DNA of 64,000 bases, taken from contig NZ_UNRE01000003.1 of NCBI RefSeq assembly GCF_900537085.1, forward strand, positions 387,808 through 451,807, in the 5' to 3' direction. Below, piece by piece: positions 1 to 64,000 of the stretch. Source of the DNA: Agarivorans sp. Alg241-V36. Lineage in GTDB: Bacteria; Pseudomonadota; Gammaproteobacteria; Enterobacterales; Celerinatantimonadaceae. Below the pieces are notes generated by a model that saw only the letters and a list, made by a program, of their open reading frames with translations, had not been told where the DNA came from and searched no databases. Each line of letters starts with the position of its first letter. The first letter of the stretch is position 1. Both the position numbers and the translations under genes were made by a program.

Positions 1-1
1 A

Positions 2-1465
2 CGAGATGCTTTTCATCATGACTACCAAATTACCTTCAAGAACATTAGCCATAATCTTAATGCCATTGATCAACAGTTTAATTTGCTAACTGAAGTAAGT
101 GAAAACTGCCAAGAAGACACCCTTATCGCCCTGCGTAAAGTTCACTTTAGAATCTCTTACATCGCAGAAATGGGCATAGTGAGCCCGCACGGTAAACTGG
201 TGTGTAGCAGCTGGGGGAAGCTTGACTCCCCTATCGAAGTGCTTAAGCCGATAAGCTCTCAAGTACTACGTCACTTTGGTCCACTGGCTCTAGAGTACAC
301 CAAAGAGCCTGCTATGATTGTGGCCAAAACTCGCCCAGATGGCAGCGAAATAAACGCAGCGATACCGCTACAAGTATTTCGCGCATTTATAGAAGGTAAC
401 AGCCAATCTGGCGATATTGTCGCCTTGAGTGACAGTAACAATGGCACACCACTTTTTGTAAGCGGCAGTTACAGCCTACCACTGGCACTCACCTCACCTT
501 TATTTCCTTTGCGCCAAAGCAAAACCAGTGGCTTCGCGCTATTTGACGACGGCAGCAATAAGTATTTTGTAAGTGAAGTATTTGCTGCGCTGCCAGGGCT
601 TACCCTTATCGCAAGTCGTCCAAGCGCAGAGCTATACAAAGGTGTTTATCGCTTAAGTCTAATCCAGCTTTGTTTGTACTGCTTACTACTGTGCTGCAGC
701 ATGTTCTTGGTGTATCGACATCGTAGCCAACGCTTAAGCCAGCGCTCTCGGCTTAAGTTAGCACTCAAAAATCATGAGTTTATAAATTATTATCAAGAGA
801 TCTATGATACTCGTAACAAACACTTAGTTGCGGTAGAAGCATTGGTACGCTGGATGCACCCGGTGGATGGTTTACGTTACCCCGATGCATTCTTGCCCGA
901 TGTTGATCGCTATAACCTGCAGGTTGCGCTTACCGAACAAGTTATTAGTAATTTAAAGAACGATCTTCATTCTTTACTCGCTAAGCAACCTTCGTTAAAA
1001 GTAAATATCAACATAACTGGGCAACATCTAAAAGACGCTTCTTTCATCAATCAAGTACTAGCCACCCATGCTGAGTTTCCTAATCTATGTTTAGAGGTTA
1101 CCGAAACTGAGTTGGTAGAAATAGCCTCTCCTCAAGTACAACAGTCTTTACAAAGGCTTAAGCAGCGAAATGTTAAACTGGCCATCGATGATTTTGGAAC
1201 CGGTTACGCAGGGCTGCAGTACCTACAACAACTACCGCTAGATACTTTAAAAATTGACCGAAGTTTTGTTGTCGCCATAAACACCGATTCACCACAAGCG
1301 AAGGTATTAGATGGTGTGATCGACTTAGCCCTTAATTTGGATCTGCAGATAGTGGCAGAAGGGGTAGAAAACCAACAACAAGCCGATTACCTGATATCCA
1401 AAGGTGTTTATTTGCACCAAGGTTGGTTGTACGGTAAACCCCAGCCAATTAAGCAATTTAGTTAA
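2..1465 (+). CDS. EAL-domain c-di-GMP phosphodiesterase with CSS-motif sensor (5' end outside window)
   Basis: Likely hydrolyses c-di-GMP at the inner membrane. The reading frame is open from base 2, so the true start lies upstream of the window; a TTG at 83 is only the first possible internal start. The N-terminal half is a periplasmic sensor carrying a C-S-S-W-G stretch, as in CSS-motif phosphodiesterases, whose redox-active cysteines control activity. It is followed by a hydrophobic segment rich in Leu and Cys and then an EAL domain. The EAL signature (V-E-A-L-V-R-W), D-D-F-G-T-G-Y and the late A-E-G-V-E motif are all present, so the domain should be catalytically competent. No GGDEF domain is present in the visible part. 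The target process cannot be told from context. Confidence 0.9.
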   Translation, partial: RDAFHHDYQITFKNISHNLNAIDQQFNLLTEVSENCQEDTLIALRKVHFRISYIAEMGIVSPHGKLVCSSWGKLDSPIEVLKPISSQVLRHFGPLALEYTKEPAMIVAKTRPDGSEINAAIPLQVFRAFIEGNSQSGDIVALSDSNNGTPLFVSGSYSLPLALTSPLFPLRQSKTSGFALFDDGSNKYFVSEVFAALPGLTLIASRPSAELYKGVYRLSLIQLCLYCLLLCCSMFLVYRHRSQRLSQRSRLKLALKNHEFINYYQEIYDTRNKHLVAVEALVRWMHPVDGLRYPDAFLPDVDRYNLQVALTEQVISNLKNDLHSLLAKQPSLKVNINITGQHLKDASFINQVLATHAEFPNLCLEVTETELVEIASPQVQQSLQRLKQRNVKLAIDDFGTGYAGLQYLQQLPLDTLKIDRSFVVAINTDSPQAKVLDGVIDLALNLDLQIVAEGVENQQQADYLISKGVYLHQGWLYGKPQPIKQFS

Positions 1466-1522
1466 TCTTTCTTCCATTTGGTTTAGGCAGTTTTTTCAAA
1501 TGCTTATCAATACTTGCAAGGG

Positions 1523-1537
1523 GCGGCTTTCAGCCGC
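1523..1537 (+). repeat. Short GC-rich hairpin before the deaminase gene
   Basis: GCGGCT-ttc-AGCCGC is a perfect 6-bp inverted repeat between the EAL gene and the deaminase gene. No T-run follows, so it is at best a weak terminator or an mRNA structure. Confidence 0.4.
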
Positions 1538-1569
1538 ACAATAGCCGCGTTAACTAAGGAGTAAGACAA

Positions 1570-2010
1570 ATGGTTTCTAAATGGGCTAAGCGCTTTTTTC
1601 AAATGGCTGAACTGGTGGGTTCTTGGAGTAAAGACCCCTCTACCCAAGTGGGAGCGGTTATCACCGAAAACAACCGCATTGTATCTTTAGGATTTAACGG
1701 CTACCCCCATGGAATTTCGGATAGTGCCGAAACCGACAACCGCGAAATGAAACTACTCAAAACCCTGCATGCCGAAGAAAACGCAATTTTATTTGCGAAG
1801 CGAGATTTGTCTGGCTGTGAAATTTGGGTAACTCACTTTCCCTGCCCTAATTGCGCTGCAAAAATCATTCAAACCGGTATAGCTACGGTTCACTGTCCAG
1901 AGCAATCTGAAGACTTTTTATCACGCTGGGGCGACAAAATTAAAATCAGCGAAGACATGTTTAGCCAAGCTGGGGTTGCCGTAGATTGGTTGCCACTTGA
2001 GCAAGATTAA
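1570..2010 (+). CDS. dCMP/cytidine deaminase family protein
   Basis: A 146-residue zinc-dependent deaminase of the deoxycytidylate/cytidine superfamily. The zinc-binding and catalytic motif H-A-E is at residues 67-69 and P-C-P-N-C at 91-95. The N-terminal S-x-D-P-S-T-Q-V-G-A stretch is typical of dCMP deaminases (ComEB/Dcd type), so hydrolytic deamination of dCMP to dUMP for dTTP supply is the likely reaction. The start is set by AAGGAG about 8 nt upstream of ATG. It is a single gene. A rare alternative is a deaminase with another nucleotide substrate. Confidence 0.85.
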   Translation: MVSKWAKRFFQMAELVGSWSKDPSTQVGAVITENNRIVSLGFNGYPHGISDSAETDNREMKLLKTLHAEENAILFAKRDLSGCEIWVTHFPCPNCAAKIIQTGIATVHCPEQSEDFLSRWGDKIKISEDMFSQAGVAVDWLPLEQD

Positions 2011-2022
2011 ACATGATGTGCA

Positions 2023-2043
2023 GGGTTGCTAGCTAAGCAACCC
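2023..2043 (+). terminator. Possible terminator of the deaminase gene
   Basis: GGGTTGCT-agcta-AGCAACCC forms an 8-bp stem 12 nt after the stop codon. The following bases are not a T-run, so rho-independent termination is uncertain. Confidence 0.4.
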
Positions 2044-2507
2044 CATTATATGTAGTACAAAACAAGCTTAATATCGCTTTCTAGGCTACTCATACCAGCC
2101 AAACAGTTTGAGTTTAATCTGACAAAAATAGACGCTAATTTTTCACCTAGTTCAATAAAAGAGCTGCGGCGAGCAACGCTCAGAATTACGAAAATCAGTC
2201 ACTTACTTACATGCACAGTGCTAGTTTTATTGTCTTATTAAGCCAATAAAATATCTAATAAATGGCTTGCTGCTATTACGAAAAGCCACTTTTAAAGCTT
2301 AGTCGACCATCATTCATCATCTAGAACTGAAACAATTGGTCGGTAAAGCCAGCTTAAGAAAAACCATTAACTTAGTAAAACTTCACATTTCTCCAAGCGA
2401 AACCTCATCTAGTCCACAGTTTTTAACCTTTTCCTTTTAATCATACAAAAATATTTAATAATCTGATCAGGTTCACAGATACAAATCTAAAATCCCAATA
2501 GCATATT

Positions 2508-2516
2508 TGTATTACA
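2508..2516. promoter_or_regulatory. Alginate-regulon palindrome upstream of the first KdgM-like porin
   Basis: TGTATTACA, within atTTGTATTACATT, is the same palindrome core found before the SDR, the second porin, the symporter/PL17 pair and the LamG lipoprotein. It lies about 350 bp before the porin start, farther than at the other genes. Binding by the GntR/FadR protein at 40726-41448 is inferred. Confidence 0.55.
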
Positions 2517-2549
2517 TTAATACCAGCGACGTTGTCACCCATAAGGACT

Positions 2550-2666
2550 ATGATGACTAATTGTAAACCTTTAGCTCTTGAACTTTGTATAGCTACTAGC
2601 TTTAGCGCTTTAGTCGCAGAATTAGAATTTGTGCTTGGTGGCTGTGCTCAAGGTCAAGCAGCTTAG
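2550..2666 (+). CDS. Possible 38-residue small ORF, unknown
   Basis: ATG-ATG start preceded by AAGGA. It encodes a short, mildly hydrophobic peptide with three Cys and a C-terminal G-G-C-A-Q-G run. It sits just downstream of a regulon palindrome and before a second mini-ORF, so it could be a leader peptide or the remnant of a lost gene. No family was recognised and coding is unproven. Confidence 0.25.
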   Translation: MMTNCKPLALELCIATSFSALVAELEFVLGGCAQGQAA

Positions 2667-2668
2667 GT

Positions 2669-2791
2669 ATGAATAATCAAGACTTATTGGCACTGTCTAA
2701 GTCGAGTGATTTTTCCCAGTTTACGGTGAAGAAGAACTTAGCTGAGATTTGGTCCAAGCGAGATATAGAACTGTTATACCCAAAACAATAA
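2669..2791 (+). CDS. Possible 40-residue small ORF or gene remnant, unknown
   Basis: Begins MNNQDLLALSKSS and ends ELLYPKQ. It starts 2 nt after the stop of the preceding mini-ORF and is in another frame, so the two together may be a decayed gene. The composition is protein-like (K/D/E-rich helix) but no family was recognised. It is followed by the porin gene. Confidence 0.25.
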   Translation: MNNQDLLALSKSSDFSQFTVKKNLAEIWSKRDIELLYPKQ

Positions 2792-2862
2792 TTAGTACCC
2801 TAACTCCCTAAATATAAAAACTGGGCTTATTACTGGGCCCTAACTTGGAAATGGAATTTATC

Positions 2863-3618
2863 ATGACAAAAATGAAAAGCCTTTCAATTGCAATTGGTGC
2901 ACTATTAATCGCAGCGCCTGTAGCTGCTGGACAATTTGATTTTCGTACTGAATACAAACACGAATCTGAAGATCACGCCTACCGTATTAAAATTGGTGAT
3001 TCAACCAAAGTAAGTGATGCTGGTAAGTGGAACTACAGCGTTGAGATGAAGTTCTTTAGTGGCGATAAAGAAAACGGCGAAAGCGGCGGTTTTCTACAAA
3101 ACTTGCAACGTGGTGACTCAGAGTTTGACCTAAGCTACAGACACAAATTGAACAAAAAATGGTATATCCAACCTGGTATGCCAATTACCTTCGGTGATGA
3201 GCGAGTAACCTACAAGCCACAATTTCGAGTGGGCTACACTGCAGATTTTGGCTTAAAAACAGCCTTACGCTACCGTTACGAAGTCCGCCAGTATGCTGAT
3301 GGTAAAGAAAACGGTGAAACTTGGTACAAATCTAAAATCACCTTAACCGGTGGCTACAAAGTTAAGAGCATGCCAAACCTTAAGTTAGACTATGAGGCAA
3401 ACTACTGGAAGAGCCACACTTACGAGTGGGATGCGATTGCAGGAAAAGCCAAAGATCCACAGTTTAACAATGGCGACGATAACTGGGATGCTGGTATATT
3501 CATCGGTTACCAAATCGAAAAATGGCGTCCGTATATGGAATTTTGGAACTCAAGCGTGAGCTCTAAAACTGACCAACGCCAACTTAAAACCCGTGTTGGT
3601 ATTAAGTACAAGTTTTAA
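2863..3618 (+). CDS. KdgM-family oligouronate porin (copy 1)
   Basis: A 251-residue outer-membrane beta-barrel of the KdgM (oligogalacturonate-specific porin) family. It has an N-terminal signal peptide ending A-A-G at about residue 23, then F-R-T-E-Y-K-H-E, alternating aromatic strands and a C-terminal Y-K-F for barrel assembly. The ATG at 2863 is chosen because GGAA lies about 9 nt upstream and the signal peptide starts there; an upstream in-frame TTG at 2845 is less likely. It shares the family layout with the porin at 42603-43283 (Y-K-P-Q-x-R, P-G-M-P-I). An alginate-regulon palindrome lies upstream, so uptake of unsaturated alginate oligomers is the inferred role. Confidence 0.85.
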   Translation: MTKMKSLSIAIGALLIAAPVAAGQFDFRTEYKHESEDHAYRIKIGDSTKVSDAGKWNYSVEMKFFSGDKENGESGGFLQNLQRGDSEFDLSYRHKLNKKWYIQPGMPITFGDERVTYKPQFRVGYTADFGLKTALRYRYEVRQYADGKENGETWYKSKITLTGGYKVKSMPNLKLDYEANYWKSHTYEWDAIAGKAKDPQFNNGDDNWDAGIFIGYQIEKWRPYMEFWNSSVSSKTDQRQLKTRVGIKYKF

Positions 3619-3653
3619 ACCTTTCGTAAATATTTAGCTTTCCTTCTTTAAAG

Positions 3654-3685
3654 CCAAGCAGGTGTTCTGCTTGGTTCTTTTTTTA
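3654..3685 (+). terminator. Terminator of the first KdgM-like porin
   Basis: CCAAGCAG-gtgtt-CTGCTTGG stem followed by TTCTTTTTTT. A strong rho-independent terminator on the plus strand, which ends at the stop codon of the convergent DUF4174 gene. Confidence 0.85.
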
Positions 3686-4117
3686 TGCGGAGCAAACACT
3701 CGCATTGGATAACATTTCTTGTTTGCGCATTGGCATTGAATCAATAATTGCGAATATTTCTTGCCAATCTGTTTCTGCTCCCCAACGATGTTTCTCGTGG
3801 CCATCTTTACCAATTAACACCGCTATATGTTTGTTTTCTTCCACTCGATACTTATCCCTGAGATAAGAAACTCCGTGGCTTCCTACTTGCTCTGCTTGCC
3901 CGAGTGCCTGCTCAGCTGTCATAACCATCACCACTAGATCACGCTCGCGGATCTGGCAACGGTAACGCATCTCTTCAGCTAAGAACTGATCGACCGCACT
4001 GTCTTGCTGTGGAGCAAAAAACAGTACACTTCGGTGTGCCCAATAGTCGCTATCCATTGGGTAAGACATGGCAAGGTTGCTGGTAAATAACAAAATAGGT
4101 GCTAGTAATCGCGTCAT
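3683..4117 (-). CDS. DUF4174 exported protein
   Basis: A 144-residue protein with a signal peptide (MTRLLAPILLF...AMS). The body ends in the pattern L-I-G-K-D-G ... I-F-A-I-I-D-S-M-P-M-R-K-Q-E-M that marks the DUF4174 family, which has a thioredoxin-like fold but lacks the CxxC motif. A GGGGGACT ribosome site precedes the ATG. The function of the family is not established; a periplasmic or secreted location is predicted. It is convergent with the porin and its stop codon lies inside the porin terminator's T-run. Confidence 0.75.
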   Translation of the reverse strand: MTRLLAPILLFTSNLAMSYPMDSDYWAHRSVLFFAPQQDSAVDQFLAEEMRYRCQIRERDLVVMVMTAEQALGQAEQVGSHGVSYLRDKYRVEENKHIAVLIGKDGHEKHRWGAETDWQEIFAIIDSMPMRKQEMLSNASVCSA

Positions 4118-4472
4118 CTTGAGTCCCCCGTTTACTAATAGTTAGAACGAAAGCTTAGAAGGTTTAGTTCAATTTATCGGCACTTAATCTAGAGACTGCT
4201 GGTCAGAAATTTTTACAGTAAAAACTAGTGCTTTGTAAGTGGTTAATATCATGATGAAAAGTCACCTAAGCAAGCTGCAAGCGACCTTATTAACAAAAAC
4301 ATTATTTGAAAGGCTAGGACACAGCACTACAATTGGTAACAAAAGTGTCATTAATGTTTACATATTCTTAATCTTTAACTGTCCTATCCTTCTTACGCAC
4401 TGATTTTTATAGCTTTTATATTCTGGCGCAATTATTGATTTGATAGGCATTCATTTTACAAAGGAATGCCTA
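4118..4472. other. Divergent intergenic region without a clear gene
   Basis: 355 bp between the divergent DUF4174 and PEP-CTERM-like genes, AT-rich. A 50-codon frame near 4251 lacks a ribosome site. Promoters for both flanking genes should lie here but no confident consensus was seen. Confidence 0.4.
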
Positions 4473-5267
4473 ATGCTCATCACAAGAAAGTTACTCTCTT
4501 TAAGCTTTTTGCTACTCACCGCACCGGTTCACGCAACTATCATCGCCTACGATATGCTAAACAGCAGTAGCCTTAACTTAGTCGACTACCAAAACCCTTT
4601 CAGCCAACAGTTTAGTAGCGCGCAAGATGGCTTCGATAAGTATCAAGCAAACACCAGCTTAAGCATTCCTAACAGCCTCATCGATTCAAGCCAAAGTAAT
4701 CCAGGCGATAGCCTAGGTATTGTTGATTCGCAAACTGACCAAGCAAGCTTTTTCGGTGTCAGTGATACCTTTAACCCTGACAACCCAAGCGGAGATACAC
4801 AAGCTAGCTGGCTATTTGATATTAGTGGTTATGCCTTAAGTTCCATATCCATTTCCATGGCTGCCATGGGCGACTTTGAAGCCTCTGACTCCTTTAGTTT
4901 TAGCTATGCCATTGATGCCTCGCCCATACAACTACTGTTTAGCAGTTTTGTTGATGAGCAGGCCACCCAGAGCTATACCATGGCCAACGGCAATCAATAT
5001 CAACTAAACGATCCGCTATCTATCAACAACCAAGTGCTAGACAATCAGTTTAAGCAGCTTAGTCAAAGCCTTGTTGGCAGCGGCTCAGTATTAAGCTTGT
5101 ATTTTAACGCCAATCAAAATGGCGGCAATGAAGCGTTTGCCTTTAGAGATATTGTGATTAATGGAGACGAGCAACTGGCCAGCCAAGTTTCTGAACCACT
5201 GAGCATTTGGCTTATAGTGTTGGGTTTACTTGCTTTAGCTGCGCGCAAAGCTCGTATTCAAGCTTAA
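4473..5267 (+). CDS. PEP-CTERM-like secreted protein
   Basis: 264 residues with a signal peptide (MLITRKLLSLSFLLL...VHA), a Ser/Asn/Gln/Asp-rich beta-type body, and a C-terminal tripartite tail: S-E-P, a hydrophobic helix (L-S-I-W-L-I-V-L-G-L-L-A-L-A-A) and a basic end (R-K-A-R-I-Q-A). That is the layout of PEP-CTERM exosortase substrates, with S-E-P in place of the usual P-E-P. The ATG at 4473 follows AAAGGA; the in-frame TTG at 4440 is rejected. No exosortase gene is present in this window. Export and anchoring or processing at the cell surface is inferred; function unknown. Confidence 0.65.
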   Translation: MLITRKLLSLSFLLLTAPVHATIIAYDMLNSSSLNLVDYQNPFSQQFSSAQDGFDKYQANTSLSIPNSLIDSSQSNPGDSLGIVDSQTDQASFFGVSDTFNPDNPSGDTQASWLFDISGYALSSISISMAAMGDFEASDSFSFSYAIDASPIQLLFSSFVDEQATQSYTMANGNQYQLNDPLSINNQVLDNQFKQLSQSLVGSGSVLSLYFNANQNGGNEAFAFRDIVINGDEQLASQVSEPLSIWLIVLGLLALAARKARIQA

Positions 5268-5273
5268 AAAAAA

Positions 5274-5299
5274 GCGAGAGCGTGTAGTTACGCTCTCGC
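5274..5299. terminator. Bidirectional terminator
   Basis: GCGAGAGCG-tgtagtta-CGCTCTCGC, a 9-bp perfect stem between convergent genes. A-run on the left (T-run for the minus-strand transcript) and T-rich on the right. Serves the PEP-CTERM-like gene and the amylase. Confidence 0.8.
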
Positions 5300-5325
5300 C
5301 TTGCTATTACCGTTTATTGTTATTT

Positions 5326-7467
5326 TTACTGTTTAATGCCCGCAAATACCACCACGACTTTATCGTCGCCTTTGTTGCGACTAAAGGCATAAGGTTGATC
5401 ACTAATCTTATTGTGTTCACCGGCGCCAATGGCAACGTGACGATCACGGAACTGACCTACAGTTTGCCAGTGTTTAACTAAGGCTTGGCGGTCTTTGTCT
5501 TTAGCAATTTGATCCCAGTTCATAAACGAGCGAGTGGGTGAATCAAAGGCGTCAGACTGCGGACCACGAGGGCGACCACTTTCGTCACCGTAATACAATT
5601 GCACTCCGCCAGGCATCATTAACAATGCCGTCCCCGCACCCGCTTGCAGTGGGATATCTTGATAGTTTGAGTAGAACAACTTGGTATCGTGCGAACTAAT
5701 GTAAGTAAGCAAGTTAAATGTAGGATCGCTGTTTATATCTTTTGCGTAGGTCGCGTACATTTTTTCGTTTTGCGCTAAACATTGCGAGCCCTTAAGCGCC
5801 GCACTATCGCCTGCATATTCAAAGTTGATTAAGCTATCCATGCCATTGTCGAAGTAAAAGTCGCGGTATGCCCCGTGATGCCATACTTCGCCCACCATCC
5901 AGAATGGTTTGTCATCAATGGCTTTTTCAGGGTTTTCCTTTTTCCACTCAGCTAGTGCTTCAGTAGCAGAGTCTTTAAGCTTGGCCCATACTTCGGCTTC
6001 TACGTGCTTTACCGTATCCGCTCTAAAGCCATCGATACCGTAATCGCGAACCCAATTGGTGTGCCATTCAACCAAGTAATCTAAAACGGTATATTCTTCG
6101 CGCTCTACCGCTTTAGTATCTTTCTTGTTTTTAAGGATCGGCGGTAAACCTACGTGCTTGGTGCTCTCGGTTAATAAGTCAGGTAAACCCGCTAGATTCA
6201 TGGTGATATCATCGCCACCTGGCGCGGTATAACCAGCCATACCGCTGCGAACCCAATCTGGTCCCCACCAATTCTCTACCCATTCGCTAGAGCTCCAACG
6301 AATAAAGTTGTTGTAGCGATGCCAGTTATGGCCTTTGTCAAAGTCAGGTTGCCAATCGGTCCACTTCTTCGGCACTGGCGCACCAGGCGCCATTGCGTTG
6401 ATGCCAAAGGTTTGCATGTCATCCATAGTTGGATAACCAACGTGGTTTACTACCACGTCTACTAATACTCGAATGCCGCGTTTATGGGCTTCATCAACAA
6501 AACGGCCAAAGTCTTCTTCACTACCTAAGTTTGGATCAATCTTAGTAAAGTCGAGTGCCCAGTAACCGTGATAACCATAAAATGGGAAGCTGCCTTTATC
6601 ACCGCCGCCCACAAAACCATGGATCTGCTCAACAATAGGCGTTACCCAAATCGCGTTCATGCCCAAGTCTTTAATGTAATCTAGCTTGGCAGTAATGCCG
6701 CTAAAATCACCACCTTGGAAGGTACCAATTTCTTGTTTGCCATCGGCTTTACGATTTAGTGGGTAATCGTTACTGGTGTCACCATTGTTAAAGCGATCAG
6801 TCATGATGAAATAAACGCTGGCATTATCCCAAGAAAAGTCGCTAGCTTCTGCATCCGCCGCTTCAAGCAATAATATGCCGCCACTTGCTGGATCTGGCTG
6901 CATGGTAACTTGGCCATTAGCTACTTTTTGAGTTTGACCAGAATAGAAATCTTTAACAGTTTGGCCATTAGTGAAAGTAGAGCTCACATCAACCGTTACT
7001 GGCTGACCATCCCAAGCAATACAATCTACTGCCGGCGGCTTGCGTTTAAAGGTAGAAGCTTGCGCCTTGCGTGATACTTGCACGGTAGGCTTGTCGGCAT
7101 CAGAGTTATCTAGGATTAACTCGTAGTTGCCAGCAAACAAAATTTTCAGTTCGAAATATTTGTCTTTAGCGCAGCTATTTAAGTCTTGAGGTTTTGAGAA
7201 GCGAAGTTTGCTTTTGTCGACAGGGCCAAAACGTAAGCCACATTGTTGGCCTTCGTCTGAGATCTGAATGTTGTAAGTGCCTTTTTCTAGCGGAACGGTA
7301 ATTTTATATTTACTTTTTCCGGCAAATTTTAAGCGTTGCTCAACATTGACCCCGCTATCGGCATAATTCATATAGAGTGGCGTTTTGATCATCGCCGCCG
7401 ACAAGTTTGCCGAACCGCCCGCCATTACTAGCGCCGCACTCAATAAACCTAGTTTAAAACCTTTCAT
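5326..7467 (-). CDS. Periplasmic GH13 alpha-amylase (MalS-like)
   Basis: 713 residues. Exported (signal peptide MKGFKLGLLSAALVMAGGSANLSAA). The N-terminal ~190 residues are beta-rich, followed by a GH13 (beta/alpha)8 catalytic domain starting at D-N-A-S-V-Y-F-I-M-T-D-R-F. Conserved regions seen: D-V-V-V-N-H, G-F-R-A-D-T-V-K-H (nucleophile Asp), V-G-E-V-W (acid/base Glu) and S-S-H-D-T (transition-state Asp). The layout and length resemble E. coli MalS (about 676 residues), which cuts maltodextrins in the periplasm. GGAGG precedes the ATG by 5 nt. It is a single gene with its own terminator. It could equally be a secreted amylase; export is certain from the sequence, the final location is not. 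Confidence 0.9.
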   Translation of the reverse strand: MKGFKLGLLSAALVMAGGSANLSAAMIKTPLYMNYADSGVNVEQRLKFAGKSKYKITVPLEKGTYNIQISDEGQQCGLRFGPVDKSKLRFSKPQDLNSCAKDKYFELKILFAGNYELILDNSDADKPTVQVSRKAQASTFKRKPPAVDCIAWDGQPVTVDVSSTFTNGQTVKDFYSGQTQKVANGQVTMQPDPASGGILLLEAADAEASDFSWDNASVYFIMTDRFNNGDTSNDYPLNRKADGKQEIGTFQGGDFSGITAKLDYIKDLGMNAIWVTPIVEQIHGFVGGGDKGSFPFYGYHGYWALDFTKIDPNLGSEEDFGRFVDEAHKRGIRVLVDVVVNHVGYPTMDDMQTFGINAMAPGAPVPKKWTDWQPDFDKGHNWHRYNNFIRWSSSEWVENWWGPDWVRSGMAGYTAPGGDDITMNLAGLPDLLTESTKHVGLPPILKNKKDTKAVEREEYTVLDYLVEWHTNWVRDYGIDGFRADTVKHVEAEVWAKLKDSATEALAEWKKENPEKAIDDKPFWMVGEVWHHGAYRDFYFDNGMDSLINFEYAGDSAALKGSQCLAQNEKMYATYAKDINSDPTFNLLTYISSHDTKLFYSNYQDIPLQAGAGTALLMMPGGVQLYYGDESGRPRGPQSDAFDSPTRSFMNWDQIAKDKDRQALVKHWQTVGQFRDRHVAIGAGEHNKISDQPYAFSRNKGDDKVVVVFAGIKQ

Positions 7468-7853
7468 TCAACCTCCATGGCATTTAGCTAACGCAAGCTG
7501 CGTGCAAACACCTCGTTCAACCATTTGAAGTGATGAAAACAAAAGCTACTTAAGTTTTCACTAACAAAGCATGATTATTTGCGAATTTTATGACTGACAG
7601 CGCTTTCATTTGGTAAAACAGCAACTTCACCGCTATATCAACATTCATTGGCGCGTGCCCCTTGCTGCACCTGTGATGTTGTTTTATGATGTCGGGTCTT
7701 TATTGTGGTTATTTTTGCAGAATAATTAGCTTAAAAATCACAATTTGCAGACAGATAAAAGAAACAGTTTAAGTTAGTAGTATTCGCTTAAAGCTTGACT
7801 AAATAAATAAGAATAGCGCGAGTGAGAGCAACAGACAGGGTGTAAAGGAAGCC
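7468..7853. other. Divergent promoter region between amylase and leuC
   Basis: 386 bp without a supported gene. TTGACT at about 7795 could be a -35 for the leu operon, but no good -10 at normal spacing was seen. No Leu-rich leader peptide or attenuator could be recognised. Confidence 0.35.
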
Positions 7854-9257
7854 ATGAAAAAAACAATGTACGAAAAGATCTGGGACGCGCATGTAGTCCA
7901 CGAACCTAAAGGTAGCGCATCTATCCTTTTTGTTGACCGTCACCTCATGCACGAAGTAACAAGCCCGCAAGCCTTCGAAGGTCTGCGTATGGCTAACCGC
8001 CCGGTTCGCAACCCACACAGCATTTTGGCCACTATGGACCACTGTGTTCCAACTAAAGCAGCCGACCGCGCATCTTTGCCTGATCCTATCGGCAAAAAAC
8101 AAATTGAAGTTATGGCGCAAAACTGTGCCGATAACAGCATTAACTTATACGACATGAACAATGCTAATAACGGTGTAATTCACATCGTTGTGCCAGAGCA
8201 CGGTTTTGTTCATCCAGGTATGGTGGTTTGTTGTGGTGATAGCCACACGGCTACTCACGGTGCCTTTGGTGCCCTAGCCTTCGGTATTGGTACCTCTGAA
8301 GTTGAGCACATCATGGCAACTCAGACCATCCAACAACAACAATCAAAAACAATGTTAGTTAAAGTAGATGGCGAGCTGTCTGAATTTGCTACTGCCAAAG
8401 ACATTGTATTAGCCATCATCGGTAAAATTGGTACTGCTGGCGGTACTGGTTATGTTATCGAGTTTGCTGGTAGCGCAATTGAAGCCTTAAGCATGGAAGG
8501 TCGTATGACCGTATGTAACATGGCAATTGAAGGTGGCGCGCGTGCTGGTCTTATCGCACCTGACCAAAAAACCTTTGATTTCCTAGAAGGCAAAGAGTTT
8601 GCTCCTCAAGGTGAACATTGGGATCAAGCGGTTGCATACTGGAAGTCACTCACTACCGACGAAGGTGCTGAGTACGACGCAGTAGTAGAATTAGACGCAG
8701 CAGAAATTGCACCACAAGTCACTTGGGGTACTTCACCAGAGCAAGTACTTCCTGTGGATCAACCGATTCCAGATCCTGCTCAAATCGAAGACTCTATTAA
8801 ATCTTTAGCGGCTAAAAGCGCGCTTAACTACATGGGTTTAGAAGCCGGTAAGAAAATGACCGACTTCCCTGTAGATGTAGTATTTGTAGGCTCATGTACT
8901 AACGGTCGTATCGAAGACTTCCGCGCCATTGCCGCTGTGTCTAAAGGTAAAAAAGTAGCGCCAGGCGTACAAGCTATTGCTGTACCAGGTTCTTACCCAG
9001 TTAAAGAACAAGCTGAAAAAGAAGGCATTGATAAAGTGCTTATTGAAGCGGGTTGGGAATGGCGTGAACCAGGTTGCTCAATGTGTCTAGCGATGAATGG
9101 TGATTACCTTCAGCCTGAACAGCGTTGTGCATCAACTTCAAACCGAAACTTCGAAGGACGACAAGGTAAAGGGGGTCGTACCCACCTTGTATCACCAGCG
9201 ATGGCAGCTGCTGCAGCCGTTGAAGGTAAGTTCGTCGATTTACGTAATTGGAAATAA
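7854..9257 (+). CDS. leuC: 3-isopropylmalate dehydratase, large subunit
   Basis: 467 residues, full length for LeuC. Together with LeuD it isomerises 2-isopropylmalate to 3-isopropylmalate in leucine synthesis; the same enzyme can act on citramalate. The [4Fe-4S] cluster cysteines lie in V-G-S-C-T-N-G-R and E-P-G-C-S-M-C. Other aconitase-family signatures are [10 protein letters not shown] and [16 protein letters not shown] precedes the ATG. It heads an operon with leuD and a LeuA-like synthase rather than the common leuABCD order; leuB is absent from the window. Confidence 0.97.
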
Positions 9258-9305
9258 TGTAAACACGTTGATTAATCAATGTGAGTGAAATTTTTGGAGT
9301 TAATT

Positions 9306-9923
9306 ATGCAACCATATAACAAACACAACTCTGTTGCTGCGGTAATGAATCGCAGTAACGTAGATACAGACCAAATCATCGCTAAGCAGTTCTTGAAAAA
9401 AGTAGAACGCACCGGTTTCGGCGTTCACCTTTTCCACGATTGGCGCTACCTAGAAGATGGCTCTGAGAACCCAGAGTTTGAATTAAACCGCCCTGAGTTT
9501 AAGGGTTCGAAAATCCTAATCGCCGGTGATAACTTTGGTTGTGGTAGCTCGCGTGAGCACGCACCTTGGTCAATTGCTGATTACGGTTTTAATACTATTA
9601 TTTCAACCAGCTACGCTGACATTTTCTTCAGCAACTGCTTTAAAAATGGCATTTTGCCAATCATCGTTGATGCTGAAACACTACAAGCATTAATGGACGA
9701 AGTTGAAGCAGCACCTGGAATTTCAATTACTATCGATTTAGAGAATCAAGTAATTCAAACTCCAGCCGGTAAAGAAGTTGCGTTTGATGTAGACCCATTC
9801 CGTAAAGAGACTTTATCTAAAGGCCTTGACGATATTGGCTGGACTTTAAAATTCGAAGACAAGATCACTGAATTTGAAGCCAAACACAAACAACAACTAC
9901 CTTGGTTGTGGCCAAGCGCATAG
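9306..9923 (+). CDS. leuD: 3-isopropylmalate dehydratase, small subunit
   Basis: 205 residues, normal LeuD length. It forms the swivelling small subunit that closes the active site of LeuC. Signatures: N-V-D-T-D-Q-I-I, the G-D-N-F-G-C-G-S-S-R-E-H-A-P-W loop with substrate-binding Ser/Arg, and F-F-S-N-C-F-K-N-G. The start is ATG 9306, preceded by TTGGAG; a GTG at 9285 is in frame but lacks a proper ribosome site. It lies 48 nt after leuC and is co-transcribed with it. Confidence 0.97.
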   Translation: MQPYNKHNSVAAVMNRSNVDTDQIIAKQFLKKVERTGFGVHLFHDWRYLEDGSENPEFELNRPEFKGSKILIAGDNFGCGSSREHAPWSIADYGFNTIISTSYADIFFSNCFKNGILPIIVDAETLQALMDEVEAAPGISITIDLENQVIQTPAGKEVAFDVDPFRKETLSKGLDDIGWTLKFEDKITEFEAKHKQQLPWLWPSA

Positions 9924-9931
9924 TTGCAGCT

Positions 9932-9953
9932 AGGCGCTACTTAGGTAGCGCCT
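9932..9953 (+). repeat. Intercistronic hairpin between leuD and the LeuA-like gene
   Basis: AGGCGCTAC-ttag-GTAGCGCCT is a perfect 9-bp stem with a 4-nt loop and no T-run after it. It could protect the upstream mRNA or attenuate expression of the downstream synthase. Confidence 0.6.
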
Positions 9954-9989
9954 ACTCTTTAGCTAACTTCTTACTGCGAGACATGGTTT

Positions 9990-11525
9990 ATGGAGCAGAA
10001 CCGCTCAATACAACTCATGGACACTACCCTTCGCGATGGCGAACAAACCCAAGGTGTGTCTTACTTCCCTCAAGAAAAAGTCAGTGTAGGTAAAGCCCTA
10101 CTCCAATCCTTAAAAGTTGATCGTATCGAAGTCGCCTCTGCACGTGTTTCAGACGGTGAAAAATCTGCGGTACAACAGCTTACCGAATGGGCTAAAGACG
10201 CAGGTCACCTTCATCAAATCGAAATTCTTGGTTTTGTTGATCACTGCAAAAGCGTTGATTGGATTGTTGAATCTGGCGCTCAAATTATTAACCTACTGAC
10301 CAAAGGCAGCTTAAACCACTGTACTAATCAGCTAGGTAAAACCATTGAGCAACACATCGCCGACATCAAACAAACGGTGAGTTATGCTCAGGCCCAAGGC
10401 TTAAGTGTAAACGTCTATCTAGAAGACTGGTCAAATGGCTATGCCGACAGCCCTGAATACGTATACCAGTTAGTCGATGCGCTTAAAGATTTAGGCATAG
10501 AGCACTTCATGTTACCCGATACCTTAGGGGTTATGGCACCAAAAGAAGTGTTTGATAGCTTAACTGACATGATTGAACGCTTCCCAAATATTAAGTTTAA
10601 CTTTCATCCACATAACGATTACGGCTTAGCTACCGCTAATAGCATGGCAGCCGCAGAAGCTGGCGTGGCCGCTTTACACTGCACCATGAATTGTTTGGGT
10701 GAGCGTGCCGGTAATGCTTCTTTAGCTGAAGTGTCGGTAGTACTAAAAGACAAGTTAGGTTTTAAACTCAATATTGATGAAAAAGAAATTCACAATATTG
10801 CCAAACTGGTTGAAAGCTTTTCAGGTAAACGACTAGCCGCTAATACTCCAATAGTTGGCGCAGACGTATTTACTCAAACCGCAGGTATTCACGCTGACGG
10901 AGACCACAAAGGCGGTTTATACATTACCGAACTTAGCCCAGAACGCTTTGGTCGTGAACGTAGTTACGCCTTAGGAAAAATGGCTGGTAAAGCTTCAATC
11001 ATTAAAAACCTTGAAGCCATGGAGATTGAAATATCTCCCGAGAACCAGAAAAAGCTGTTAGATAAAATTGTTAAACTGGGTGACCAAAAGGCCACTATCA
11101 CGCCAAACGATTTGCCCTTTATCATTGCCGACATCATGGAAAGTAACGACTTCGCGCATATTGAGCTGCTCAACTGCTCAATTACCAGTGGTTTAGATCT
11201 CGAGTCTTCAGCCAACATTCGCCTTCGTATCGGCGACAAAGTGTTTAAGAGCTCAGGACACGGTAACGGTGGTTTTGATGCCTTTATGAAGGCGCTTGCT
11301 CAGCCTTTAAGTGAATCAGAGCTCACCATGCCAGAGCTTATAGATTACGAGGTTCGAATTCCGCCAGGTGGCCAAGCAAATGCGCTAACCGAGTGTGTGA
11401 TTCAATGGGCAGATGATGCAAAGCAATTTCATACCCGCGGAGTTAACTCCAACCAGGTATTTGCTGGTATTCAAGCTACCTTGCGTATGCTGAATGTGCG
11501 CTTACATCAGCGCCAGCAACACTAG
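9990..11525 (+). CDS. 2-isopropylmalate/citramalate synthase-like protein (LeuA family)
   Basis: 511 residues. Condenses acetyl-CoA with a 2-oxo acid. It has a DRE-TIM barrel with the metal and catalytic motif D-T-T-L-R-D-G-E-Q near the N-terminus, H-P-H-N-D-Y-G, and N-C-L-G-E-R-A-G-N-A. The C-terminal region (about 380-505) fits the LeuA allosteric dimer domain, so end-product feedback is likely. It differs from canonical E. coli-type LeuA (which begins with a different N-terminal segment) and belongs to the divergent group often found next to leuCD. The substrate (2-oxoisovalerate for leucine or pyruvate for isoleucine via citramalate) cannot be decided from sequence alone. ATG 9990, with GCGAG upstream; operon with leuCD. 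Confidence 0.85.
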   Translation: MEQNRSIQLMDTTLRDGEQTQGVSYFPQEKVSVGKALLQSLKVDRIEVASARVSDGEKSAVQQLTEWAKDAGHLHQIEILGFVDHCKSVDWIVESGAQIINLLTKGSLNHCTNQLGKTIEQHIADIKQTVSYAQAQGLSVNVYLEDWSNGYADSPEYVYQLVDALKDLGIEHFMLPDTLGVMAPKEVFDSLTDMIERFPNIKFNFHPHNDYGLATANSMAAAEAGVAALHCTMNCLGERAGNASLAEVSVVLKDKLGFKLNIDEKEIHNIAKLVESFSGKRLAANTPIVGADVFTQTAGIHADGDHKGGLYITELSPERFGRERSYALGKMAGKASIIKNLEAMEIEISPENQKKLLDKIVKLGDQKATITPNDLPFIIADIMESNDFAHIELLNCSITSGLDLESSANIRLRIGDKVFKSSGHGNGGFDAFMKALAQPLSESELTMPELIDYEVRIPPGGQANALTECVIQWADDAKQFHTRGVNSNQVFAGIQATLRMLNVRLHQRQQH

Positions 11526-11550
11526 TACAACTTCTTTAATAAACTAAAAA

Positions 11551-11571
11551 GGCGAGCCATGCTCGCCTTTT
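11551..11571 (+). terminator. Terminator of the leuCD operon
   Basis: GGCGAGC-cat-GCTCGCC followed by TTTTATATTT; A-run before the stem. It lies between convergent genes and may act in both directions. Confidence 0.85.
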
Positions 11572-11584
11572 ATATTTGAATGGT

Positions 11585-11830
11585 TTAACGAAAACTCACC
11601 TTGCTAAAATGTGGGTTATCAACCATGACCTCTAACTGCTGTATGTCATCTAACACCACTAAGAATTGCTGATTAGCATGCTTAAGTAAAATACATTCCT
11701 GCTTGAGCTGGTTGCGCTTTGTATTCAACGCGAGACCTTGAATTTGCTGACCACTTACCAACAATACCTTCACTAGGTAGCGGTACATACAGGCTATTTC
11801 GATGTAATCATAGTTATCACAAGAAATCAT
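11585..11830 (-). CDS. rof: Rho-binding antiterminator (Rof/YaeO family)
   Basis: 81 residues. It begins M-I-S-C-D-N-Y-D-Y-I-E-I-A-C, matching the I-N-C-D-D-Y-D-x-L-E-L-A-C start of YaeO/Rof, which binds Rho and inhibits Rho-dependent termination. The SH3/Sm-like small beta-barrel pattern follows (V-K-V-L-L-V-S-G-Q-x-I-Q-G ... F-L-V-V-L-D-D-I). The ATG at 11830 is chosen since GGAGTG lies 4 nt upstream; an in-frame GTG at 11836 is less likely. It is divergent from the DEAD-box helicase. Confidence 0.8.
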   Translation of the reverse strand: MISCDNYDYIEIACMYRYLVKVLLVSGQQIQGLALNTKRNQLKQECILLKHANQQFLVVLDDIQQLEVMVDNPHFSKVSFR

Positions 11831-11974
11831 AAGCACTCCGATTAGCTATGCGCAAATAAAACATCATATCCAATGATTCAGCTAACGCCCTAACACGTGC
11901 TAATATAGCGCCAGCTGCTGATTTAGTTGCAGCGCACTACCCTAGCCATTGCTTCCTTCGACATAGAGATACCC

Positions 11975-13198
11975 ATGCCATTTTCCAAACTTGGTTTACA
12001 CGCACCACTGGTGCAAGCCTTAAACGAATTAAACTACCAACAGCCTACGCCGATTCAGGCTAAAGCGATACCGTTGGTATTAAATGGCAAAAATCTGATT
12101 GCGGCAGCGCAAACAGGTACCGGTAAAACCGCAAGTTTCGTATTGCCCATTTTGCAAAACATTACTCAACAAACAATTCCACTGCGCGGAAAACGCGTGC
12201 GAGCATTGGTGCTAACACCTACACGCGAATTAGCCCAACAAGTTGAACAAAGCATTCAAGACTACGCTAAACACCTTGAAATAAGCTCACTGGCAATGGT
12301 GGGTGGAGTAGACTCAGAGCCACAAAAACAGGCCTTAATTTACGGCGTAGATATCTTAGTTGCCACGCCCGGTCGATTGCTAGACATGATGTATCAACGT
12401 GCGGTGAATTTTGACCAACTAGATACCTTGGTGCTAGACGAAGCCGACCGAATGTTAGACATGGGCTTTATTGACGACATCACCAAGATTGTGGACCGAC
12501 TCCCCGAGCAGCGCCAAAGCTTACTGTTCTCCGCTACTCTATCGAAGCAAGTAAAACAACTGGCACAAACCTCTATTGGTGAAGCGCTTGAAATTTCACT
12601 GGCTCAAAACAAAGACAGTGCACCTAGAATTGACCAGTGGCTTGTCACCGTGGACAAAGACAAGAAATCGGCCCTGTTAAGCCAAATGATTAAAGACGGC
12701 GATTGGCAACAAGCGCTGATTTTCATTCAAACCAAACATGGCTCTGCCAAACTGGTAAGCCAGCTCGAAAAGCGCGGTATCAAAGCCGAGGCTTTTCACA
12801 GCGGTCGCAGCCAAGCCTCACGCAATAAGCTTCTAGAAGACTTTAAATCTGGAGATATTAAGTTTGTAGTGGCTACCGGCATCGCCTCTCGTGGTATCGA
12901 CATTGAAGAGCTAAGCCGAGTGGTCAATTACGACTTACCAGACCAAGCCGACGACTATGTGCATCGAATTGGCAGAACCGGACGAGCTGGTGCTCAAGGT
13001 GAAGCAATCTCTTTTGTATCCAAAGATGACTTTAGAAACCTATGCGCGATTGAAAGCCGAATTGGCCACTTAATAGAACGTAAAGTGATAGAAGGTTTTG
13101 AGCCAATCAAAGAAGTGCCTGTTTCAATTCTCAACTACAAACCCAAGTCTAAAAAGGGCAATGGACATTACAAAAGCTCGAAAAAAACTAGCAGGTAA
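11975..13198 (+). CDS. DEAD-box ATP-dependent RNA helicase, RhlE-like
   Basis: 407 residues. Unwinds RNA duplexes, probably in ribosome assembly or mRNA decay. Motifs in order: Q motif (Q-Q-P-T-P-I-Q), Walker A A-Q-T-G-T-G-K-T, P-T-R-E-L-A, T-P-G-R, D-E-A-D, S-A-T, and H-R-I-G-R-T-G-R-A-G. The C-terminus is short and basic (K-P-K-S-K-K-G-N-G-H), as in RhlE. The start MPFSKLGLHAPLV at ATG 11975 matches RhlE-type N-termini; an upstream in-frame ATG at 11927 would add 16 atypical residues. SrmB is an alternative label. Confidence 0.9.
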   Translation: MPFSKLGLHAPLVQALNELNYQQPTPIQAKAIPLVLNGKNLIAAAQTGTGKTASFVLPILQNITQQTIPLRGKRVRALVLTPTRELAQQVEQSIQDYAKHLEISSLAMVGGVDSEPQKQALIYGVDILVATPGRLLDMMYQRAVNFDQLDTLVLDEADRMLDMGFIDDITKIVDRLPEQRQSLLFSATLSKQVKQLAQTSIGEALEISLAQNKDSAPRIDQWLVTVDKDKKSALLSQMIKDGDWQQALIFIQTKHGSAKLVSQLEKRGIKAEAFHSGRSQASRNKLLEDFKSGDIKFVVATGIASRGIDIEELSRVVNYDLPDQADDYVHRIGRTGRAGAQGEAISFVSKDDFRNLCAIESRIGHLIERKVIEGFEPIKEVPVSILNYKPKSKKGNGHYKSSKKTSR

Positions 13199-13203
13199 TT
13201 GCT

Positions 13204-13235
13204 AACAGCCTTCACTGCTAGTGAGGGCTGTTTAG
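13204..13235 (+). terminator. Terminator of the helicase gene
   Basis: AACAGCCTTCAC-tgcta-GTGAGGGCTGTT, a 12-bp stem with one G-T pair, followed by only a short T stretch. Confidence 0.6.
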
Positions 13236-13268
13236 TCAGTTCCAGAAGAAGCTAGTTAACTTTATAGA

Positions 13269-13841
13269 CTAGCTTTTAAGTATCGAGGGTTTTACCTTTG
13301 CCCTGCCCGAGTCTTCATAAAAAGGATTTGGTTTTCCCTTTCCTGTCAGTTTCCAGCCTAATAGTTTCACAATCAGTTTAAATTTGGTTTTACGCGGGGA
13401 TGCTCCCAATAGCGCCTCAGGAAGCGGCTTTAAAGCTTGATGCTCATTTACTGCTCCTAAGTGCTCAACTTGATTTACCAGCTTCTCAACCTGCTCAGCT
13501 GGCATAAAGTCTTGATAAACCGTTACTAAAGGGAACTTAAGGCTCACAGTATTAGCGATCGGTGTATTGCAGCACTGACTATACCAGCGATAAATGCCTT
13601 TTTGCGTTAAACGTAAACACGCTAACTGCTGTTTTCCTTCTGTTATTTCAACTTTTGCGGGCGCAGCTAAGACTAATTCCGAGCCACCGTATTGATTGAG
13701 AGAAGCGCCTTCGCTCGACAAATGGCGAGCAAACTTACGGCAATCCTCGCAATAACATACTAGCTGCTTAACAGCACTTGGGCTGACTTGCTTTATCTGC
13801 CCTTTTATTTGCCCACAACGGCATTGTAGTTCGACATCCAT
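13269..13841 (-). CDS. DUF6151/GFA-like zinc-site protein
   Basis: 190 residues starting M-D-V-E-L-Q-C-R-C-G-Q-I. Cysteine pairs C-R-C-G and C-Y-C-E-D-C plus a later C-C-N-T-P give the arrangement of the glutathione-dependent formaldehyde-activating (GFA)-like fold assigned to DUF6151. Such sites bind zinc; the substrate is unknown. The ATG at 13841 has GGAG 8 nt upstream; the longer frame to 13904 would run into the upstream gene and is rejected. It is 16 nt after the COG3146 gene and probably co-transcribed with it. Confidence 0.7.
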   Translation of the reverse strand: MDVELQCRCGQIKGQIKQVSPSAVKQLVCYCEDCRKFARHLSSEGASLNQYGGSELVLAAPAKVEITEGKQQLACLRLTQKGIYRWYSQCCNTPIANTVSLKFPLVTVYQDFMPAEQVEKLVNQVEHLGAVNEHQALKPLPEALLGASPRKTKFKLIVKLLGWKLTGKGKPNPFYEDSGRAKVKPSILKS

Positions 13842-13857
13842 GCTTACTCCATTTGAC

Positions 13858-14997
13858 TTAGGGCTGTGTTTTAAAGGGGAGCAGCTTTTTACACTGCTCG
13901 GCATATTGTGCGATATGTTGCTGCTCTTCGATGCAAAAGGCGTTTATTGCCGCGGAGAAATTATTACGAGCAACATAGTGAGAAGAATAAGTAGTCACTG
14001 GTTCAAATCCCCGATAAAGCTTATGCTCGCCTTGAGTACCGGGGTTAAACCGCTGTATTCCCTTGGCGATAGCAAACTCGATGCCTTGATAAAAACACAA
14101 CTCAAAATGCAGCATATCTAGCTCCTGCAAACAGCCCCAATAGCGGCCATATAAGTTATCATGATCGAAAAAGAACAAAGCACTAGCCACAATTTTCTGG
14201 CCTTTTTCTGCTGTCACCAGCAGCATGTTTTCGCCCATTTGCTTAGCTAGCTGCTGAAAAAAGCTAAGGGACAAATAACCTTTTTGTCCGCGCTTCATAT
14301 AGGTAGTTTGATAACAAAAGTAGAATGCTTCTAACGCTTGGTCATCAATTTCTTTGCCCATTCTCCAGACAATTTCATCCACACTACTTTTAGCTACTCT
14401 ACGCTCTTTGTTAGTGGTTTTTCTTTTGCGGGAGGTAAAGCGTGACAGATAATCTTCAAAACTAGTATAGCCTTGGTTATGCCATTCAAACTGCACGCCG
14501 TGACGTGTCATCATGCCATTGTCTTGCAGTTGTTCGGCAAAAGTTTGCTCAATAAAATTACAATGCCATGAGCTTAAGTGCTGTTGTTGGCAAATATCTA
14601 CAACACTATCCGCCAGCTGAGCAACTGCGCTATCAGTAAGGGCCTTACCAAAGTGCTTTTGCCCGGCAATAGGTGTAAAGGGTTGCATGGTAACCAGCTT
14701 GGGGTAATACTCTAAACCGTAACGCTGGTAGGCGTCGGCCCAGGCCCAATCAAACACGTACTCACCGTAACTATGTGACTTTAAGTAGCTGGGAAATAAT
14801 AATTGGTGATCGGGCAACTCAATATGATGTGGCTGCCAGCCAGAGTTATCTCCCACACATGCTTGTTGCTCTAGCGCTCGCAAAAACACCAGGTTGTGAA
14901 AGGGAGAGCTTGCATTAAGTTCAAGCTCGCTGTGCGCAATGCTAGAGTGCAACAGGTAATTGCAGTGGTTGGGTAAGGCATTTTTATTGATAGTCAC
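13858..14997 (-). CDS. COG3146/DUF482 acyltransferase-like protein (FemAB-related GNAT)
   Basis: 379 residues of the family annotated as peptidogalycan biosynthesis/recognition (PF04339), with a FemAB-like tandem GNAT fold. Typical stretches are S-P-F-x-x-x-x-F-L-x-A-L-E near the N-terminus, Y-F-D/F-x-W-A-W-A-D-A-Y, R-K-R-K-T-x-x-K-E-R-R and F-N-P-G-T-Q-G-E-H-K near the C-terminus. No signal peptide or membrane segment, so cytoplasmic. The true substrate has not been settled for this family. Upstream partner of the DUF6151 gene. Confidence 0.8.
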   Translation of the reverse strand: MTINKNALPNHCNYLLHSSIAHSELELNASSPFHNLVFLRALEQQACVGDNSGWQPHHIELPDHQLLFPSYLKSHSYGEYVFDWAWADAYQRYGLEYYPKLVTMQPFTPIAGQKHFGKALTDSAVAQLADSVVDICQQQHLSSWHCNFIEQTFAEQLQDNGMMTRHGVQFEWHNQGYTSFEDYLSRFTSRKRKTTNKERRVAKSSVDEIVWRMGKEIDDQALEAFYFCYQTTYMKRGQKGYLSLSFFQQLAKQMGENMLLVTAEKGQKIVASALFFFDHDNLYGRYWGCLQELDMLHFELCFYQGIEFAIAKGIQRFNPGTQGEHKLYRGFEPVTTYSSHYVARNNFSAAINAFCIEEQQHIAQYAEQCKKLLPFKTQP

Positions 14998-15122
14998 AAC
15001 ATCATTCTTGGCTACATAAATACAACCAAACTATAACAAAGTGAAGCGTAACAATACTACTTATTGAACTCGCTGGCTGCATTTACAAAGTAAGGCCATG
15101 ACAAGACAACTAGGAATAGCCG

Positions 15123-16760
15123 TTAAGTAGCTAAATAATCGGTTTTAGTGCAAGGCAATGGTGGCAAAGCTTGCTGGTTGGCTCCCGGCTCTTGCCAATG
15201 GTTTAGCCATTCTAAAAATTCTTGCTCGGGTAAGGCCTTAGCATAAAAGTACCCTTGAGCAAGCTCACAGCCCAAACTTAACAACTTATCTTGTTGAGCC
15301 TTGCTTTCTACTCCTTCGGCAATAACAGGCAAAGAAAACACCTTTGCCAAGCTAATAATGCCATTAATCATGCGCAAATCTTTCGGGTCATCTAGTACAT
15401 CACGAACAAAACTTCTATCAATTTTGATCAGTTCAGCAGGCAAGCTTTGCAAATAGCTGAGTGAAGCATAACCAGTTCCAAAGTCATCCAAGGCAAATGT
15501 AAAACCTAAGTCTTGGCATTGCGCCATTACTTTAGCGACTTGAGCAAAGTCATCTAAGACTCCCGTTTCAGTAATTTCTAGCTCTAAACACCCAGGTCTT
15601 ACTGTTGGGTATTGCTTTGAGAGGCACAGCAAACGTTCGGCAAAATTATCTTGCTGGATATGAAAGGCAGAGATGTTGACACTTAACTTGAGCTGCAAAC
15701 CCTGCTGTTGCCAACGCTCTAGTTGAGCTAAGGCTTGATTGATTACCCACTCACCTAATTCAATAATAAGTGGGTGATCTTCAATCGCCTCTAAAAAACT
15801 TATTGGTGAACGTAGTCCTAATGTTGGGTGCTGCCAACGCAGAAGCGCCTCAGCACCAATCACTTGTCCGGTTTTGGTATTCACCTGCGGTTGATAGTAG
15901 AGCGCTAACTCTTGATTTAGCAGTGCCGCTTTAAACTCTTCGCGTTGAGCAAATAGAGATTTGATGGTTCGAGCACTTTCCCCATCAAATAGCTCATAAC
16001 GATTTTTCCCCGCCAGTTTAGCGCGATATAAAGCTTGGTCAGCTTGGCGAATAAGCTGGTCAGGTACTAGATTTTCTTGTCCGCTATCAGGGTAAAAGGT
16101 AACACCTATGCTAGCTGAGGTTGCAACCATTACCCCATCAATCAAAGTCTTGTTATTGCAGCATTGTAGGATCCGCTCAACTGTTGATAAACATGCAGCT
16201 TGGCCTCTATCACAATTTAAAACAGCTACTAATTCATCACCGCCAAAACGAGCAATGGTATCTTCTGCTCGAATATCCTTCGCCAATTGTTGAGCAATTT
16301 GGCGTAACAAACGGTCTCCAGCATCATGCCCTAGGCTGTCGTTAACTTTCTTAAAATCATCCAGATCGATCATCAACACAGCAATGCGAGAACTATTACG
16401 GTTGCAACGCGCAACAGCCTGAGTAAGGCGGTCCTCCAAAGAGATCCTGTTGGCTAAGCCGGTGAGCGGATCGTGAGTGGCTTGATAAGCGAGTTGCGAT
16501 TCGCGTTGGGCACGCAGTTTGGCTTCTTGCTGAGCTTCTGACCAACGCCTAACAGCTAGCCATAACAAAAACACCGGAGACAACAAAACCATAATAATGA
16601 TTTCATCGAGCTCCCAGCTTTCATGGCTTCTAGAGAAAAAATATAGGTTTTCAAACGCTTCAAAGCGCGCAAATACATAACCCAATATAAGAATTGCGAG
16701 CAGAGCTGCGAATAGCTCAGCGAGGATATATTTGTTCGAACGCTTAGTCTTAGTAGTCAA
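15123..16760 (-). CDS. Membrane GGDEF-EAL protein
   Basis: 545 residues. Two N-terminal membrane helices (about 11-32 and 53-70) are followed by a GGDEF domain (G-G-D-E-L at 173-177) and an EAL domain (E-A-L-L-R-W, D-D-F-G-T-G-Y-A, A-E-G-V-E). An R-A-E-D inhibitory-site motif precedes G-G-D-E-L, so both domains look intact and the protein may make and degrade c-di-GMP, with one activity dominant. It lacks a recognisable ligand sensor. The start is a TTG at 16760, supported by AGGGACAGGG just upstream; the next Met is inside the second helix. A single-mismatch copy of the alginate palindrome (16822-16830) lies upstream and is probably chance. Confidence 0.9.
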   Translation of the reverse strand: MTTKTKRSNKYILAELFAALLAILILGYVFARFEAFENLYFFSRSHESWELDEIIIMVLLSPVFLLWLAVRRWSEAQQEAKLRAQRESQLAYQATHDPLTGLANRISLEDRLTQAVARCNRNSSRIAVLMIDLDDFKKVNDSLGHDAGDRLLRQIAQQLAKDIRAEDTIARFGGDELVAVLNCDRGQAACLSTVERILQCCNNKTLIDGVMVATSASIGVTFYPDSGQENLVPDQLIRQADQALYRAKLAGKNRYELFDGESARTIKSLFAQREEFKAALLNQELALYYQPQVNTKTGQVIGAEALLRWQHPTLGLRSPISFLEAIEDHPLIIELGEWVINQALAQLERWQQQGLQLKLSVNISAFHIQQDNFAERLLCLSKQYPTVRPGCLELEITETGVLDDFAQVAKVMAQCQDLGFTFALDDFGTGYASLSYLQSLPAELIKIDRSFVRDVLDDPKDLRMINGIISLAKVFSLPVIAEGVESKAQQDKLLSLGCELAQGYFYAKALPEQEFLEWLNHWQEPGANQQALPPLPCTKTDYLAT

Positions 16761-16939
16761 ACCCTGTCCCTGGAGTTTCTTCGCTAGTAAATCTGAAATG
16801 GTTAAATTTCATTAGCAAGGTTGTATTACCATCATACTTTAAGAAAATTAGTCTATTGCTTTGAGTATTCGCTGACAATAGTTATTGACTAATAACACTA
16901 AATAAAATTGATAAAAATTAGAATCTTAGTTGACTATTT

Positions 16940-17290
16940 TTAGCTGTTTACGCGAATCGCAAGCTCGCCTTTGCTAGATGGCTCAAACTGTTGCCAAAAC
17001 ATTTCCATCATTAGGGGAGTCATTTCATAGGCTTGGTCACTGCGATCCTTGTAGCGTGAATCGGCGCATTCACAACACAGCTCAAAGCTTACATTTAGGG
17101 AGTAAATCTCAAACTCAAAACCTTCACTTTGGTCCACTTGGCCATTTCTGTTCGCTCTGTTTGTTGCCGCAAGCCACAATCAAAAATTACCGAGGTACCC
17201 AGCTGTAATAAAGACAAAACCGATTATTGTAATAAGCCTTATAACTAAATTTTTCGTGGATAAATCACCTCTCGAACTATGCCCCACTAT
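16940..17290 (-). pseudogene. Decayed copy of the P-loop ATPase gene at 23429-23902
   Basis: The minus strand encodes a fragment whose C-terminal ~60 residues (G-F-E-F-E-I-Y-S-L-N-V-S-F-E-L-C-C-E ... M-M-E-M-F-W-Q-Q-F-E) closely match residues ~95-150 of the intact protein. DNA similarity continues upstream through the part encoding C-G-L-x-Q-Q, but a 1-nt deletion near 17121-17130 breaks the frame. The match fades by about 17290, and the Walker A end is missing. This is therefore a truncated, frameshifted paralog and not a working gene. Confidence 0.85.
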
Positions 17291-17418
17291 AAGTAAAAGA
17301 CAGTGTGAACTAGGCAATACCTTAGCCTAAGATTTAGTTAATTTAAGTCTTTGTTGGTGGCTACAGGCTAAAACGCACTTTTTCGGTAAGTGCGCAGTGG
17401 ATAAAAAATCTACGTTAT

Positions 17419-17444
17419 AAAAAAGGAGCCGATATTTCGGCTCC
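17419..17444 (-). terminator. Terminator of the CRTAC1-type lipoprotein gene
   Basis: GGAGCCGA-tatt-TCGGCTCC stem with a T-run (TTTTTT) after it on the minus strand. Confidence 0.85.
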
Positions 17445-17462
17445 TGCAAACTAACGTTAGGC

Positions 17463-20400
17463 TTAGATACAATCTACGATTTTAATATCTCCTGGTGCCC
17501 AACCTATTCCTCTTTCAAATTTCTTACCTTCATCAGTAACGAATTCAACAAATAGAAAGTGGAAGTGCCCGTCTGGAAGATCTGCAGTGGGAATAACTAA
17601 GGGATCGCTAAGGTCAAATTCAGCAGTTGCCGTACCAGATTCACTGTTAGCCGATTCGGTATGCTCAATAATGTAATCATTAACCAGACCCCAACCAGCG
17701 TCCATATGTCGTAAGCGGAAGGTTAAACCATTACTGTTAACTTCTGCCCCTGAACCAGCATGATAGTTTGCCACCACATCAAGGGGTTGATTTGTACATA
17801 ACTCTGGTCCCATATATTTACTGTTGTCATCAAACACAACACTCGCTTCTACTAATGCCTCAACATCCAATGAAACGGTGTCTTTTATTTGACCAGCCAC
17901 TTCAGAGCCGACAGCAGTTGCGGTAATCACAACATTACCCGCAGCAATAGGAGTCACTTGACCACCAGTTGATACAGTTGCAATGCTTACATCAGATGAA
18001 GACCACAAAATTGAAGTATCGTCAGGTGTTTCTCCAGGTTCACTAGAAGTAATCTGCGCGGTTAGTTGGTAGTTTTGACCTATGTAAATAGCTTGCTCGT
18101 CCCAATCAATGCTAATGCCCGTTGCATAGACAGGGTCAAACTCTCCTGATTTAACTAGCAATGAAGTAGAGACACTTTCAGCCACAGTGGATTGCACAGT
18201 GATTGTTGCCTCGCCTAGCTCTAAAGCAGTGACTAAGCCCGTATCATTAACCGACACGAGATCTGGCGCGCTTGACGTGTAAGTCACACCATTTATCGCA
18301 TTAACCGGTGTAAAGCTTGGTGTGATCTGATAGCTATCACCAGGGCGCAGTTTACGCTCTTCGCGACCTAGGTCGATACCAATAGGTGCTGGCATTTCAG
18401 CATCATCGCTAGAAATTCGCTCATTGATAGCAGGAGCATTTAAATAAACGGTCTCACCATTACGCCATGTGACCTGGACTTGTTCGATAGCTGTAGATTT
18501 ACCTAAACCAAAATGCACAGTATTAAGTAAGCTTTGTGAGAAGTTTTCACCTGAAGAGCCAACACGCCTTGTATGAGACTTACCTGCAACTGACACTTTA
18601 ACAACTGCCGACATGGGATCTATATTGTGAACCGGACTATAACCAACGTGAACTAAACTATGACTGTCGGCAATCTCAGTTTGGTTTTTGTAGAGGTACC
18701 AAATACCGTCTTCACTACCATTAAGTAGGTCAACTTTGCCATCACGAGTGAGTGCAAAGGCTTGTCCCATGTCACCGTGACCGGGGTCTTTTGGATCATG
18801 AGCACCATGCATCTGGGTTAACTCAAACTTACCTTCACCGGTGTTAAGCAAAAGGTAGTCGGTAACACGTTCTTTTAAGAAACCATATCGATGAACAAAT
18901 ATATCGTTGTAACCGTTGTTGTTAAAGTCTCCATAAGTTACACCCCAGTGGTTGCCACCAGGAGGAAGGTTCCAATCACTGGTTTCATCAACGAATACAC
19001 CGCCTTTGTTGACCAGTAAAATGTCTTGTTGATTTCGATTCTGAGGTTCCCATGTAGTATTCACATTTTGAATATTATCCAGTGAGAACGCCACCTGCCA
19101 GAATACATCGTCATTTTTAACCCATTCAACATTCCACTTATTATCACCTACGTAGCCGATGTAAATACCGTTTTCTTCTCTACTTTCTGGCCAGCCCATT
19201 GCAGCTTCTTGAGCAATAGTTAGGTCTTCGGGAAGCGTGTAGTAATCCTCAACTTTAACCACTTCATGGGCAACTTTGTTCTCGCCCAGCATTATCGGGA
19301 AACCACCGTCATATTGACGATAAGTAAGGCGAAGATTTTTAAGCATGAACGAATCATCAACCGTGAGCTGCATAGTTCTTCTGCCCTGATTGCCATCATC
19401 GTTTAGGTCAAGTGTTTGTGACGTTGGATTGAAATCTAAAGAACGGTTTGAAAGCTGGTAATGCGGAAGCCCTTTTGATAAGTAGATATCTGCGAAACCA
19501 TTTCCGGTCACATCTACATCTGCTGCTGCTTGAACTTGCCACGTTTGGCGTACATTTTCAGGTAAAGCAGTATCTGTTACGTCGGTAAAAGTGAAATCAC
19601 CATTATTTTTCCACAATGTCATTGGTGTGAGGAACAATAAGTCATCTACACCATCGCCATCGTAATCTAAAACTAACACCCTCTCAGTATTGGCTTTTTC
19701 GATTCCGGCTACATCGATTCGACTGAAAGTGCCATCTAGATTGTTTTTATAAAATAGATGCTGGGCTCCACTATCACCGTTAATGCCTTCAGCATTAACA
19801 AATACTAGGTCAAGGAAACCATTGCCATTCATATCAATAAAGCGAGCACCGCGACCTCGAGCACTTTCGGTGATCCCTACCTCTTGGTATGACTCAGTTA
19901 GTGTAGTGTCCTCATTTACGAAAAAGTCAGGGTATGAAGGTGTTGTTCCGTTGCCGCCGCCACGAGTAACAATAACGCCAAGATCACCCGATAGGTTATA
20001 GTCACCTGCTGAGGTGCCATGCATGTCGCCCCAAGATAAAGAGCCATCCCAGTCGCCAGTGTTTAAGGTAAACGTTCCGTCTTGGTTATTCCAATAAAGT
20101 TGATTGGTTGGGCGCCAATTATGGTTATTGAGAATGAGGTCGTAGTAACCATTGTTATTAATATCGGCAACGGTTGGTCCACCATATTTAGGTAAATCCA
20201 ATTGGTCTGTTATTCCTACCTGTTCAGCAATATCGACAAATTTGGGCAACAATAGATCAGGGCGTTCACTAAACTCCATTTTATTAATGGTGATATCACC
20301 ACCACGAGCCATTAACTTAATCGTTTTTTGGCCAACCTCACCAATATCAACTAATGCATTGATGGTATTGATACCTGCATTTGGGATATCAATATTGTCT

Positions 20401-20666
20401 ATTGCAAGTTGATCATCGATATATAGTGATAAGTTGGCAAAATCCGTGTCGATGGCGACTTCGAAGTCAACACGTTGCAATGAATCACCACTTATATTTT
20501 TCTCAAGGGAGACAGGCTCAAAAATTCCCACAGTAAAGCTATCGTCTACTGGGGGCTGTGTATCAGCGTCAGAACTCTCACTACCACATCCATATAACGC
20601 AGTTAAAGAAGCAGCAAGCAAGCTTAGACAAAGACGCTTGTTAAAGCGTTCAACCGTGTAAGGCAT
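17463..20666 (-). CDS. CRTAC1-type FG-GAP/ASPIC lipoprotein with Ig-like domains
   Basis: 1067 residues. The signal peptide ends in a lipobox-like L-Y-G-C, so it is probably lipidated. Next come an N-terminal beta-sandwich of ~100 residues and a long FG-GAP/VCBS propeller region with repeated D-x-D/N-G-D/N-G-x-x-D calcium-type loops (G-N-G-F-L-D-L, D-Y-D-G-D-G-V-D-D, N-N-N-G-Y-N-D-I). An ASPIC/UnbV segment follows (G-S-S-G-E-N-F-S-Q-S ... F-G-L-G), then two BIG_2-type Ig-like domains and a ~110-residue C-terminal domain. The architecture suggests a surface protein that binds a polymer or another cell. No partner gene was seen next to it. Confidence 0.8.
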   Translation of the reverse strand: MPYTVERFNKRLCLSLLAASLTALYGCGSESSDADTQPPVDDSFTVGIFEPVSLEKNISGDSLQRVDFEVAIDTDFANLSLYIDDQLAIDNIDIPNAGINTINALVDIGEVGQKTIKLMARGGDITINKMEFSERPDLLLPKFVDIAEQVGITDQLDLPKYGGPTVADINNNGYYDLILNNHNWRPTNQLYWNNQDGTFTLNTGDWDGSLSWGDMHGTSAGDYNLSGDLGVIVTRGGGNGTTPSYPDFFVNEDTTLTESYQEVGITESARGRGARFIDMNGNGFLDLVFVNAEGINGDSGAQHLFYKNNLDGTFSRIDVAGIEKANTERVLVLDYDGDGVDDLLFLTPMTLWKNNGDFTFTDVTDTALPENVRQTWQVQAAADVDVTGNGFADIYLSKGLPHYQLSNRSLDFNPTSQTLDLNDDGNQGRRTMQLTVDDSFMLKNLRLTYRQYDGGFPIMLGENKVAHEVVKVEDYYTLPEDLTIAQEAAMGWPESREENGIYIGYVGDNKWNVEWVKNDDVFWQVAFSLDNIQNVNTTWEPQNRNQQDILLVNKGGVFVDETSDWNLPPGGNHWGVTYGDFNNNGYNDIFVHRYGFLKERVTDYLLLNTGEGKFELTQMHGAHDPKDPGHGDMGQAFALTRDGKVDLLNGSEDGIWYLYKNQTEIADSHSLVHVGYSPVHNIDPMSAVVKVSVAGKSHTRRVGSSGENFSQSLLNTVHFGLGKSTAIEQVQVTWRNGETVYLNAPAINERISSDDAEMPAPIGIDLGREERKLRPGDSYQITPSFTPVNAINGVTYTSSAPDLVSVNDTGLVTALELGEATITVQSTVAESVSTSLLVKSGEFDPVYATGISIDWDEQAIYIGQNYQLTAQITSSEPGETPDDTSILWSSSDVSIATVSTGGQVTPIAAGNVVITATAVGSEVAGQIKDTVSLDVEALVEASVVFDDNSKYMGPELCTNQPLDVVANYHAGSGAEVNSNGLTFRLRHMDAGWGLVNDYIIEHTESANSESGTATAEFDLSDPLVIPTADLPDGHFHFLFVEFVTDEGKKFERGIGWAPGDIKIVDCI

Positions 20667-20938
20667 ATTAAATCCTTTTTATTCAGAATATTACTGGAAC
20701 TAAGTTCACCATTAAGCTAATACACTGGTTAATCATCAATCAAATTTGGACAACCAAATGTGAGATTTTGATCTACATTGGTAAACCAATAGTGTGGAGT
20801 GAGTCGATATTTGAGCTTAAATTTACTGATGAAAATCCAAATTACTGTAATGATTAATCATTGATGAATACTTACTTCCACCTACATAGCTGTTGTAAAA
20901 ATAAGTAGGCCAAAACTAGAAACCAAGGCAAGCATCTA

Positions 20939-21376
20939 ATGTTTAAAGGAAAAAACTATTTGTTGCTCATATTTTTGAGTGTGTTCTGTTTGCTTACAAC
21001 AGGTATGAGTAGCGCGTGCGAAGATGGGCGATTTCATGGAAGCTATGACCCAATATTGAATAGACCAAAAAAGCTACCTGAAGGCGTAAGAGTAATAACG
21101 CCGAAGATATTGGACTTGGTTGACCGTGAGTTTAGCTACCAGGTAGTTATAGAATCTGATGGAGTGATTGAAGGCCTAGCAATAAAAATAGCACCCGGTC
21201 CAGGTGTGATTGTTAATAAAGAATCATTCGGTGTATTTGAAGATACGATGTCGCACACAGTAACGGCAAAATCTGTAGCCAATGTGATGACAATGACCTC
21301 GGTACAGATTCGCGGACGCTACAACGGACAAGAATTTAATGCCTATCGTTTTGTAACGGCTCTACCTAAAAAGTAA
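20939..21376 (+). CDS. Small exported protein, unknown
   Basis: 145 residues with a signal peptide (hydrophobic run L-L-L-I-F-L-S-V-F-C-L-L ending near S-S-A). The mature part looks like a single all-beta domain (V-I-E-S-D-G-V-I-E-G-L-A-I-K-I-A-P-G-P-G, Y-N-G-Q-E-F-N-A). No family was recognised. ATG 20939 has AAGG about 14 nt upstream. It is divergent from the CRTAC1-type gene, with 272 bp between them. Confidence 0.6.
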   Translation: MFKGKNYLLLIFLSVFCLLTTGMSSACEDGRFHGSYDPILNRPKKLPEGVRVITPKILDLVDREFSYQVVIESDGVIEGLAIKIAPGPGVIVNKESFGVFEDTMSHTVTAKSVANVMTMTSVQIRGRYNGQEFNAYRFVTALPKK

Positions 21377-21492
21377 CTATAGTGGCTAGGAACAGCTCTA
21401 GCGTAAGACATACTAGTGAGGGGTAGCAGTTTGACCTCTAACAAAACTTGTAGTTAAGTCTTACTGTTACAAGCAATAGGAAACCGATTTAT

Positions 21493-21531
21493 AGTAGAGC
21501 TTATCTCTGATTTACCGAGATAAACTCTACT
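21493..21531. terminator. Long imperfect inverted repeat between convergent genes
   Basis: AGTAGAG-c-TTATCTC, 9-nt loop, GAGATAA-a-CTCTACT: a 14-bp stem with one mismatch. No strong T-run on either strand, but the position between convergent genes suggests a terminator or mRNA end. Confidence 0.6.
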
Positions 21532-21537
21532 CAAATG

Positions 21538-23142
21538 TTACGCGCCTTTGTTTTGGCTAACTAGAGGTTGCTCAACTTCAGAAAGTAAACCTTTCACTAA
21601 ACTGATACAGCCTATGACCAGAATAACAGCGAAAGGTAGCGCGGCGATGATAGTTATTGACTGCAGCGCCTGCACTGAGTCGGTACCGCCAATCCACAAC
21701 ATCATCATAGCGATAAGCGCAGAGATAACTGCCCAAATAACCTTCTGCATTACAGGTAATTCCAGCTTACCGCCCGCGGTCATGCTATCGACGACGATTG
21801 AGCCAGAATCAAGGGTCGTAACAAAGAAAACGATGATCAGTGAAACGGCAATAATGGATAGAATATTGCCCATTGGATAAGCATCAAGCATATAGAACAA
21901 ACTTAACGAAACGTCTGCAATTCCTTGGTCAGCACCAAGCAGCCCAACTTTATCTATAATTTGTTGGATAGCGATACCGCCAAAGAACGACATCCAAGCT
22001 GCGGTTACTACGGTAGGTATGCACAATACACAAATTAGGAACTCGCGCACTGTTCGCCCTTTTGAAATTCGCGCTACGAACATACCAAACATTGGCGCAT
22101 AAGCTATCCACCAAGCCCAGTAAAACACCGTCCAGCCATGTAGCCAGGTGGTATCATCTCGACCAGAGTTCTGGCTTAAAGGAATAATATTCTTCACATA
22201 CCCTACTAGGCCTGTCAGCAATGAGTCTAATACAGTGGTGAAGTTAAGCAGGGCAAGAAAACCAAGGAATACAAAAGCAATGATCATGTTGAGGTTGCTC
22301 AACAGTTTAACGCCTCCGTCCATACCTCTCACAATGGAAACAATGGCTAGCCCCATGATGGTCAAAATAATAGCCATTTGAAGGAAAAGGCTGTTATCGA
22401 TACCAAATACATGGCTGATTCCACTTGCCGCTTGAGAACCACCTAAACCAAGTGAAGTGGCAAGGCCAAATAAAACAACCAATACCGCCATCACATCAAT
22501 AAGGTCACCAATCCTTCCCCATACCTTATCACCTAGCAGCGGGTAGAAAATGGAGCGAATGGAAAGCGGCAGGCCTTTGTTATACACAAAATACGCGAGA
22601 CACAGGGCTGTCATTCCGTATATCGCCCAAGCATGAAATCCCCAATGGAAAAGGGATGCGCCAAGCGCTAATTCACGCCCTTCTGCTGTAAATGGCTCTA
22701 CTCCTAAGGGTGTGCCAAACCAGTTTGTATAAAACGCCGTTGGTTCGGCTACTCCCCAAAAGATCAGCCCAATGCCCATACCTGCGGCAAACAGCATGGC
22801 GATCCATGAAACGGTGGAATAATCAGTTGTGGCCTTATCACCACCTAGTCGAATTTTCCCTAGAGGGGAAAAAGCGATACCAATTGCAAAAATCAATATG
22901 ATGTTTGCGCTCCACATGAAAACAAAATCGAATTTGGATAAAGCGGCGGCTTTAACGGTATCAATGGCGGCCTTTGCTTCTGCGGGCGAGAGGATGAGAA
23001 GAGCGACAATAAATAGAATAGACAAACCAGCTGAAGCAATGAAAACAGAGTTATGTATATCCATACCCCACTTGCTTATATTGTCTTGGCCGACTTCATA
23101 ATCAGTTGAATTTATACTGTATTTTTCAGATTTAAAATGCAT
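21538..23142 (-). CDS. BCCT-family transporter (betaine/choline/carnitine type)
   Basis: 534 residues with about 12 membrane helices. Family signatures: G-M-G-I-G-L-I-F-W-G-V-A-E-P and F-Y-W-A-W-W-I-A-Y-A-P. Imports a quaternary ammonium compound or DMSP, coupled to Na+ or H+, usually for osmoprotection. It lacks the long hydrophilic C-terminal osmosensing tail of BetP. No choline oxidation (bet) genes are nearby, so the substrate is open. It is transcribed alone. Confidence 0.9.
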   Translation of the reverse strand: MHFKSEKYSINSTDYEVGQDNISKWGMDIHNSVFIASAGLSILFIVALLILSPAEAKAAIDTVKAAALSKFDFVFMWSANIILIFAIGIAFSPLGKIRLGGDKATTDYSTVSWIAMLFAAGMGIGLIFWGVAEPTAFYTNWFGTPLGVEPFTAEGRELALGASLFHWGFHAWAIYGMTALCLAYFVYNKGLPLSIRSIFYPLLGDKVWGRIGDLIDVMAVLVVLFGLATSLGLGGSQAASGISHVFGIDNSLFLQMAIILTIMGLAIVSIVRGMDGGVKLLSNLNMIIAFVFLGFLALLNFTTVLDSLLTGLVGYVKNIIPLSQNSGRDDTTWLHGWTVFYWAWWIAYAPMFGMFVARISKGRTVREFLICVLCIPTVVTAAWMSFFGGIAIQQIIDKVGLLGADQGIADVSLSLFYMLDAYPMGNILSIIAVSLIIVFFVTTLDSGSIVVDSMTAGGKLELPVMQKVIWAVISALIAMMMLWIGGTDSVQALQSITIIAALPFAVILVIGCISLVKGLLSEVEQPLVSQNKGA

Positions 23143-23428
23143 AAAGAAAAGGCTTACTTATTCAGGTAAACGAATACGAAGACCGACCCCCATTGAGTGG
23201 TAATGATTAGATTTTTAACTCTTGGAAATAGTGTTAAAAAAACGAATTTACGTGTGGTTAGTGTTCAGAACGTAAACACTAAATGCAAGCGAGGAGTTTA
23301 ACATAAACGAGAAACCTATGAGATGACTTAGAACAGTGTTCTTAGCGGATATCGTCCTACTTCAAAGAAGGACTTTGGTCATCAAGTCGCTCAGGTTTTA
23401 AATTGGTGCATTGATAACCGGCCAAGAA

Positions 23429-23902
23429 CTAGCTGGCCACCCAAGTAACCGCTTCTTGTTTACTAGGACGTTCGAACTGTTGCCAAAACATCTCCATCAT
23501 TGCTGGAGTCATTTCATAGGCCTGCTCACCGCGATCCTTGTTACGTGAATAGGCGCGTTCACAACACAACTCAAAGCTTACATCTAGATAATGAATCTCA
23601 AACTCAAAGCCTTCAACTTGAGCCCACTTGGCCATTTTTGTTCGCTCTGCTTGTTGCCACAAGCCACAGTCAAAAATCACCGAGGTACCCAGTTTTAGTA
23701 AGGACAAAGCCGATTGTTGAAACAAGCTATAAAGGGCGGCTTTTCGAGCATCAAACACTTCACGTTCCATGTGCTCGCCAAATAAAGGGATCATCCATTC
23801 ATCCATAGTAAAGCGAAATGCCGGTAGCCCAGCCGCTAACTTTTTTGCGTAGGTGGTTTTACCTGAACCAATAAAACCACACAGAAAAATGACTTTAGCC
23901 AT
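23429..23902 (-). CDS. P-loop ATPase/kinase of the zeta-toxin/Cmp-kinase type
   Basis: 157 residues. Begins with a short strand and Walker A G-F-I-G-S-G-K-T-T (residues 9-17). It then has a D-E-W motif and R-A/R-N-K-D-R lid-like arginines, as in small AAA_33-type nucleotide-dependent phosphotransferases. The substrate is unknown. It lies 14 nt after the YoaP-like acetyltransferase gene, with a ribosome site just upstream, so the two form an operon. A decayed paralog of this gene lies at 16940-17290. Confidence 0.75.
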   Translation of the reverse strand: MAKVIFLCGFIGSGKTTYAKKLAAGLPAFRFTMDEWMIPLFGEHMEREVFDARKAALYSLFQQSALSLLKLGTSVIFDCGLWQQAERTKMAKWAQVEGFEFEIHYLDVSFELCCERAYSRNKDRGEQAYEMTPAMMEMFWQQFERPSKQEAVTWVAS

Positions 23903-23916
23903 TACTCTCCTTAAAT

Positions 23917-24693
23917 CTACGCCTTGGGCGCAATAAATTTGTCAAAGCGACTGTCCATGCATGCGCTTATATCGGTGGTAACAAATTTCCCCTGATAATA
24001 AAGGCTAAAGATAGTTTGTGGACAAGGGCAATTTTGCGCTTTTTCAACACTATCCAATTTAATAATAGTTAGCGGGATGTTCCGCTTGGCACAACTTTGC
24101 TGCAGCGACTGCAAGACATGATACTCGGCAAATGGACAGCGATTGGAATAGTAAACAAGGCAGCCTTGATGAACAGCAGTGGGTTCTGCATTATGCACCG
24201 AAGATGCGAAGCGCGGAATTTGCTCGTCTGTAGCAGTGCCTAGTTGATAAGCCAATAGTTGGAAGCCATTAGGCGCTTCATCAACCACTACAAAACCTTG
24301 CCTAAGCAGCCACTTAGTATCGCTCATAAAGTGGTATTTTTTTGTGCCAACTACCGCCACTACTCCAAACTTATTACTACTTTTAGCGACTGCAATAGCT
24401 TTAACTAACAAGGCTTTGCCATGGCCTTGTTTTTTGTACTTGCCCGAAACCCAAAAGCAACCCAACGCTAAATATTGCGGGGCGACAATGGGTAGCCAAG
24501 CTTGCTCCGCTGGCTGGTATTCAATAAATACTTTGGCTCTTTCGTTTAAGCGTTGAAATACTAAACCATGGTCAAATTGCTCACTCATCCAACGTTTTTT
24601 GGCTTGGTAGCTGTCGGCACATTTCTTATCGGAGAAACCGCAACAAATGTGTTCACTATCGATGTTGTCATGGCCGAGCTGTATGTATTCCAT
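23917..24693 (-). CDS. YoaP-like GNAT acetyltransferase with thioredoxin-like C-terminal domain
   Basis: 258 residues. The N-terminal GNAT domain carries the acetyl-CoA loop region K-K-Q-G-H-G-K-A-L-L. The C-terminal ~90 residues match the YoaP domain layout: Y-Y-S-N-R-C-P-F-A-E, then I-K-L-D-S-V-E-K-A-Q-N-C-P-C-P and F-S-L-Y-Y-Q-G-K-F-V-T. The family is poorly characterised; acceptor unknown. First gene of a two-gene operon with the P-loop ATPase. Confidence 0.75.
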   Translation of the reverse strand: MEYIQLGHDNIDSEHICCGFSDKKCADSYQAKKRWMSEQFDHGLVFQRLNERAKVFIEYQPAEQAWLPIVAPQYLALGCFWVSGKYKKQGHGKALLVKAIAVAKSSNKFGVVAVVGTKKYHFMSDTKWLLRQGFVVVDEAPNGFQLLAYQLGTATDEQIPRFASSVHNAEPTAVHQGCLVYYSNRCPFAEYHVLQSLQQSCAKRNIPLTIIKLDSVEKAQNCPCPQTIFSLYYQGKFVTTDISACMDSRFDKFIAPKA

Positions 24694-24810
24694 CTACAAG
24701 TAACCTTTGCTGATAGATAACTTAACTTTATCAGCCTATACCAATGCATATTGATGCTCGATAAAAGAGCAACTTAGGTGACGCCTAATTAATAACAAAA
24801 ACTATTCTAA

Positions 24811-27800
24811 TTAAGGCTCTGATACGCACGATACAGGTCGAAAAGAACCTGAAGTTGTAGACGCTTTATAACCATCGTGTAATGCCACAAACTCTATCCC
24901 TAGTGGCCCAACAGTGTTTGACCAATACCCATAAAAAGCAGACCAACCAAATTTGACAAACATGTTCCCGTGTTCAGCAAACAATCCTTCAAGCTCAGCA
25001 GATTCAACGGGCCGCCAATTAGTTTTTGAGTCAAATGCTAGAGTATTTAGATCTGCACAATATCGCTCATATTGCGAGATACCCCCGGCCCCATTTTGAG
25101 TCATTCTTGCGTAAACACCAGGAGGCCCATAAGACCCATCTTCGGTGTAAGTGTTGTGATAAGACAGACCTGTATTATTCACTGTATTGTCTACTGTATA
25201 ACCCATGGCAATAATTGCCGTTGTGCTAGGGTTATTTGTGTATAGCTTACCGGATGCATCGGGAGACACTTTGATACAATTTCCCGCAGCTGAAGCTACC
25301 CCGCATTCGGTTATGACAGGGGTTACCGTTAAGCTTTCTAATGGGCTAGTTTTACCATTTTGATTAGCACTTATGTCTGTAGAGCCCTGCATCACTGCCG
25401 TCGCAGCTCCAGCTACAACAGTAGCAACAGAGGTGTTAGTACTATTCCAAGAAGCAGTTGAGCTTATATCAGCGGTACTGCCATCGGTATAATGCCCCAT
25501 TGCTGTGAAATCACTATTTCTCGTCACCATGATTGTGCTGGATGTCGAGCTAACTTGAATACTGACTAACTCTGCAGCGGTTACAGTCAAGTTAACATTA
25601 TTACTATTAATACTACTCAAATTAGCAGTAATGGTAACGGTTCCTTCAAGTACCGCGGTAGCTAAGCCATTTACAATAGTGGCTATGCCAGTATTACTGC
25701 TGTTCCAGGCCACCAAGGTGCTTATATCTACAGTACTATTATCAGTATAAGTGCCAATAGCCGTGTACGTTTGGGTATTACCTTTAGCAATACTACTTGT
25801 TGCAGGTAAGATTTGTATGCTAACCAATTCTTCAGCAGTTACAGTAAGTGTAGCGGCGCTACTACGCCCGTTTAAGTTGGCGCTAATTGTAGTATTTCCT
25901 TCCAACACTGCAGTGGCCAAGCCGCCCACAACCGTTGCCGCACCTGAATTGCTGCTATTCCAAGCGACCAAAGAACTAATATTTCGAGTATTTCCGTCAG
26001 TGTAGGTGCCAGTAGCAATATATGTTTGAGTATTGCCCTTTGCCATGCTAGTTGAAGTTGGAGTGACTTGAATGCTAACCAATTCTTCAGCCGTAACAGT
26101 TAAACTAGCGTCGCTAGTAAGCCCGTTTAAGCTAGCGCCAATTGTAGCGCTTCCTTCGAGCACCGCCGAGGCTAAGCCATCCACAATAGTTGCTACGGAC
26201 GTATTGCTGCTACTCCAAGCAACTAAGGAGCTAATATCTTGAGTACTTTTGTCACTATAGGTTCCGGTGGCTAAGTAGGTTTGGGTAGTGCCCTTGGCGA
26301 TACTATTTACTGCTGGTGTGATTTGAATGCTAGTTAACTCTTCTTCAGTAACTGTTAGCGTTGCACTATCACTTATACCATTTAAACTAGCGCTTATTAC
26401 ACTTAAGCCTTCATAAACTGCAGTCGCTAAACCATTCACAATTGTAGCTACATTAGTCGCACTACTATTCCAGGCGACTAGATTGCTAATATCTGAAGTA
26501 CTGCCATCTGTATAAGTTCCGGTAGCGATGTAAGCTTGAACGCTGCCTTCAGGGAGTGAGCTTAAAGCCGGAGTAACTTGAATGCCAGTTAGCTCTTCTT
26601 CTGTCACTGTTAAGGTGGCGCTGCTACTAACGCCATTTAAACTAGCACTTATAACACTTGTACCTTCGTCAACTGCTGTCGCTAAACCAGTTACAATGGT
26701 TGCAACATCAGTCGCACTACTATGCCAGGCGACTAAATTGCTAATATCTAACGTGCTGCCATCTGTATAAGTTCCTGTAGCGATGTAAGCTTGAGCGCTG
26801 CCTTCTGGGAGCGAGCTTAAAGCCGGAGTAACTTGAATGCTAGTTAGCTCTTCTTCTGTCACTGTTAAGGTGGCGTTGTTACTCACGCCATTTAAACCAG
26901 CACTTATTACACTTGAGCCTTCGTCAACAGCTGTCGCTAAACCATTAACAATCGTTGCAATTTCAGTAGCACTGCTATCCCAAGTGACTAGATTACTAAT
27001 ATCTTGAGTACTGCCATCTGTATAGTATCCAGTAGCGATGTAATTCTGAGTTCCGCCTTCGGGAAGAGAACTTAAAGCGGGAGTGACTTGGATGCTAACC
27101 AGCTCTTCAGGCGAGACTGTAAGTTCCGCGCTATTACTAGTTACTCCATTCAAACTAGCAGTAATAACGCTGCCACCTTCAACAATTGAAGTAGCTAAAC
27201 CATTTTCTATGATTGCTACGCTAGATACACTGCTACTCCACACTGCTACTGAGCTAATGTCTAATGTGCTATTGTCAGCAAAAGTGCCTATTGCTACATA
27301 CTCTAAGGTCGTTCCGCGAGCTACAACACCTTCGCTAGGAGTCAGCTGAATAGATAAGAGCTCTGCGTTTGTTACTTCTAACTCAGCCACATTACTTTTA
27401 ATACCGAGTAACTCTGCGCTCAAAGTAGTAATACCAGGAGCTAAAGTTTTAAGTTCCCCCGCGTTAATGCTGACAACACTAGGAGAACCTGTTTCCCAGC
27501 TTACTTTATCTGTAATGTTCAAGACACTCTCATCAGTAAAAGTAGCTAGAGCCTGATAGCTATGTTCAATACCTACCGGCAAAATCATTTGGGCAGGAGT
27601 AAGTTGAATATCTACAAGAGTGGCAGCAGAAACGCTAATGTTAACAACATTACTTTCTACTCCATTATAGCTAGCAGTAACAATGGATGAGCCTGCTTTT
27701 ATTGCGTTAGCTTTATTGCCAACTATGCTGACAATATCTTGATCGCTACTGTTTAATACTACATAGTTCGTAAGGTCTCTCGTCGTGCCATCAAACAGTG

Positions 27801-27999
27801 TGGCCGTAACAACTATGTTTTTACTAAACCCCCTTGGAATAGACCCTGGAGTAGAGTCCCCCTCTTCAACAAGTAACGATATTTGTAGCTTTGTCACATT
27901 TAGCTTATCGGCACTGTCAAAAACACAACCACTAAGTGACAGGGCAAAAAACATCACCGCAATATAAAACAAAGGCTTAAACATATTCACAAACTTCAT
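24811..27999 (-). CDS. Surface lipoprotein with ten tandem BIG_2 Ig-like repeats
   Basis: 1062 residues. A signal peptide with a clear lipobox L-S-G-C at ~22-25 is followed by ten Ig-like repeats of about 85 residues each (about 33-903). Each starts L-x-S-I-Q-x-T-P and contains G-T-Y-T-D-G-S-T-x-D-I-S, W-x-S-S and L-T-V-T-x-E-E. Repeats 4-6 are the most alike. The last ~160 residues form a different domain with W-R-P-V-E-S-A-E-L, Y-W-S-N and a final C-V-S-E-P, resembling the DUF1566/Lcl type found at the tips of adhesins. It looks like a stalk-and-tip adhesin anchored in the outer membrane. No secretion genes are adjacent. Confidence 0.8.
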   Translation of the reverse strand: MKFVNMFKPLFYIAVMFFALSLSGCVFDSADKLNVTKLQISLLVEEGDSTPGSIPRGFSKNIVVTATLFDGTTRDLTNYVVLNSSDQDIVSIVGNKANAIKAGSSIVTASYNGVESNVVNISVSAATLVDIQLTPAQMILPVGIEHSYQALATFTDESVLNITDKVSWETGSPSVVSINAGELKTLAPGITTLSAELLGIKSNVAELEVTNAELLSIQLTPSEGVVARGTTLEYVAIGTFADNSTLDISSVAVWSSSVSSVAIIENGLATSIVEGGSVITASLNGVTSNSAELTVSPEELVSIQVTPALSSLPEGGTQNYIATGYYTDGSTQDISNLVTWDSSATEIATIVNGLATAVDEGSSVISAGLNGVSNNATLTVTEEELTSIQVTPALSSLPEGSAQAYIATGTYTDGSTLDISNLVAWHSSATDVATIVTGLATAVDEGTSVISASLNGVSSSATLTVTEEELTGIQVTPALSSLPEGSVQAYIATGTYTDGSTSDISNLVAWNSSATNVATIVNGLATAVYEGLSVISASLNGISDSATLTVTEEELTSIQITPAVNSIAKGTTQTYLATGTYSDKSTQDISSLVAWSSSNTSVATIVDGLASAVLEGSATIGASLNGLTSDASLTVTAEELVSIQVTPTSTSMAKGNTQTYIATGTYTDGNTRNISSLVAWNSSNSGAATVVGGLATAVLEGNTTISANLNGRSSAATLTVTAEELVSIQILPATSSIAKGNTQTYTAIGTYTDNSTVDISTLVAWNSSNTGIATIVNGLATAVLEGTVTITANLSSINSNNVNLTVTAAELVSIQVSSTSSTIMVTRNSDFTAMGHYTDGSTADISSTASWNSTNTSVATVVAGAATAVMQGSTDISANQNGKTSPLESLTVTPVITECGVASAAGNCIKVSPDASGKLYTNNPSTTAIIAMGYTVDNTVNNTGLSYHNTYTEDGSYGPPGVYARMTQNGAGGISQYERYCADLNTLAFDSKTNWRPVESAELEGLFAEHGNMFVKFGWSAFYGYWSNTVGPLGIEFVALHDGYKASTTSGSFRPVSCVSEP
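25320..27615 (-). repeat. Tandem coding repeats of about 258 bp
   Basis: Nine closely related copies of a ~255-261 bp unit encode Ig-like repeats 2-10. The nucleotide match is strongest between 26331 and 27110. Such units can expand or contract by recombination and can be mis-assembled with short reads. Confidence 0.85.
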
Positions 28000-28154
28000 A
28001 TTAACAAACCTAAATTTATACTAGGTCAAGAAAATAGAACCATCAATAAATGAGAAAAACATTTATTAAACCGCAGTTTATATTGAAATATTAAGAGTTG
28101 CGCTTATTGCTAACTACATATTGGCAAGAGAACGTTGGTATTATTCTGAGCACA

Positions 28155-28184
28155 AAAAAGCCCCGCTAGTTACCCAGCGGGGCT
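28155..28184 (-). terminator. Terminator of the symporter-kdgF-kdgK-eda operon
   Basis: GCCCCGCT-agttaccc-AGCGGGGC stem with TTTTTT after it on the minus strand, about 20 nt past the eda stop. Confidence 0.9.
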
Positions 28185-28203
28185 TAATAAACTGAGCTAA
28201 AAA

Positions 28204-28818
28204 CTAGCCTAAATCGATAGCTTTAACCAGCTCTGCGATAGCGTCCCAGTTTTGCTCTTTGATTAAGTTAGCAGGAACCATCCAGGTGCCACCACAAGCG
28301 AGTACCGCATTAATGCTTAGGTAGTCGTTAATGTTCTTAACTGAGACACCACCAGTTGGCATAAATTTAACGGGGTAAACGGCTGTTAAAGCTTTTAACA
28401 TGCCTACACCGCCAGAAGGCTCAGCAGGGAAGAACTTCAAAGTATCTAAGCCCATTTCCATAGCTTGCTCAACCAATGAAGGGTTGTTTACACCTGGAAT
28501 AATTGGCATGTTGCGTTGCTGACAGTAGCGCACTGTGGTTGGGTTAAAACCAGGGCTAACAACAAAATCTACACCTGCATCAATAGCTTGGTCTACTTGC
28601 GCGCTGTTTAGCACAGTACCTGCGCCAATTAGCATGTCTGGGTAGGCTTCACGCATGTTCGCAATAGCTTGAGCTGCAGCAGGTGTGCGGAAAGTAATTT
28701 CTGCACAAGGTAAGCCGTTATCTACCAATACCTTTGCCAATGGCACTGCGTCATCAGCGTTATCAATAGCGATAACAGGAATTACTTTAAGCGCTTGAAG
28801 TTGTTCATTTAAGTTCAT
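28204..28818 (-). CDS. eda: 2-keto-3-deoxy-6-phosphogluconate (KDPG/KHG) aldolase
   Basis: 204 residues, normal Eda length. Cleaves KDPG to pyruvate and glyceraldehyde 3-phosphate, the last step of alginate monomer breakdown. The Schiff-base lysine lies in T-L-K-F-F-P-A-E (K128) and the general-base glutamate in C-A-E-I-T-F-R-T (E40). G-A-G-T-V-L and P-T-G-G-V phosphate-binding loops are present. Last gene of the minus-strand operon, 16 nt after kdgK. Confidence 0.96.
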   Translation of the reverse strand: MNLNEQLQALKVIPVIAIDNADDAVPLAKVLVDNGLPCAEITFRTPAAAQAIANMREAYPDMLIGAGTVLNSAQVDQAIDAGVDFVVSPGFNPTTVRYCQQRNMPIIPGVNNPSLVEQAMEMGLDTLKFFPAEPSGGVGMLKALTAVYPVKFMPTGGVSVKNINDYLSINAVLACGGTWMVPANLIKEQNWDAIAELVKAIDLG

Positions 28819-28834
28819 GTTTTGTTCCTAGTTC

Positions 28835-29779
28835 TTATACCGCATCTGCGGTAAATGATAGCTGAATCTTTGGCATATGTGCGGCATCAATTACAGCACC
28901 TTTATGCTGAATTACCGTTCCTGCCATTTTATGACCGGTTAATGCGGCTTGTTCGGTATTGGCGCCATGTAAACGGGCTACCAAGTAGCCGGCTGCAAAC
29001 GAGTCACCCGCGGCATTGGTATCAACCACATTAGCAACCTTTGTAGCTGGTACGCTAATGGCGCCGTCTTCAGTAACAATTAAGCAATCTTTACTGCCGC
29101 GCTTAATCACCAGCTCACTAACGCCTAATGCCAATGTACGCTCGATACACTGCTCTATATGAGCATCATCATAAATCTCTTGCTCATCATCGAAAGTGAG
29201 CATAGCAGTATGAGTACAGGCTAATACTTTTGCGTATGCATCTATCGCTTGCTGTTTACTTTGCCATAACGCTGGGCGGAAGTTGTTATCAAATACAACT
29301 TTTGCACCGTTGTTTTTACACTGAGCTAAAACTTGGAAAAGCTTCTCTTGAGAGGCTTCTGGCAGCACAGCAATGCTAATTCCCGACAAGTAAATTACAT
29401 CGTAATTTGTCAGTTCTTCAATTAGAGCATCACTAGCACGCTCTAACCAAAATTTAGCTGCCGAATCATTACGCCAATACAAAAAGCTACGCTCGCCAGT
29501 CTCGTCTACCTGCACCATATAAATACCAGGTAACTTGTCTTCTAAACGCTGTACCAAGTGAGTATCAATATTGTCGGCATGCCAGGTTGCGATCATTTGC
29601 TCGCTTAAGGCATCGCGGCCAAGTGCAGTAACATAGCTAGCTTTGGCATTTTGGCTAATACGCGAAAAATAAACCGCAGTGTTTAGCGTGTCGCCACCAA
29701 AGCTTTGACGAAGGCCATTTTCTTGTTGTTGCAGTTCTACCATGCATTCGCCAACAAAGGCGACTTTTAACTCAGTCAT
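28835..29779 (-). CDS. kdgK: 2-keto-3-deoxygluconate kinase
   Basis: 314-residue PfkB-family sugar kinase. Phosphorylates KDG to KDPG with ATP in the cytoplasm. The PfkB signature with the catalytic Asp is D-T-N-A-A-G-D-S-F-A-A-G-Y, and an N-terminal G-G-D-T-L-N-T-A substrate loop is present. Position between kdgF and eda makes KDG the obvious substrate. Starts 12 nt after kdgF and shares its promoter. Confidence 0.95.
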   Translation of the reverse strand: MTELKVAFVGECMVELQQQENGLRQSFGGDTLNTAVYFSRISQNAKASYVTALGRDALSEQMIATWHADNIDTHLVQRLEDKLPGIYMVQVDETGERSFLYWRNDSAAKFWLERASDALIEELTNYDVIYLSGISIAVLPEASQEKLFQVLAQCKNNGAKVVFDNNFRPALWQSKQQAIDAYAKVLACTHTAMLTFDDEQEIYDDAHIEQCIERTLALGVSELVIKRGSKDCLIVTEDGAISVPATKVANVVDTNAAGDSFAAGYLVARLHGANTEQAALTGHKMAGTVIQHKGAVIDAAHMPKIQLSFTADAV

Positions 29780-29791
29780 GAATGTTTCCTC

Positions 29792-30127
29792 TTAAGACAA
29801 GAAGTCCTCACGCGGTGGTGAGAAACAATCTACTAATACGCTACCTTCTTCAAGCGCAACCGCACCATGCATGAAAGTACGCGGGGCGATATAAGCATCG
29901 CCTTTCTTAACTATTCTTTTTTCGCCGTTGATCTCAGCTTCAAAGCTACCCTCTGCCACGTAACCAATTTGGTCGTGAAATTCGTGGGCGTGTGGAGCGC
30001 CAATAGCACCCTTTTCAAAACGTACGTGAACAACCATTAACTGATCGGTGTGGCCTACAATTTTGCGGGTAACGCCATCGCCAAGGTCATCCCAAGGGGT
30101 TTCTGCTGAATTAAAAAATGCTGACAT
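29792..30127 (-). CDS. kdgF: KdgF, cupin that linearises unsaturated uronate monomers
   Basis: 111-residue single-domain cupin. KdgF converts the 4,5-unsaturated uronate released by lyases to its linear 5-keto form. The metal ligands known for the family fall at the same numbers here: H46, H48, Q53 and H87. G-A-P-H-A-H-E-F-H-D-Q is the first cupin motif. It lies between the symporter and kdgK in the operon and its job precedes the SDR reductase. Confidence 0.93.
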   Translation of the reverse strand: MSAFFNSAETPWDDLGDGVTRKIVGHTDQLMVVHVRFEKGAIGAPHAHEFHDQIGYVAEGSFEAEINGEKRIVKKGDAYIAPRTFMHGAVALEEGSVLVDCFSPPREDFLS

Positions 30128-30182
30128 AATGTTTCTCGTTATGGTTAATTTTCAGTTGTGCTTAAGGTAAATCCTTATTTTA

Positions 30183-30207
30183 CCAAGGCGAGACCTGCTC
30201 GCCTTGG
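30183..30207 (-). repeat. Intercistronic hairpin between the symporter gene and kdgF
   Basis: CCAAGGCGAG-acctg-CTCGCCTTGG, a perfect 10-bp stem in the 96-nt gap. On the minus strand it is followed by TAAAATAAGG, not a T-run. It is probably an mRNA-stabilising or partially attenuating structure that separates transporter and enzyme expression. Confidence 0.65.
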
Positions 30208-30223
30208 CTTAAGCCTCACGCGT

Positions 30224-31990
30224 TTATTCCGTTGCTGATTCTGTTTTCAAATTTTTATTTGGTTTTCTAGCTGCTTGTACTAACAAGATCCCAGCTACCA
30301 ACACTATGGTTCCGCACAGAACAAACAGTGCTCGACCTGATATATCGTTTGGAATCATTGCCATGGCGATGATGCCGAAACCTGCAACGCTAATTAGGTT
30401 ACCCAGCATAGAACGCTGTTTAGTATCTAAGTTATGTTGCTCTTCAGTATTGGCATGCACTGGTGTATTCCAATCTCGGAACAACTCAGCCACTTCCGCT
30501 TCACGCTCTGGTGTACGACCCTTGAAGAACAAGGTAGAGCCAACAAAGAAGCCACCAGTTAGTACCACGTGAGCTGCCAGGCTAAGACCTACTTTCAAGT
30601 CAGCCCATTCGCGACCTGTAAGCGCATGCTCTAAACCAAACCAGTTTTGAATGTCGTCTGCGGTTAAGGCGATACCAAATACATAAGACACCACACCACC
30701 CACGACTAAGGTTCCCCAACCGGCCCAATCAGGCGTATTGCGGATCCACATACCCAATAACACTGGAATTAGCATTGGGAAGCCAATTAGGGCGCCAATG
30801 TTTAGTACAATGTCGAATAGGCTTAAATGACGTAGCGAGTTAATAAATAGGCCAATCGAAATAATCACTAAGCCCATAAATATCGTGGCTGCTTTACTGG
30901 CAACAATAAGCTCTTTTTCGCTAGCTGCTTCTTTACGAACAATTGGCGAGTAGAAGTTGCGAATAAAGATACCGGCGTTACGGTTAAGGCCAGAGTCCAT
31001 AGAACTCATGGTCGCAGCGAACATCGCTGACATTAACAGACCCACCATACCTGCTGGCATAACGTTTTGAACAAAGGCTAAGTAAGCTGCATCGCTGCCA
31101 CCAACTGTGCTGTAAGCTTCAGCAAAGTCAGGCATAAAGGCATTTACGTACCAAGGTGGTAAGAACCAAATAAGCGGACCAACAATCATCAATACACAGG
31201 CTAAACCAGCCGCTTTTCGTGCATTGTCACTGTCTTTTGCACAAAGGTAACGGTATGCGTTAATGCTGTTGTTCATTACCCCGAATTGCTTCACGAAGAT
31301 GAATACAATCCACAGTAAGAAAATGCTCACATAGTTAAGGTTACTGCCCATCACAAAATCGCCATGGAAGTTACCAATAATGTTAGTTAAGCCTCCACCA
31401 TGGAAGTAAGCGGCAATGGCACAGGTAATAGTTACCGCCATAATCACTAGCATTTGCATAAAGTCAGATGCTACTACCGCCCAAGAGCCACCCGTTACCG
31501 CCATTATTACCAGTACAACACCGGTGAAAATGATGGTGGTTTCCATCGGAATATTGAATACGGCGGCAACAAAAATAGCCAAACCGTTTAACCATACACC
31601 GGCAGAAATTAAGCTATCGGGCATGCCTAACCAAGTAAAGAACTGCTCTGATGTACGGCCGAAACGTTTTTTAATCGCTTCAATGGCTGTCACTACGCGA
31701 AGTTGTCGAAACTTCGGAGCAAAATAGATGTAATTCATAAAGTAGCCAAACGCGTTGGCCAAGAACAAGATAACGATGGCGAAACCGTCGCTAAATGCTT
31801 TCCCTGCTGCTCCAGTAAAGGTCCATGCTGAAAATTGAGTCATAAATGCTGTCGCACCTACCATCCACCACAGCATTTTACCGCCGCCTCTAAAGTAGTC
31901 ACTGGTGGAAGATGTAAAGGTACGAAACATCCAACCTATCGCAATTAAAAATACGAAGTAGGCCAGTACAACAACGATATCAATACTCAT
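30224..31990 (-). CDS. Sodium:solute symporter for alginate monomer/oligomer (ToaA-like)
   Basis: 588 residues, about 14 membrane helices, SSS family (short N-terminal outside segment, then F-x-G-G-G-K-M-L-W-W). The operon with kdgF, kdgK and eda and the divergent PL17 lyases points to Na+-driven import of unsaturated alginate oligomers or DEH, as for ToaA-type transporters of marine bacteria. The substrate is inferred from context. It is the first gene of the operon; a regulon palindrome lies 74 bp upstream. Confidence 0.85.
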   Translation of the reverse strand: MSIDIVVVLAYFVFLIAIGWMFRTFTSSTSDYFRGGGKMLWWMVGATAFMTQFSAWTFTGAAGKAFSDGFAIVILFLANAFGYFMNYIYFAPKFRQLRVVTAIEAIKKRFGRTSEQFFTWLGMPDSLISAGVWLNGLAIFVAAVFNIPMETTIIFTGVVLVIMAVTGGSWAVVASDFMQMLVIMAVTITCAIAAYFHGGGLTNIIGNFHGDFVMGSNLNYVSIFLLWIVFIFVKQFGVMNNSINAYRYLCAKDSDNARKAAGLACVLMIVGPLIWFLPPWYVNAFMPDFAEAYSTVGGSDAAYLAFVQNVMPAGMVGLLMSAMFAATMSSMDSGLNRNAGIFIRNFYSPIVRKEAASEKELIVASKAATIFMGLVIISIGLFINSLRHLSLFDIVLNIGALIGFPMLIPVLLGMWIRNTPDWAGWGTLVVGGVVSYVFGIALTADDIQNWFGLEHALTGREWADLKVGLSLAAHVVLTGGFFVGSTLFFKGRTPEREAEVAELFRDWNTPVHANTEEQHNLDTKQRSMLGNLISVAGFGIIAMAMIPNDISGRALFVLCGTIVLVAGILLVQAARKPNKNLKTESATE

Positions 31991-32061
31991 AGCCGCCTCT
32001 GAAGGTCAAAAGTTAAGTGTGTGAAATTTAAATCCCGTTTAGTGTAAAACAATTAAATTAT

Positions 32062-32074
32062 ATTGTAATACAAA
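32062..32074. promoter_or_regulatory. Alginate-regulon operator, symporter side
   Basis: ATTGTAATACAAA contains TGTAATACA (32064-32072), the complement form of the shared palindrome core TGTATTACA. About 72 bp from the symporter start. Confidence 0.65.
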
Positions 32075-32265
32075 ATAACCTTATGTGTGATGGAGATCCA
32101 ATTATTTTTTGCTTAGTTTGTTTTGATTATTATTCGGCCAGGAAACGCAGCGCATTGCCAGACTTAATCCGCTACTCAGCTTGGTCGACGAGCAATTTAA
32201 AAGCAAAAATATATAATGTGAGTAAGTTCACTGTTTTACCTGATTAAGCTGAATTCAATCCCTAT

Positions 32266-32277
32266 TTGTATTACTTT
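32266..32277. promoter_or_regulatory. Alginate-regulon operator, PL17 side (one mismatch)
   Basis: TTGTATTACTTT: core TGTATTACT (32267-32275) differs from the palindrome at one base. About 22-30 bp before the first PL17 start, where bound protein would block transcription. Confidence 0.55.
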
Positions 32278-32296
32278 ATAGCAATAAATTGTTCTA

Positions 32297-34447
32297 ATGA
32301 GATTTCAAATGCTTGCGAAATTAAATGCCGTGTTACTCAATCAGCAGGAAATTGCTGAAATCAGCCAGCAGCTTAATAGTGATAGCTTGATGGGTTTAAG
32401 TTTAGACAAAATGATTAGCGATACTCAAGCTTATATGGCTAAGCCCATTGAAGTGCCTGGTCATGGTGAAGCGGGTGGCTACGAGCACAACCGTCACAAG
32501 CAGAACTATCAATATATTAACCAAGCTGGCCGCCTGTTCTTAATCACTGGCGACGAGCAATACGCGCAATACACTGCAGATATATTAAGTGAGTATGCCG
32601 ATAAGTACTTGGGCTTTGGTTTCCATATTCAGCGCAACACTAACCCACCGGGTCGCCTGTTCCACCAAATCCTCAATGAGCATGTTTGGCTGTTGTACGC
32701 CAGCTTAGGCTATAGCTGCATCAAACACTGGTTAAGCGAAGAACAAGTGAAGCATATCGAAGGTCAATTATTCCAACCTATGCTAGATATGTTTACCGAC
32801 AAATATGGCTTCGACTTTGACCGGATCCACAACCATGGTTTGTGGGCGGTAGCAGCCGTAGGTATTTGTGGCCTTGCCATAGGCAAACCAGAATATGTAG
32901 ACATGTCGGTACATGGGATAAAAGGCGATGACGTAACTGGTGGCTTCTTAGCCCAAATTAGCCAATTGTTCGCGCCTTCAGGCTACTACATGGAAGGACC
33001 TTACTACCATCGCTATGCGATTCGCCCTTTGTGTTTGTTTGCTGAAGTATTACATCGCCATCGCCCAGAGCTAGACATTTTTAATTACAAAGGCCAAGTA
33101 ATTGGTAAAACCATTAAAGCTTTGTTAGCGACCGCCTACCCTAACGGCGTATTCCCTGCATTAAACGATGCGTCATTAAGCATGGATATCAAAGATCAGG
33201 GCGTAGTAGTAGCAGTAAGCTTGGCTTACAAGCATTACGGCCACGACGATAAACTGCTTGGCATGGCTAAAATACAGCAGCAAGTTTGGTTACATGGATG
33301 TGGTAGCGCACTATCAAAGGCTTATCAACAATCAACTACCACTGCCCTTCCTCACTGGCCAAGCGTTGAGTTAAACGAAGGTCCTAAAGGTGACCGCGGT
33401 GCCCAAGGCTTTGTGCGCATGCAAAGCAAAGATGGTGACGTTAGCCAACTGGTGATGAACTATGGCCAACACGGCATGGGCCATGGTCACTTCGACACCT
33501 TAGGCATTAGCTTCTTCAACCGAGGACAAGAGGTACTAAAAGAGTACGGCTTTGGTCGCTGGGTAAATATAGAACCTAAGTTTGGTGGTCGCTATTTAGA
33601 TGAAAACAAGTCTTACGCACGCCAAACCGTTGCTCATAACGCGGTGGCAGTAGACCAATCTTGTCAAAACAACTTTGATGTAGCACTGGCTGATAGCAAA
33701 CACGGTATCCCCCACTTCTTTGAAGACCAAAATCCAAACCTGCAAGCGGTAAGTGCCTTTGCCGATAATTTTTACCCGGGTGTAGACCAACAGCGTAGCT
33801 TGGTGTTGATTAATGATGACGCATTAGACGCACCACTATTATTGGATGTATTCCGCTTAAGCAGTGACACCGAACATAGTTACGATTACGCCCTGCAATA
33901 CCAAGGGCAAATTGTACGGTGCACCAGTAACTATCAAATGCACCAAGAGCTCGCGCCAATGGGTAACAACTTTGGTTACCAACATTTGTGGAACGAAGCA
34001 CAAGGCAAAGCCTCTGAGAACAACTTAGTAAGTTGGCTACAAGGCAATAGTTACTATTCTTGGATTAGCGCCAGTGAAACAAGCGACGAGCTATTCTTCA
34101 CTCGCGTTGGCGCCAATGACCCAGAGTTTAACTTGCGCAGTGAAACCAGCTTTATCTTACGTCGCCAAGCAAAATCAACGGTGTTTGCTAACGTATTAGA
34201 AACCCATGGTTACTTTAATGAAGCCATCGAAGCCAGTACCAATGCACGTGGCAAAGTAAGCCAAGTAAGCGTGCTAGTAAGCAACGACATCGGCAGCGTA
34301 GTGCAAATAATCGGTGACGGCATCAACTTCACTGTAATGATTAGTAACCAACGCAATGTAAGTGCTGATACCCAGCACAGTATAGAATTTAATCAACAAA
34401 CTTATTGCTGGCAGGGATCTCTGGCTTTAGAAAAGAACCGAGGTTAA
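32297..34447 (+). CDS. PL17 oligoalginate lyase (copy 1)
   Basis: 716 residues without a signal peptide, so cytoplasmic. Exolytic beta-elimination of alginate oligomers to unsaturated monomer. The N-terminal alpha-toroid includes the PL17 H-N-H-G-L-W-A-V segment (N179, H180) and E-G-P-Y-Y-H-R-Y with the catalytic tyrosine (~236). A heparinase II/III-like beta-sandwich follows (G-H-G-H-F-D, W-V-N-I-E-P-K-F-G-G-R-Y, T-V-A-H-N). The start could be ATG 32297 or the in-frame ATG 32309; no clear ribosome site decides. It is divergent from the symporter operon and 2 nt before a paralog. Confidence 0.93.
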   Translation: MRFQMLAKLNAVLLNQQEIAEISQQLNSDSLMGLSLDKMISDTQAYMAKPIEVPGHGEAGGYEHNRHKQNYQYINQAGRLFLITGDEQYAQYTADILSEYADKYLGFGFHIQRNTNPPGRLFHQILNEHVWLLYASLGYSCIKHWLSEEQVKHIEGQLFQPMLDMFTDKYGFDFDRIHNHGLWAVAAVGICGLAIGKPEYVDMSVHGIKGDDVTGGFLAQISQLFAPSGYYMEGPYYHRYAIRPLCLFAEVLHRHRPELDIFNYKGQVIGKTIKALLATAYPNGVFPALNDASLSMDIKDQGVVVAVSLAYKHYGHDDKLLGMAKIQQQVWLHGCGSALSKAYQQSTTTALPHWPSVELNEGPKGDRGAQGFVRMQSKDGDVSQLVMNYGQHGMGHGHFDTLGISFFNRGQEVLKEYGFGRWVNIEPKFGGRYLDENKSYARQTVAHNAVAVDQSCQNNFDVALADSKHGIPHFFEDQNPNLQAVSAFADNFYPGVDQQRSLVLINDDALDAPLLLDVFRLSSDTEHSYDYALQYQGQIVRCTSNYQMHQELAPMGNNFGYQHLWNEAQGKASENNLVSWLQGNSYYSWISASETSDELFFTRVGANDPEFNLRSETSFILRRQAKSTVFANVLETHGYFNEAIEASTNARGKVSQVSVLVSNDIGSVVQIIGDGINFTVMISNQRNVSADTQHSIEFNQQTYCWQGSLALEKNRG

Positions 34448-34449
34448 TC

Positions 34450-36597
34450 ATGACTTACCAACCATTATTGATAAGCTTTGAAGAAGCAAAAGAACTGGCC
34501 AAGCACTTAAATACTGATTCTCTAATGGGTCAGTCTATCGCTGCCGAAGTGGCAGCGCTTGAAGCTTACATGCCTTTAGGCATTGAGATCCCCGGCCACG
34601 GTGAAGCCGGCGGTTACGAGCATAATCGCCACAAGCAAAACTACATCCACTTGGACTTAGCCGGCCGCTTATACCTCATTACTGAAGACCAACGCTACCT
34701 AGATTACGCACGTAGCATGCTGCTTGAATACGCCAAGGTGTACCCTACTTTAGAGCTAAACACTAGCCGAGACACCAACCCACCGGGGCGCTTATTCCAC
34801 CAAACATTGAATGAAAATATGTGGATGCTGTACGCCTCGTGTGCTTATTCTTGTATTCGTCATAAACTGGCAGAAGACGAACAGCAACTAATCGAAAACG
34901 ATTTATTCAAATTAATGATTGAGCTGTTTGTTGATGTTTACGCCCACGACTTTGATATTGTGCACAACCACGGTTTGTGGGCGGTAGCAGGTGTTGGTAT
35001 TTGTGGTTACGCCATTCAAGACCAAGCCAGTGTAGACAAAGCCTTGTATGGCCTTAAAGGTGATAGCGTGAGCGGCGGCTTTATTGCCCAGCTCACTCAG
35101 CTATTCTCGCCAGACGGTTACTACATGGAAGGCCCTTACTATCATCGCTTTTCCTTGCGTCCAATCTTCTTGTTTGCCGAAGCCATTGAGCGTCGCCAAC
35201 CAGAGATTGGTATTTACCAACTCAAAGAACAAGTGATTAAAACCACTACTTATGCGGTAATGGCCACAGCCTTTCCAAATGGTGTTTTACCCGCACTTAA
35301 TGATTCATCGAAATCCATGGACATTAATGACGAAGGTATCTTAATTGCCACTAGCATGTGCTTTAGCCGTTACCTCCGGGACGCAAACTTAGTAGCCATG
35401 GCTAAACACCAAGCTAAAGTTTGGGTACATGGCTCTGGAGCCAGCTTGTCGGATGCTAGCGAAAACGCAGCAAGCATTGGTGGCTTTAACTGGGGCAGCT
35501 TAGTATTAACAGATGGCGCCGAGGGCGACCGCGGTGGCGTAGCGATATTACGTCACCGAGATGCTCAGCAAGATGACAGCATGGCGCTGTTATGGTTTGG
35601 CCAACATGGCAGTGACCACAAGCTACATTCAGCATTAGACCACGGCCACTTTGATGGCTTGCACTTCAACCTATTCAATCGTGGCCAAGAAGTATTGCAT
35701 GATTACGGCTTCGGTCGCTGGGTAAATATAGAGCCTAAGTTTGGTGGTCGCTATATTCCAGAAAACAAAAGCTACGCTAAGCAAACCATTGCTCACAATA
35801 CAGTGGTAGTGGATTACCAAAGCCAAAACCAAGGTAATACCGCCACTGCTGAAGAAAAATGGGGCGAACACCACTTCTTTGTAAGTGGTGACAACAAGCT
35901 ACAAGCAATGAGTGCATTTGTACGTAACTACTACCCAGGCGTAGACCAACAGCGCAGCGTAATCATGTTTGAAGTAGAGGGTTTTGCTAAGCCATTAGTA
36001 CTGGATTTGTTCCGCCTAGTAAGTGAGCAAGAGCATAACTATGACTACACTATTCACTATTCTGGCCAGTTTATTCGCAGCGATTTTAACTACGAATGCA
36101 ATGCTCGTCTTAAACCACTGGGCGAAAGCCATGGTTACCAGCACCTGTGGCACCAAGCAACGGCTGATGTAGATGGCTCAAGCTTAATTACTTGGTTACA
36201 AGGTAATAGCTATTACTCGATGGTGAGCTCTGCGGTAGCAAACAGCCAAGTGATTATGGCGCGCACCGGTGCTAACGATCCAGATTTCAACTTACGTAGC
36301 GAACCGGTTATATTGCTACGTCAGCAAGCTAAAGATCACTTGTTTGCCAACGTGTTCGAAACTCATGGCTACTTTAATGAAGCCATTGAAGCAAGTACCG
36401 AAGCACGCGGCCAAGTGGTGTCAGTTGAAGTATTGGCTCACAACAAAGTGGCGTCAGCGGTGGCAATTCATTTGGTGTCTGGCAAACAGATTACCGTGTG
36501 TATTTCTAACCAGGCAAACGTGAAACCAGAAACTCAGCATCAATTAGAAGTGAATGGAGAAATCCTGCGCTGGAGTGGCGCTGTTCACATAGCTTAA
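34450..36597 (+). CDS. PL17 oligoalginate lyase (copy 2)
   Basis: 715 residues, same architecture and motifs as the preceding gene (H-N-H-G-L-W-A-V with N173/H174; E-G-P-Y-Y-H-R-F; G-H-F-D; W-V-N-I-E-P-K-F-G-G-R-Y), also without signal peptide. ATG 34450 is chosen because it lies 2 nt after the stop of copy 1 with AGG upstream; the frame extends to 34405 inside copy 1 but that is unlikely to be used. A clear tandem duplication that has diverged, possibly toward different linkages (M, G or MG) or chain ends. Confidence 0.93.
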   Translation: MTYQPLLISFEEAKELAKHLNTDSLMGQSIAAEVAALEAYMPLGIEIPGHGEAGGYEHNRHKQNYIHLDLAGRLYLITEDQRYLDYARSMLLEYAKVYPTLELNTSRDTNPPGRLFHQTLNENMWMLYASCAYSCIRHKLAEDEQQLIENDLFKLMIELFVDVYAHDFDIVHNHGLWAVAGVGICGYAIQDQASVDKALYGLKGDSVSGGFIAQLTQLFSPDGYYMEGPYYHRFSLRPIFLFAEAIERRQPEIGIYQLKEQVIKTTTYAVMATAFPNGVLPALNDSSKSMDINDEGILIATSMCFSRYLRDANLVAMAKHQAKVWVHGSGASLSDASENAASIGGFNWGSLVLTDGAEGDRGGVAILRHRDAQQDDSMALLWFGQHGSDHKLHSALDHGHFDGLHFNLFNRGQEVLHDYGFGRWVNIEPKFGGRYIPENKSYAKQTIAHNTVVVDYQSQNQGNTATAEEKWGEHHFFVSGDNKLQAMSAFVRNYYPGVDQQRSVIMFEVEGFAKPLVLDLFRLVSEQEHNYDYTIHYSGQFIRSDFNYECNARLKPLGESHGYQHLWHQATADVDGSSLITWLQGNSYYSMVSSAVANSQVIMARTGANDPDFNLRSEPVILLRQQAKDHLFANVFETHGYFNEAIEASTEARGQVVSVEVLAHNKVASAVAIHLVSGKQITVCISNQANVKPETQHQLEVNGEILRWSGAVHIA

Positions 36598-36613
36598 GCC
36601 TTTCGCTTTTTAT

Positions 36614-36640
36614 AAAAGCCTCGCTATGCGGGGCTTTTTT
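36614..36640 (+). terminator. Terminator of the PL17 operon
   Basis: AAAAGCCTCGC-tat-GCGGGGCTTTT with one G-T pair, continuing into TTTTTT. Confidence 0.9.
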
Positions 36641-36883
36641 GCATCTAAAAAGCACAACAAGATTGTTTACCCTCTTTGCTGTAACAAAATCTTCATTTAT
36701 CACCACTCCCTTTGTACACAAGACTATTGGCCTTGAACAATTAATAAACAAGTAATTTAACCCAAATGGGGAATGGTGGAGAAATATCGCTTAGCTTACT
36801 CTTTCGTCATACCTAATTAGTAAGATATTTACCTTAGGTCACCATTTAACAAGGACTGTTATCAACGTATAGAGGTTAAAGGA

Positions 36884-37222
36884 ATGACGATAGTATTAAC
36901 GCTTTCTCTACTCACATTAATAATGTTGGCGCCGATTAAATTGGGTACTCAGGTACTAAAAATTGAGCGCTCAGGAATAGATGTTTGTTTTGTTGCTGTA
37001 ATTGCTGCCATAGCCGCCAGTGTTTTTACCGAGTTGGTCATTGGCGAAGGTTTTTTCCCAACTTTGGTTGCAATAGTCATAACCAGCATTCTGTTTTCTT
37101 TAGTATTTAGAACAACCGCCGTTGCAGGCTTTGTTCTCGCTCTGTTATCAACGGCGATTCAATTTGCTTTTACCTTGGCTATTGTCGCTTTGGGCGTAAT
37201 AGTCGCTTACAGCCTTTCCTAA
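36884..37222 (+). CDS. Small membrane protein, unknown
   Basis: 112 residues with about four predicted membrane helices that occupy most of the sequence (TIVLTLSLLTLIML; VCFVAVIAAIAASVF; LVAIVITSILFSLVF; FVLALLSTAIQFAF...). No family recognised. It has its own terminator downstream and lies between the PL17 genes and the double OMPLA; no functional link to either is evident. Confidence 0.6.
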   Translation: MTIVLTLSLLTLIMLAPIKLGTQVLKIERSGIDVCFVAVIAAIAASVFTELVIGEGFFPTLVAIVITSILFSLVFRTTAVAGFVLALLSTAIQFAFTLAIVALGVIVAYSLS

Positions 37223-37241
37223 GCTGAACCATATATACCTT

Positions 37242-37267
37242 AAAGGACGCTTTTGCGTCCTTTTTTC
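37242..37267 (+). terminator. Terminator after the small membrane protein
   Basis: AAAGGACGC-tttt-GCGTCCTTT followed by TTT. A strong plus-strand terminator. Confidence 0.9.
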
Positions 37268-37401
37268 TATCCGCTAAACCTATACCAACAGGATTTTCTG
37301 TTGAGTTTTCTCGCTTCTTTATCTTTTCCCCGCTAACATAAAAATGTTAAATCATTGATCTAACGCTAGCTTGCTAAATAACCAAGATATTCAGGGAAGA
37401 A

Positions 37402-39021
37402 ATGAAGAAAACAGTACTTAGTATTTTGCTGCTAACGCTATCAAGTACGAGCTTGGCAGAGCAAGACAGTGGACCTAGATTAGTTGCCTATCGTGATACC
37501 TATATCCTACTAGGAAAATACAACCCTAACCCACCCAGTTTAGGTGATTACTCTTCGGTATTAGCCACTAAAGAAGGCGAAAACGGTGGAGGTATCGATA
37601 ACCTAGAAACCGAATTTCAGATAAGTGGCAAGCTCATCGTAGCTGAAAGCCTGTTAAGTAAAAGAGACTACTTTAGCATTGCCTATACTCAGCAAAGTTT
37701 TTGGCAAGTATACAACAAACCTTTCTCATCCCCTTTTCGGGATACCAATTACGAACCAGAACTCATTTACACTTGGCGGCCAGACCAATTTAGCATCGAC
37801 AAAAACCGCTGGCTATTGCGCGCAGCAAGCCTTGGTTTTAGCCACCAAGCTAATGGCTCTTACGGTGAGTTTGATCGTTCATGGGAGAGAATTTACGCCC
37901 AGTTTGATACCTCCTACAACGACTGGTTAATCACCTTTAAACCTTGGATCCCGGTAGGACCCGAAGTGAACAACGGCGGTGATTTTACTGATTATTATGG
38001 CTATGGTGAACTCACCCTTGGCTACCTGTTTGGTGATGACCAATGTAACCACCGCGTCACAGCAATGGGTCGCAATAATCTGCAATCAGACAATAAAGGC
38101 GCTGTAGATTTACGTTTTTCCTATTGCATTAGCCCCGCATTTTCTCTCTACGCCAAATATTTTAATGGCTATGGTGAGTCAATGCTTGACTACAACATCC
38201 ACAACCAGTCTTTCGGCCTAGGTGTTGCGCTTAATCGAATTGGCGACCGACGAGAAATGATGTCAACAAGCAGCCAATGGACCTTTGCTGGTATGAGCAT
38301 GTTTAGAGATAGCTATATTCTGCCTTTCAAATACAACCCCTCGCCTGCCATTCCCGATTTAGCTGGCGGCGTTCCCGGTCAACAACCGGAAAAAATGGAA
38401 GTGGAGTTTCAGTTTAGTTTTCGTCTTACACTGCCCTTCACCCTATTTACCGACAGCGATAATTTGAGCTTTGCTTACACCCAGCAAACCTTCTGGCAAC
38501 CTTACGAGCGCTCTGGTGACGCTATTCGTGAAACCAATTATGAGCCTGAATTTTTCTATCAGTGGAATAGCAGTGCAGAGCAGCGTTCAGCTTGGTCACC
38601 AGAATGGATGCGTTTTGGTTTAGTGCATGAGTCAAACGGACAAACACAAATTCGTTCGCGCTCGTGGAACCGCATTTATGGCGAATTTGGCTTTGACGCT
38701 AAGCCCGTTAGCGTAGCGATAAAACCGTGGTACCGCATCAAAGAAGATGAATCGGAAGACGATAATCCCAATATGGAAGATTACTATGGCTACGGTGAGT
38801 TAACAGCTAGTTGGCAGGTAAATGACCGACACCGCTTAAGCTTTTTGGGACGAAATAACTTTAAAAAAGACAATAAAGGCGCTTTAGATTTACGCTGGTC
38901 TTACGGCATAACTCAAGAATTAGCCTTATACCTTAAATACTTCAACGGTTATGGTGAATCCTTAATTGATTACAACAAACATAATCAAAGTTTGGGTATT
39001 GGTTTTGCCATCAATAACTAG
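37402..39021 (+). CDS. Fused tandem outer-membrane phospholipase A (two OMPLA units, first one catalytically dead)
   Basis: 539 residues, nearly twice the length of PldA/OMPLA (~289). After a signal peptide (to about A19) there are two full OMPLA (PF02253) units, roughly 22-280 and 293-539, each ending in Y-F-N-G-Y-G-E-S-x-x-D-Y-N. OMPLA cleaves phospholipids at the outer membrane and is active as a Ca2+-dependent homodimer with a His-Ser-Asn site. In unit 2 the triad is intact: H409-E-S411-N and S-W-N423-R. In unit 1 the same positions read H148-Q-A150-N and S-W-E162-R, so the nucleophile Ser is Ala and the Asn is Glu; the Arg and Ser that help bind Ca2+ are also replaced (Ser, Asp). Unit 1 should be inactive and may act as a built-in dimer partner. 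Confidence 0.9.
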   Translation: MKKTVLSILLLTLSSTSLAEQDSGPRLVAYRDTYILLGKYNPNPPSLGDYSSVLATKEGENGGGIDNLETEFQISGKLIVAESLLSKRDYFSIAYTQQSFWQVYNKPFSSPFRDTNYEPELIYTWRPDQFSIDKNRWLLRAASLGFSHQANGSYGEFDRSWERIYAQFDTSYNDWLITFKPWIPVGPEVNNGGDFTDYYGYGELTLGYLFGDDQCNHRVTAMGRNNLQSDNKGAVDLRFSYCISPAFSLYAKYFNGYGESMLDYNIHNQSFGLGVALNRIGDRREMMSTSSQWTFAGMSMFRDSYILPFKYNPSPAIPDLAGGVPGQQPEKMEVEFQFSFRLTLPFTLFTDSDNLSFAYTQQTFWQPYERSGDAIRETNYEPEFFYQWNSSAEQRSAWSPEWMRFGLVHESNGQTQIRSRSWNRIYGEFGFDAKPVSVAIKPWYRIKEDESEDDNPNMEDYYGYGELTASWQVNDRHRLSFLGRNNFKKDNKGALDLRWSYGITQELALYLKYFNGYGESLIDYNKHNQSLGIGFAINN

Positions 39022-39041
39022 GCAATTATTGAGCCTAGCGC

Positions 39042-39740
39042 TCACCCTTTGATTAACCAACCAAAAGACTGCCGCAAAAATTGGGTAGCATTTTCTTGGA
39101 TAATTTCGCCATGCGACATCACCAAGGTAGTTGCTTGCCAACTGAGTATCTGCTGTAAATGCTGGCGTGCAGTTGCCTTGCCAAACATAAAGCTTAACCG
39201 CCAGTCCAAAGGCATTTTTCCGTTTGGAGCCACTATTCCGGTTAGTTTAGCCAATATTCTTTGCCACCAATTAAAGCTACTTGGGTTAAAGTTTTCAACT
39301 AAATCGGTGACGACTAAAACACCGGACATTGGGTGGTAAAAAACGCATTCCTGCATAAGTGGAGAGCCGGTAAAAAGCACTTGTTTAATCTGCTCTTGCC
39401 AAGGCCACACTTCACTAGGGTTGTTGGTTAAGGCACCATCGAAATCCAAGTCATTACGCTTAATAATTAATTGCTCGGTGCCATACAAGCGAGCACCAGG
39501 GAACTGCTGTTGCCAGGGCTCAATAAACAAATGATGCAGGTGATTTGGCGCAATCAAATACTTAACCTCTCCTAACAAGGCTATATTTTCCAGTAACTTA
39601 TCGTTTAAGGCTATTGGGCTGTGGATCCAAAGCTGGCGATTATCGAGGCAAATAATGGTCATGCGGGTAGAGTAAGGCAAACCTAAAAAGGGCACACAAG
39701 GCCCCTCTACAATCCAAACATTCTCTGCAAGTTGCTGCAT
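39042..39740 (-). CDS. DUF4336 protein (metallo-beta-lactamase-like fold)
   Basis: 232 residues. Starts Q-Q-L-A-E-N-V-W-I-V-E-G and contains Y-L-I-A-P-N-H-L-H-H-L-F, the DUF4336 counterpart of the metal-binding H-x-H region of metallo-beta-lactamase-fold hydrolases, here incomplete. No signal peptide. Convergent with the double OMPLA, 20 bp away. Function unknown. Confidence 0.7.
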   Translation of the reverse strand: MQQLAENVWIVEGPCVPFLGLPYSTRMTIICLDNRQLWIHSPIALNDKLLENIALLGEVKYLIAPNHLHHLFIEPWQQQFPGARLYGTEQLIIKRNDLDFDGALTNNPSEVWPWQEQIKQVLFTGSPLMQECVFYHPMSGVLVVTDLVENFNPSSFNWWQRILAKLTGIVAPNGKMPLDWRLSFMFGKATARQHLQQILSWQATTLVMSHGEIIQENATQFLRQSFGWLIKG

Positions 39741-39853
39741 GTCACTCCCTTTGGCTAGGCGCTATCTCTATAGTTTGTCCATTTACAGCCAAATAAGTTC
39801 TTGAAAGTATGAAATAAACATCAAGAAATTTGCATAAAGGAATGAGACAGCAA

Positions 39854-39902
39854 GAGACTGATGGAGAACAGCTGAACGCTGTTAAAAAACGCAAACAGTC
39901 TC
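39854..39902. repeat. Nested inverted repeat in an intergenic region
   Basis: GAGACTG (39854-39860) pairs with CAGTCTC (39896-39902), and inside it AACAGC-tgaac-GCTGTT (39867-39883). The 273-bp intergenic region around it holds no supported gene. Could be a structured RNA element. Confidence 0.4.
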
Positions 39903-40013
39903 CATGTCATTCAGTGGCAGTTTTTATGGCATATACTGCCTTAACAGCATATCAGCGGTGGGCAAATTGTTTGTCGTGGTTTAGCCGAGCCGGTGTTGGC
40001 TTTTAGTCTACGT

Positions 40014-40586
40014 TTAGTCAGCGCTGTCTATAGATTGATTAAGCGGTTTTGGCTCTCTGATTAAAATACGGGCGGGATTACCTACTGCAACAGCGTGTTC
40101 CGGCACATCTTTAACCACAACTGCACCAGCCCCAACAGTAACGTTGTTACCGATGCTAACATCACCCAAAACAACAGCACCGGCAGAAAGCCTCACTTTA
40201 TTACCGATAGTAGGAACGCCAGCATCATTACTTGCTCCCCCCTTCGCACCCACGGTTACCCCATGGTATATGGTTAGGTCATCGCCATATTGAGCTTTTT
40301 TATTTAGTACTATATTGCCAAAGTGAGGCAAAAATAGGCCTTTGCCAATTTTGGCCGCGCGAGGAATTTGCACACCTGAGACAATACGAATCACTTTATA
40401 GAGAGGAATAGAGAATAGCTTTATCAAAGGATTTTTGTGGGTAGCTAAACGGTAGAACATGACAATAATGAAGGTACTTCTTAGCAGTAACCAAAGCCAA
40501 CGTTTAACTAGAGAATACCCTTCCAGTTCATGCTCAAACACATAAACTGAATAATCTTGTTTTAACTCTTCCATGCATAAGTCCAT
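40014..40586 (-). CDS. Serine-acetyltransferase-like hexapeptide acetyltransferase
   Basis: 190 residues. The C-terminal half is a left-handed beta-helix of hexapeptide repeats (I-G-N-K-V-R-L, V-L-G-D-V-S-I-G-N-N-V-T-V-G-A-G-A-V-V-V-K-D-V-P), with H-F-G-N-I-V and Y-H-G-V-T-V-G as in CysE-type O-acetyltransferases. The N-terminal part has a hydrophobic stretch (L-L-L-R-S-T-F-I-I-V-M-F) and lacks the long helical domain of CysE, which favours surface-sugar acetylation. The start may be ATG 40586 or the in-frame ATG 40574, which has GGA upstream. Confidence 0.75.
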   Translation of the reverse strand: MDLCMEELKQDYSVYVFEHELEGYSLVKRWLWLLLRSTFIIVMFYRLATHKNPLIKLFSIPLYKVIRIVSGVQIPRAAKIGKGLFLPHFGNIVLNKKAQYGDDLTIYHGVTVGAKGGASNDAGVPTIGNKVRLSAGAVVLGDVSIGNNVTVGAGAVVVKDVPEHAVAVGNPARILIREPKPLNQSIDSAD

Positions 40587-40674
40587 TTAACAATTAGTGA
40601 AAACTTCAAGCTCCAGCTCAAGGCACAATATACCGTAGTTACTGTTGATATGTTTAGATTCTTTAACACAAACA

Positions 40675-40705
40675 AAAATGCCGACAATCATATTGTCGGC
40701 ATTTT
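40675..40705. terminator. Terminator of the GntR gene
   Basis: AAAATGCCGACAAT-cat-ATTGTCGGCATTTT, a 14-bp perfect stem whose outer bases give a T-run on both strands. Confidence 0.85.
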
Positions 40706-40725
40706 AGATGAAACAGTAATCTGTG

Positions 40726-41448
40726 TTAAGCAGCTGTATCTGAAGGTAAACGGTGATTGCTGTTATTTAATAGCGCTAAGTTTGCTTCACGAGCTTTTTC
40801 AGCATTACCCGCCATAATGGCATCATAAATTGCTTTATGCTCATCGATACAGGTGCCACCCTCTTTTGACGAGTGGTCAATAAAGCCAATAAACATAGTG
40901 CGTAGCACGTTAGCAAAAGGTATATAAAAGCTATTTCCGGTAGATAGGAATACTAAGCGGTGAAACTCCATATCTACATCAGTCCAAGAGTTAACTTCAT
41001 CTACGCCAGCTGCAACATCAGACATTTGCTGGAACACTGCCGACAAACTCATACGTTGCTCAGCACTTGCATTTCGCGCCGCTAAAGCAGCCGCTTCAGG
41101 TTCAATTGCTCTACGTAAAGCCAAAAACTCTTGGTAAGATTTTTCAGTGTTGCTTAAACCCATCATCCAATCGAGTAATTGAGAGTCTAAGAAGTTCCAG
41201 TATTCACGGTCACGTACTCGTGTGCCAATTTTAGGGCGAGACTCTAATAAGCCTTTAGAGTTAAGCAATTTAATCGCTTCACGCAATGCTGTGCGGCTAA
41301 CACCGAACTGTTCACACAGGTCTAGCTCACCGGGAATAATACTGCCCTGAGGCAGGCTCCCCGACAAGATGCCGCGAGCAATCTCTCTCGCAACTTGCAA
41401 ATGAAGACTGCGAGACGCCCCCTCAATTTGCATAAATTCGTTAGACAT
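40726..41448 (-). CDS. GntR/FadR-subfamily repressor, probable alginate regulator
   Basis: 240 residues. N-terminal winged helix-turn-helix (I-I-P-G-E-L-D-L-C-E-Q-F-G-V-S-R-T-A-L-R-E-A) followed by an FCD ligand-binding domain (L-R-R-A-I-E-P-E-A-A-x-L-A-A; D-x-E-F-H). FCD repressors bind short palindromes as dimers and respond to acidic metabolites such as KDG. It lies between the PL17/kdg block and the SDR/porin/LamG block, all of which carry the TTGTATTACAA-type palindrome, and is the only regulator in the block. The control link is inferred. Confidence 0.85.
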   Translation of the reverse strand: MSNEFMQIEGASRSLHLQVAREIARGILSGSLPQGSIIPGELDLCEQFGVSRTALREAIKLLNSKGLLESRPKIGTRVRDREYWNFLDSQLLDWMMGLSNTEKSYQEFLALRRAIEPEAAALAARNASAEQRMSLSAVFQQMSDVAAGVDEVNSWTDVDMEFHRLVFLSTGNSFYIPFANVLRTMFIGFIDHSSKEGGTCIDEHKAIYDAIMAGNAEKAREANLALLNNSNHRLPSDTAA

Positions 41449-41468
41449 AAAATAACCTTAATTAAATA

Positions 41469-41515
41469 TTGTGTTAGCAATAACCAATCAAAAAGATTTG
41501 TCATTGCTAACACAA
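41469..41515. promoter_or_regulatory. Long inverted repeat upstream of the GntR gene
   Basis: TTGTGTTAGCAAT (41469-41481) and ATTGCTAACACAA (41503-41515) are perfect inverted copies separated by 21 nt, 20 bp before the start codon. Either a two-site operator for autoregulation or a 5'-UTR hairpin. The half site resembles but does not equal the alginate palindrome. Confidence 0.5.
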
Positions 41516-41680
41516 CTTATTATACATTTAGTATGACTAATACTACCCTATTTGTAGTAGACCAGATACAAAAAAAGCCGTCAAATGTAGGCTTGATCGC
41601 TATATTTGTAACACTTAAATACTAAAGTCTTAGCTATTTGCCGTAGAAAAAACATCAACAGCATGTCTTCAGAGACTAAA

Positions 41681-41709
41681 AAAGCCACACTTAATTTAAG
41701 TGTGGCTTT
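41681..41709. terminator. Terminator of the SDR gene
   Basis: AAAGCCACACTTAA-t-TTAAGTGTGGCTTT, a near-perfect palindrome with A/T-runs on both sides (minus strand continues AAGCC... TTTTT). Confidence 0.75.
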
Positions 41710-41736
41710 GTATTTTTAAGGCGCTAGAGGCAGCTA

Positions 41737-42492
41737 TTAGATACCTAAAGCTTGTCCGCCACCGATCTGCACAGTTTCAGCAGTGATGAATGAGGCATCT
41801 TTGCTTACTAAGAAAGAAATTGTAGAAGCAACTTCTTCTGGCTGACCTAAGCGACCCAGTAGAATGCTATCTTTCCATGAAGCAAATACTTCAGGCTTAG
41901 TTTCTTTAATTTGAGCGTGGAATGGCGTATCGATTGTACCCGGAGATACGGCATTAACTCGAATACCCGCTGGCGCTAATTCTTTGGCCAAAGCGCGAGT
42001 TAAAGTATGTACAGCCCCCTTTGAAACGCCATAAATTCCTGCGCCTGGGCCACCTGCATTCCAACCAGCATTAGAGGTGAAGTTAATGATTGAAGCATTC
42101 TCGCCTTTTTTCAGGAATGGAATTGCCGCACGCGATACGAAAAATGCACTATCTAAATTAAGGGCCATTACAAAGCGGTAAAACTCAGTAGTCATTTCTT
42201 CCATTGGGCTACGACCGCCTAAGCCGCCAGCGTTGTTTACCACTACATCAATTTTGCCAAATTTTTCGCCGATCTTGCTCACATTGCTAGAAACTGCAAC
42301 TTCGTCAGTCACGTCAAAGCCATAGTATTCGGCTTCAATACCCAATTCTTTTAATTGAGCGATACGCGCAGCGCCAGCTTCATCTTCGATGCCGTTCAAT
42401 ACAACGGTATAGCCATCTTCACCTAGGCGTTTTGCTACTTGAAAACCAATTCCACCGGTTGCTCCGGTAATTAATGCAACTTTATTAGACAT
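41737..42492 (-). CDS. SDR oxidoreductase, probable DEH reductase of alginate catabolism
   Basis: 251 residues, classical short-chain dehydrogenase. Cofactor motif T-G-A-T-G-G-I-G (9-16), N-N-A-G (86-89), catalytic S140, Y154 and K158 in Y-G-V-S-K. Its regulon palindrome and the neighbouring kdgM, kdgF, kdgK and eda genes point to NAD(P)H reduction of linear DEH to KDG, the step otherwise missing here. KduD-type activity is the main alternative. Confidence 0.8.
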   Translation of the reverse strand: MSNKVALITGATGGIGFQVAKRLGEDGYTVVLNGIEDEAGAARIAQLKELGIEAEYYGFDVTDEVAVSSNVSKIGEKFGKIDVVVNNAGGLGGRSPMEEMTTEFYRFVMALNLDSAFFVSRAAIPFLKKGENASIINFTSNAGWNAGGPGAGIYGVSKGAVHTLTRALAKELAPAGIRVNAVSPGTIDTPFHAQIKETKPEVFASWKDSILLGRLGQPEEVASTISFLVSKDASFITAETVQIGGGQALGI

Positions 42493-42545
42493 ATCTACAC
42501 TCTCAATTAATGGTTAAGTAAAGTTAGAGAGCCAATGGCCTCTTT

Positions 42546-42587
42546 AGTAATACAAATAGATTACACCCTTAATATTTGTATTACAAA
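42546..42587. promoter_or_regulatory. Two alginate-regulon operators before the SDR gene
   Basis: TTTGTATTACAAA (42575-42587) is a perfect 13-bp palindrome and the best copy in the window. A second copy, AGTAATACA (42546-42554), has one mismatch. Spacing between centres is about 31 bp, close to three helical turns. Confidence 0.7.
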
Positions 42588-42602
42588 TACAGAGATCACA
42601 CT

Positions 42603-43283
42603 TTAGAAGTTATAGCGTAGTCCTACACGGCTTCTTAGTTCTCGTTGACTAGATTGGTTAGAAACGGAAACGTCACCAAATTCTAACCACGGCGTCCAAC
42701 TGCCCATGTTGTAATGAATGGTAAAATTGTTTTCATAATTGGTTCGATCATTGTTGTAGAGATGATATTCGGAATTATCCGAATAGTAGTAGTTCCCCTC
42801 TAGGCCAAAGGTCCATTGCTGATACTTGTAACCAATATTGGCGGTATAGCGATGGCGGTATTTTTTAATATCTTCGCCGGGTTTTACGTCAAGTCGATAA
42901 CGGCCACTTACTGACAGACCTTTCACTTTCTCTGGGGTGTAGGTTAATCGCAGTTGCGGTTTATAGGTAGTACCTGATTGACCAAACTCGATGGGCATGC
43001 CTGGAATGAGTGCCCACTGGTCGTTAATTTTATAGCGGTAGCCAAGGTCGATTTCAGATCCGTTTGATTGTAAGTCTTCCATGAATTTGCCCTCTTCACC
43101 TTTAAATTTAAGCTCTAAAGCCATAGAGAAATTATTTTCAAAGGTATGGGCCATCTTTACTCGGCTAGCATGCTGCTTAGTATCGCTTTTGTACTCGTGG
43201 CGAAAATCTACTGAGGTTGCTAATGCATTCACACTCAGCAAACAACCACTACTCAATAACACTGCTAGACTGTATGATTTCAT
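42603..43283 (-). CDS. KdgM-family oligouronate porin (copy 2)
   Basis: 226 residues. Signal peptide MKSYSLAVLLSSGCLLSVNALA, then D-F-R-H-E-Y-K-S-D, a barrel with alternating aromatics and the C-terminal R-V-G-L-R-Y-N-F. It shares F-R-x-E-Y-K, I-P-G-M-P-I and T-Y-K-P-Q-x-R with the porin at 2863-3618. It probably admits alginate oligomers. The regulon palindrome lies 31 bp upstream of the start. Confidence 0.85.
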   Translation of the reverse strand: MKSYSLAVLLSSGCLLSVNALATSVDFRHEYKSDTKQHASRVKMAHTFENNFSMALELKFKGEEGKFMEDLQSNGSEIDLGYRYKINDQWALIPGMPIEFGQSGTTYKPQLRLTYTPEKVKGLSVSGRYRLDVKPGEDIKKYRHRYTANIGYKYQQWTFGLEGNYYYSDNSEYHLYNNDRTNYENNFTIHYNMGSWTPWLEFGDVSVSNQSSQRELRSRVGLRYNF

Positions 43284-43311
43284 GTTCTGAACTCTATATT
43301 TAGTTAAATAA

Positions 43312-43323
43312 TTTGTATTACAA
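43312..43323. promoter_or_regulatory. Alginate-regulon operator before the second porin
   Basis: TTTGTATTACAA with core TGTATTACA (43314-43322), 31 bp upstream of the porin start codon. Confidence 0.65.
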
Positions 43324-43590
43324 TATCATTTAACTAATTTTAATATACTAAACAGCTCAAAATGTGATCAAAAACCAGAACAGACAAACAAAATGTCTAT
43401 CAGATCACTATAAACAGCCATAAAAACCACACGCAACAACAATAGCGAGATAAAAATTCACACGTGATATAGAGTGAAGTTTTATATACTTCATTCCAGA
43501 GTACCAACAGCTAACGCTAAGCCTTGCGAATTACTCACAGTGTGTGAAGAAGATATTAAGCGGGTTAAAAGTGACGGAACCACAAAAAGC

Positions 43591-43617
43591 AAAATGCACC
43601 CTGTTGGGTGCATTTTT
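43591..43617. terminator. Terminator-like hairpin without an upstream gene
   Basis: AAAATGCACCC-tgtt-GGGTGCATTTTT, strong stem with T-run on the plus strand and T-rich tail on the minus strand. No plus-strand gene precedes it, so it may end a small RNA or a minus-strand transcript. Confidence 0.6.
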
Positions 43618-43744
43618 ATTAAGTATTAATCAAAACCGGCTTTTACTACTACCATTATATTACTTATCCGCTGGTCGGCGATGTTTCCATTTATATCTAG
43701 CTAAGCAACAGAAGGTGATTGTGAAAGACCGAAGTAGCGCTGTT

Positions 43745-43779
43745 AATAAACCCTCACTTAAACAACAGCGAGGGTTTAT
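43745..43779 (-). terminator. Hairpin after the LamG lipoprotein gene
   Basis: AATAAACCCTC, 13-nt loop, GAGGGTTTATT: an 11-bp stem just past the LamG gene stop. T-run poor. Confidence 0.5.
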
Positions 43780-43793
43780 TGTTTGAGCAACGT

Positions 43794-45689
43794 TTAGTTA
43801 ACAGTAAAGCCAAATGCTGCTGCGCGTGCTGCTACTTCTTCAGCTGTTAGCGTATCTATCCAGAACGCAACATTATCAATAGCGCCTTCAAGGTTTTTCT
43901 GGTCACTATTTGCACCACCACCTATATATAGCTTATCACTTGAACTTGCATTAGGCAGGAAGTCAGTAACCTCTTGTGTCGCATCTTCAACACCATTTAC
44001 ATATATAGTTGCAGTTGTACCATCGTATGTTGCAACAATATGAGTCCATGTATCATCTTCAAGTGGAGTTTCTCCAATTACTGAAGTTGAACCTGAACCG
44101 TTATAGATTCTCAAGCGTGGAAGTAGAGTACCCTCGTCAATAACCAATTTGTAGCCTTGGTTACTATCAACATTCTCTATCAACTGTAAATCTTGTTGAG
44201 CATCGGAGTTAAAAGCAGCGTCAGTTGATTTGAATAGAATTTCAAAAGAAATAACACCATCAACACCAGCTAGTGGGCTCGTCGTCATATCTACATCGTT
44301 AATATAATGGTAACCAAAGTTTCCACCTACTGACTGAGTGATTTGAACAGCACTTCCGGTATCAAATGCTCCAGTAACTACCTCACGAGGGTTATCACTA
44401 GATTTGCTCATGCTTAACGAGTAATCACCAATTGCGGCATCTCCATCAACGGTAGAAAACTCCCATTGGTAGTTAGCAGCAGGTACATCTGGATCTACTG
44501 GTGGATCTACAGGCTCTTCTCCATCGGCAAACATAGATGCGCGTTCAGCAATTTGAAGTGCATCTAGAGCCTCACTCCAAGTTGCAATGTTATCTACAGT
44601 ACCTTTAAAGTTTCGGTCTTTACTGTTTGCACCACCTAAGATGTAAAAATCATCTTCTGTGTTGAAGCCGTAATCAACTGAAACATCGCGAGAATTATCT
44701 AATTCACCGTTAACGTAAATTTTAATAGTTCCTGATTCACCATCATCTGCATCATACACGGCAGCTAGGTGGTACCAATTTCCAGTTTCGAAATCTGTTG
44801 CGGCGGTTACTTCAACAGTATCACCACCAGCGCCATAAAGCTTAAAGCGAATGGTTTGGTCTGCAGCTACATAGAAGTTAAAGCCTTTATCATTGTTGCT
44901 GGTTTCAGCAAATTGAACAATTTGCATGTTTTCAGTAGCAGCAGTGTTGGCATTGATTACAGCTTCTAATGAGAAAGAAGGTGACTCTTCTGTAGACAGG
45001 GTATCTGAACCGTAAGTTACACCCTCAACAATTTCTGAAGAATCATATTTCAAGTAACCGTAAGCACCTGAACCCGCATCAAACTGATCAAAAGTAATCG
45101 CCGTATTATCAACGCCACCCATACCAGCCGCAGCAATGAAGTCTACGTCTTCAGATGAAGCGTAGATGTCATTGGCTGCAGTACCAGTGTCAGACGCGAA
45201 ATCTCCGTTTGAGAATTGGTATTCGTTCACCGCGTCAGGGATTTCAACTCCAGGGCCTTCTTCTTGTTCAGCAGCGTCAATAGAATCAAGCACAGTTTGG
45301 TCTGTAATCTCAGCGCCACTGTCGGTGTACTCTACAGAGTCTTTGGTATAAGTAATTGATAAAGCGCCATCAACTACTTCATAAGTACCATCAACGTCGC
45401 CATAAGTAATTTCTGTTTCTGACACGGTATAAGCTTGCTGGCTATACGTGTAGAGATCGTCGGTTTCGTTGTAAGTATAAACTTTGAGAATATCATTTTC
45501 GAAGTAGTAAACTTCTGGGTATTCTGCAGATGTAGGTGCTATTAGTGAGGTGTCGCTTGTAATATTCCAAGTCACTTCTTCAATAGCATAAGTAGGCTCA
45601 GCTGGTGGAACGTATACTTCTGGCGCTTCAAAACAGCCAAACATAAACGTTGTGCTCATAGGGATTAGCAGCAGCTTAGACGGTTTCAT
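43794..45689 (-). CDS. Lipoprotein with two LamG/concanavalin-A-like domains
   Basis: 631 residues. Signal peptide with a lipobox-like M-F-G-C at ~16-19. An N-terminal Thr/Tyr/Asp-rich beta region (~20-140) is followed by two LamG_3 (ConA-like) domains, about 160-390 and 410-628. Each ends in the typical W-Y/T-H-L/I-V-A-x-Y-D-G, I-Y-V-N-G, L-Y-I-G-G-A-N ... G-x-I-D-N-V-A-x-W pattern. Such domains bind sugars. A perfect 17-bp variant of the alginate palindrome lies upstream, so it may hold alginate at the cell surface or assist a lyase. AAGGAGG precedes the ATG. No catalytic domain was recognised. Confidence 0.8.
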   Translation of the reverse strand: MKPSKLLLIPMSTTFMFGCFEAPEVYVPPAEPTYAIEEVTWNITSDTSLIAPTSAEYPEVYYFENDILKVYTYNETDDLYTYSQQAYTVSETEITYGDVDGTYEVVDGALSITYTKDSVEYTDSGAEITDQTVLDSIDAAEQEEGPGVEIPDAVNEYQFSNGDFASDTGTAANDIYASSEDVDFIAAAGMGGVDNTAITFDQFDAGSGAYGYLKYDSSEIVEGVTYGSDTLSTEESPSFSLEAVINANTAATENMQIVQFAETSNNDKGFNFYVAADQTIRFKLYGAGGDTVEVTAATDFETGNWYHLAAVYDADDGESGTIKIYVNGELDNSRDVSVDYGFNTEDDFYILGGANSKDRNFKGTVDNIATWSEALDALQIAERASMFADGEEPVDPPVDPDVPAANYQWEFSTVDGDAAIGDYSLSMSKSSDNPREVVTGAFDTGSAVQITQSVGGNFGYHYINDVDMTTSPLAGVDGVISFEILFKSTDAAFNSDAQQDLQLIENVDSNQGYKLVIDEGTLLPRLRIYNGSGSTSVIGETPLEDDTWTHIVATYDGTTATIYVNGVEDATQEVTDFLPNASSSDKLYIGGGANSDQKNLEGAIDNVAFWIDTLTAEEVAARAAAFGFTVN

Positions 45690-45830
45690 TTAAACCTCCT
45701 TGTAGGTATAAATAATATTATTGTAATAGTTAAAATACTAATTTTGCTAAGGTCATCCGTGGTTAAACAGTCCGAAACCTATTTAACGAATTACAACCAG
45801 ATGACTTTCCTTTCCAGACTATTCGCTCTC

Positions 45831-45860
45831 TTAAATGATTAGCCGGCGATAAGTTCCCAT
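45831..45860 (-). CDS. Possible 9-residue leader peptide upstream of the LamG gene
   Basis: AGGAGG, 5-nt spacer, ATG and nine codons (M-G-T-Y-R-R-L-I-I) then TAA. The ribosome site plus start (catttaaacctcct on the plus strand, 45858-45871) is an exact 14-nt repeat of that at the LamG gene (45687-45700). Either a regulatory leader or a relic of a duplication. Confidence 0.3.
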   Translation of the reverse strand: MGTYRRLII

Positions 45861-45893
45861 TTAAACCTCCTAACTACGGTAAAAATGATCATA

Positions 45894-45910
45894 TTGTATT
45901 AGTAATACAA
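45894..45910. promoter_or_regulatory. 17-bp palindromic operator upstream of the LamG lipoprotein
   Basis: TTGTATTA-g-TAATACAA is a perfect palindrome made of two overlapping regulon half-forms. It lies about 205 bp before the LamG start and 34 bp before the mini-ORF. Confidence 0.6.
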
Positions 45911-46618
45911 AACTATAATGTGGCAAAAGATTGTGATTGTAAAGTGACCGACTTCGCACTATTTGCGATTAATCTTTTTGTCTTCACAAGTCGTAGAAAT
46001 TAGATAAATGCAGATCGAAGATTGAAAGTATTGATATCGCTAGGAACGAACTTATTAGGCAGATCATCGAGCAAAATAACTGTCTAATTACTTAATAAGT
46101 AGTGACTTTGAACAGTCTTAACATAGAGGACTGAACTCCTGCAACACGCTAGATAGCGGAGAGCTAGCGCTACAAGGAGCTGACTTAACACTAAGTGAAC
46201 TTTACTTATTCTTGAATCATTACATAAGGAGAGTTCCAGATAATAATTGCTGCTTACTTACGCATTGATCATACAAATAAGCTATATCTTTAATAAAGTT
46301 GGACGGCATAACTATTATTGCTATTACTGGTTTAACGCTAACAAATTTTCTTGTGTAACGCGCTTGGCTTCACTAAATTGGCTGAAATGTAGCATAGCTT
46401 AAGTAAAACAAGATCAAAATCACAGACAGCTGTTTAAAAAACAGGCTTTAATTGTATGACTATTTGAGCTTAAGACTTAAGTAGCATAAAGGTGCGATAG
46501 TGATTACACGCTAATTGCCCAAAATATAATAAGAAAGATATACATCGTTAAAACCTTCCTTGCTTTGTTGTCGGAACTGTTGGTTTTAACTATTAAACGC
46601 GAGAATAAGGACAACATT
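45911..46618. other. AT-rich intergenic region, nothing recognised
   Basis: About 700 bp with many stops in all frames. No gene, RNA or repeat could be supported. Confidence 0.5.
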
Positions 46619-46705
46619 ATGATTTTTGTAGGAATATTTCTGGCATTAGTCGCCTCTTACTTAGTAATAATCGACGTAGCAGCCATACTAAAAAACCACC
46701 ATTAA
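46619..46705 (+). CDS. 28-residue membrane miniprotein
   Basis: ATG preceded by AAGGA with a 7-nt spacer. The peptide is one hydrophobic helix (M-I-F-V-G-I-F-L-A-L-V-A-S-Y-L-V-I-I) followed by D-V-A-A-I-L-K-N-H-H and TAA. It has good ribosome binding, a clear transmembrane segment and a hairpin after it, which together support a real small gene. Function unknown. Confidence 0.5.
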   Translation: MIFVGIFLALVASYLVIIDVAAILKNHH

Positions 46706-46733
46706 GTTAACAATATGAATAAGACTAACCTTC

Positions 46734-46757
46734 TAGCCGACGCTGTTTGTCGGTTAG
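46734..46757 (+). terminator. Hairpin after the miniprotein gene
   Basis: CTAGCCGAC-gctgtt-GTCGGTTAG with one G-T pair, followed by AATATTCTT. A weak to moderate terminator. Confidence 0.5.
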
Positions 46758-46904
46758 AATATTCTTAAGAATTCTTCTACACCCTTTCATTGTAAGCCTA
46801 TTTCCCAACCACTCAATCAAACTAACTCTGCTAATCAAAGATTTTTTCCGACTCGCCCTAAAAATAACGCATACTTAATTCATCGTTTAGTTACTTGATA
46901 TATT

Positions 46905-47849
46905 ATGGACTTAGAAGAAATCTATCGTCGCGACCTAAACTTGCTCGTGGCCTTAAAAGTGCTTATCGAGGAAGGTAGCGTAAGTAAAGCCGCGGTACGC
47001 TTAAACCTTAGCCAATCGGCAATGAGTAGAGTATTAACCCGCCTTCGAGATTTACTCAAAGATCCCTTGTTTATTCGCCAAGGGCAAGGCTTGGTGCCAA
47101 CAGAGCGAGCCATTGAACTAAATCAGGAATTACAAGGCCCCTTAGAAAATCTGCGCCAGTTACTTAGCCCCACGGTGTTTAACCCGGCTGAATGTAGCCA
47201 GCATTTCACCATAGCTACCACCGATTATGCGATGCAAACCATATTGCCCTTTGCCCTAGCAAGGATCTATCAAGAAGCGCCCAACATCTCCCTTGAATTT
47301 GCGCCGCTACAGCATGAGCAACTCGCCCAACAATTATCAGCAGACGGATGTGATATGGCGATTTGTCGCCCTACTCAGCCAGTAGCTCCTCTGACTAAAG
47401 AGAGCTTGGGTTTAGTGAGTGTGTTTTGTTTACTCGCTAAGCATCACCCATTAGCAAATAAAGAGCTCACTCTTAAAGAGTACTTGGCTTATCCACATGC
47501 AATGATAGCCATTAGTGATGGAGTAAAAAGCTTGCTGGACGAAGCATTGTCAGATCAACACAAACCTCAACTGCTACTTCGCGCTTATCACCTGGAAGCC
47601 GCTCTTGCGATTTGCGAGCAAGTACCGGTGATTATTACTGTTCCTGCTGACTTAGCCTACCTAGTCGCTGAAAAGAACCAACTTGTAGTTAAACCCCTAC
47701 CATTTGAATTTAAGCCTTTTGACTACTCCTTGTTATGGCATCCTCGCTGCGAACACTCGGCAGCTCAAATTTGGCTGCGCAATGTAATTAAACAAGAATG
47801 TAGCCGTTTAATAAGCAAGCGAGTGCAAGACATGGGACTAATAGAATAA
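46905..47849 (+). CDS. LysR-family transcriptional regulator
   Basis: 314 residues. N-terminal winged HTH (L-I-E-E-G-S-V-S-K-A-A-V-R-L-N-L-S-Q-S-A-M-S-R-V-L-T-R-L-R) and a LysR substrate-binding domain (F-T-I-A-T-T-D-Y-A ...). The D-L-N-L-L-V-A-L start is typical of the NodD/LeuO-like branch. The target is not known; the neighbouring acuI is convergent, not divergent, so it is not an obvious target. Confidence 0.9.
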   Translation: MDLEEIYRRDLNLLVALKVLIEEGSVSKAAVRLNLSQSAMSRVLTRLRDLLKDPLFIRQGQGLVPTERAIELNQELQGPLENLRQLLSPTVFNPAECSQHFTIATTDYAMQTILPFALARIYQEAPNISLEFAPLQHEQLAQQLSADGCDMAICRPTQPVAPLTKESLGLVSVFCLLAKHHPLANKELTLKEYLAYPHAMIAISDGVKSLLDEALSDQHKPQLLLRAYHLEAALAICEQVPVIITVPADLAYLVAEKNQLVVKPLPFEFKPFDYSLLWHPRCEHSAAQIWLRNVIKQECSRLISKRVQDMGLIE

Positions 47850-47880
47850 GCGCTCAGCAATCAAAAAAGAGCAATAAAAA

Positions 47881-47899
47881 GCCGGCCCCTAGGCCGGCT
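47881..47899 (-). terminator. Terminator between the LysR and acuI genes
   Basis: GCCGGCC-ccta-GGCCGGC stem with TTTTTATT following on the minus strand, ending acuI. Confidence 0.8.
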
Positions 47900-47919
47900 C
47901 AAGCGTCAAAAGCTATGCC

Positions 47920-48900
47920 TTATAACTTGATGACTACTCGACCAGTGACTTGACCATTGGTTATGGCTTCAGCGTATTCGGCAACTTGCTCTAATTCTAC
48001 TTCGGTACACGCTTGTTGGTAGTAGCTGTCTGGAAGCAACTCTGCCAAACGCTGCCAAGCTTTTATGCGTTTAGCACTTGGGCAACTCACAGAGTCTATG
48101 CCTAACAAGCTAACGTTACGCAAAATAAACGGCATTACCGTTGTTGGTAAATCAAAACCGCCCGCTAAACCACATGCGGCAACGGCGCCATTGTAATCCA
48201 TTTGTGCAAGCACCTTTGCCAATACCTTGCTACCCACGGTATCTACGGCACCAGCCCATACTTGTTTTTCTAAGGCGCGCGCTGGCTCTTCAAATTCACT
48301 GCGGTCGATAATTCGGCTAGCACCAAGTTCTGTGAGTAAGGTTCCATTTTGCTCTATTCGGCCGGTAACTGCGGCTACTTTGTAACCTAACTTAGCCAGT
48401 AAAGTAACTGCTACCGAGCCTACCCCGCCACTGGCACCAGTTACCAAAATTTCACCTGATTCTGGCATGATGCCAGCATCAACTAAAGCTTGTACACACA
48501 ACATAGCGGTAAAGCCTGCAGTACCTACCATCATGGCTTGTTTACCACTTAAACCCTCTGGCAAAGGCACTAACCAATCAGCTTTTAAACTGGCTTTCTC
48601 TGCCATTCCGCCCCAATGCCCTTCTCCAACTCCCCACCCTGTAAGCACCACTTTGTCGCCAGCAGCGTAACGAGGGTCGTGAGATTGCTCAACAGTACCG
48701 GTTAAATCGATACCGGGTACCATGGGGAAATTTCGAACAATCTTGCCTTTACCGGTAATGGCGAGGCCATCTTTATAGTTAAGTGAGGAGTAATCAACGT
48801 TTACAATTACGTCACTCTCGGGCAAATCGGCATCATTAAGTTGGCGAATGCTAGAAGTGGTTTGTTTCTCAACTTGATCGAGAACGAGTGCCTTAAACAT
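47920..48900 (-). CDS. acuI: Acrylyl-CoA reductase AcuI / YhdH-type quinone oxidoreductase
   Basis: 326-residue zinc-less medium-chain dehydrogenase. Starts M-F-K-A-L-V-L-D and contains S-S-L-N-Y-K-D-G-L-A-I-T-G-K-G and V-T-G-A-S-G-G-V-G-S-V-A, signatures of the YhdH/AcuI group. AcuI reduces toxic acryloyl-CoA to propionyl-CoA with NADPH, in DMSP breakdown or as detoxification. No DMSP lyase is next to it, so detoxification is the safer reading. Confidence 0.85.
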   Translation of the reverse strand: MFKALVLDQVEKQTTSSIRQLNDADLPESDVIVNVDYSSLNYKDGLAITGKGKIVRNFPMVPGIDLTGTVEQSHDPRYAAGDKVVLTGWGVGEGHWGGMAEKASLKADWLVPLPEGLSGKQAMMVGTAGFTAMLCVQALVDAGIMPESGEILVTGASGGVGSVAVTLLAKLGYKVAAVTGRIEQNGTLLTELGASRIIDRSEFEEPARALEKQVWAGAVDTVGSKVLAKVLAQMDYNGAVAACGLAGGFDLPTTVMPFILRNVSLLGIDSVSCPSAKRIKAWQRLAELLPDSYYQQACTEVELEQVAEYAEAITNGQVTGRVVIKL

Positions 48901-49042
48901 AGTAGTGCTCCGAGTTAGTAAGCAAAATTAACAAATAATAGTGTAGCTGCTCTAGCTCTATGTATTAAATGAATTTTTGTCATTTAATACATGTACAACA
49001 CACATATTGACTAAAGTTTAGTCACCCCGACAATCAACATTG

Positions 49043-49234
49043 CTAGGTTAGCAGGTTTACTTGGATAAAAGAGCTATCTAATTGATCCAGCTTTTGTTTT
49101 GCTAATCGAATGCACTTACCACATGTACTGCCCAAGTGTTTTGCTTGTTTAAGCTGTTTAACCGTCTTTAAGCCTTGCGCATAACTGTTTGCCAATGCTT
49201 CATCGTTAATCTGTTCACATAAACACACCCACAT
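49043..49234 (-). CDS. bfd: Bacterioferritin-associated ferredoxin
   Basis: 63 residues, a [2Fe-2S] protein with four cysteines at C4, C6, C38 and C41 (V-C-L-C ... T-C-G-K-C), the BFD spacing. It supplies electrons for release of iron from bacterioferritin. No bfr gene is adjacent. Expression is usually raised by low iron, but no Fur box was identified here. Confidence 0.85.
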   Translation of the reverse strand: MWVCLCEQINDEALANSYAQGLKTVKQLKQAKHLGSTCGKCIRLAKQKLDQLDSSFIQVNLLT

Positions 49235-49469
49235 AAGTTTGCTCCTGTATTAAAAAACTACAGCAACAGTAAATCAACGCAAAACAGCTAAGCAGTTACA
49301 CACCGGAGCGTTAACTAGAGAGTAAAATCACAGAGGGGTAACTTTAGGTAACACATAAGCAGAAATAAGCCCTTAAGCAATTGTTTTAAAATGAGTAAAC
49401 CGTAATTTACTCAACAACTGGATGCTTGCATCAGAGAATATGTCACTCAATATTTACTGAGACATCATC

Positions 49470-50702
49470 ATGCAAAGCGCACACATTTTGGTTTGTTTAT
49501 CATTGTTAGCAACTGGGCTAAGTAACAGCTTGCAGGCGCAACAATATACTGACTTGTCCAAACAGGTTTCCCCCTATAACCGTAAACCCATGCTGAGTGA
49601 TGTCGATGAACTAGGTAATTACCAAGACATGAAACGTTACTTATCGGTAAATCATGGCTTGGATTATCAAATCCAAATTGCGCCGATTGCTCAAACCGAT
49701 GGCAACGGCAATAACTACTTAGATAATGAAACCGACTTGATCATTACCAAGCGATTTTGGGATAACCAACAAGGTTACGGCAAGCTAGTGTTTGCTGGGG
49801 TGATGGTTAACATGCTGAATAACAGCTATACCCGCAAATTTGCTGACGATGTTGGATTAGGGCCTAGCCAACCTAACGGTGGTATGACGGGACCAGACCA
49901 AAACATCACCGCAATTAACGGCCTTTGGTGGGAACATAGCTTACTTAATCATGGACTCACCTATCGCCTAGGACACCTTTACACCACCCGACTTTGGGCT
50001 ACCAACAAATACCTAAGTGATGACCGTAGCACCTTTATGGCCTCGCCATTTTCACACCAAGGTTTAAGTTGGACTAGCGGCCAACGGGCCTTAGGAGGCA
50101 CATTGTCGGTACAAAACCAATGGGCTTATGCTCAGGTGGGATTTAACGATGCGAAACCTAACGGCAAAGACATCGATATTCGTAGCTTCAGCGACGGAAA
50201 ATTTGTACGCCACCTCGAGCTGGGGCTAACACCAAGTTTTGATTTTGGTGAAGGCGAATACAAAATAAGCCTTGCAGACATCGACGATACAAGTAGCTCG
50301 CATACCTCGGTAAATGACCTAGAGGCTAACAGAGCGGGTCAAACTTTATCGGTGAGTATAAGCCAAGACTTTGGAAACCTAGGTGTATTTGCTCGCTATA
50401 ACCGCTCTTATCAACGTTACGCAGCAAAAACCAAAGCGGTTGCTGTAGCTGGCCTAGTGGTAAATGATTTATTAGATAACCAAGATGTATTAGGCATTGG
50501 TTACGCTGAGGTAGAGCCGGTAGATAGGATCCGTAAACAACATGGCAACGAGAAATCTATCGAGATTTACTACGACATTAAGCTGACTAATCGCTTAAGC
50601 ATTGCGCCTGATATTCAATACTACTTTACTAAGGCTGCCACCAAAGGCGTAAACACTGCTGGAGACACCATATTTGGCTTACGCTTACGCTATATGCTTT
50701 AA
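49470..50702 (+). CDS. OprB-like carbohydrate-selective porin
   Basis: 410 residues. Signal peptide (MQSAHILVCLSLLATGLSNSLQA), then an outer-membrane barrel with alternating strands. I-N-G-L-W-W-E-H and a C-terminal L-R-L-R-Y-M-L fit the OprB (PF04966) or related maltoporin-like families. Substrate unknown. Convergent with the small exported protein, 3 bp apart, with no terminator visible between them. Confidence 0.65.
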   Translation: MQSAHILVCLSLLATGLSNSLQAQQYTDLSKQVSPYNRKPMLSDVDELGNYQDMKRYLSVNHGLDYQIQIAPIAQTDGNGNNYLDNETDLIITKRFWDNQQGYGKLVFAGVMVNMLNNSYTRKFADDVGLGPSQPNGGMTGPDQNITAINGLWWEHSLLNHGLTYRLGHLYTTRLWATNKYLSDDRSTFMASPFSHQGLSWTSGQRALGGTLSVQNQWAYAQVGFNDAKPNGKDIDIRSFSDGKFVRHLELGLTPSFDFGEGEYKISLADIDDTSSSHTSVNDLEANRAGQTLSVSISQDFGNLGVFARYNRSYQRYAAKTKAVAVAGLVVNDLLDNQDVLGIGYAEVEPVDRIRKQHGNEKSIEIYYDIKLTNRLSIAPDIQYYFTKAATKGVNTAGDTIFGLRLRYML

Positions 50703-50705
50703 GGC

Positions 50706-51047
50706 TTATAAAGAAACATTGTCGGCGCAAATTATAGTGGGCTCCCATAAAACGCTGTTACACGTTGTTTGGTCTTTTAAGATGCCATGAGGAAGCCGCT
50801 GGGCGGCTTCCTTATTTATGGTCACTTCGTTTAACCCTTGTTCCGCATGGGCATAAATTTTGGTGCCGCCTTGCAGTTTCCAATAGATGCTTGAATCGTT
50901 ATCACTGGCACAGATTTTTATCTCACAAAGCATCAGCTTTAGCTCATCGCCTTGATAAACTCGGCAATCAAACGCATGTCTATCACAAGCTGAATTTGCT
51001 GAGATGCTTTGAAACAGCGCGAGTATCATTACTAAAAGCTTAAACAA
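50706..51047 (-). CDS. Small Cys-rich exported protein, candidate immunity protein
   Basis: 113 residues. Signal peptide ending near A-N-S-A, then six cysteines (21, 28, 41, 46, 96, 107) that could form three disulfides, so periplasmic. No family recognised. It starts 19 nt after the stop of the lipase gene, in the same direction, so it is co-transcribed. A lipase without a signal peptide followed by a small periplasmic protein is the arrangement of lipase effectors with immunity proteins. This role is an inference. Confidence 0.55.
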   Translation of the reverse strand: MFKLLVMILALFQSISANSACDRHAFDCRVYQGDELKLMLCEIKICASDNDSSIYWKLQGGTKIYAHAEQGLNEVTINKEAAQRLPHGILKDQTTCNSVLWEPTIICADNVSL

Positions 51048-51066
51048 CCAAGTCCCCTAAATACTA

Positions 51067-52479
51067 TTAAGAAATAGTATCCCCTGAGGGCTTAATGTTC
51101 TTAAAGCTTTCTCGTGGCGCATTAGCGGTCGAAAACCTAAATACATTTTTGTCGACATCGCGATGAATGGTGATATCGATATAGGTGGTTTGGTTTGCGG
51201 CGCACACTTGATCGATGGCTAAACCTTCTGAGCGGAACTGAGTATTGGTGTAAAAAGAGAATCCTTTGTTTGGCCTAGCCATAACTTGCAGCCCAAAACA
51301 ATTATCTTTAATTTGTGACATCTTTTCAGCGTCAATGTAATACACCAAGCTATGGGTAGCTTGATTCATTTGTTTGTCTACAAAAAAGCCTTCCGGTAAC
51401 TGATGCGGCTTATAACCTTTGCCAGCTAACAGTAATACATCGTAGTTTTCATTATGAATATGCTCACCGGTTTGGTCTCTCACGCGCACCACCAACATGC
51501 AGTATTTACCAATGGTTTGCTTTTTACCAAGCGGTACTTTGGCTTGCTCACTTTGGCTTAATTGGCTTAGCTCAGCACTGCGTTGTTGGTAATCATTAGC
51601 ACTACTAACTTGCAAACAGGCTATCACTTGGTCAACCACAATATGGTGATTAGCAGAGCTGGCTTTGTTAGCCATAATGCCCATCTTTGGTCCCGAGTGA
51701 CTAAATTCACTCAATATCCCAATAGGCACTTCGGCGGGACGCCGCACTGGCTCAATCTCGCTAGGCTTTAAGCGATAAGCCTTGCCCTGAAAACCGTTCA
51801 GCTGCTCCTCAGATTGCTCAAGCGCCAAATAGCGGTAATTCATATTGGCACCCGCTACCCGCACCACTCCGTCGGAGCCAGACTCTACCAAGTAGCCGTT
51901 TAGAAAGTCGTAAAATTTGGTATCGATACCTTGGCCACTTAATACAAAGGGATAAAAGCTGTTGCCAACGTAGTCATAAGCCATACCGTTTTCGTTTAGT
52001 TGCCACTGCCCTTGGCTGCCCAAACTTAACCAATCTAATACTCTTTGCCCTGGCTCAACACCGGCAAACCAAGATTTAATTCGGCCCACTCGTTGCTTAC
52101 CTAAAACCGCTAAACTAGAGCCATGGTTCGCTGGCGCAAGCATCACTAAGTGCTTCAATGGTAAAGAGGCTAAACCTGCAGCACCGTAATACTTATCAAC
52201 CCATGAGCGCACCACCGGCCCACCGGTAGAATGGGTGATACAAGAGAACTCTTGAATACCGCTTTCATTACCAGGCAAATCTTGCAAAGCCTGTTGCATG
52301 GCACGCGATATGTCATCCATTGAGACTTCATCGTGAAAACTTATGTATTTGCCTAAGTAGATATGCTCTAAATCGAGCTGCAAACCAGCGCTACTGGCTT
52401 TAGCCACTAACGACTGCGGAAGCTCACCATAAGTGGAAGTATTGGTGACACTCCAGCCATGCACAAAAATCAATTTCAT
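51067..52479 (-). CDS. Alpha/beta-hydrolase lipase, cytoplasmic type (possible Tle-like effector)
   Basis: 470 residues. No signal peptide: it begins directly with M-K-L-I-F-V-H-G-W-S, where H-G forms the oxyanion region. The nucleophile serine lies in I-T-H-S-T-G-G (S84). The hydrolase core covers ~1-290, with a later S-D-G-V-V and an H-S/H-H stretch able to supply Asp and His. The last ~170 residues are beta-rich (phospholipase C-terminal-like). Similar proteins in other bacteria are annotated as phospholipases or T6SS lipase effectors; no T6SS gene is in this window. The downstream gene encodes a small exported protein. Confidence 0.7.
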   Translation of the reverse strand: MKLIFVHGWSVTNTSTYGELPQSLVAKASSAGLQLDLEHIYLGKYISFHDEVSMDDISRAMQQALQDLPGNESGIQEFSCITHSTGGPVVRSWVDKYYGAAGLASLPLKHLVMLAPANHGSSLAVLGKQRVGRIKSWFAGVEPGQRVLDWLSLGSQGQWQLNENGMAYDYVGNSFYPFVLSGQGIDTKFYDFLNGYLVESGSDGVVRVAGANMNYRYLALEQSEEQLNGFQGKAYRLKPSEIEPVRRPAEVPIGILSEFSHSGPKMGIMANKASSANHHIVVDQVIACLQVSSANDYQQRSAELSQLSQSEQAKVPLGKKQTIGKYCMLVVRVRDQTGEHIHNENYDVLLLAGKGYKPHQLPEGFFVDKQMNQATHSLVYYIDAEKMSQIKDNCFGLQVMARPNKGFSFYTNTQFRSEGLAIDQVCAANQTTYIDITIHRDVDKNVFRFSTANAPRESFKNIKPSGDTIS

Positions 52480-52695
52480 CGTATTACGTCCATGTAATTT
52501 AAATAACTAATTCAAAAGCTTAGTTTTTCCAGCAAACGATTGTTAACCGTAAGTTAAAAAAAAGCAATCACCCTTTTACACTTATGCATAGCCTAGGTAA
52601 GCCAATAGCAAAGTGCGATTAAATTAGCATGAAAAGAAACAATAAGGCTGTAGTAGATAGTGGACAGAATAAACAATGCACAGTTAAGGTTTAGC

Positions 52696-54384
52696 TTAAG
52701 GCTTACGCAGTGCAAGCACTAAGTTTTGAACTGAGGCTGGCGCTGCTTTAGTAAAGCGCTGAACGATAAACACAATCGAAAAATTTGCTAGCATTCCCAG
52801 AGCGCCTATTCCCTCAGGCGAAATCCCCCAAAGCCAGTACTCTGAATGATTAAGAGCGGGTGATACAAATTTAAAAAAGCCTACGTAAGTTAAAGTGATA
52901 CACATGCCAACAAGCATCCCGCAAATAACCGCTGTACGCCCAATAGACTTAACAAATATACCCAAAACAATAGCAGGGAAAAGCGAACTAGCAGCCAAGC
53001 CAAATGCTATAGCAACGACTTCTGCGACTAAGGCCGGTGGGTTAATACCTAAATAACCAGCTGCGAAAATGGCTACAATTGCGCAGCAGCGCGCCAACTT
53101 TAGCTCCTGTTTATCACTAAGCTGTTTTTGCCAAGTTTGTTTGACTAAATCATGAGATATGGAGCTGGCGATCACAAGTAATAGCCCCGCTGCGGTAGAC
53201 AGTGCCGCTGCTAAGCCCCCCGCAGCAACCAAGGCCACCACCCAATTAGGCAACTGCGCTAATTCCGGTGATGCCAACACCACTATATCTTGGTTAATGG
53301 TGACTTCATTGCGCTGATCTCCCGAGTAAAATAAGCGACCATCGCCATTTTCATCGCTCCATTCCACTAGGCCAGCTTGTTGCCAATGAACTAACCAGCT
53401 GGGCTGCTGTTCTTGCGCAATTCCGCGTAAATCCAAACCGTTGATAGACTCAATAAGATTTACTTTTGCAAAAGCTCCCACCGCTGGCGCTGCGGTGTAT
53501 AACAAAGCAATAAAGGCTAGCGCATAACCGGCAGATGCCCGAGCTTCACCTACTTTAGCTACAGTAAAAAACCGCACGATTATATGCGGTAATCCAGCGG
53601 TTCCCATCATTAACGCAGCAGTGATAAACACCTGGTCACTAAGGTTTCGAGTACCGTTAGTAAACGTCGAAAAACCTAGTTCTTCGGATAAACCGTCAAG
53701 CTTATCCAGTAAGTAAATGTTTGGAGTACCGGTAATATTGCTGCCTAAGCCAAACTGTGGAAAAACCTGCCCAGTTAAGGCTATCGATGTAAAAATAGCC
53801 GGGACTAAAAAGGCAAAAACTAATACACAATATTGAGCTACCTGAGTATAGGTAATGCCTTTCATCCCTCCCCACACGGCATAAAAAAACACAATTGCCA
53901 TGCCGAGCAAAATACCCAGATTAACGTTCACCTCTAAAAAACGCGCAAACACCACACCTACGCCGCGCATTTGTCCAGCAACATAAATAAACGAAATAAA
54001 TACCGTACAAATTACCGCTAGCACTCTGGCCCGCTTTGAGTAATAGCGCTGGCCAAAAAAGTCGGCAACCGAATATTGGCCGAATCTATGTAAGTAAGGC
54101 ACTAAACACACAGCAAGCAATACGTATCCGCCTGTCCATCCCATTAAGTAAACGGCGCCGTCGTAGCCGAGAAATGAGATAACCCCCGCCAATGAGATAA
54201 AAGAAGCTGCCGACATCCAGGTCGCTGCGGTGGCCATGCCATTGGTAAGCGGATGAATGCTGGCATTAGCAATATAGAAGTCTTGGGTATTGTTAGCTTT
54301 AGCCCAAATAGCTATCACCATATACAGCGTAAAACTAAGCGCGACGAACAAGGAAGTCCAAGTTTGAATGTCCATACCAAGCAA
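52696..54384 (-). CDS. SSS-family symporter, ActP-like (acetate or related monocarboxylate)
   Basis: 562 residues with about 13 membrane helices. A-A-T-W-M-S-A-A-S-F-I-S-L-A-G and Q-M-R-G-V-G-V-V-F-A-R are typical of the ActP/VC_2705 subfamily. Imports a small carboxylate with Na+. The central loop carries an unusual acidic insert with D-E-N-G-D-G-R (EF-hand-like, about 350). The usual DUF4212 small partner is not found next to it. TTG 54384 has AGTAGGG upstream; ATG 54375 is the alternative. Confidence 0.85.
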   Translation of the reverse strand: MLGMDIQTWTSLFVALSFTLYMVIAIWAKANNTQDFYIANASIHPLTNGMATAATWMSAASFISLAGVISFLGYDGAVYLMGWTGGYVLLAVCLVPYLHRFGQYSVADFFGQRYYSKRARVLAVICTVFISFIYVAGQMRGVGVVFARFLEVNVNLGILLGMAIVFFYAVWGGMKGITYTQVAQYCVLVFAFLVPAIFTSIALTGQVFPQFGLGSNITGTPNIYLLDKLDGLSEELGFSTFTNGTRNLSDQVFITAALMMGTAGLPHIIVRFFTVAKVGEARASAGYALAFIALLYTAAPAVGAFAKVNLIESINGLDLRGIAQEQQPSWLVHWQQAGLVEWSDENGDGRLFYSGDQRNEVTINQDIVVLASPELAQLPNWVVALVAAGGLAAALSTAAGLLLVIASSISHDLVKQTWQKQLSDKQELKLARCCAIVAIFAAGYLGINPPALVAEVVAIAFGLAASSLFPAIVLGIFVKSIGRTAVICGMLVGMCITLTYVGFFKFVSPALNHSEYWLWGISPEGIGALGMLANFSIVFIVQRFTKAAPASVQNLVLALRKP

Positions 54385-54387
54385 TAT

Positions 54388-55136
54388 TTACCCTACTGGA
54401 GCTAAGATGCTGATAATCGAAAACTGACACCAACAAATCAGACCAAAAGTTAACAATTTGTTACATGCTAACTTAGGGCGCATTTAGCCACTTGAAACTT
54501 ATACTTTGGTATAGATGAGACACTCAATAGCGTCAGCATGCTTAAAAGTAAGCGTCTGTACATTAAGCTATTGAATATAATGAATAATAAAGACTAAGAG
54601 TTATTATCATCCTTTAGTCTAAACAAGCGGAAAAGTGGTGAGCTAACTGAGAAAAGGGCAAAAAAAGAGCTCTTGCAAAGCAAGAGCCAATGGAAACGTG
54701 CTTTTTGGAAACCTTCAACACTACTCCCCTCGATGTAGTGCTCGCCGACCAAAGCTCGAAGGTTCAAGCTACCAAACTAAATTAGCATGCTGAATTTGTA
54801 GGTCAACCATAAATTTTACAATTCATTAACTTTATGTGAGCAGCCTAACACGCTGAAGAAACGATGCATTTTTCGATCTCTTTTAATTCTGTAAACGTAC
54901 TTTACTTAAATAGAGCGAAGCAAATTACACCTGTTTATCATAATCAAAGAGCCTTGCGCAGGAATTCTAGAACGAACAGGATGGCAACTATTAATGACTA
55001 AAGGTTTTTAAAAAAATGCTTATTTTTTATAAATTTATTTTTGCCATGGTATAAACTTATTTTAGCGCTTCATGAAATCTTTTGTTTCCAAATTCTATCT
55101 TTTATAGAGATAGCTTGTATTTAGGAGGCCTAGGCC
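54388..55136. other. Intergenic region between the ActP-like gene and yeaG
   Basis: About 750 bp without a protein gene. It contains the candidate small RNA and an AT-rich stretch (about 54990-55100) that should carry the yeaG promoter. No clear sigma-54 element (GG-N10-GC) was seen. Confidence 0.5.
54660..54772 (-). ncRNA. Candidate structured small RNA
   Basis: On the minus strand, TTGACC (54801-54806) and TAATTT (54779-54784) are 16 nt apart and form a plausible promoter. About 100 nt later comes a strong terminator GCTCTTG-ctttg-CAAGAGC followed by TCTTTTTTT (54660-54687). The interval has no ORF. It folds: GAACCTTC pairs with GAAGGTT, enclosing CACTAC/GTAGTG around the loop ATCGAGGGGA. 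No known Rfam family was recognised by eye. Confidence 0.5.
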
Positions 55137-57059
55137 ATGAGTATTTTTGACCACTATCAACAGCGTTACGAGCAGGCTCAAGAAGAAGAGTTATCTCTCG
55201 ATCAGTTTTTAACACTTTGTAAAGAACAACCAAGCACTTACGCCAGTGCTGCAGAACGCCTTTTGCTCGCCATAGGCGAACCAGAAATGGTAGATACCTC
55301 GAAAGACCCACGCCTAAGCCGGCTTTTCTCCAACCGAATTATCGCTCGCTATCCTGCTTTTAAAGAGTTTTACGGGATGGAAGATAGCATTGAACAAATC
55401 GTTTCTTACTTAAAACACTCCTCTCAAGGACTTGAAGAGCGTAAGCAGATACTTTACTTGTTAGGCCCAGTTGGTGGTGGTAAATCCTCTTTAGCTGAAA
55501 AGCTAAAAGCCCTTATGCAACAAGTACCTATCCATCGCTTGAAAGGCTCTCCAGTAAACGATCACCCATTTTGCCTATTTGATGCCAACGAAGATAGTAA
55601 CATCCTCGAAAAAGAATACGGCATTAGTAAGCGCCATCTAAAAAATATAATGTCACCTTGGGCAGCCAAGCGTTTAAACGAATACGGCGGGGATATTAGT
55701 CAATTCAAGGTGGTTAAATGTTATCCCTCCATCATCAATCAAATTGCGATTGCTAAAACTGAACCTGGTGATGAAAACAACCAAGACATTTCCTCATTGG
55801 TGGGTAAAGTCGATATTCGACAGTTAGAACATTTTGCGCAAAACGACCCCGATGCCTACAGCTACTCTGGAGCCTTGTGTAGAGCCAATCAGGGTTTAAT
55901 GGAATTTGTAGAGATGTTTAAAGCACCGATTAAAGTGCTACACCCTCTACTTACTGCCACCCAGGAAGGCAACTTTAACGGTACCGAAGGACTCTCTGCG
56001 ATCCCCTTCGAAGGTATTATTTTGGCTCACTCAAATGAATCCGAGTGGCAAAGCTTTAAAAATAACAAAAACAACGAGGCCTTTTTAGACCGCGTTTATA
56101 TAGTAAAAGTGCCTTATTGTTTACGAGTAAGCGAAGAGATAAAAATTTATCAAAAACTGCTGGATAACAGCGAGCTGAACACCGCTAAATGTGCGCCTAG
56201 TACTTTAGAGTTATTGTCGCAATTCTCTGTATTATCGCGGCTTAAAGACCCTGAAAACTCAAGCATCTACTCTAAAATGCGGGTTTACGATGGCGAAACA
56301 CTAAAAGACACAGACCCAAAAGCCAAGTCTTATCAAGAATATAGAGACTTTGCTGGGGTTAACGAAGGCATGGAAGGTTTATCCACCCGCTTCGCCTTTA
56401 AGATTTTGTCTCGAGTATTTAACTTTGATACCACCGAAGTGGCGGCTAACGCGGTTCATCTGTTCTATGTTCTTGAACAACAAATTGAGCGCGAGCAATA
56501 CAGCCAAGAAGTGGCGGACCGCTACTTAGAGCACTTAAAAGGCTACTTAATTCCTAAATACGTCGACTTTATCGGCAAAGAAATCCAAACCGCCTACTTG
56601 GAGTCTTATTCTGAATACGGGCAAAACATCTTTGATCGTTACGTGATTTATGCGGATTTTTGGATTCAAGACCAAGAATATCGTGACCCCGATACTGGCC
56701 AGTTATTTGACCGAGCAGCGCTAAATGCCGAGCTTGAAAAAATAGAGAAACCAGCAGGCATTAGTAATCCTAAAGACTTTAGAAACGAAATCGTTAACTT
56801 TGTCTTGCGTGCTCGCGCAGGCAATGACGGCAAAAACCCTAACTGGACCAGCTACGAAAAACTTCGCACAGTAATTGAGAAGAAAATGTTCTCAAATACC
56901 GAAGATTTGCTGCCAGTTATTTCCTTCAATACTAAAACCTCTGCCGACGACCAACAAAAACACGATGACTTTGTTGCTCGCATGATGGAGAAAGGATACA
57001 CCCGCAAACAAGTGCGCTTGTTATCTGAATGGTATTTACGCGTTCGTAAATCGTCTTAG
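55137..57059 (+). CDS. yeaG: PrkA-family serine protein kinase YeaG
   Basis: 640 residues, full length. AAA+ part with Walker A L-G-P-V-G-G-G-K-S-S near residue 110, and PrkA C-terminal kinase-like domain. YeaG with YeaH is needed for adaptation to nitrogen starvation and stationary phase in E. coli, where the operon depends on RpoS. AGGAGG 9 nt upstream of ATG. First gene of a yeaG-yeaH-spoVR operon. Confidence 0.95.
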   Translation: MSIFDHYQQRYEQAQEEELSLDQFLTLCKEQPSTYASAAERLLLAIGEPEMVDTSKDPRLSRLFSNRIIARYPAFKEFYGMEDSIEQIVSYLKHSSQGLEERKQILYLLGPVGGGKSSLAEKLKALMQQVPIHRLKGSPVNDHPFCLFDANEDSNILEKEYGISKRHLKNIMSPWAAKRLNEYGGDISQFKVVKCYPSIINQIAIAKTEPGDENNQDISSLVGKVDIRQLEHFAQNDPDAYSYSGALCRANQGLMEFVEMFKAPIKVLHPLLTATQEGNFNGTEGLSAIPFEGIILAHSNESEWQSFKNNKNNEAFLDRVYIVKVPYCLRVSEEIKIYQKLLDNSELNTAKCAPSTLELLSQFSVLSRLKDPENSSIYSKMRVYDGETLKDTDPKAKSYQEYRDFAGVNEGMEGLSTRFAFKILSRVFNFDTTEVAANAVHLFYVLEQQIEREQYSQEVADRYLEHLKGYLIPKYVDFIGKEIQTAYLESYSEYGQNIFDRYVIYADFWIQDQEYRDPDTGQLFDRAALNAELEKIEKPAGISNPKDFRNEIVNFVLRARAGNDGKNPNWTSYEKLRTVIEKKMFSNTEDLLPVISFNTKTSADDQQKHDDFVARMMEKGYTRKQVRLLSEWYLRVRKSS

Positions 57060-57077
57060 ATTTGATGGAGGGCGCCT

Positions 57078-58349
57078 ATGGCTCATTTTATCGATCGACG
57101 TTTAAATGGTAAGAATAAAAGCGCGGTTAACCGCCAGCGCTTTATTCGCCGTTATAAAAGCCAAATTAAACGTGCAGTAAACGATGCAGTTAATCAACGC
57201 AGTATCCAAGACTTGGAAAACAGCGAAAGCATAAGCATTCCCCACAAAGACATTACTGAGCCCTTTTTTCACCAAGGTGACGGAGGGCAACGCCAACGCA
57301 CCCTACCCGGCAACGACCAATTTGGTACCGGCGATAAAATTGAACGACCACCACAAGGAGAAGGCGCCGGTGGCCCTGGAGATGGCGAAGCTAGTGATCA
57401 AGGAGAAGGCACCGAAGAGTTTCAATTCAATATTTCCAAAGACGAATACCTCGATATCTTGTTTGATGACTTAGAGCTTCCCAACTTACAAGAGACCGAT
57501 GTAGATAGCATTGTTGAATATCGCACCGCGCGAGCCGGATTTACCAACGATGGTGTACCCGCCAATATTAACATTGTTCGCTCTTTACAAAATTCACTGG
57601 CTAGACGCATGGCCATGGGTGGCGATAAGCGCAAACGGCTAAGAGCCTTAGAGCTGCAATTAGAGCAAAAACAATCTGACTCTCAGGTTCCGCACAGTGA
57701 GATAGAAGCAATAAAAGCAGAGATCACAGAACTTAAACGCAAGCTTGCAAACATTCCTTTTATCGATACCTTCGATCTTAAGTTTAATAACTTTGCCAAA
57801 CATCCTGTGCCCAGTAGTCAAGCCGTGATGTTTTGTTTAATGGATGTCTCTGGCTCAATGGACCAAGCAACTAAAGACATTGCCAAGCGGTTCTATTTAC
57901 TGCTCTACCTATTTTTGACCCGCAGCTACGAAAAAATAGAAGTGGTGTTTATTCGCCACCACACTCAAGCAAAAGAAGTTGATGAGCATGAGTTTTTCTA
58001 TTCCCAAGAAACCGGTGGCACCATTGTTTCTAGCGCGCTTAACCTAATGGATAAAATTATTGAAGAACGCTACCCGAAAAATCAATGGAACATATACGCA
58101 GCACAGGCTTCAGACGGCGATAACTGGGCCGATGATTCGCCAAAATGTCGCGCATTACTCGAGAAAAAACTACTCCCTCTAAGCCGCCATTACGCTTACA
58201 TAGAAATAACCAGCCGTGCCCACCAAAGCTTGTGGCACGAATATGAACAACTCAGTGAAATCTTCCCTAACTTCTCTATTCGTCATGTGAAAAATGCCGA
58301 AGAAATATTGCCGACATTTAGAGATCTCTTCAAAAAAACCACTGTGTGA
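57078..58349 (+). CDS. yeaH: YeaH/YhbH-family DUF444 protein
   Basis: 423 residues. N-terminal basic part, Gly/Glu-rich linker (~85-110) and a von Willebrand A-like domain with the MIDAS-type D-V-S-G-S-M-D-Q near 257. Acts with the YeaG kinase. Starts 18 nt after yeaG, GGAGGG upstream. Confidence 0.95.
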
Positions 58350-58356
58350 GGCCCTC

Positions 58357-59856
58357 ATGAGCAAAACTAAGATGTTGCCCGATGGACCAGATTGGACCTT
58401 TGAAATGCTTGAGCTTTATCATCAAGAGATTGAAAAGGTTGCACAACACTATCAATTGGATACCTACCCCAACCAAATTGAAGTGATAACCGCCGAACAA
58501 ATGATGGATGCCTATTCAAGCGTAGGTATGCCCATTGGCTATCATCACTGGTCCTACGGCAAAAAATTTATCCAAACCGAACAAACCTATAAACGCGGTC
58601 AAATGGGTTTGGCCTACGAAATTGTGATTAATTCAGATCCCTGTATTGCTTACTTAATGGAAGAAAACACCATGCCAATGCAGGCCTTGGTTATCGCCCA
58701 TGCCTGCTTTGGTCACAATAGTTTCTTCAAAAACAACTACCTATTTAAAACCTGGACGGATGCCAGCTCAATCATCGATTATCTAGTATTTGCCAAAAAC
58801 TACATTAGCAAGTGTGAAGCTCGCCATGGGGTGCAAGCAGTTGAAGATTTGCTCGACTCTTGCCACGCCTTAATGAACTACGGCGTTGATCGTTACAAAC
58901 GGCCTAGCCCTATTTCAATGGAAGAGGAAAAGTCTCGCCAAGACGCTCGAGCCGAATACCTACAAAGCCAAATCAATGAGCTGTGGAAAACCATTCCAAC
59001 TAAAGAAGATCCCAACGTAGAACAGCGTCAGCGCTTTCCCGCCTCTCCTGAAGAAAACATTCTCTACTTTATCGAAAAACACGCTCCCTTATTAGAAACT
59101 TGGCAGCGAGAAATTGTTCGCATTGTAAGAAAAATAAGTCAGTACTTTTACCCACAAAAACAAACTCAAGTGATGAATGAAGGATGGGCCACCTTCTGGC
59201 ATTACACCATCACCAATCATATGTTTGACCACGGACAAGTGAGTGAGCGCTTTATTCTAGAAATTTTGCACAGCCACACCAGCGTGGTAATGCAACCGGC
59301 TTATAACAGCCCTTATTTTAATGGGATAAATCCTTATGCTCTGGGCTTTGCCATGATGACTGACATTCGCAGGATATGTGAGTCGCCCACCGATGAGGAT
59401 CGCAAGTGGTTCCCTGATATCGCCGGCAGCGACTGGCTTAAAACCATGCACTTTGCCATGCAAAACTTTAAAGATGAAAGCTTTATTAGCCAATACTTAT
59501 CACCCAAAGTAATACGTGACCTAAAGCTATTCACACTTGATGATGACGAAAATAAGCCTTACTTAAAAGTTAAAGCTATTCATGACGACCATGGCTACCA
59601 ACAGGTAAGAGAAGCGCTGAGCGCTCAATACAATCTAAGCAACATCGAACCGAACATTCAGGTCCATAACGTAAACTTACGCGGTGACCGTTCTCTCACC
59701 CTACGCTACGTCCCTCATCAAGGCATTCCTCTTGGCAAGAGCAAAGATGAAGTGATTAAGCACTTACATCGCTTATGGGGCTTTGATGTGATTCTCGAGC
59801 AAAGTGACGATAAAGGCAGCGTACAAGAAATTGCGCGCTGTCCCGCTCAGGACTAA
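58357..59856 (+). CDS. SpoVR-family protein (YcgB)
   Basis: 499 residues. Matches the SpoVR family, with A-H-A-C-F-G-H-N-S-F-F, N-E-G-W-A-T-F-W-H-Y and H-S-H-T-S-V. These conserved His/Glu residues suggest a metal site. Its biochemical role is unknown but it almost always accompanies yeaG and yeaH. ATG 58357 has GAGG 6 nt upstream; the longer frame from 58294 overlaps yeaH and is rejected. Confidence 0.93.
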   Translation: MSKTKMLPDGPDWTFEMLELYHQEIEKVAQHYQLDTYPNQIEVITAEQMMDAYSSVGMPIGYHHWSYGKKFIQTEQTYKRGQMGLAYEIVINSDPCIAYLMEENTMPMQALVIAHACFGHNSFFKNNYLFKTWTDASSIIDYLVFAKNYISKCEARHGVQAVEDLLDSCHALMNYGVDRYKRPSPISMEEEKSRQDARAEYLQSQINELWKTIPTKEDPNVEQRQRFPASPEENILYFIEKHAPLLETWQREIVRIVRKISQYFYPQKQTQVMNEGWATFWHYTITNHMFDHGQVSERFILEILHSHTSVVMQPAYNSPYFNGINPYALGFAMMTDIRRICESPTDEDRKWFPDIAGSDWLKTMHFAMQNFKDESFISQYLSPKVIRDLKLFTLDDDENKPYLKVKAIHDDHGYQQVREALSAQYNLSNIEPNIQVHNVNLRGDRSLTLRYVPHQGIPLGKSKDEVIKHLHRLWGFDVILEQSDDKGSVQEIARCPAQD

Positions 59857-59870
59857 CTACAGCGGCAACA

Positions 59871-59896
59871 AAAAAGCCACCTTCCGGTGGCTTTTT
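59871..59896. terminator. Bidirectional terminator, yeaG operon and nhaD
   Basis: AAAAAGCCACC-ttcc-GGTGGCTTTTT, perfect 11-bp stem with A/T-runs on each side, between convergent genes. Confidence 0.9.
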
Positions 59897-59910
59897 CATT
59901 TCAATTCAAA

Positions 59911-61326
59911 TTAGAACAAGGCTTTGTTCAACATTAAGTGGCAAACAATAGATGCTGCATAACCTAGTGCTATTACTGGCGCCCATCGGAGGTGGCTAAT
60001 AAAGGTATAGTGGCCTCTAGCTTGGCCCATTAAAGCAACACCGGCAGCAGAACCAATTGATAACATGCTACCACCCACTCCGGCCGTAAGAGTCACCAAT
60101 AACCACTGGCCTAAGGACATCGTCGGTTCCATGGTAAGCACTGCAAACATCACTGGAATGTTATCAACGATAGCACTCAACACCCCTACAGCAATATTGG
60201 CGTAAGTTGGATCCCAATTTAAGTACATGGTGTTAGACGCCATTTCTAAGTAGCCAATAAAACCAAGACCGCCCACACAAATTACTACACCGTAGAAGAA
60301 CAACAAGGTGTCCCACTCCGCTCGTGCAACCCGGTTAAAAATGTCAAAGGGAACCACACTGCCTAAAGCTTTTAATCGAGCATCATCTCGATGAGAAATC
60401 GCATCTACAGCCTTTCTATGTAAACTGGAGGCTAAGGTTCTACGTAGGAAGAAACCAAAGAATTGTAGGTAACCTAAACCCATCATCATGCCCATTACTG
60501 GTGGCATATGGAACAAGCTATGGCCCATTACCGCTGTGCCGATGGTAATTAGAAACAAGCCCACTATTCGTCTTGCCCCACGCTTTAGCTCAACATCCTC
60601 ATGTTCAGCTTCTACCGCATCAGCAGAGACAAACATCGACATGATAAAGGCTGGAATAACGAAGTTAACAAAAGACGGAATCATCAAGTCGAAAAACTGG
60701 CCAAAGGTGACCAAGCCTTTTTGCCAAACCATAAGGGTAGTAATATCACCAAAGGGGCTAAATGCACCGCCAGCGTTAGCTCCCACTACAATGTTAATAC
60801 AGGCCAAGTTAATAAATCGGCTGTTGCCCTGGGCGACTTTAGTGACCACCGCACACATCAACAATGCAGTGGTAAGGTTATCGGCCACTGGCGAAATAAC
60901 AAAGGCCAAGCAGCCAGTTAACCAAAACAGCTTCCGGTAACTCAGCTTTTTACTAACCAGCCAAGCACGCAAGGCATCAAATAAGCGGCGCTCTTCCATG
61001 GCGTTGATGTATGTCATCGCCACCAGCAAGAACAACATCAATTCTGAAAACTCGAGTAAATTATGACGAAATGCATCGGTTACCAGCTCCTCGTGCCCAG
61101 AGCCTCGGTAATAAATTGCAATCAAAAACCAAATTAAACCTGCGGCTACCAGCACCGGTTTCGATTTTCGCAGGTGAATCACTTCTTCGCTCATCACCAA
61201 TAAATAAGCAATGGCAAAAATGACTAGCGCACTGTAGCCCACCCAAGACGAGGTTAAACTCAAGCCATCAGCGGCGTAACTAGCAGAAGAAAATAACAAC
61301 AATAGCAGAGGCAACAATATACGCAT
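59911..61326 (-). CDS. nhaD: Na+/H+ antiporter NhaD
   Basis: 471 residues, about 13 helices, with a cleavable-looking N-terminal signal (MRILLPLLLLLFSSASYAA). Conserved V-V-G-A-N-A-G-G-A-F-S-P-F-G-D-I-T-T, D-N-L-T-T-A-L and D-N-I-P-V-M-F-A-V belong to the NhaD subgroup of the ion transporter superfamily. Extrudes Na+ (and Li+) in exchange for protons at alkaline pH; common in marine bacteria. Confidence 0.93.
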   Translation of the reverse strand: MRILLPLLLLLFSSASYAADGLSLTSSWVGYSALVIFAIAYLLVMSEEVIHLRKSKPVLVAAGLIWFLIAIYYRGSGHEELVTDAFRHNLLEFSELMLFLLVAMTYINAMEERRLFDALRAWLVSKKLSYRKLFWLTGCLAFVISPVADNLTTALLMCAVVTKVAQGNSRFINLACINIVVGANAGGAFSPFGDITTLMVWQKGLVTFGQFFDLMIPSFVNFVIPAFIMSMFVSADAVEAEHEDVELKRGARRIVGLFLITIGTAVMGHSLFHMPPVMGMMMGLGYLQFFGFFLRRTLASSLHRKAVDAISHRDDARLKALGSVVPFDIFNRVARAEWDTLLFFYGVVICVGGLGFIGYLEMASNTMYLNWDPTYANIAVGVLSAIVDNIPVMFAVLTMEPTMSLGQWLLVTLTAGVGGSMLSIGSAAGVALMGQARGHYTFISHLRWAPVIALGYAASIVCHLMLNKALF

Positions 61327-61382
61327 TAAGTCCCACTCCTTAGGCGAATGCTCATTTGTTTTAGATTGATAAAGATTTCGTT

Positions 61383-62561
61383 TTAGCGTCCGTAGCTTAG
61401 GGCGCTGGCACTTCGATGATTGTTCATAGCGTTTTCAGCTTTGTTCATTAGTGACTCAACATTGTTGGCAGTGTTATCTACACAAGCCACACCCAAACGA
61501 GAGCCAAGTTCTAAGTCATCAAGATAGTTAAGCCAAAACTCGCTGCCTAACGCATCATGGATCCGTTCAGCAGTATCCAAAGCTTGATACAAGCTAGACT
61601 CGGGTAAACCAATAACAAACTGATCTTTTTCGCAACGGGCTAGCAAGTCAACTTTGCGTATTTTCGATTGCAAAAAATTCGCTAGTTTAACCAATAGCTT
61701 ATCCGCTTCATCAGCGCCTAATTTATCACGGTATCGGCTAAAATGATTGACGTTAATCAAAACAATAGAATAGGCATTCTGATAACGAGAGGTACGTTCA
61801 ATTTCTATCTCAGAAAACTGCTTGAAGCGGGCAAAGTTTGCGTAACCAGTAAGTTCGTCGGTATCTATAGATTGCTTAAACAAAGGCAGGTTTTCACTAC
61901 TTGGCTGTTCTTTCTCTTGAAACAGATCTAAACCTTGTTCATGAGTATAACGATGACGCCACAAAGCATGACATAGACAAACAATGATACATACCAACAA
62001 ACAGTTAACTAAAGCATTTGGAAGTTCAACATAAGGCCAATGTTGTATTTGGCTTGGACTTAAGGGCTCAAGCGCACTCAAGGTGAGCAGAGTAGCAGTC
62101 ACTATCAAGCTAATAGCGAGCAAGATGGGCAAATAGAAACAAATAAACAATAGCGGCAAGCTATAGACTAACCAATCGGGAACGTTGCCAAGTTGCAAGG
62201 CCCCTACGCCATGCATTAAGCCGAAGACCAAGGAAAAATGCACTACTGCATGAGCTGCTAACAAGGTATGGGCTGAGCGAGCCTTAACCAATTTTAAACC
62301 AAGCCAGGTGACCAATATTTGACTACAAAGCCAAGCACTTAATCCAAACGATGCCGCTATATTAGCTTGCTGCCACCAGGCAGAGAGTGAACCTGATTGA
62401 AAAAGATAGGAGATAACACACAAACAATAGAGAGCTTGAACCCAAGAGAGTTGTTGGCGCTGTTGTTGCCACTGCCAGTTAGCAAATTGCCGTTCCTGGC
62501 TCGAGGAAGAAAAGCCCATAAACACGCTTCTCCACGCCTGCATAACTTGTGGCTGTTGCAT
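61383..62561 (-). CDS. Membrane protein with degenerate GGDEF domain
   Basis: 392 residues. About six N-terminal membrane helices (~40-205), then a GGDEF-fold domain (Y-A-N-F-A-R-F ... I-N-V-N-H-F-S-R-Y-R-D-K-L-G). The active-site motif reads C-E-K-D-Q in place of G-G-D-E-F/E, so diguanylate cyclase activity is unlikely. It could still bind c-di-GMP, GTP or a partner. Single gene between nhaD and the divergent csdA. Confidence 0.8.
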   Translation of the reverse strand: MQQPQVMQAWRSVFMGFSSSSQERQFANWQWQQQRQQLSWVQALYCLCVISYLFQSGSLSAWWQQANIAASFGLSAWLCSQILVTWLGLKLVKARSAHTLLAAHAVVHFSLVFGLMHGVGALQLGNVPDWLVYSLPLLFICFYLPILLAISLIVTATLLTLSALEPLSPSQIQHWPYVELPNALVNCLLVCIIVCLCHALWRHRYTHEQGLDLFQEKEQPSSENLPLFKQSIDTDELTGYANFARFKQFSEIEIERTSRYQNAYSIVLINVNHFSRYRDKLGADEADKLLVKLANFLQSKIRKVDLLARCEKDQFVIGLPESSLYQALDTAERIHDALGSEFWLNYLDDLELGSRLGVACVDNTANNVESLMNKAENAMNNHRSASALSYGR

Positions 62562-62669
62562 CTTTCCTTTAACTCCTGTTGTTAAATCAAAGAGAACACC
62601 GATATAAGCTAGTTTAGATTAGCGCCTAGAGCTACAATATCGGCTTTACTTGCCAAATAAAGAATCATT

Positions 62670-63884
62670 GTGACTTCACTTAAGCATACTCGCTATCGAC
62701 AATTTTTCCCGTCATTAAACGGTACTAATCAGCCATTTGCATACCTTGATAGCGCAGCTTCAACTCAAGTCCCTGAAGTTGTCTTAAAAGACATTGAACA
62801 ATATTACCGCCAAGGTCATGCCAATGTACATAGAGCAAGTCATAGCTTTGCACGACATGCTACCAATGCCTTTGAATTAGCAAGAAAAACACTTGCAGAA
62901 TTTATTGGCGCTAAGGCGCAAAATGTTATTTGGACCAGTGGAACCACTCAAGCAGCCAACCTATTGGCAGATGGCCTCGCCCATCTAGTCGAAGAAGACG
63001 ATGAAATTTGGGTGAGCGAGCTTGAACACCACTCTAACCTAGTTCCTTGGCAACAACTGGCTCTTAAACGTAAGGCAGTTCTAAAAGCGATTCCTGTGCT
63101 AGATAACGGCGATATAGATTTGGCGTATTTTCGCCAGCAACTTAGCGAAAAATGTAAAATTGTTGCTGTTGCCCATGTATCAAACAGTATTGGCGCTACT
63201 CAGCCCATTCCAGAATTATCGAGGCTTGCCCACCAATACGGCGCAAAAATAGTTGTAGATGGCGCACAAGCCGTTGCTCACTTAGACGTCGACGTTAATC
63301 GTTTAGCTTGTGACTATTATTTGTTTTCTGGACACAAATTATACGGACCAACGGGCATTGGTGTGTTATACGGTACCGAGCAAGCACTGGAGCTGCTAGA
63401 GCCCAGCGTATTTGGCGGGGAAATGATAAGTAAGGTGTCTTTAGAAACCAGCACTTGGAACAGCCTTCCCTATCGTTTAGAAGCGGGAACGCCCAACATA
63501 TCTGGGGCAATAGGCTTGGCTTCAGCCATTAGGTTCTTAGCGCAGTTCCCCTTAAAAGAACGCCTTAGCCATGAGCGCCAGCTATTAGCTTATGCACTAA
63601 AGCAACTAAAACAGCACCCCAAGGTTGAATTAGTAGGTGAACCGATGATGAGAGTAGGAATAATTGCCTTCAATTTACGTGGAGTTCATCCTCAAGACGC
63701 TGCCACCCTCTTTGACCAATACAATGTTGCCTTGCGTTGTGGCCATCATTGCGCAATGCCCTTAAGTCACCGTTTGTCTCCAGAGGGTAGTATTCGCTTG
63801 TCGCTTGGCCTGTATAACAATCAGCAAGACATTGACCAAGCGATTGAAGCTATTGATAAAATAATGGAGTTGTTTGATGAATAA
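62670..63884 (+). CDS. csdA: Cysteine desulfurase CsdA (SufS-like)
   Basis: 404 residues. PLP-dependent enzyme that moves sulfur from cysteine to an active-site Cys. The PLP lysine lies in F-S-G-H-K-L-Y-G-P-T-G and the catalytic Cys in R-C-G-H-H-C-A-M-P. The L-D-S-A-A-S-T-Q-V-P start is typical of the group II (SufS/CsdA) class. The start is GTG 62670. It overlaps the start of csdE by 8 nt, which favours CsdA over SufS. Confidence 0.93.
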   Translation: MTSLKHTRYRQFFPSLNGTNQPFAYLDSAASTQVPEVVLKDIEQYYRQGHANVHRASHSFARHATNAFELARKTLAEFIGAKAQNVIWTSGTTQAANLLADGLAHLVEEDDEIWVSELEHHSNLVPWQQLALKRKAVLKAIPVLDNGDIDLAYFRQQLSEKCKIVAVAHVSNSIGATQPIPELSRLAHQYGAKIVVDGAQAVAHLDVDVNRLACDYYLFSGHKLYGPTGIGVLYGTEQALELLEPSVFGGEMISKVSLETSTWNSLPYRLEAGTPNISGAIGLASAIRFLAQFPLKERLSHERQLLAYALKQLKQHPKVELVGEPMMRVGIIAFNLRGVHPQDAATLFDQYNVALRCGHHCAMPLSHRLSPEGSIRLSLGLYNNQQDIDQAIEAIDKIMELFDE

Positions 63885-64000
63885 AGCGCCGCAAGTGGAT
63901 TTAAGCATCCCGCAAATAGAACAGCGCTTTGCCAATTGTAAGTCCTGGGAAGAGCGTTATCGTCAGCTATTGCTATTAAGCAAGGCTCTGAGCCCAATGG
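63877..64000 (+). CDS. csdE: SufE-like sulfur acceptor CsdE (3' end outside window)
   Basis: Begins ATG inside the end of csdA and reads to the window edge. Visible residues include F-A-N-C-K-S-W-E-E-R-Y-R-Q-L-L-L-L-S-K-A-L, matching the N-terminal W-E-x-x-Y-R-Q-L-x-x-L-G/S-K pattern of CsdE/SufE. It accepts the persulfide from CsdA. The active cysteine lies beyond the window. Confidence 0.88.
   Translation, partial: MNKAPQVDLSIPQIEQRFANCKSWEERYRQLLLLSKALSPM

Follow-up and report, generated by a model that had tools for sequence, protein, structure and literature searches.

The window, a 64,000-nucleotide stretch of Agarivorans DNA, contains on its forward strand an open frame encoding 539 amino acids plus a stop (37402..39021) whose product matches the Pfam family PF02253 (PLA1) twice, with a whole-protein E value of 3.8e-149. 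In genome-level scoring, where the cut-off is 27 bits, the two matches reached 229.5 and 276 bits, each covering approximately the whole 257-position model, confirming the original prediction that two complete outer-membrane phospholipase A (OMPLA) units lie in one chain. The NCBIfam equivalog model for phospholipase A (NF008031) gave 328.5 bits over two stretches, below its 369-bit threshold, and by this model the fused protein is a relative and not an equivalog; with both units above the Pfam cut-off it belongs to the OMPLA family, from whose architecture it departs. Matches in the PDB were to OMPLA structures only. Reading along the forward strand, residues 1-19 (MKKTVLSILLLTLSSTSLA / EQ...; 37402..37458) form a signal peptide predicted by inspection, and unit 1 (residues 27-278; 37480..38235) and unit 2 (residues 295-539; 38284..39018), each a complete PF02253 unit by profile match and alignment, are joined by a linker of residues 279-294 (RIGDRREMMSTSSQWT; 38236..38283) in which NRIGD is kept in 7/7 Agarivorans. 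Within this one protein the two units are approximately 46% identical.

A terminator-like hairpin followed by a T-run lies upstream of the fused gene on the same strand (37242..37263); the number of such sites is not above chance, and the stem of this one is strong. Together with a convergent DUF4336 gene downstream, the hairpin suggests that the fused gene is probably transcribed on its own. Neighbouring genes, here and in several relatives, encode two PL17-like alginate lyases, an FCD regulator, an SDR and a KdgM porin. Flanks were compared in five relatives (L107, an outgroup, being excluded from the count), two of which (G009 and G164) lack these neighbours or have them elsewhere; a link to the alginate-lyase cluster was therefore rejected, and the function of the fused OMPLA is not tied to alginate use. 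The two lyase genes themselves (window 32297-36597) are adjacent, encode heparinase II/III-like proteins (PF05426 and PF07940) approximately 51% identical to each other, and lie side by side in several Agarivorans genomes. Several Agarivorans genomes also encode, adjacent to the OMPLA gene, a 112-aa membrane-like protein with no Pfam match (window 36884-37222), for which no nearby copy was seen in G009 or G164. A variable spot follows the OMPLA gene in the Agarivorans sp. Toyoura001 record (L033; 7620-9130): this stretch is extended by approximately 1.5 kb, and identity drops to about 61% for the DUF4336 and hexapeptide-transferase neighbours, against more than 90% for the next genes. Since the genome studied here also encodes MlaA, misplaced phospholipid is probably cleared by two routes, of which OMPLA would be one.

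Active-site and loop residues of the two units

Alignment of both units to E. coli OMPLA located the His142-Ser144-Asn156 triad once per chain, in unit 2 of 7/7 Agarivorans proteins, and found it absent from unit 1. The active site of unit 2 reads H409-E-S411-N-G-Q414 ... S419 ... N423 (38626..38670), with H409, S411 and N423 at E. coli positions 142, 144 and 156 and Q414 and S419 at positions 147 and 152; the triad named in the original prediction is intact and kept in all seven species. Unit 2 also keeps the E. coli DDNP motif (183-186) as D453-D454-N455-P456 (38758..38769). In place of the E. coli sequence S106-S-P-F-R it carries S371-G-D-A-I-R376 (38512..38529), a loop one residue shorter from which Ser106, Pro108 and Phe109 are gone.

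The corresponding region of unit 1 reads H148-Q-A150 ... D158 ... E162 (37843..37887; E. coli 142, 144, 152 and 156), with S153 at position 147. Ala150 in place of the serine, Glu162 in place of the asparagine, and the lack of the Arg and Ser that aid Ca2+ binding had all been proposed beforehand, and each was seen in the alignment. Across the seven Agarivorans proteins position 144 of unit 1 is Ala (7/7) and position 152 is Asp (7/7), whilst position 156 is Glu, Asp or Asn; His142 and Ser144 are each present in 102/102 single-unit OMPLAs. Unit 1 is thus without a nucleophile and is predicted to be catalytically dead. This part of the original prediction stands through Ala150; Glu162 and Asp158 are insufficient on their own, because single-unit OMPLA paralogues with an intact Ser144 can carry an acidic residue (Asp or Glu) at 156 or a Glu at 152 (L112-L119, L131), which points to Ala150 as the killing change. 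In addition, N190-N191-G192-G193 (37969..37980) replaces the DDNP motif in unit 1, and the S109-S110-P111-F112 loop (37726..37737; E. coli 106-109) is intact.

Other positions bear on how the two units might fit together. Position 73 (Leu in E. coli), which we take to be a dimer-interface residue, is Gly in unit 1 (7/7) and Phe in unit 2 (7/7), with Gly in 0/59 single units, and a knob-into-hole fit between the two is conceivable. Gln94, presumably within the E. coli OMPLA dimer interface, is Gln in both units in 7/7 proteins. Unit 1 has a Cys at position 230 in 7/7 Agarivorans.

Reciprocal loss and the Ca2+ site

Losses were scanned at 49 positions identical in at least 93% of 59 single-unit OMPLAs. 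Positions 144, 152, 156, 178, 183, 185, 186 and 250 (the last only mildly) were lost in unit 1 only, comprising the unit's nucleophile and DDNP loop together with its own Ca2+/triad neighbours. Lost in unit 2 only were positions 106, 108, 109 and 143 (the last again mildly), and three of these four are the three invariant sites of the S-S-P-F loop; a random draw of four from the 49 sites would give this result approximately twice in 10,000 (46/211876), a figure to be read with the loop having been picked post hoc. Ser106, present in 102/102 single units, is Ser in unit 1 in 7/7 proteins and Gly or Val in unit 2 in 6/7, a Ser being aligned at this position in unit 2 of species L040. Pro108 and Phe109 are kept in unit 1 (7/7) and lost from unit 2 (7/7). 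This reciprocal loss, in which unit 2 is without the Ser106-x-Pro108-Phe109 loop that unit 1 retains, had been overlooked in the original prediction.

The active-site Ca2+ of the E. coli enzyme reportedly spans both monomers via Ser106, Arg147 and Ser152, and we take the ligands to be the main-chain oxygen of Ser106 from one monomer and Arg147 O and Ser152 OG from the other. If this split is right, a homodimer contains two sites, each composed of the triad and residues 147/152 of one subunit and the 106 loop of the other. In the fused protein, provided that its units pair, the aligned residues for exactly one such site are present, namely Ser109 of unit 1 with Gln414, Ser419 and the triad of unit 2, and the pieces of the second site, the unit 1 triad and the unit 2 106 loop, are both absent. 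The residues that remain are those that an obligate asymmetric pair with one site would be predicted to keep. Ser106 acts through its main-chain oxygen, and the altered loop of unit 2 could still bind Ca2+, with Ser371 perhaps shifted into the place of Ser106. Given the main-chain ligand, Ser371 and the aligned Ser in L040, the loop change points strongly to relaxed constraint and does not prove that binding is lost.

Distribution, selection and origin

The double gene was found as one frame of 545-550 codons in 7/7 Agarivorans genomes, this one included, at 75-100% identity, the Toyoura001 record being a named entry with the double frame. No PF02253 match other than the double gene was present in any of the seven genomes, and five other genomes of the GTDB family encoded one single-unit OMPLA (G176) or none. 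Overlapping surveys (1,202 genomes counted) were made at three ranks, with 395 genomes from the order, 369 from the class and 398 from the phylum; they are samples from larger groups and cover part of their species. The search for other chains with two PF02253 units, suggested with the original prediction, found none outside Agarivorans among these approximately 1,200 genomes. Order-survey genomes with at least two PF02253 matches had separate genes or weak fragments and no doubles, and frames above 500 aa in the class and phylum surveys, checked singly, contained one PF02253 domain each. Plasmid and phage records held single OMPLA units only, and no OMPLA relatives were found in the viral contigs scanned.

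Several other arrangements were observed during these surveys. In one genome (G103) a truncated OMPLA (C124:94791-95312) lies approximately 2.4 kb before a full one (97693-98487) on the same strand, and in another (G027) an OMPLA is split into two frames (C19:43749-44526); both possibly reflect ongoing duplication or decay. Second OMPLA genes with an intact His-x-Ser carry Glu at 152 (L112, L114, L119) or Asp/Glu at 156 together with a degraded DDNP loop (L113, L115-L118, L131), and these variants possibly represent subfamilies that have another triad acid or use Ca2+ differently. At 390-1091 (H20) of MT839379.1, a 4.3-kb record from human faeces labelled 'Bacteriophage sp.' that may be host DNA mislabelled as phage, there is a distant OMPLA-like stretch (26% identity, E 3e-11).

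Both units of the fused protein are under strong purifying selection, which constrains the dead unit no less than the live one. For the closest pair of species (L034 and L035) dN/dS was approximately 0.02 for unit 1 (0.007/0.34) and 0.03 for unit 2 (0.014/0.53); in farther pairs dS was mostly saturated, with dN from approximately 0.02 to 0.24 in both units. Maximum-likelihood analysis of 52 rows placed the unit 1 and unit 2 sequences in separate clades (support 100/100 and 100/98, respectively) that were sisters (100/98), the next branch being L041, the single OMPLA of G176 from the same GTDB family (95/82). The two units also have derived residues in common relative to single units, Glu68 and Lys240 for example. 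The stem branch of unit 1 was longer than that of unit 2 (1.23 vs 0.63), and mean identity to single OMPLAs was 41% for unit 1 and 43% for unit 2. Because the two units are sisters in the tree, an internal duplication of the gene in the ancestor of the genus is likely, followed by faster change in unit 1, with long branches and later gene conversion as possible complications for this reading.

A proposed covalent asymmetric dimer and its alternatives

On the residue patterns and conservation described above, the product of the gene is likely an asymmetric OMPLA dimer, covalently linked and with a single composite active site. With almost the same confidence, the product can be regarded as a fused enzyme pair whose opposite active-site halves have been reciprocally lost, that is, as an obligate intramolecular enzyme/pseudoenzyme heterodimer for which dimerisation would no longer be the switch. 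A pseudo-heterodimer with a single site was the core of the original prediction, and this is still the best reading, strengthened by the reciprocal loss; that the partners belong to the same chain we infer from topology. The 12-stranded OMPLA barrel has both termini in the periplasm and its first and last strands adjacent, so linking two barrels head to tail is topologically simple. Active dimers of E. coli OMPLA have reportedly been obtained by cross-linking near residue 26, and since this residue maps to approximately S291, at the end of the linker, a periplasmic linker of 16 residues should be enough for pairing in cis. An AlphaFold2 model of the full protein, built from a two-row alignment with P0002 of L033 as the added row, had a pLDDT of 27 and is uninterpretable at such depth.

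According to this scheme, the signal peptide would route the chain to the periplasm and BAM would fold two 12-stranded barrels, which would pair via the normal OMPLA interface across a periplasmic linker of approximately 16 residues. His409, Ser411 and Asn423 of unit 2 would carry out the chemistry, whilst unit 2, through Gln414 O and Ser419, and unit 1, through Ser109 O, would together coordinate the oxyanion-site Ca2+; the S109-F112 loop of unit 1 is the proposed donor of a Ca2+ ligand to the active site of unit 2. The second site of the ancestral homodimer would have been abandoned on both sides of the interface. Ca2+ and outer-leaflet substrate would still be needed and the meeting of two monomers would not, control presumably being exerted by Ca2+, outer-leaflet substrate and membrane stress instead of monomer-dimer exchange. 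The original prediction that a permanently paired protein would be switched on differently is overstated: work on E. coli OmpLA treats Ca2+-stabilised dimers as switching between an active and an inactive state and models activity on that basis (PMC10153742), and a fused dimer is not thereby always on.

Reciprocal loss would suit any pairing of a unit 1 with a unit 2, in cis or in trans, and pairing across chains would give a reciprocal four-barrel assembly with two composite sites per two chains. We regard this as unlikely, since the linker of approximately 16 residues permits pairing in cis, which local concentration would favour, and the E. coli cross-link near residue 26 would place the termini of paired barrels close together. 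It is distinctly less probable that unit 2 forms an ordinary homodimer with the unit 2 of another chain, unit 1 being an anchor, a folding aid or a leftover. Unit 2 does retain the full triad and its cis Ca2+ ligands and is slightly nearer to the single OMPLAs in both identity and stem length, but the Ser106-Pro108-Phe109 loop that a symmetric unit 2 dimer would need is gone, which argues against such a dimer, and unit 1 is not decaying, being under purifying selection as strong as that on unit 2.

A new role for unit 1, such as lipid sensor, pore or binding platform, with catalysis by unit 2 only part of the job, would accommodate the conserved Gly73 and Cys230 (each 7/7) and the altered DDNP loop. 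However, unit 1 has changed mainly around its own active site whilst keeping its partner-facing loop, there is no sign of an added domain in the sequence, and the neighbours vary between species so that context gives no hint; we rate this role slightly lower still. An assembly artefact, named at the outset as a possible source of the long frame, is ruled out by the occurrence of the same double frame in seven Agarivorans genomes and in the Toyoura001 record. Taken together with a recent, decaying tandem duplication, this explanation has a negligible probability given 7/7 genomes down to 75% identity, low dN against saturated dS, and units approximately 46% identical.

OMPLA is a textbook outer-membrane enzyme controlled by dimerisation, and whether its real switch is monomer-dimer exchange, Ca2+ or membrane stress is debated. 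A fused OMPLA without monomer-dimer exchange, present throughout a genus as its sole OMPLA, would test whether such exchange is needed for safe control. From the reciprocal losses one could also read, independently and from evolution, whether a given residue serves the site in cis or in trans, and the folding of tandem barrels by BAM could be studied on a two-barrel chain such as this, a natural substrate for the question.

The covalent asymmetric dimer proposed here resembles E. coli OMPLA/PldA (PF02253; PDB 1qd5/1qd6 and 1fw2/1fw3) in fold family, unit 2 triad and barrel motifs, identity over aligned columns being 37% for unit 1 and 36% for unit 2. A covalent dimer of E. coli subunits has reportedly been made in the laboratory. 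E. coli OMPLA itself has one unit per chain and is regulated by reversible dimerisation (PMC5043575), whereas in 7/7 Agarivorans two diverged units are fused and one triad is left. The engineered covalent E. coli dimer studied by Kingma and Egmond 2002 (cited in PMC7617971) likewise joins two OMPLA barrels covalently, but, as far as that citation describes it, differs from the natural peptide fusion with its diverged units and reciprocal losses. Our literature search found no report of a natural fused OMPLA with enzyme and pseudo-enzyme halves, and to this extent the original claim that no such fusion had been described holds for OMPLA; for outer-membrane proteins at large, a multi-barrel class has been reported (Solan et al. 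2021, cited in PMC8592465). The fused protein, with two full OMPLA units by homology, would resemble these in having more than one beta-barrel per chain, and differs in its pseudo-enzyme/enzyme split, which is absent from the citation of that survey, where multi-barrel families are predicted generally. Among the single-unit OMPLAs of the tree, L041 branches closest to both Agarivorans units; unlike the fused protein it consists of one unit with all catalytic and Ca2+ residues, and it lies in a different gene neighbourhood.
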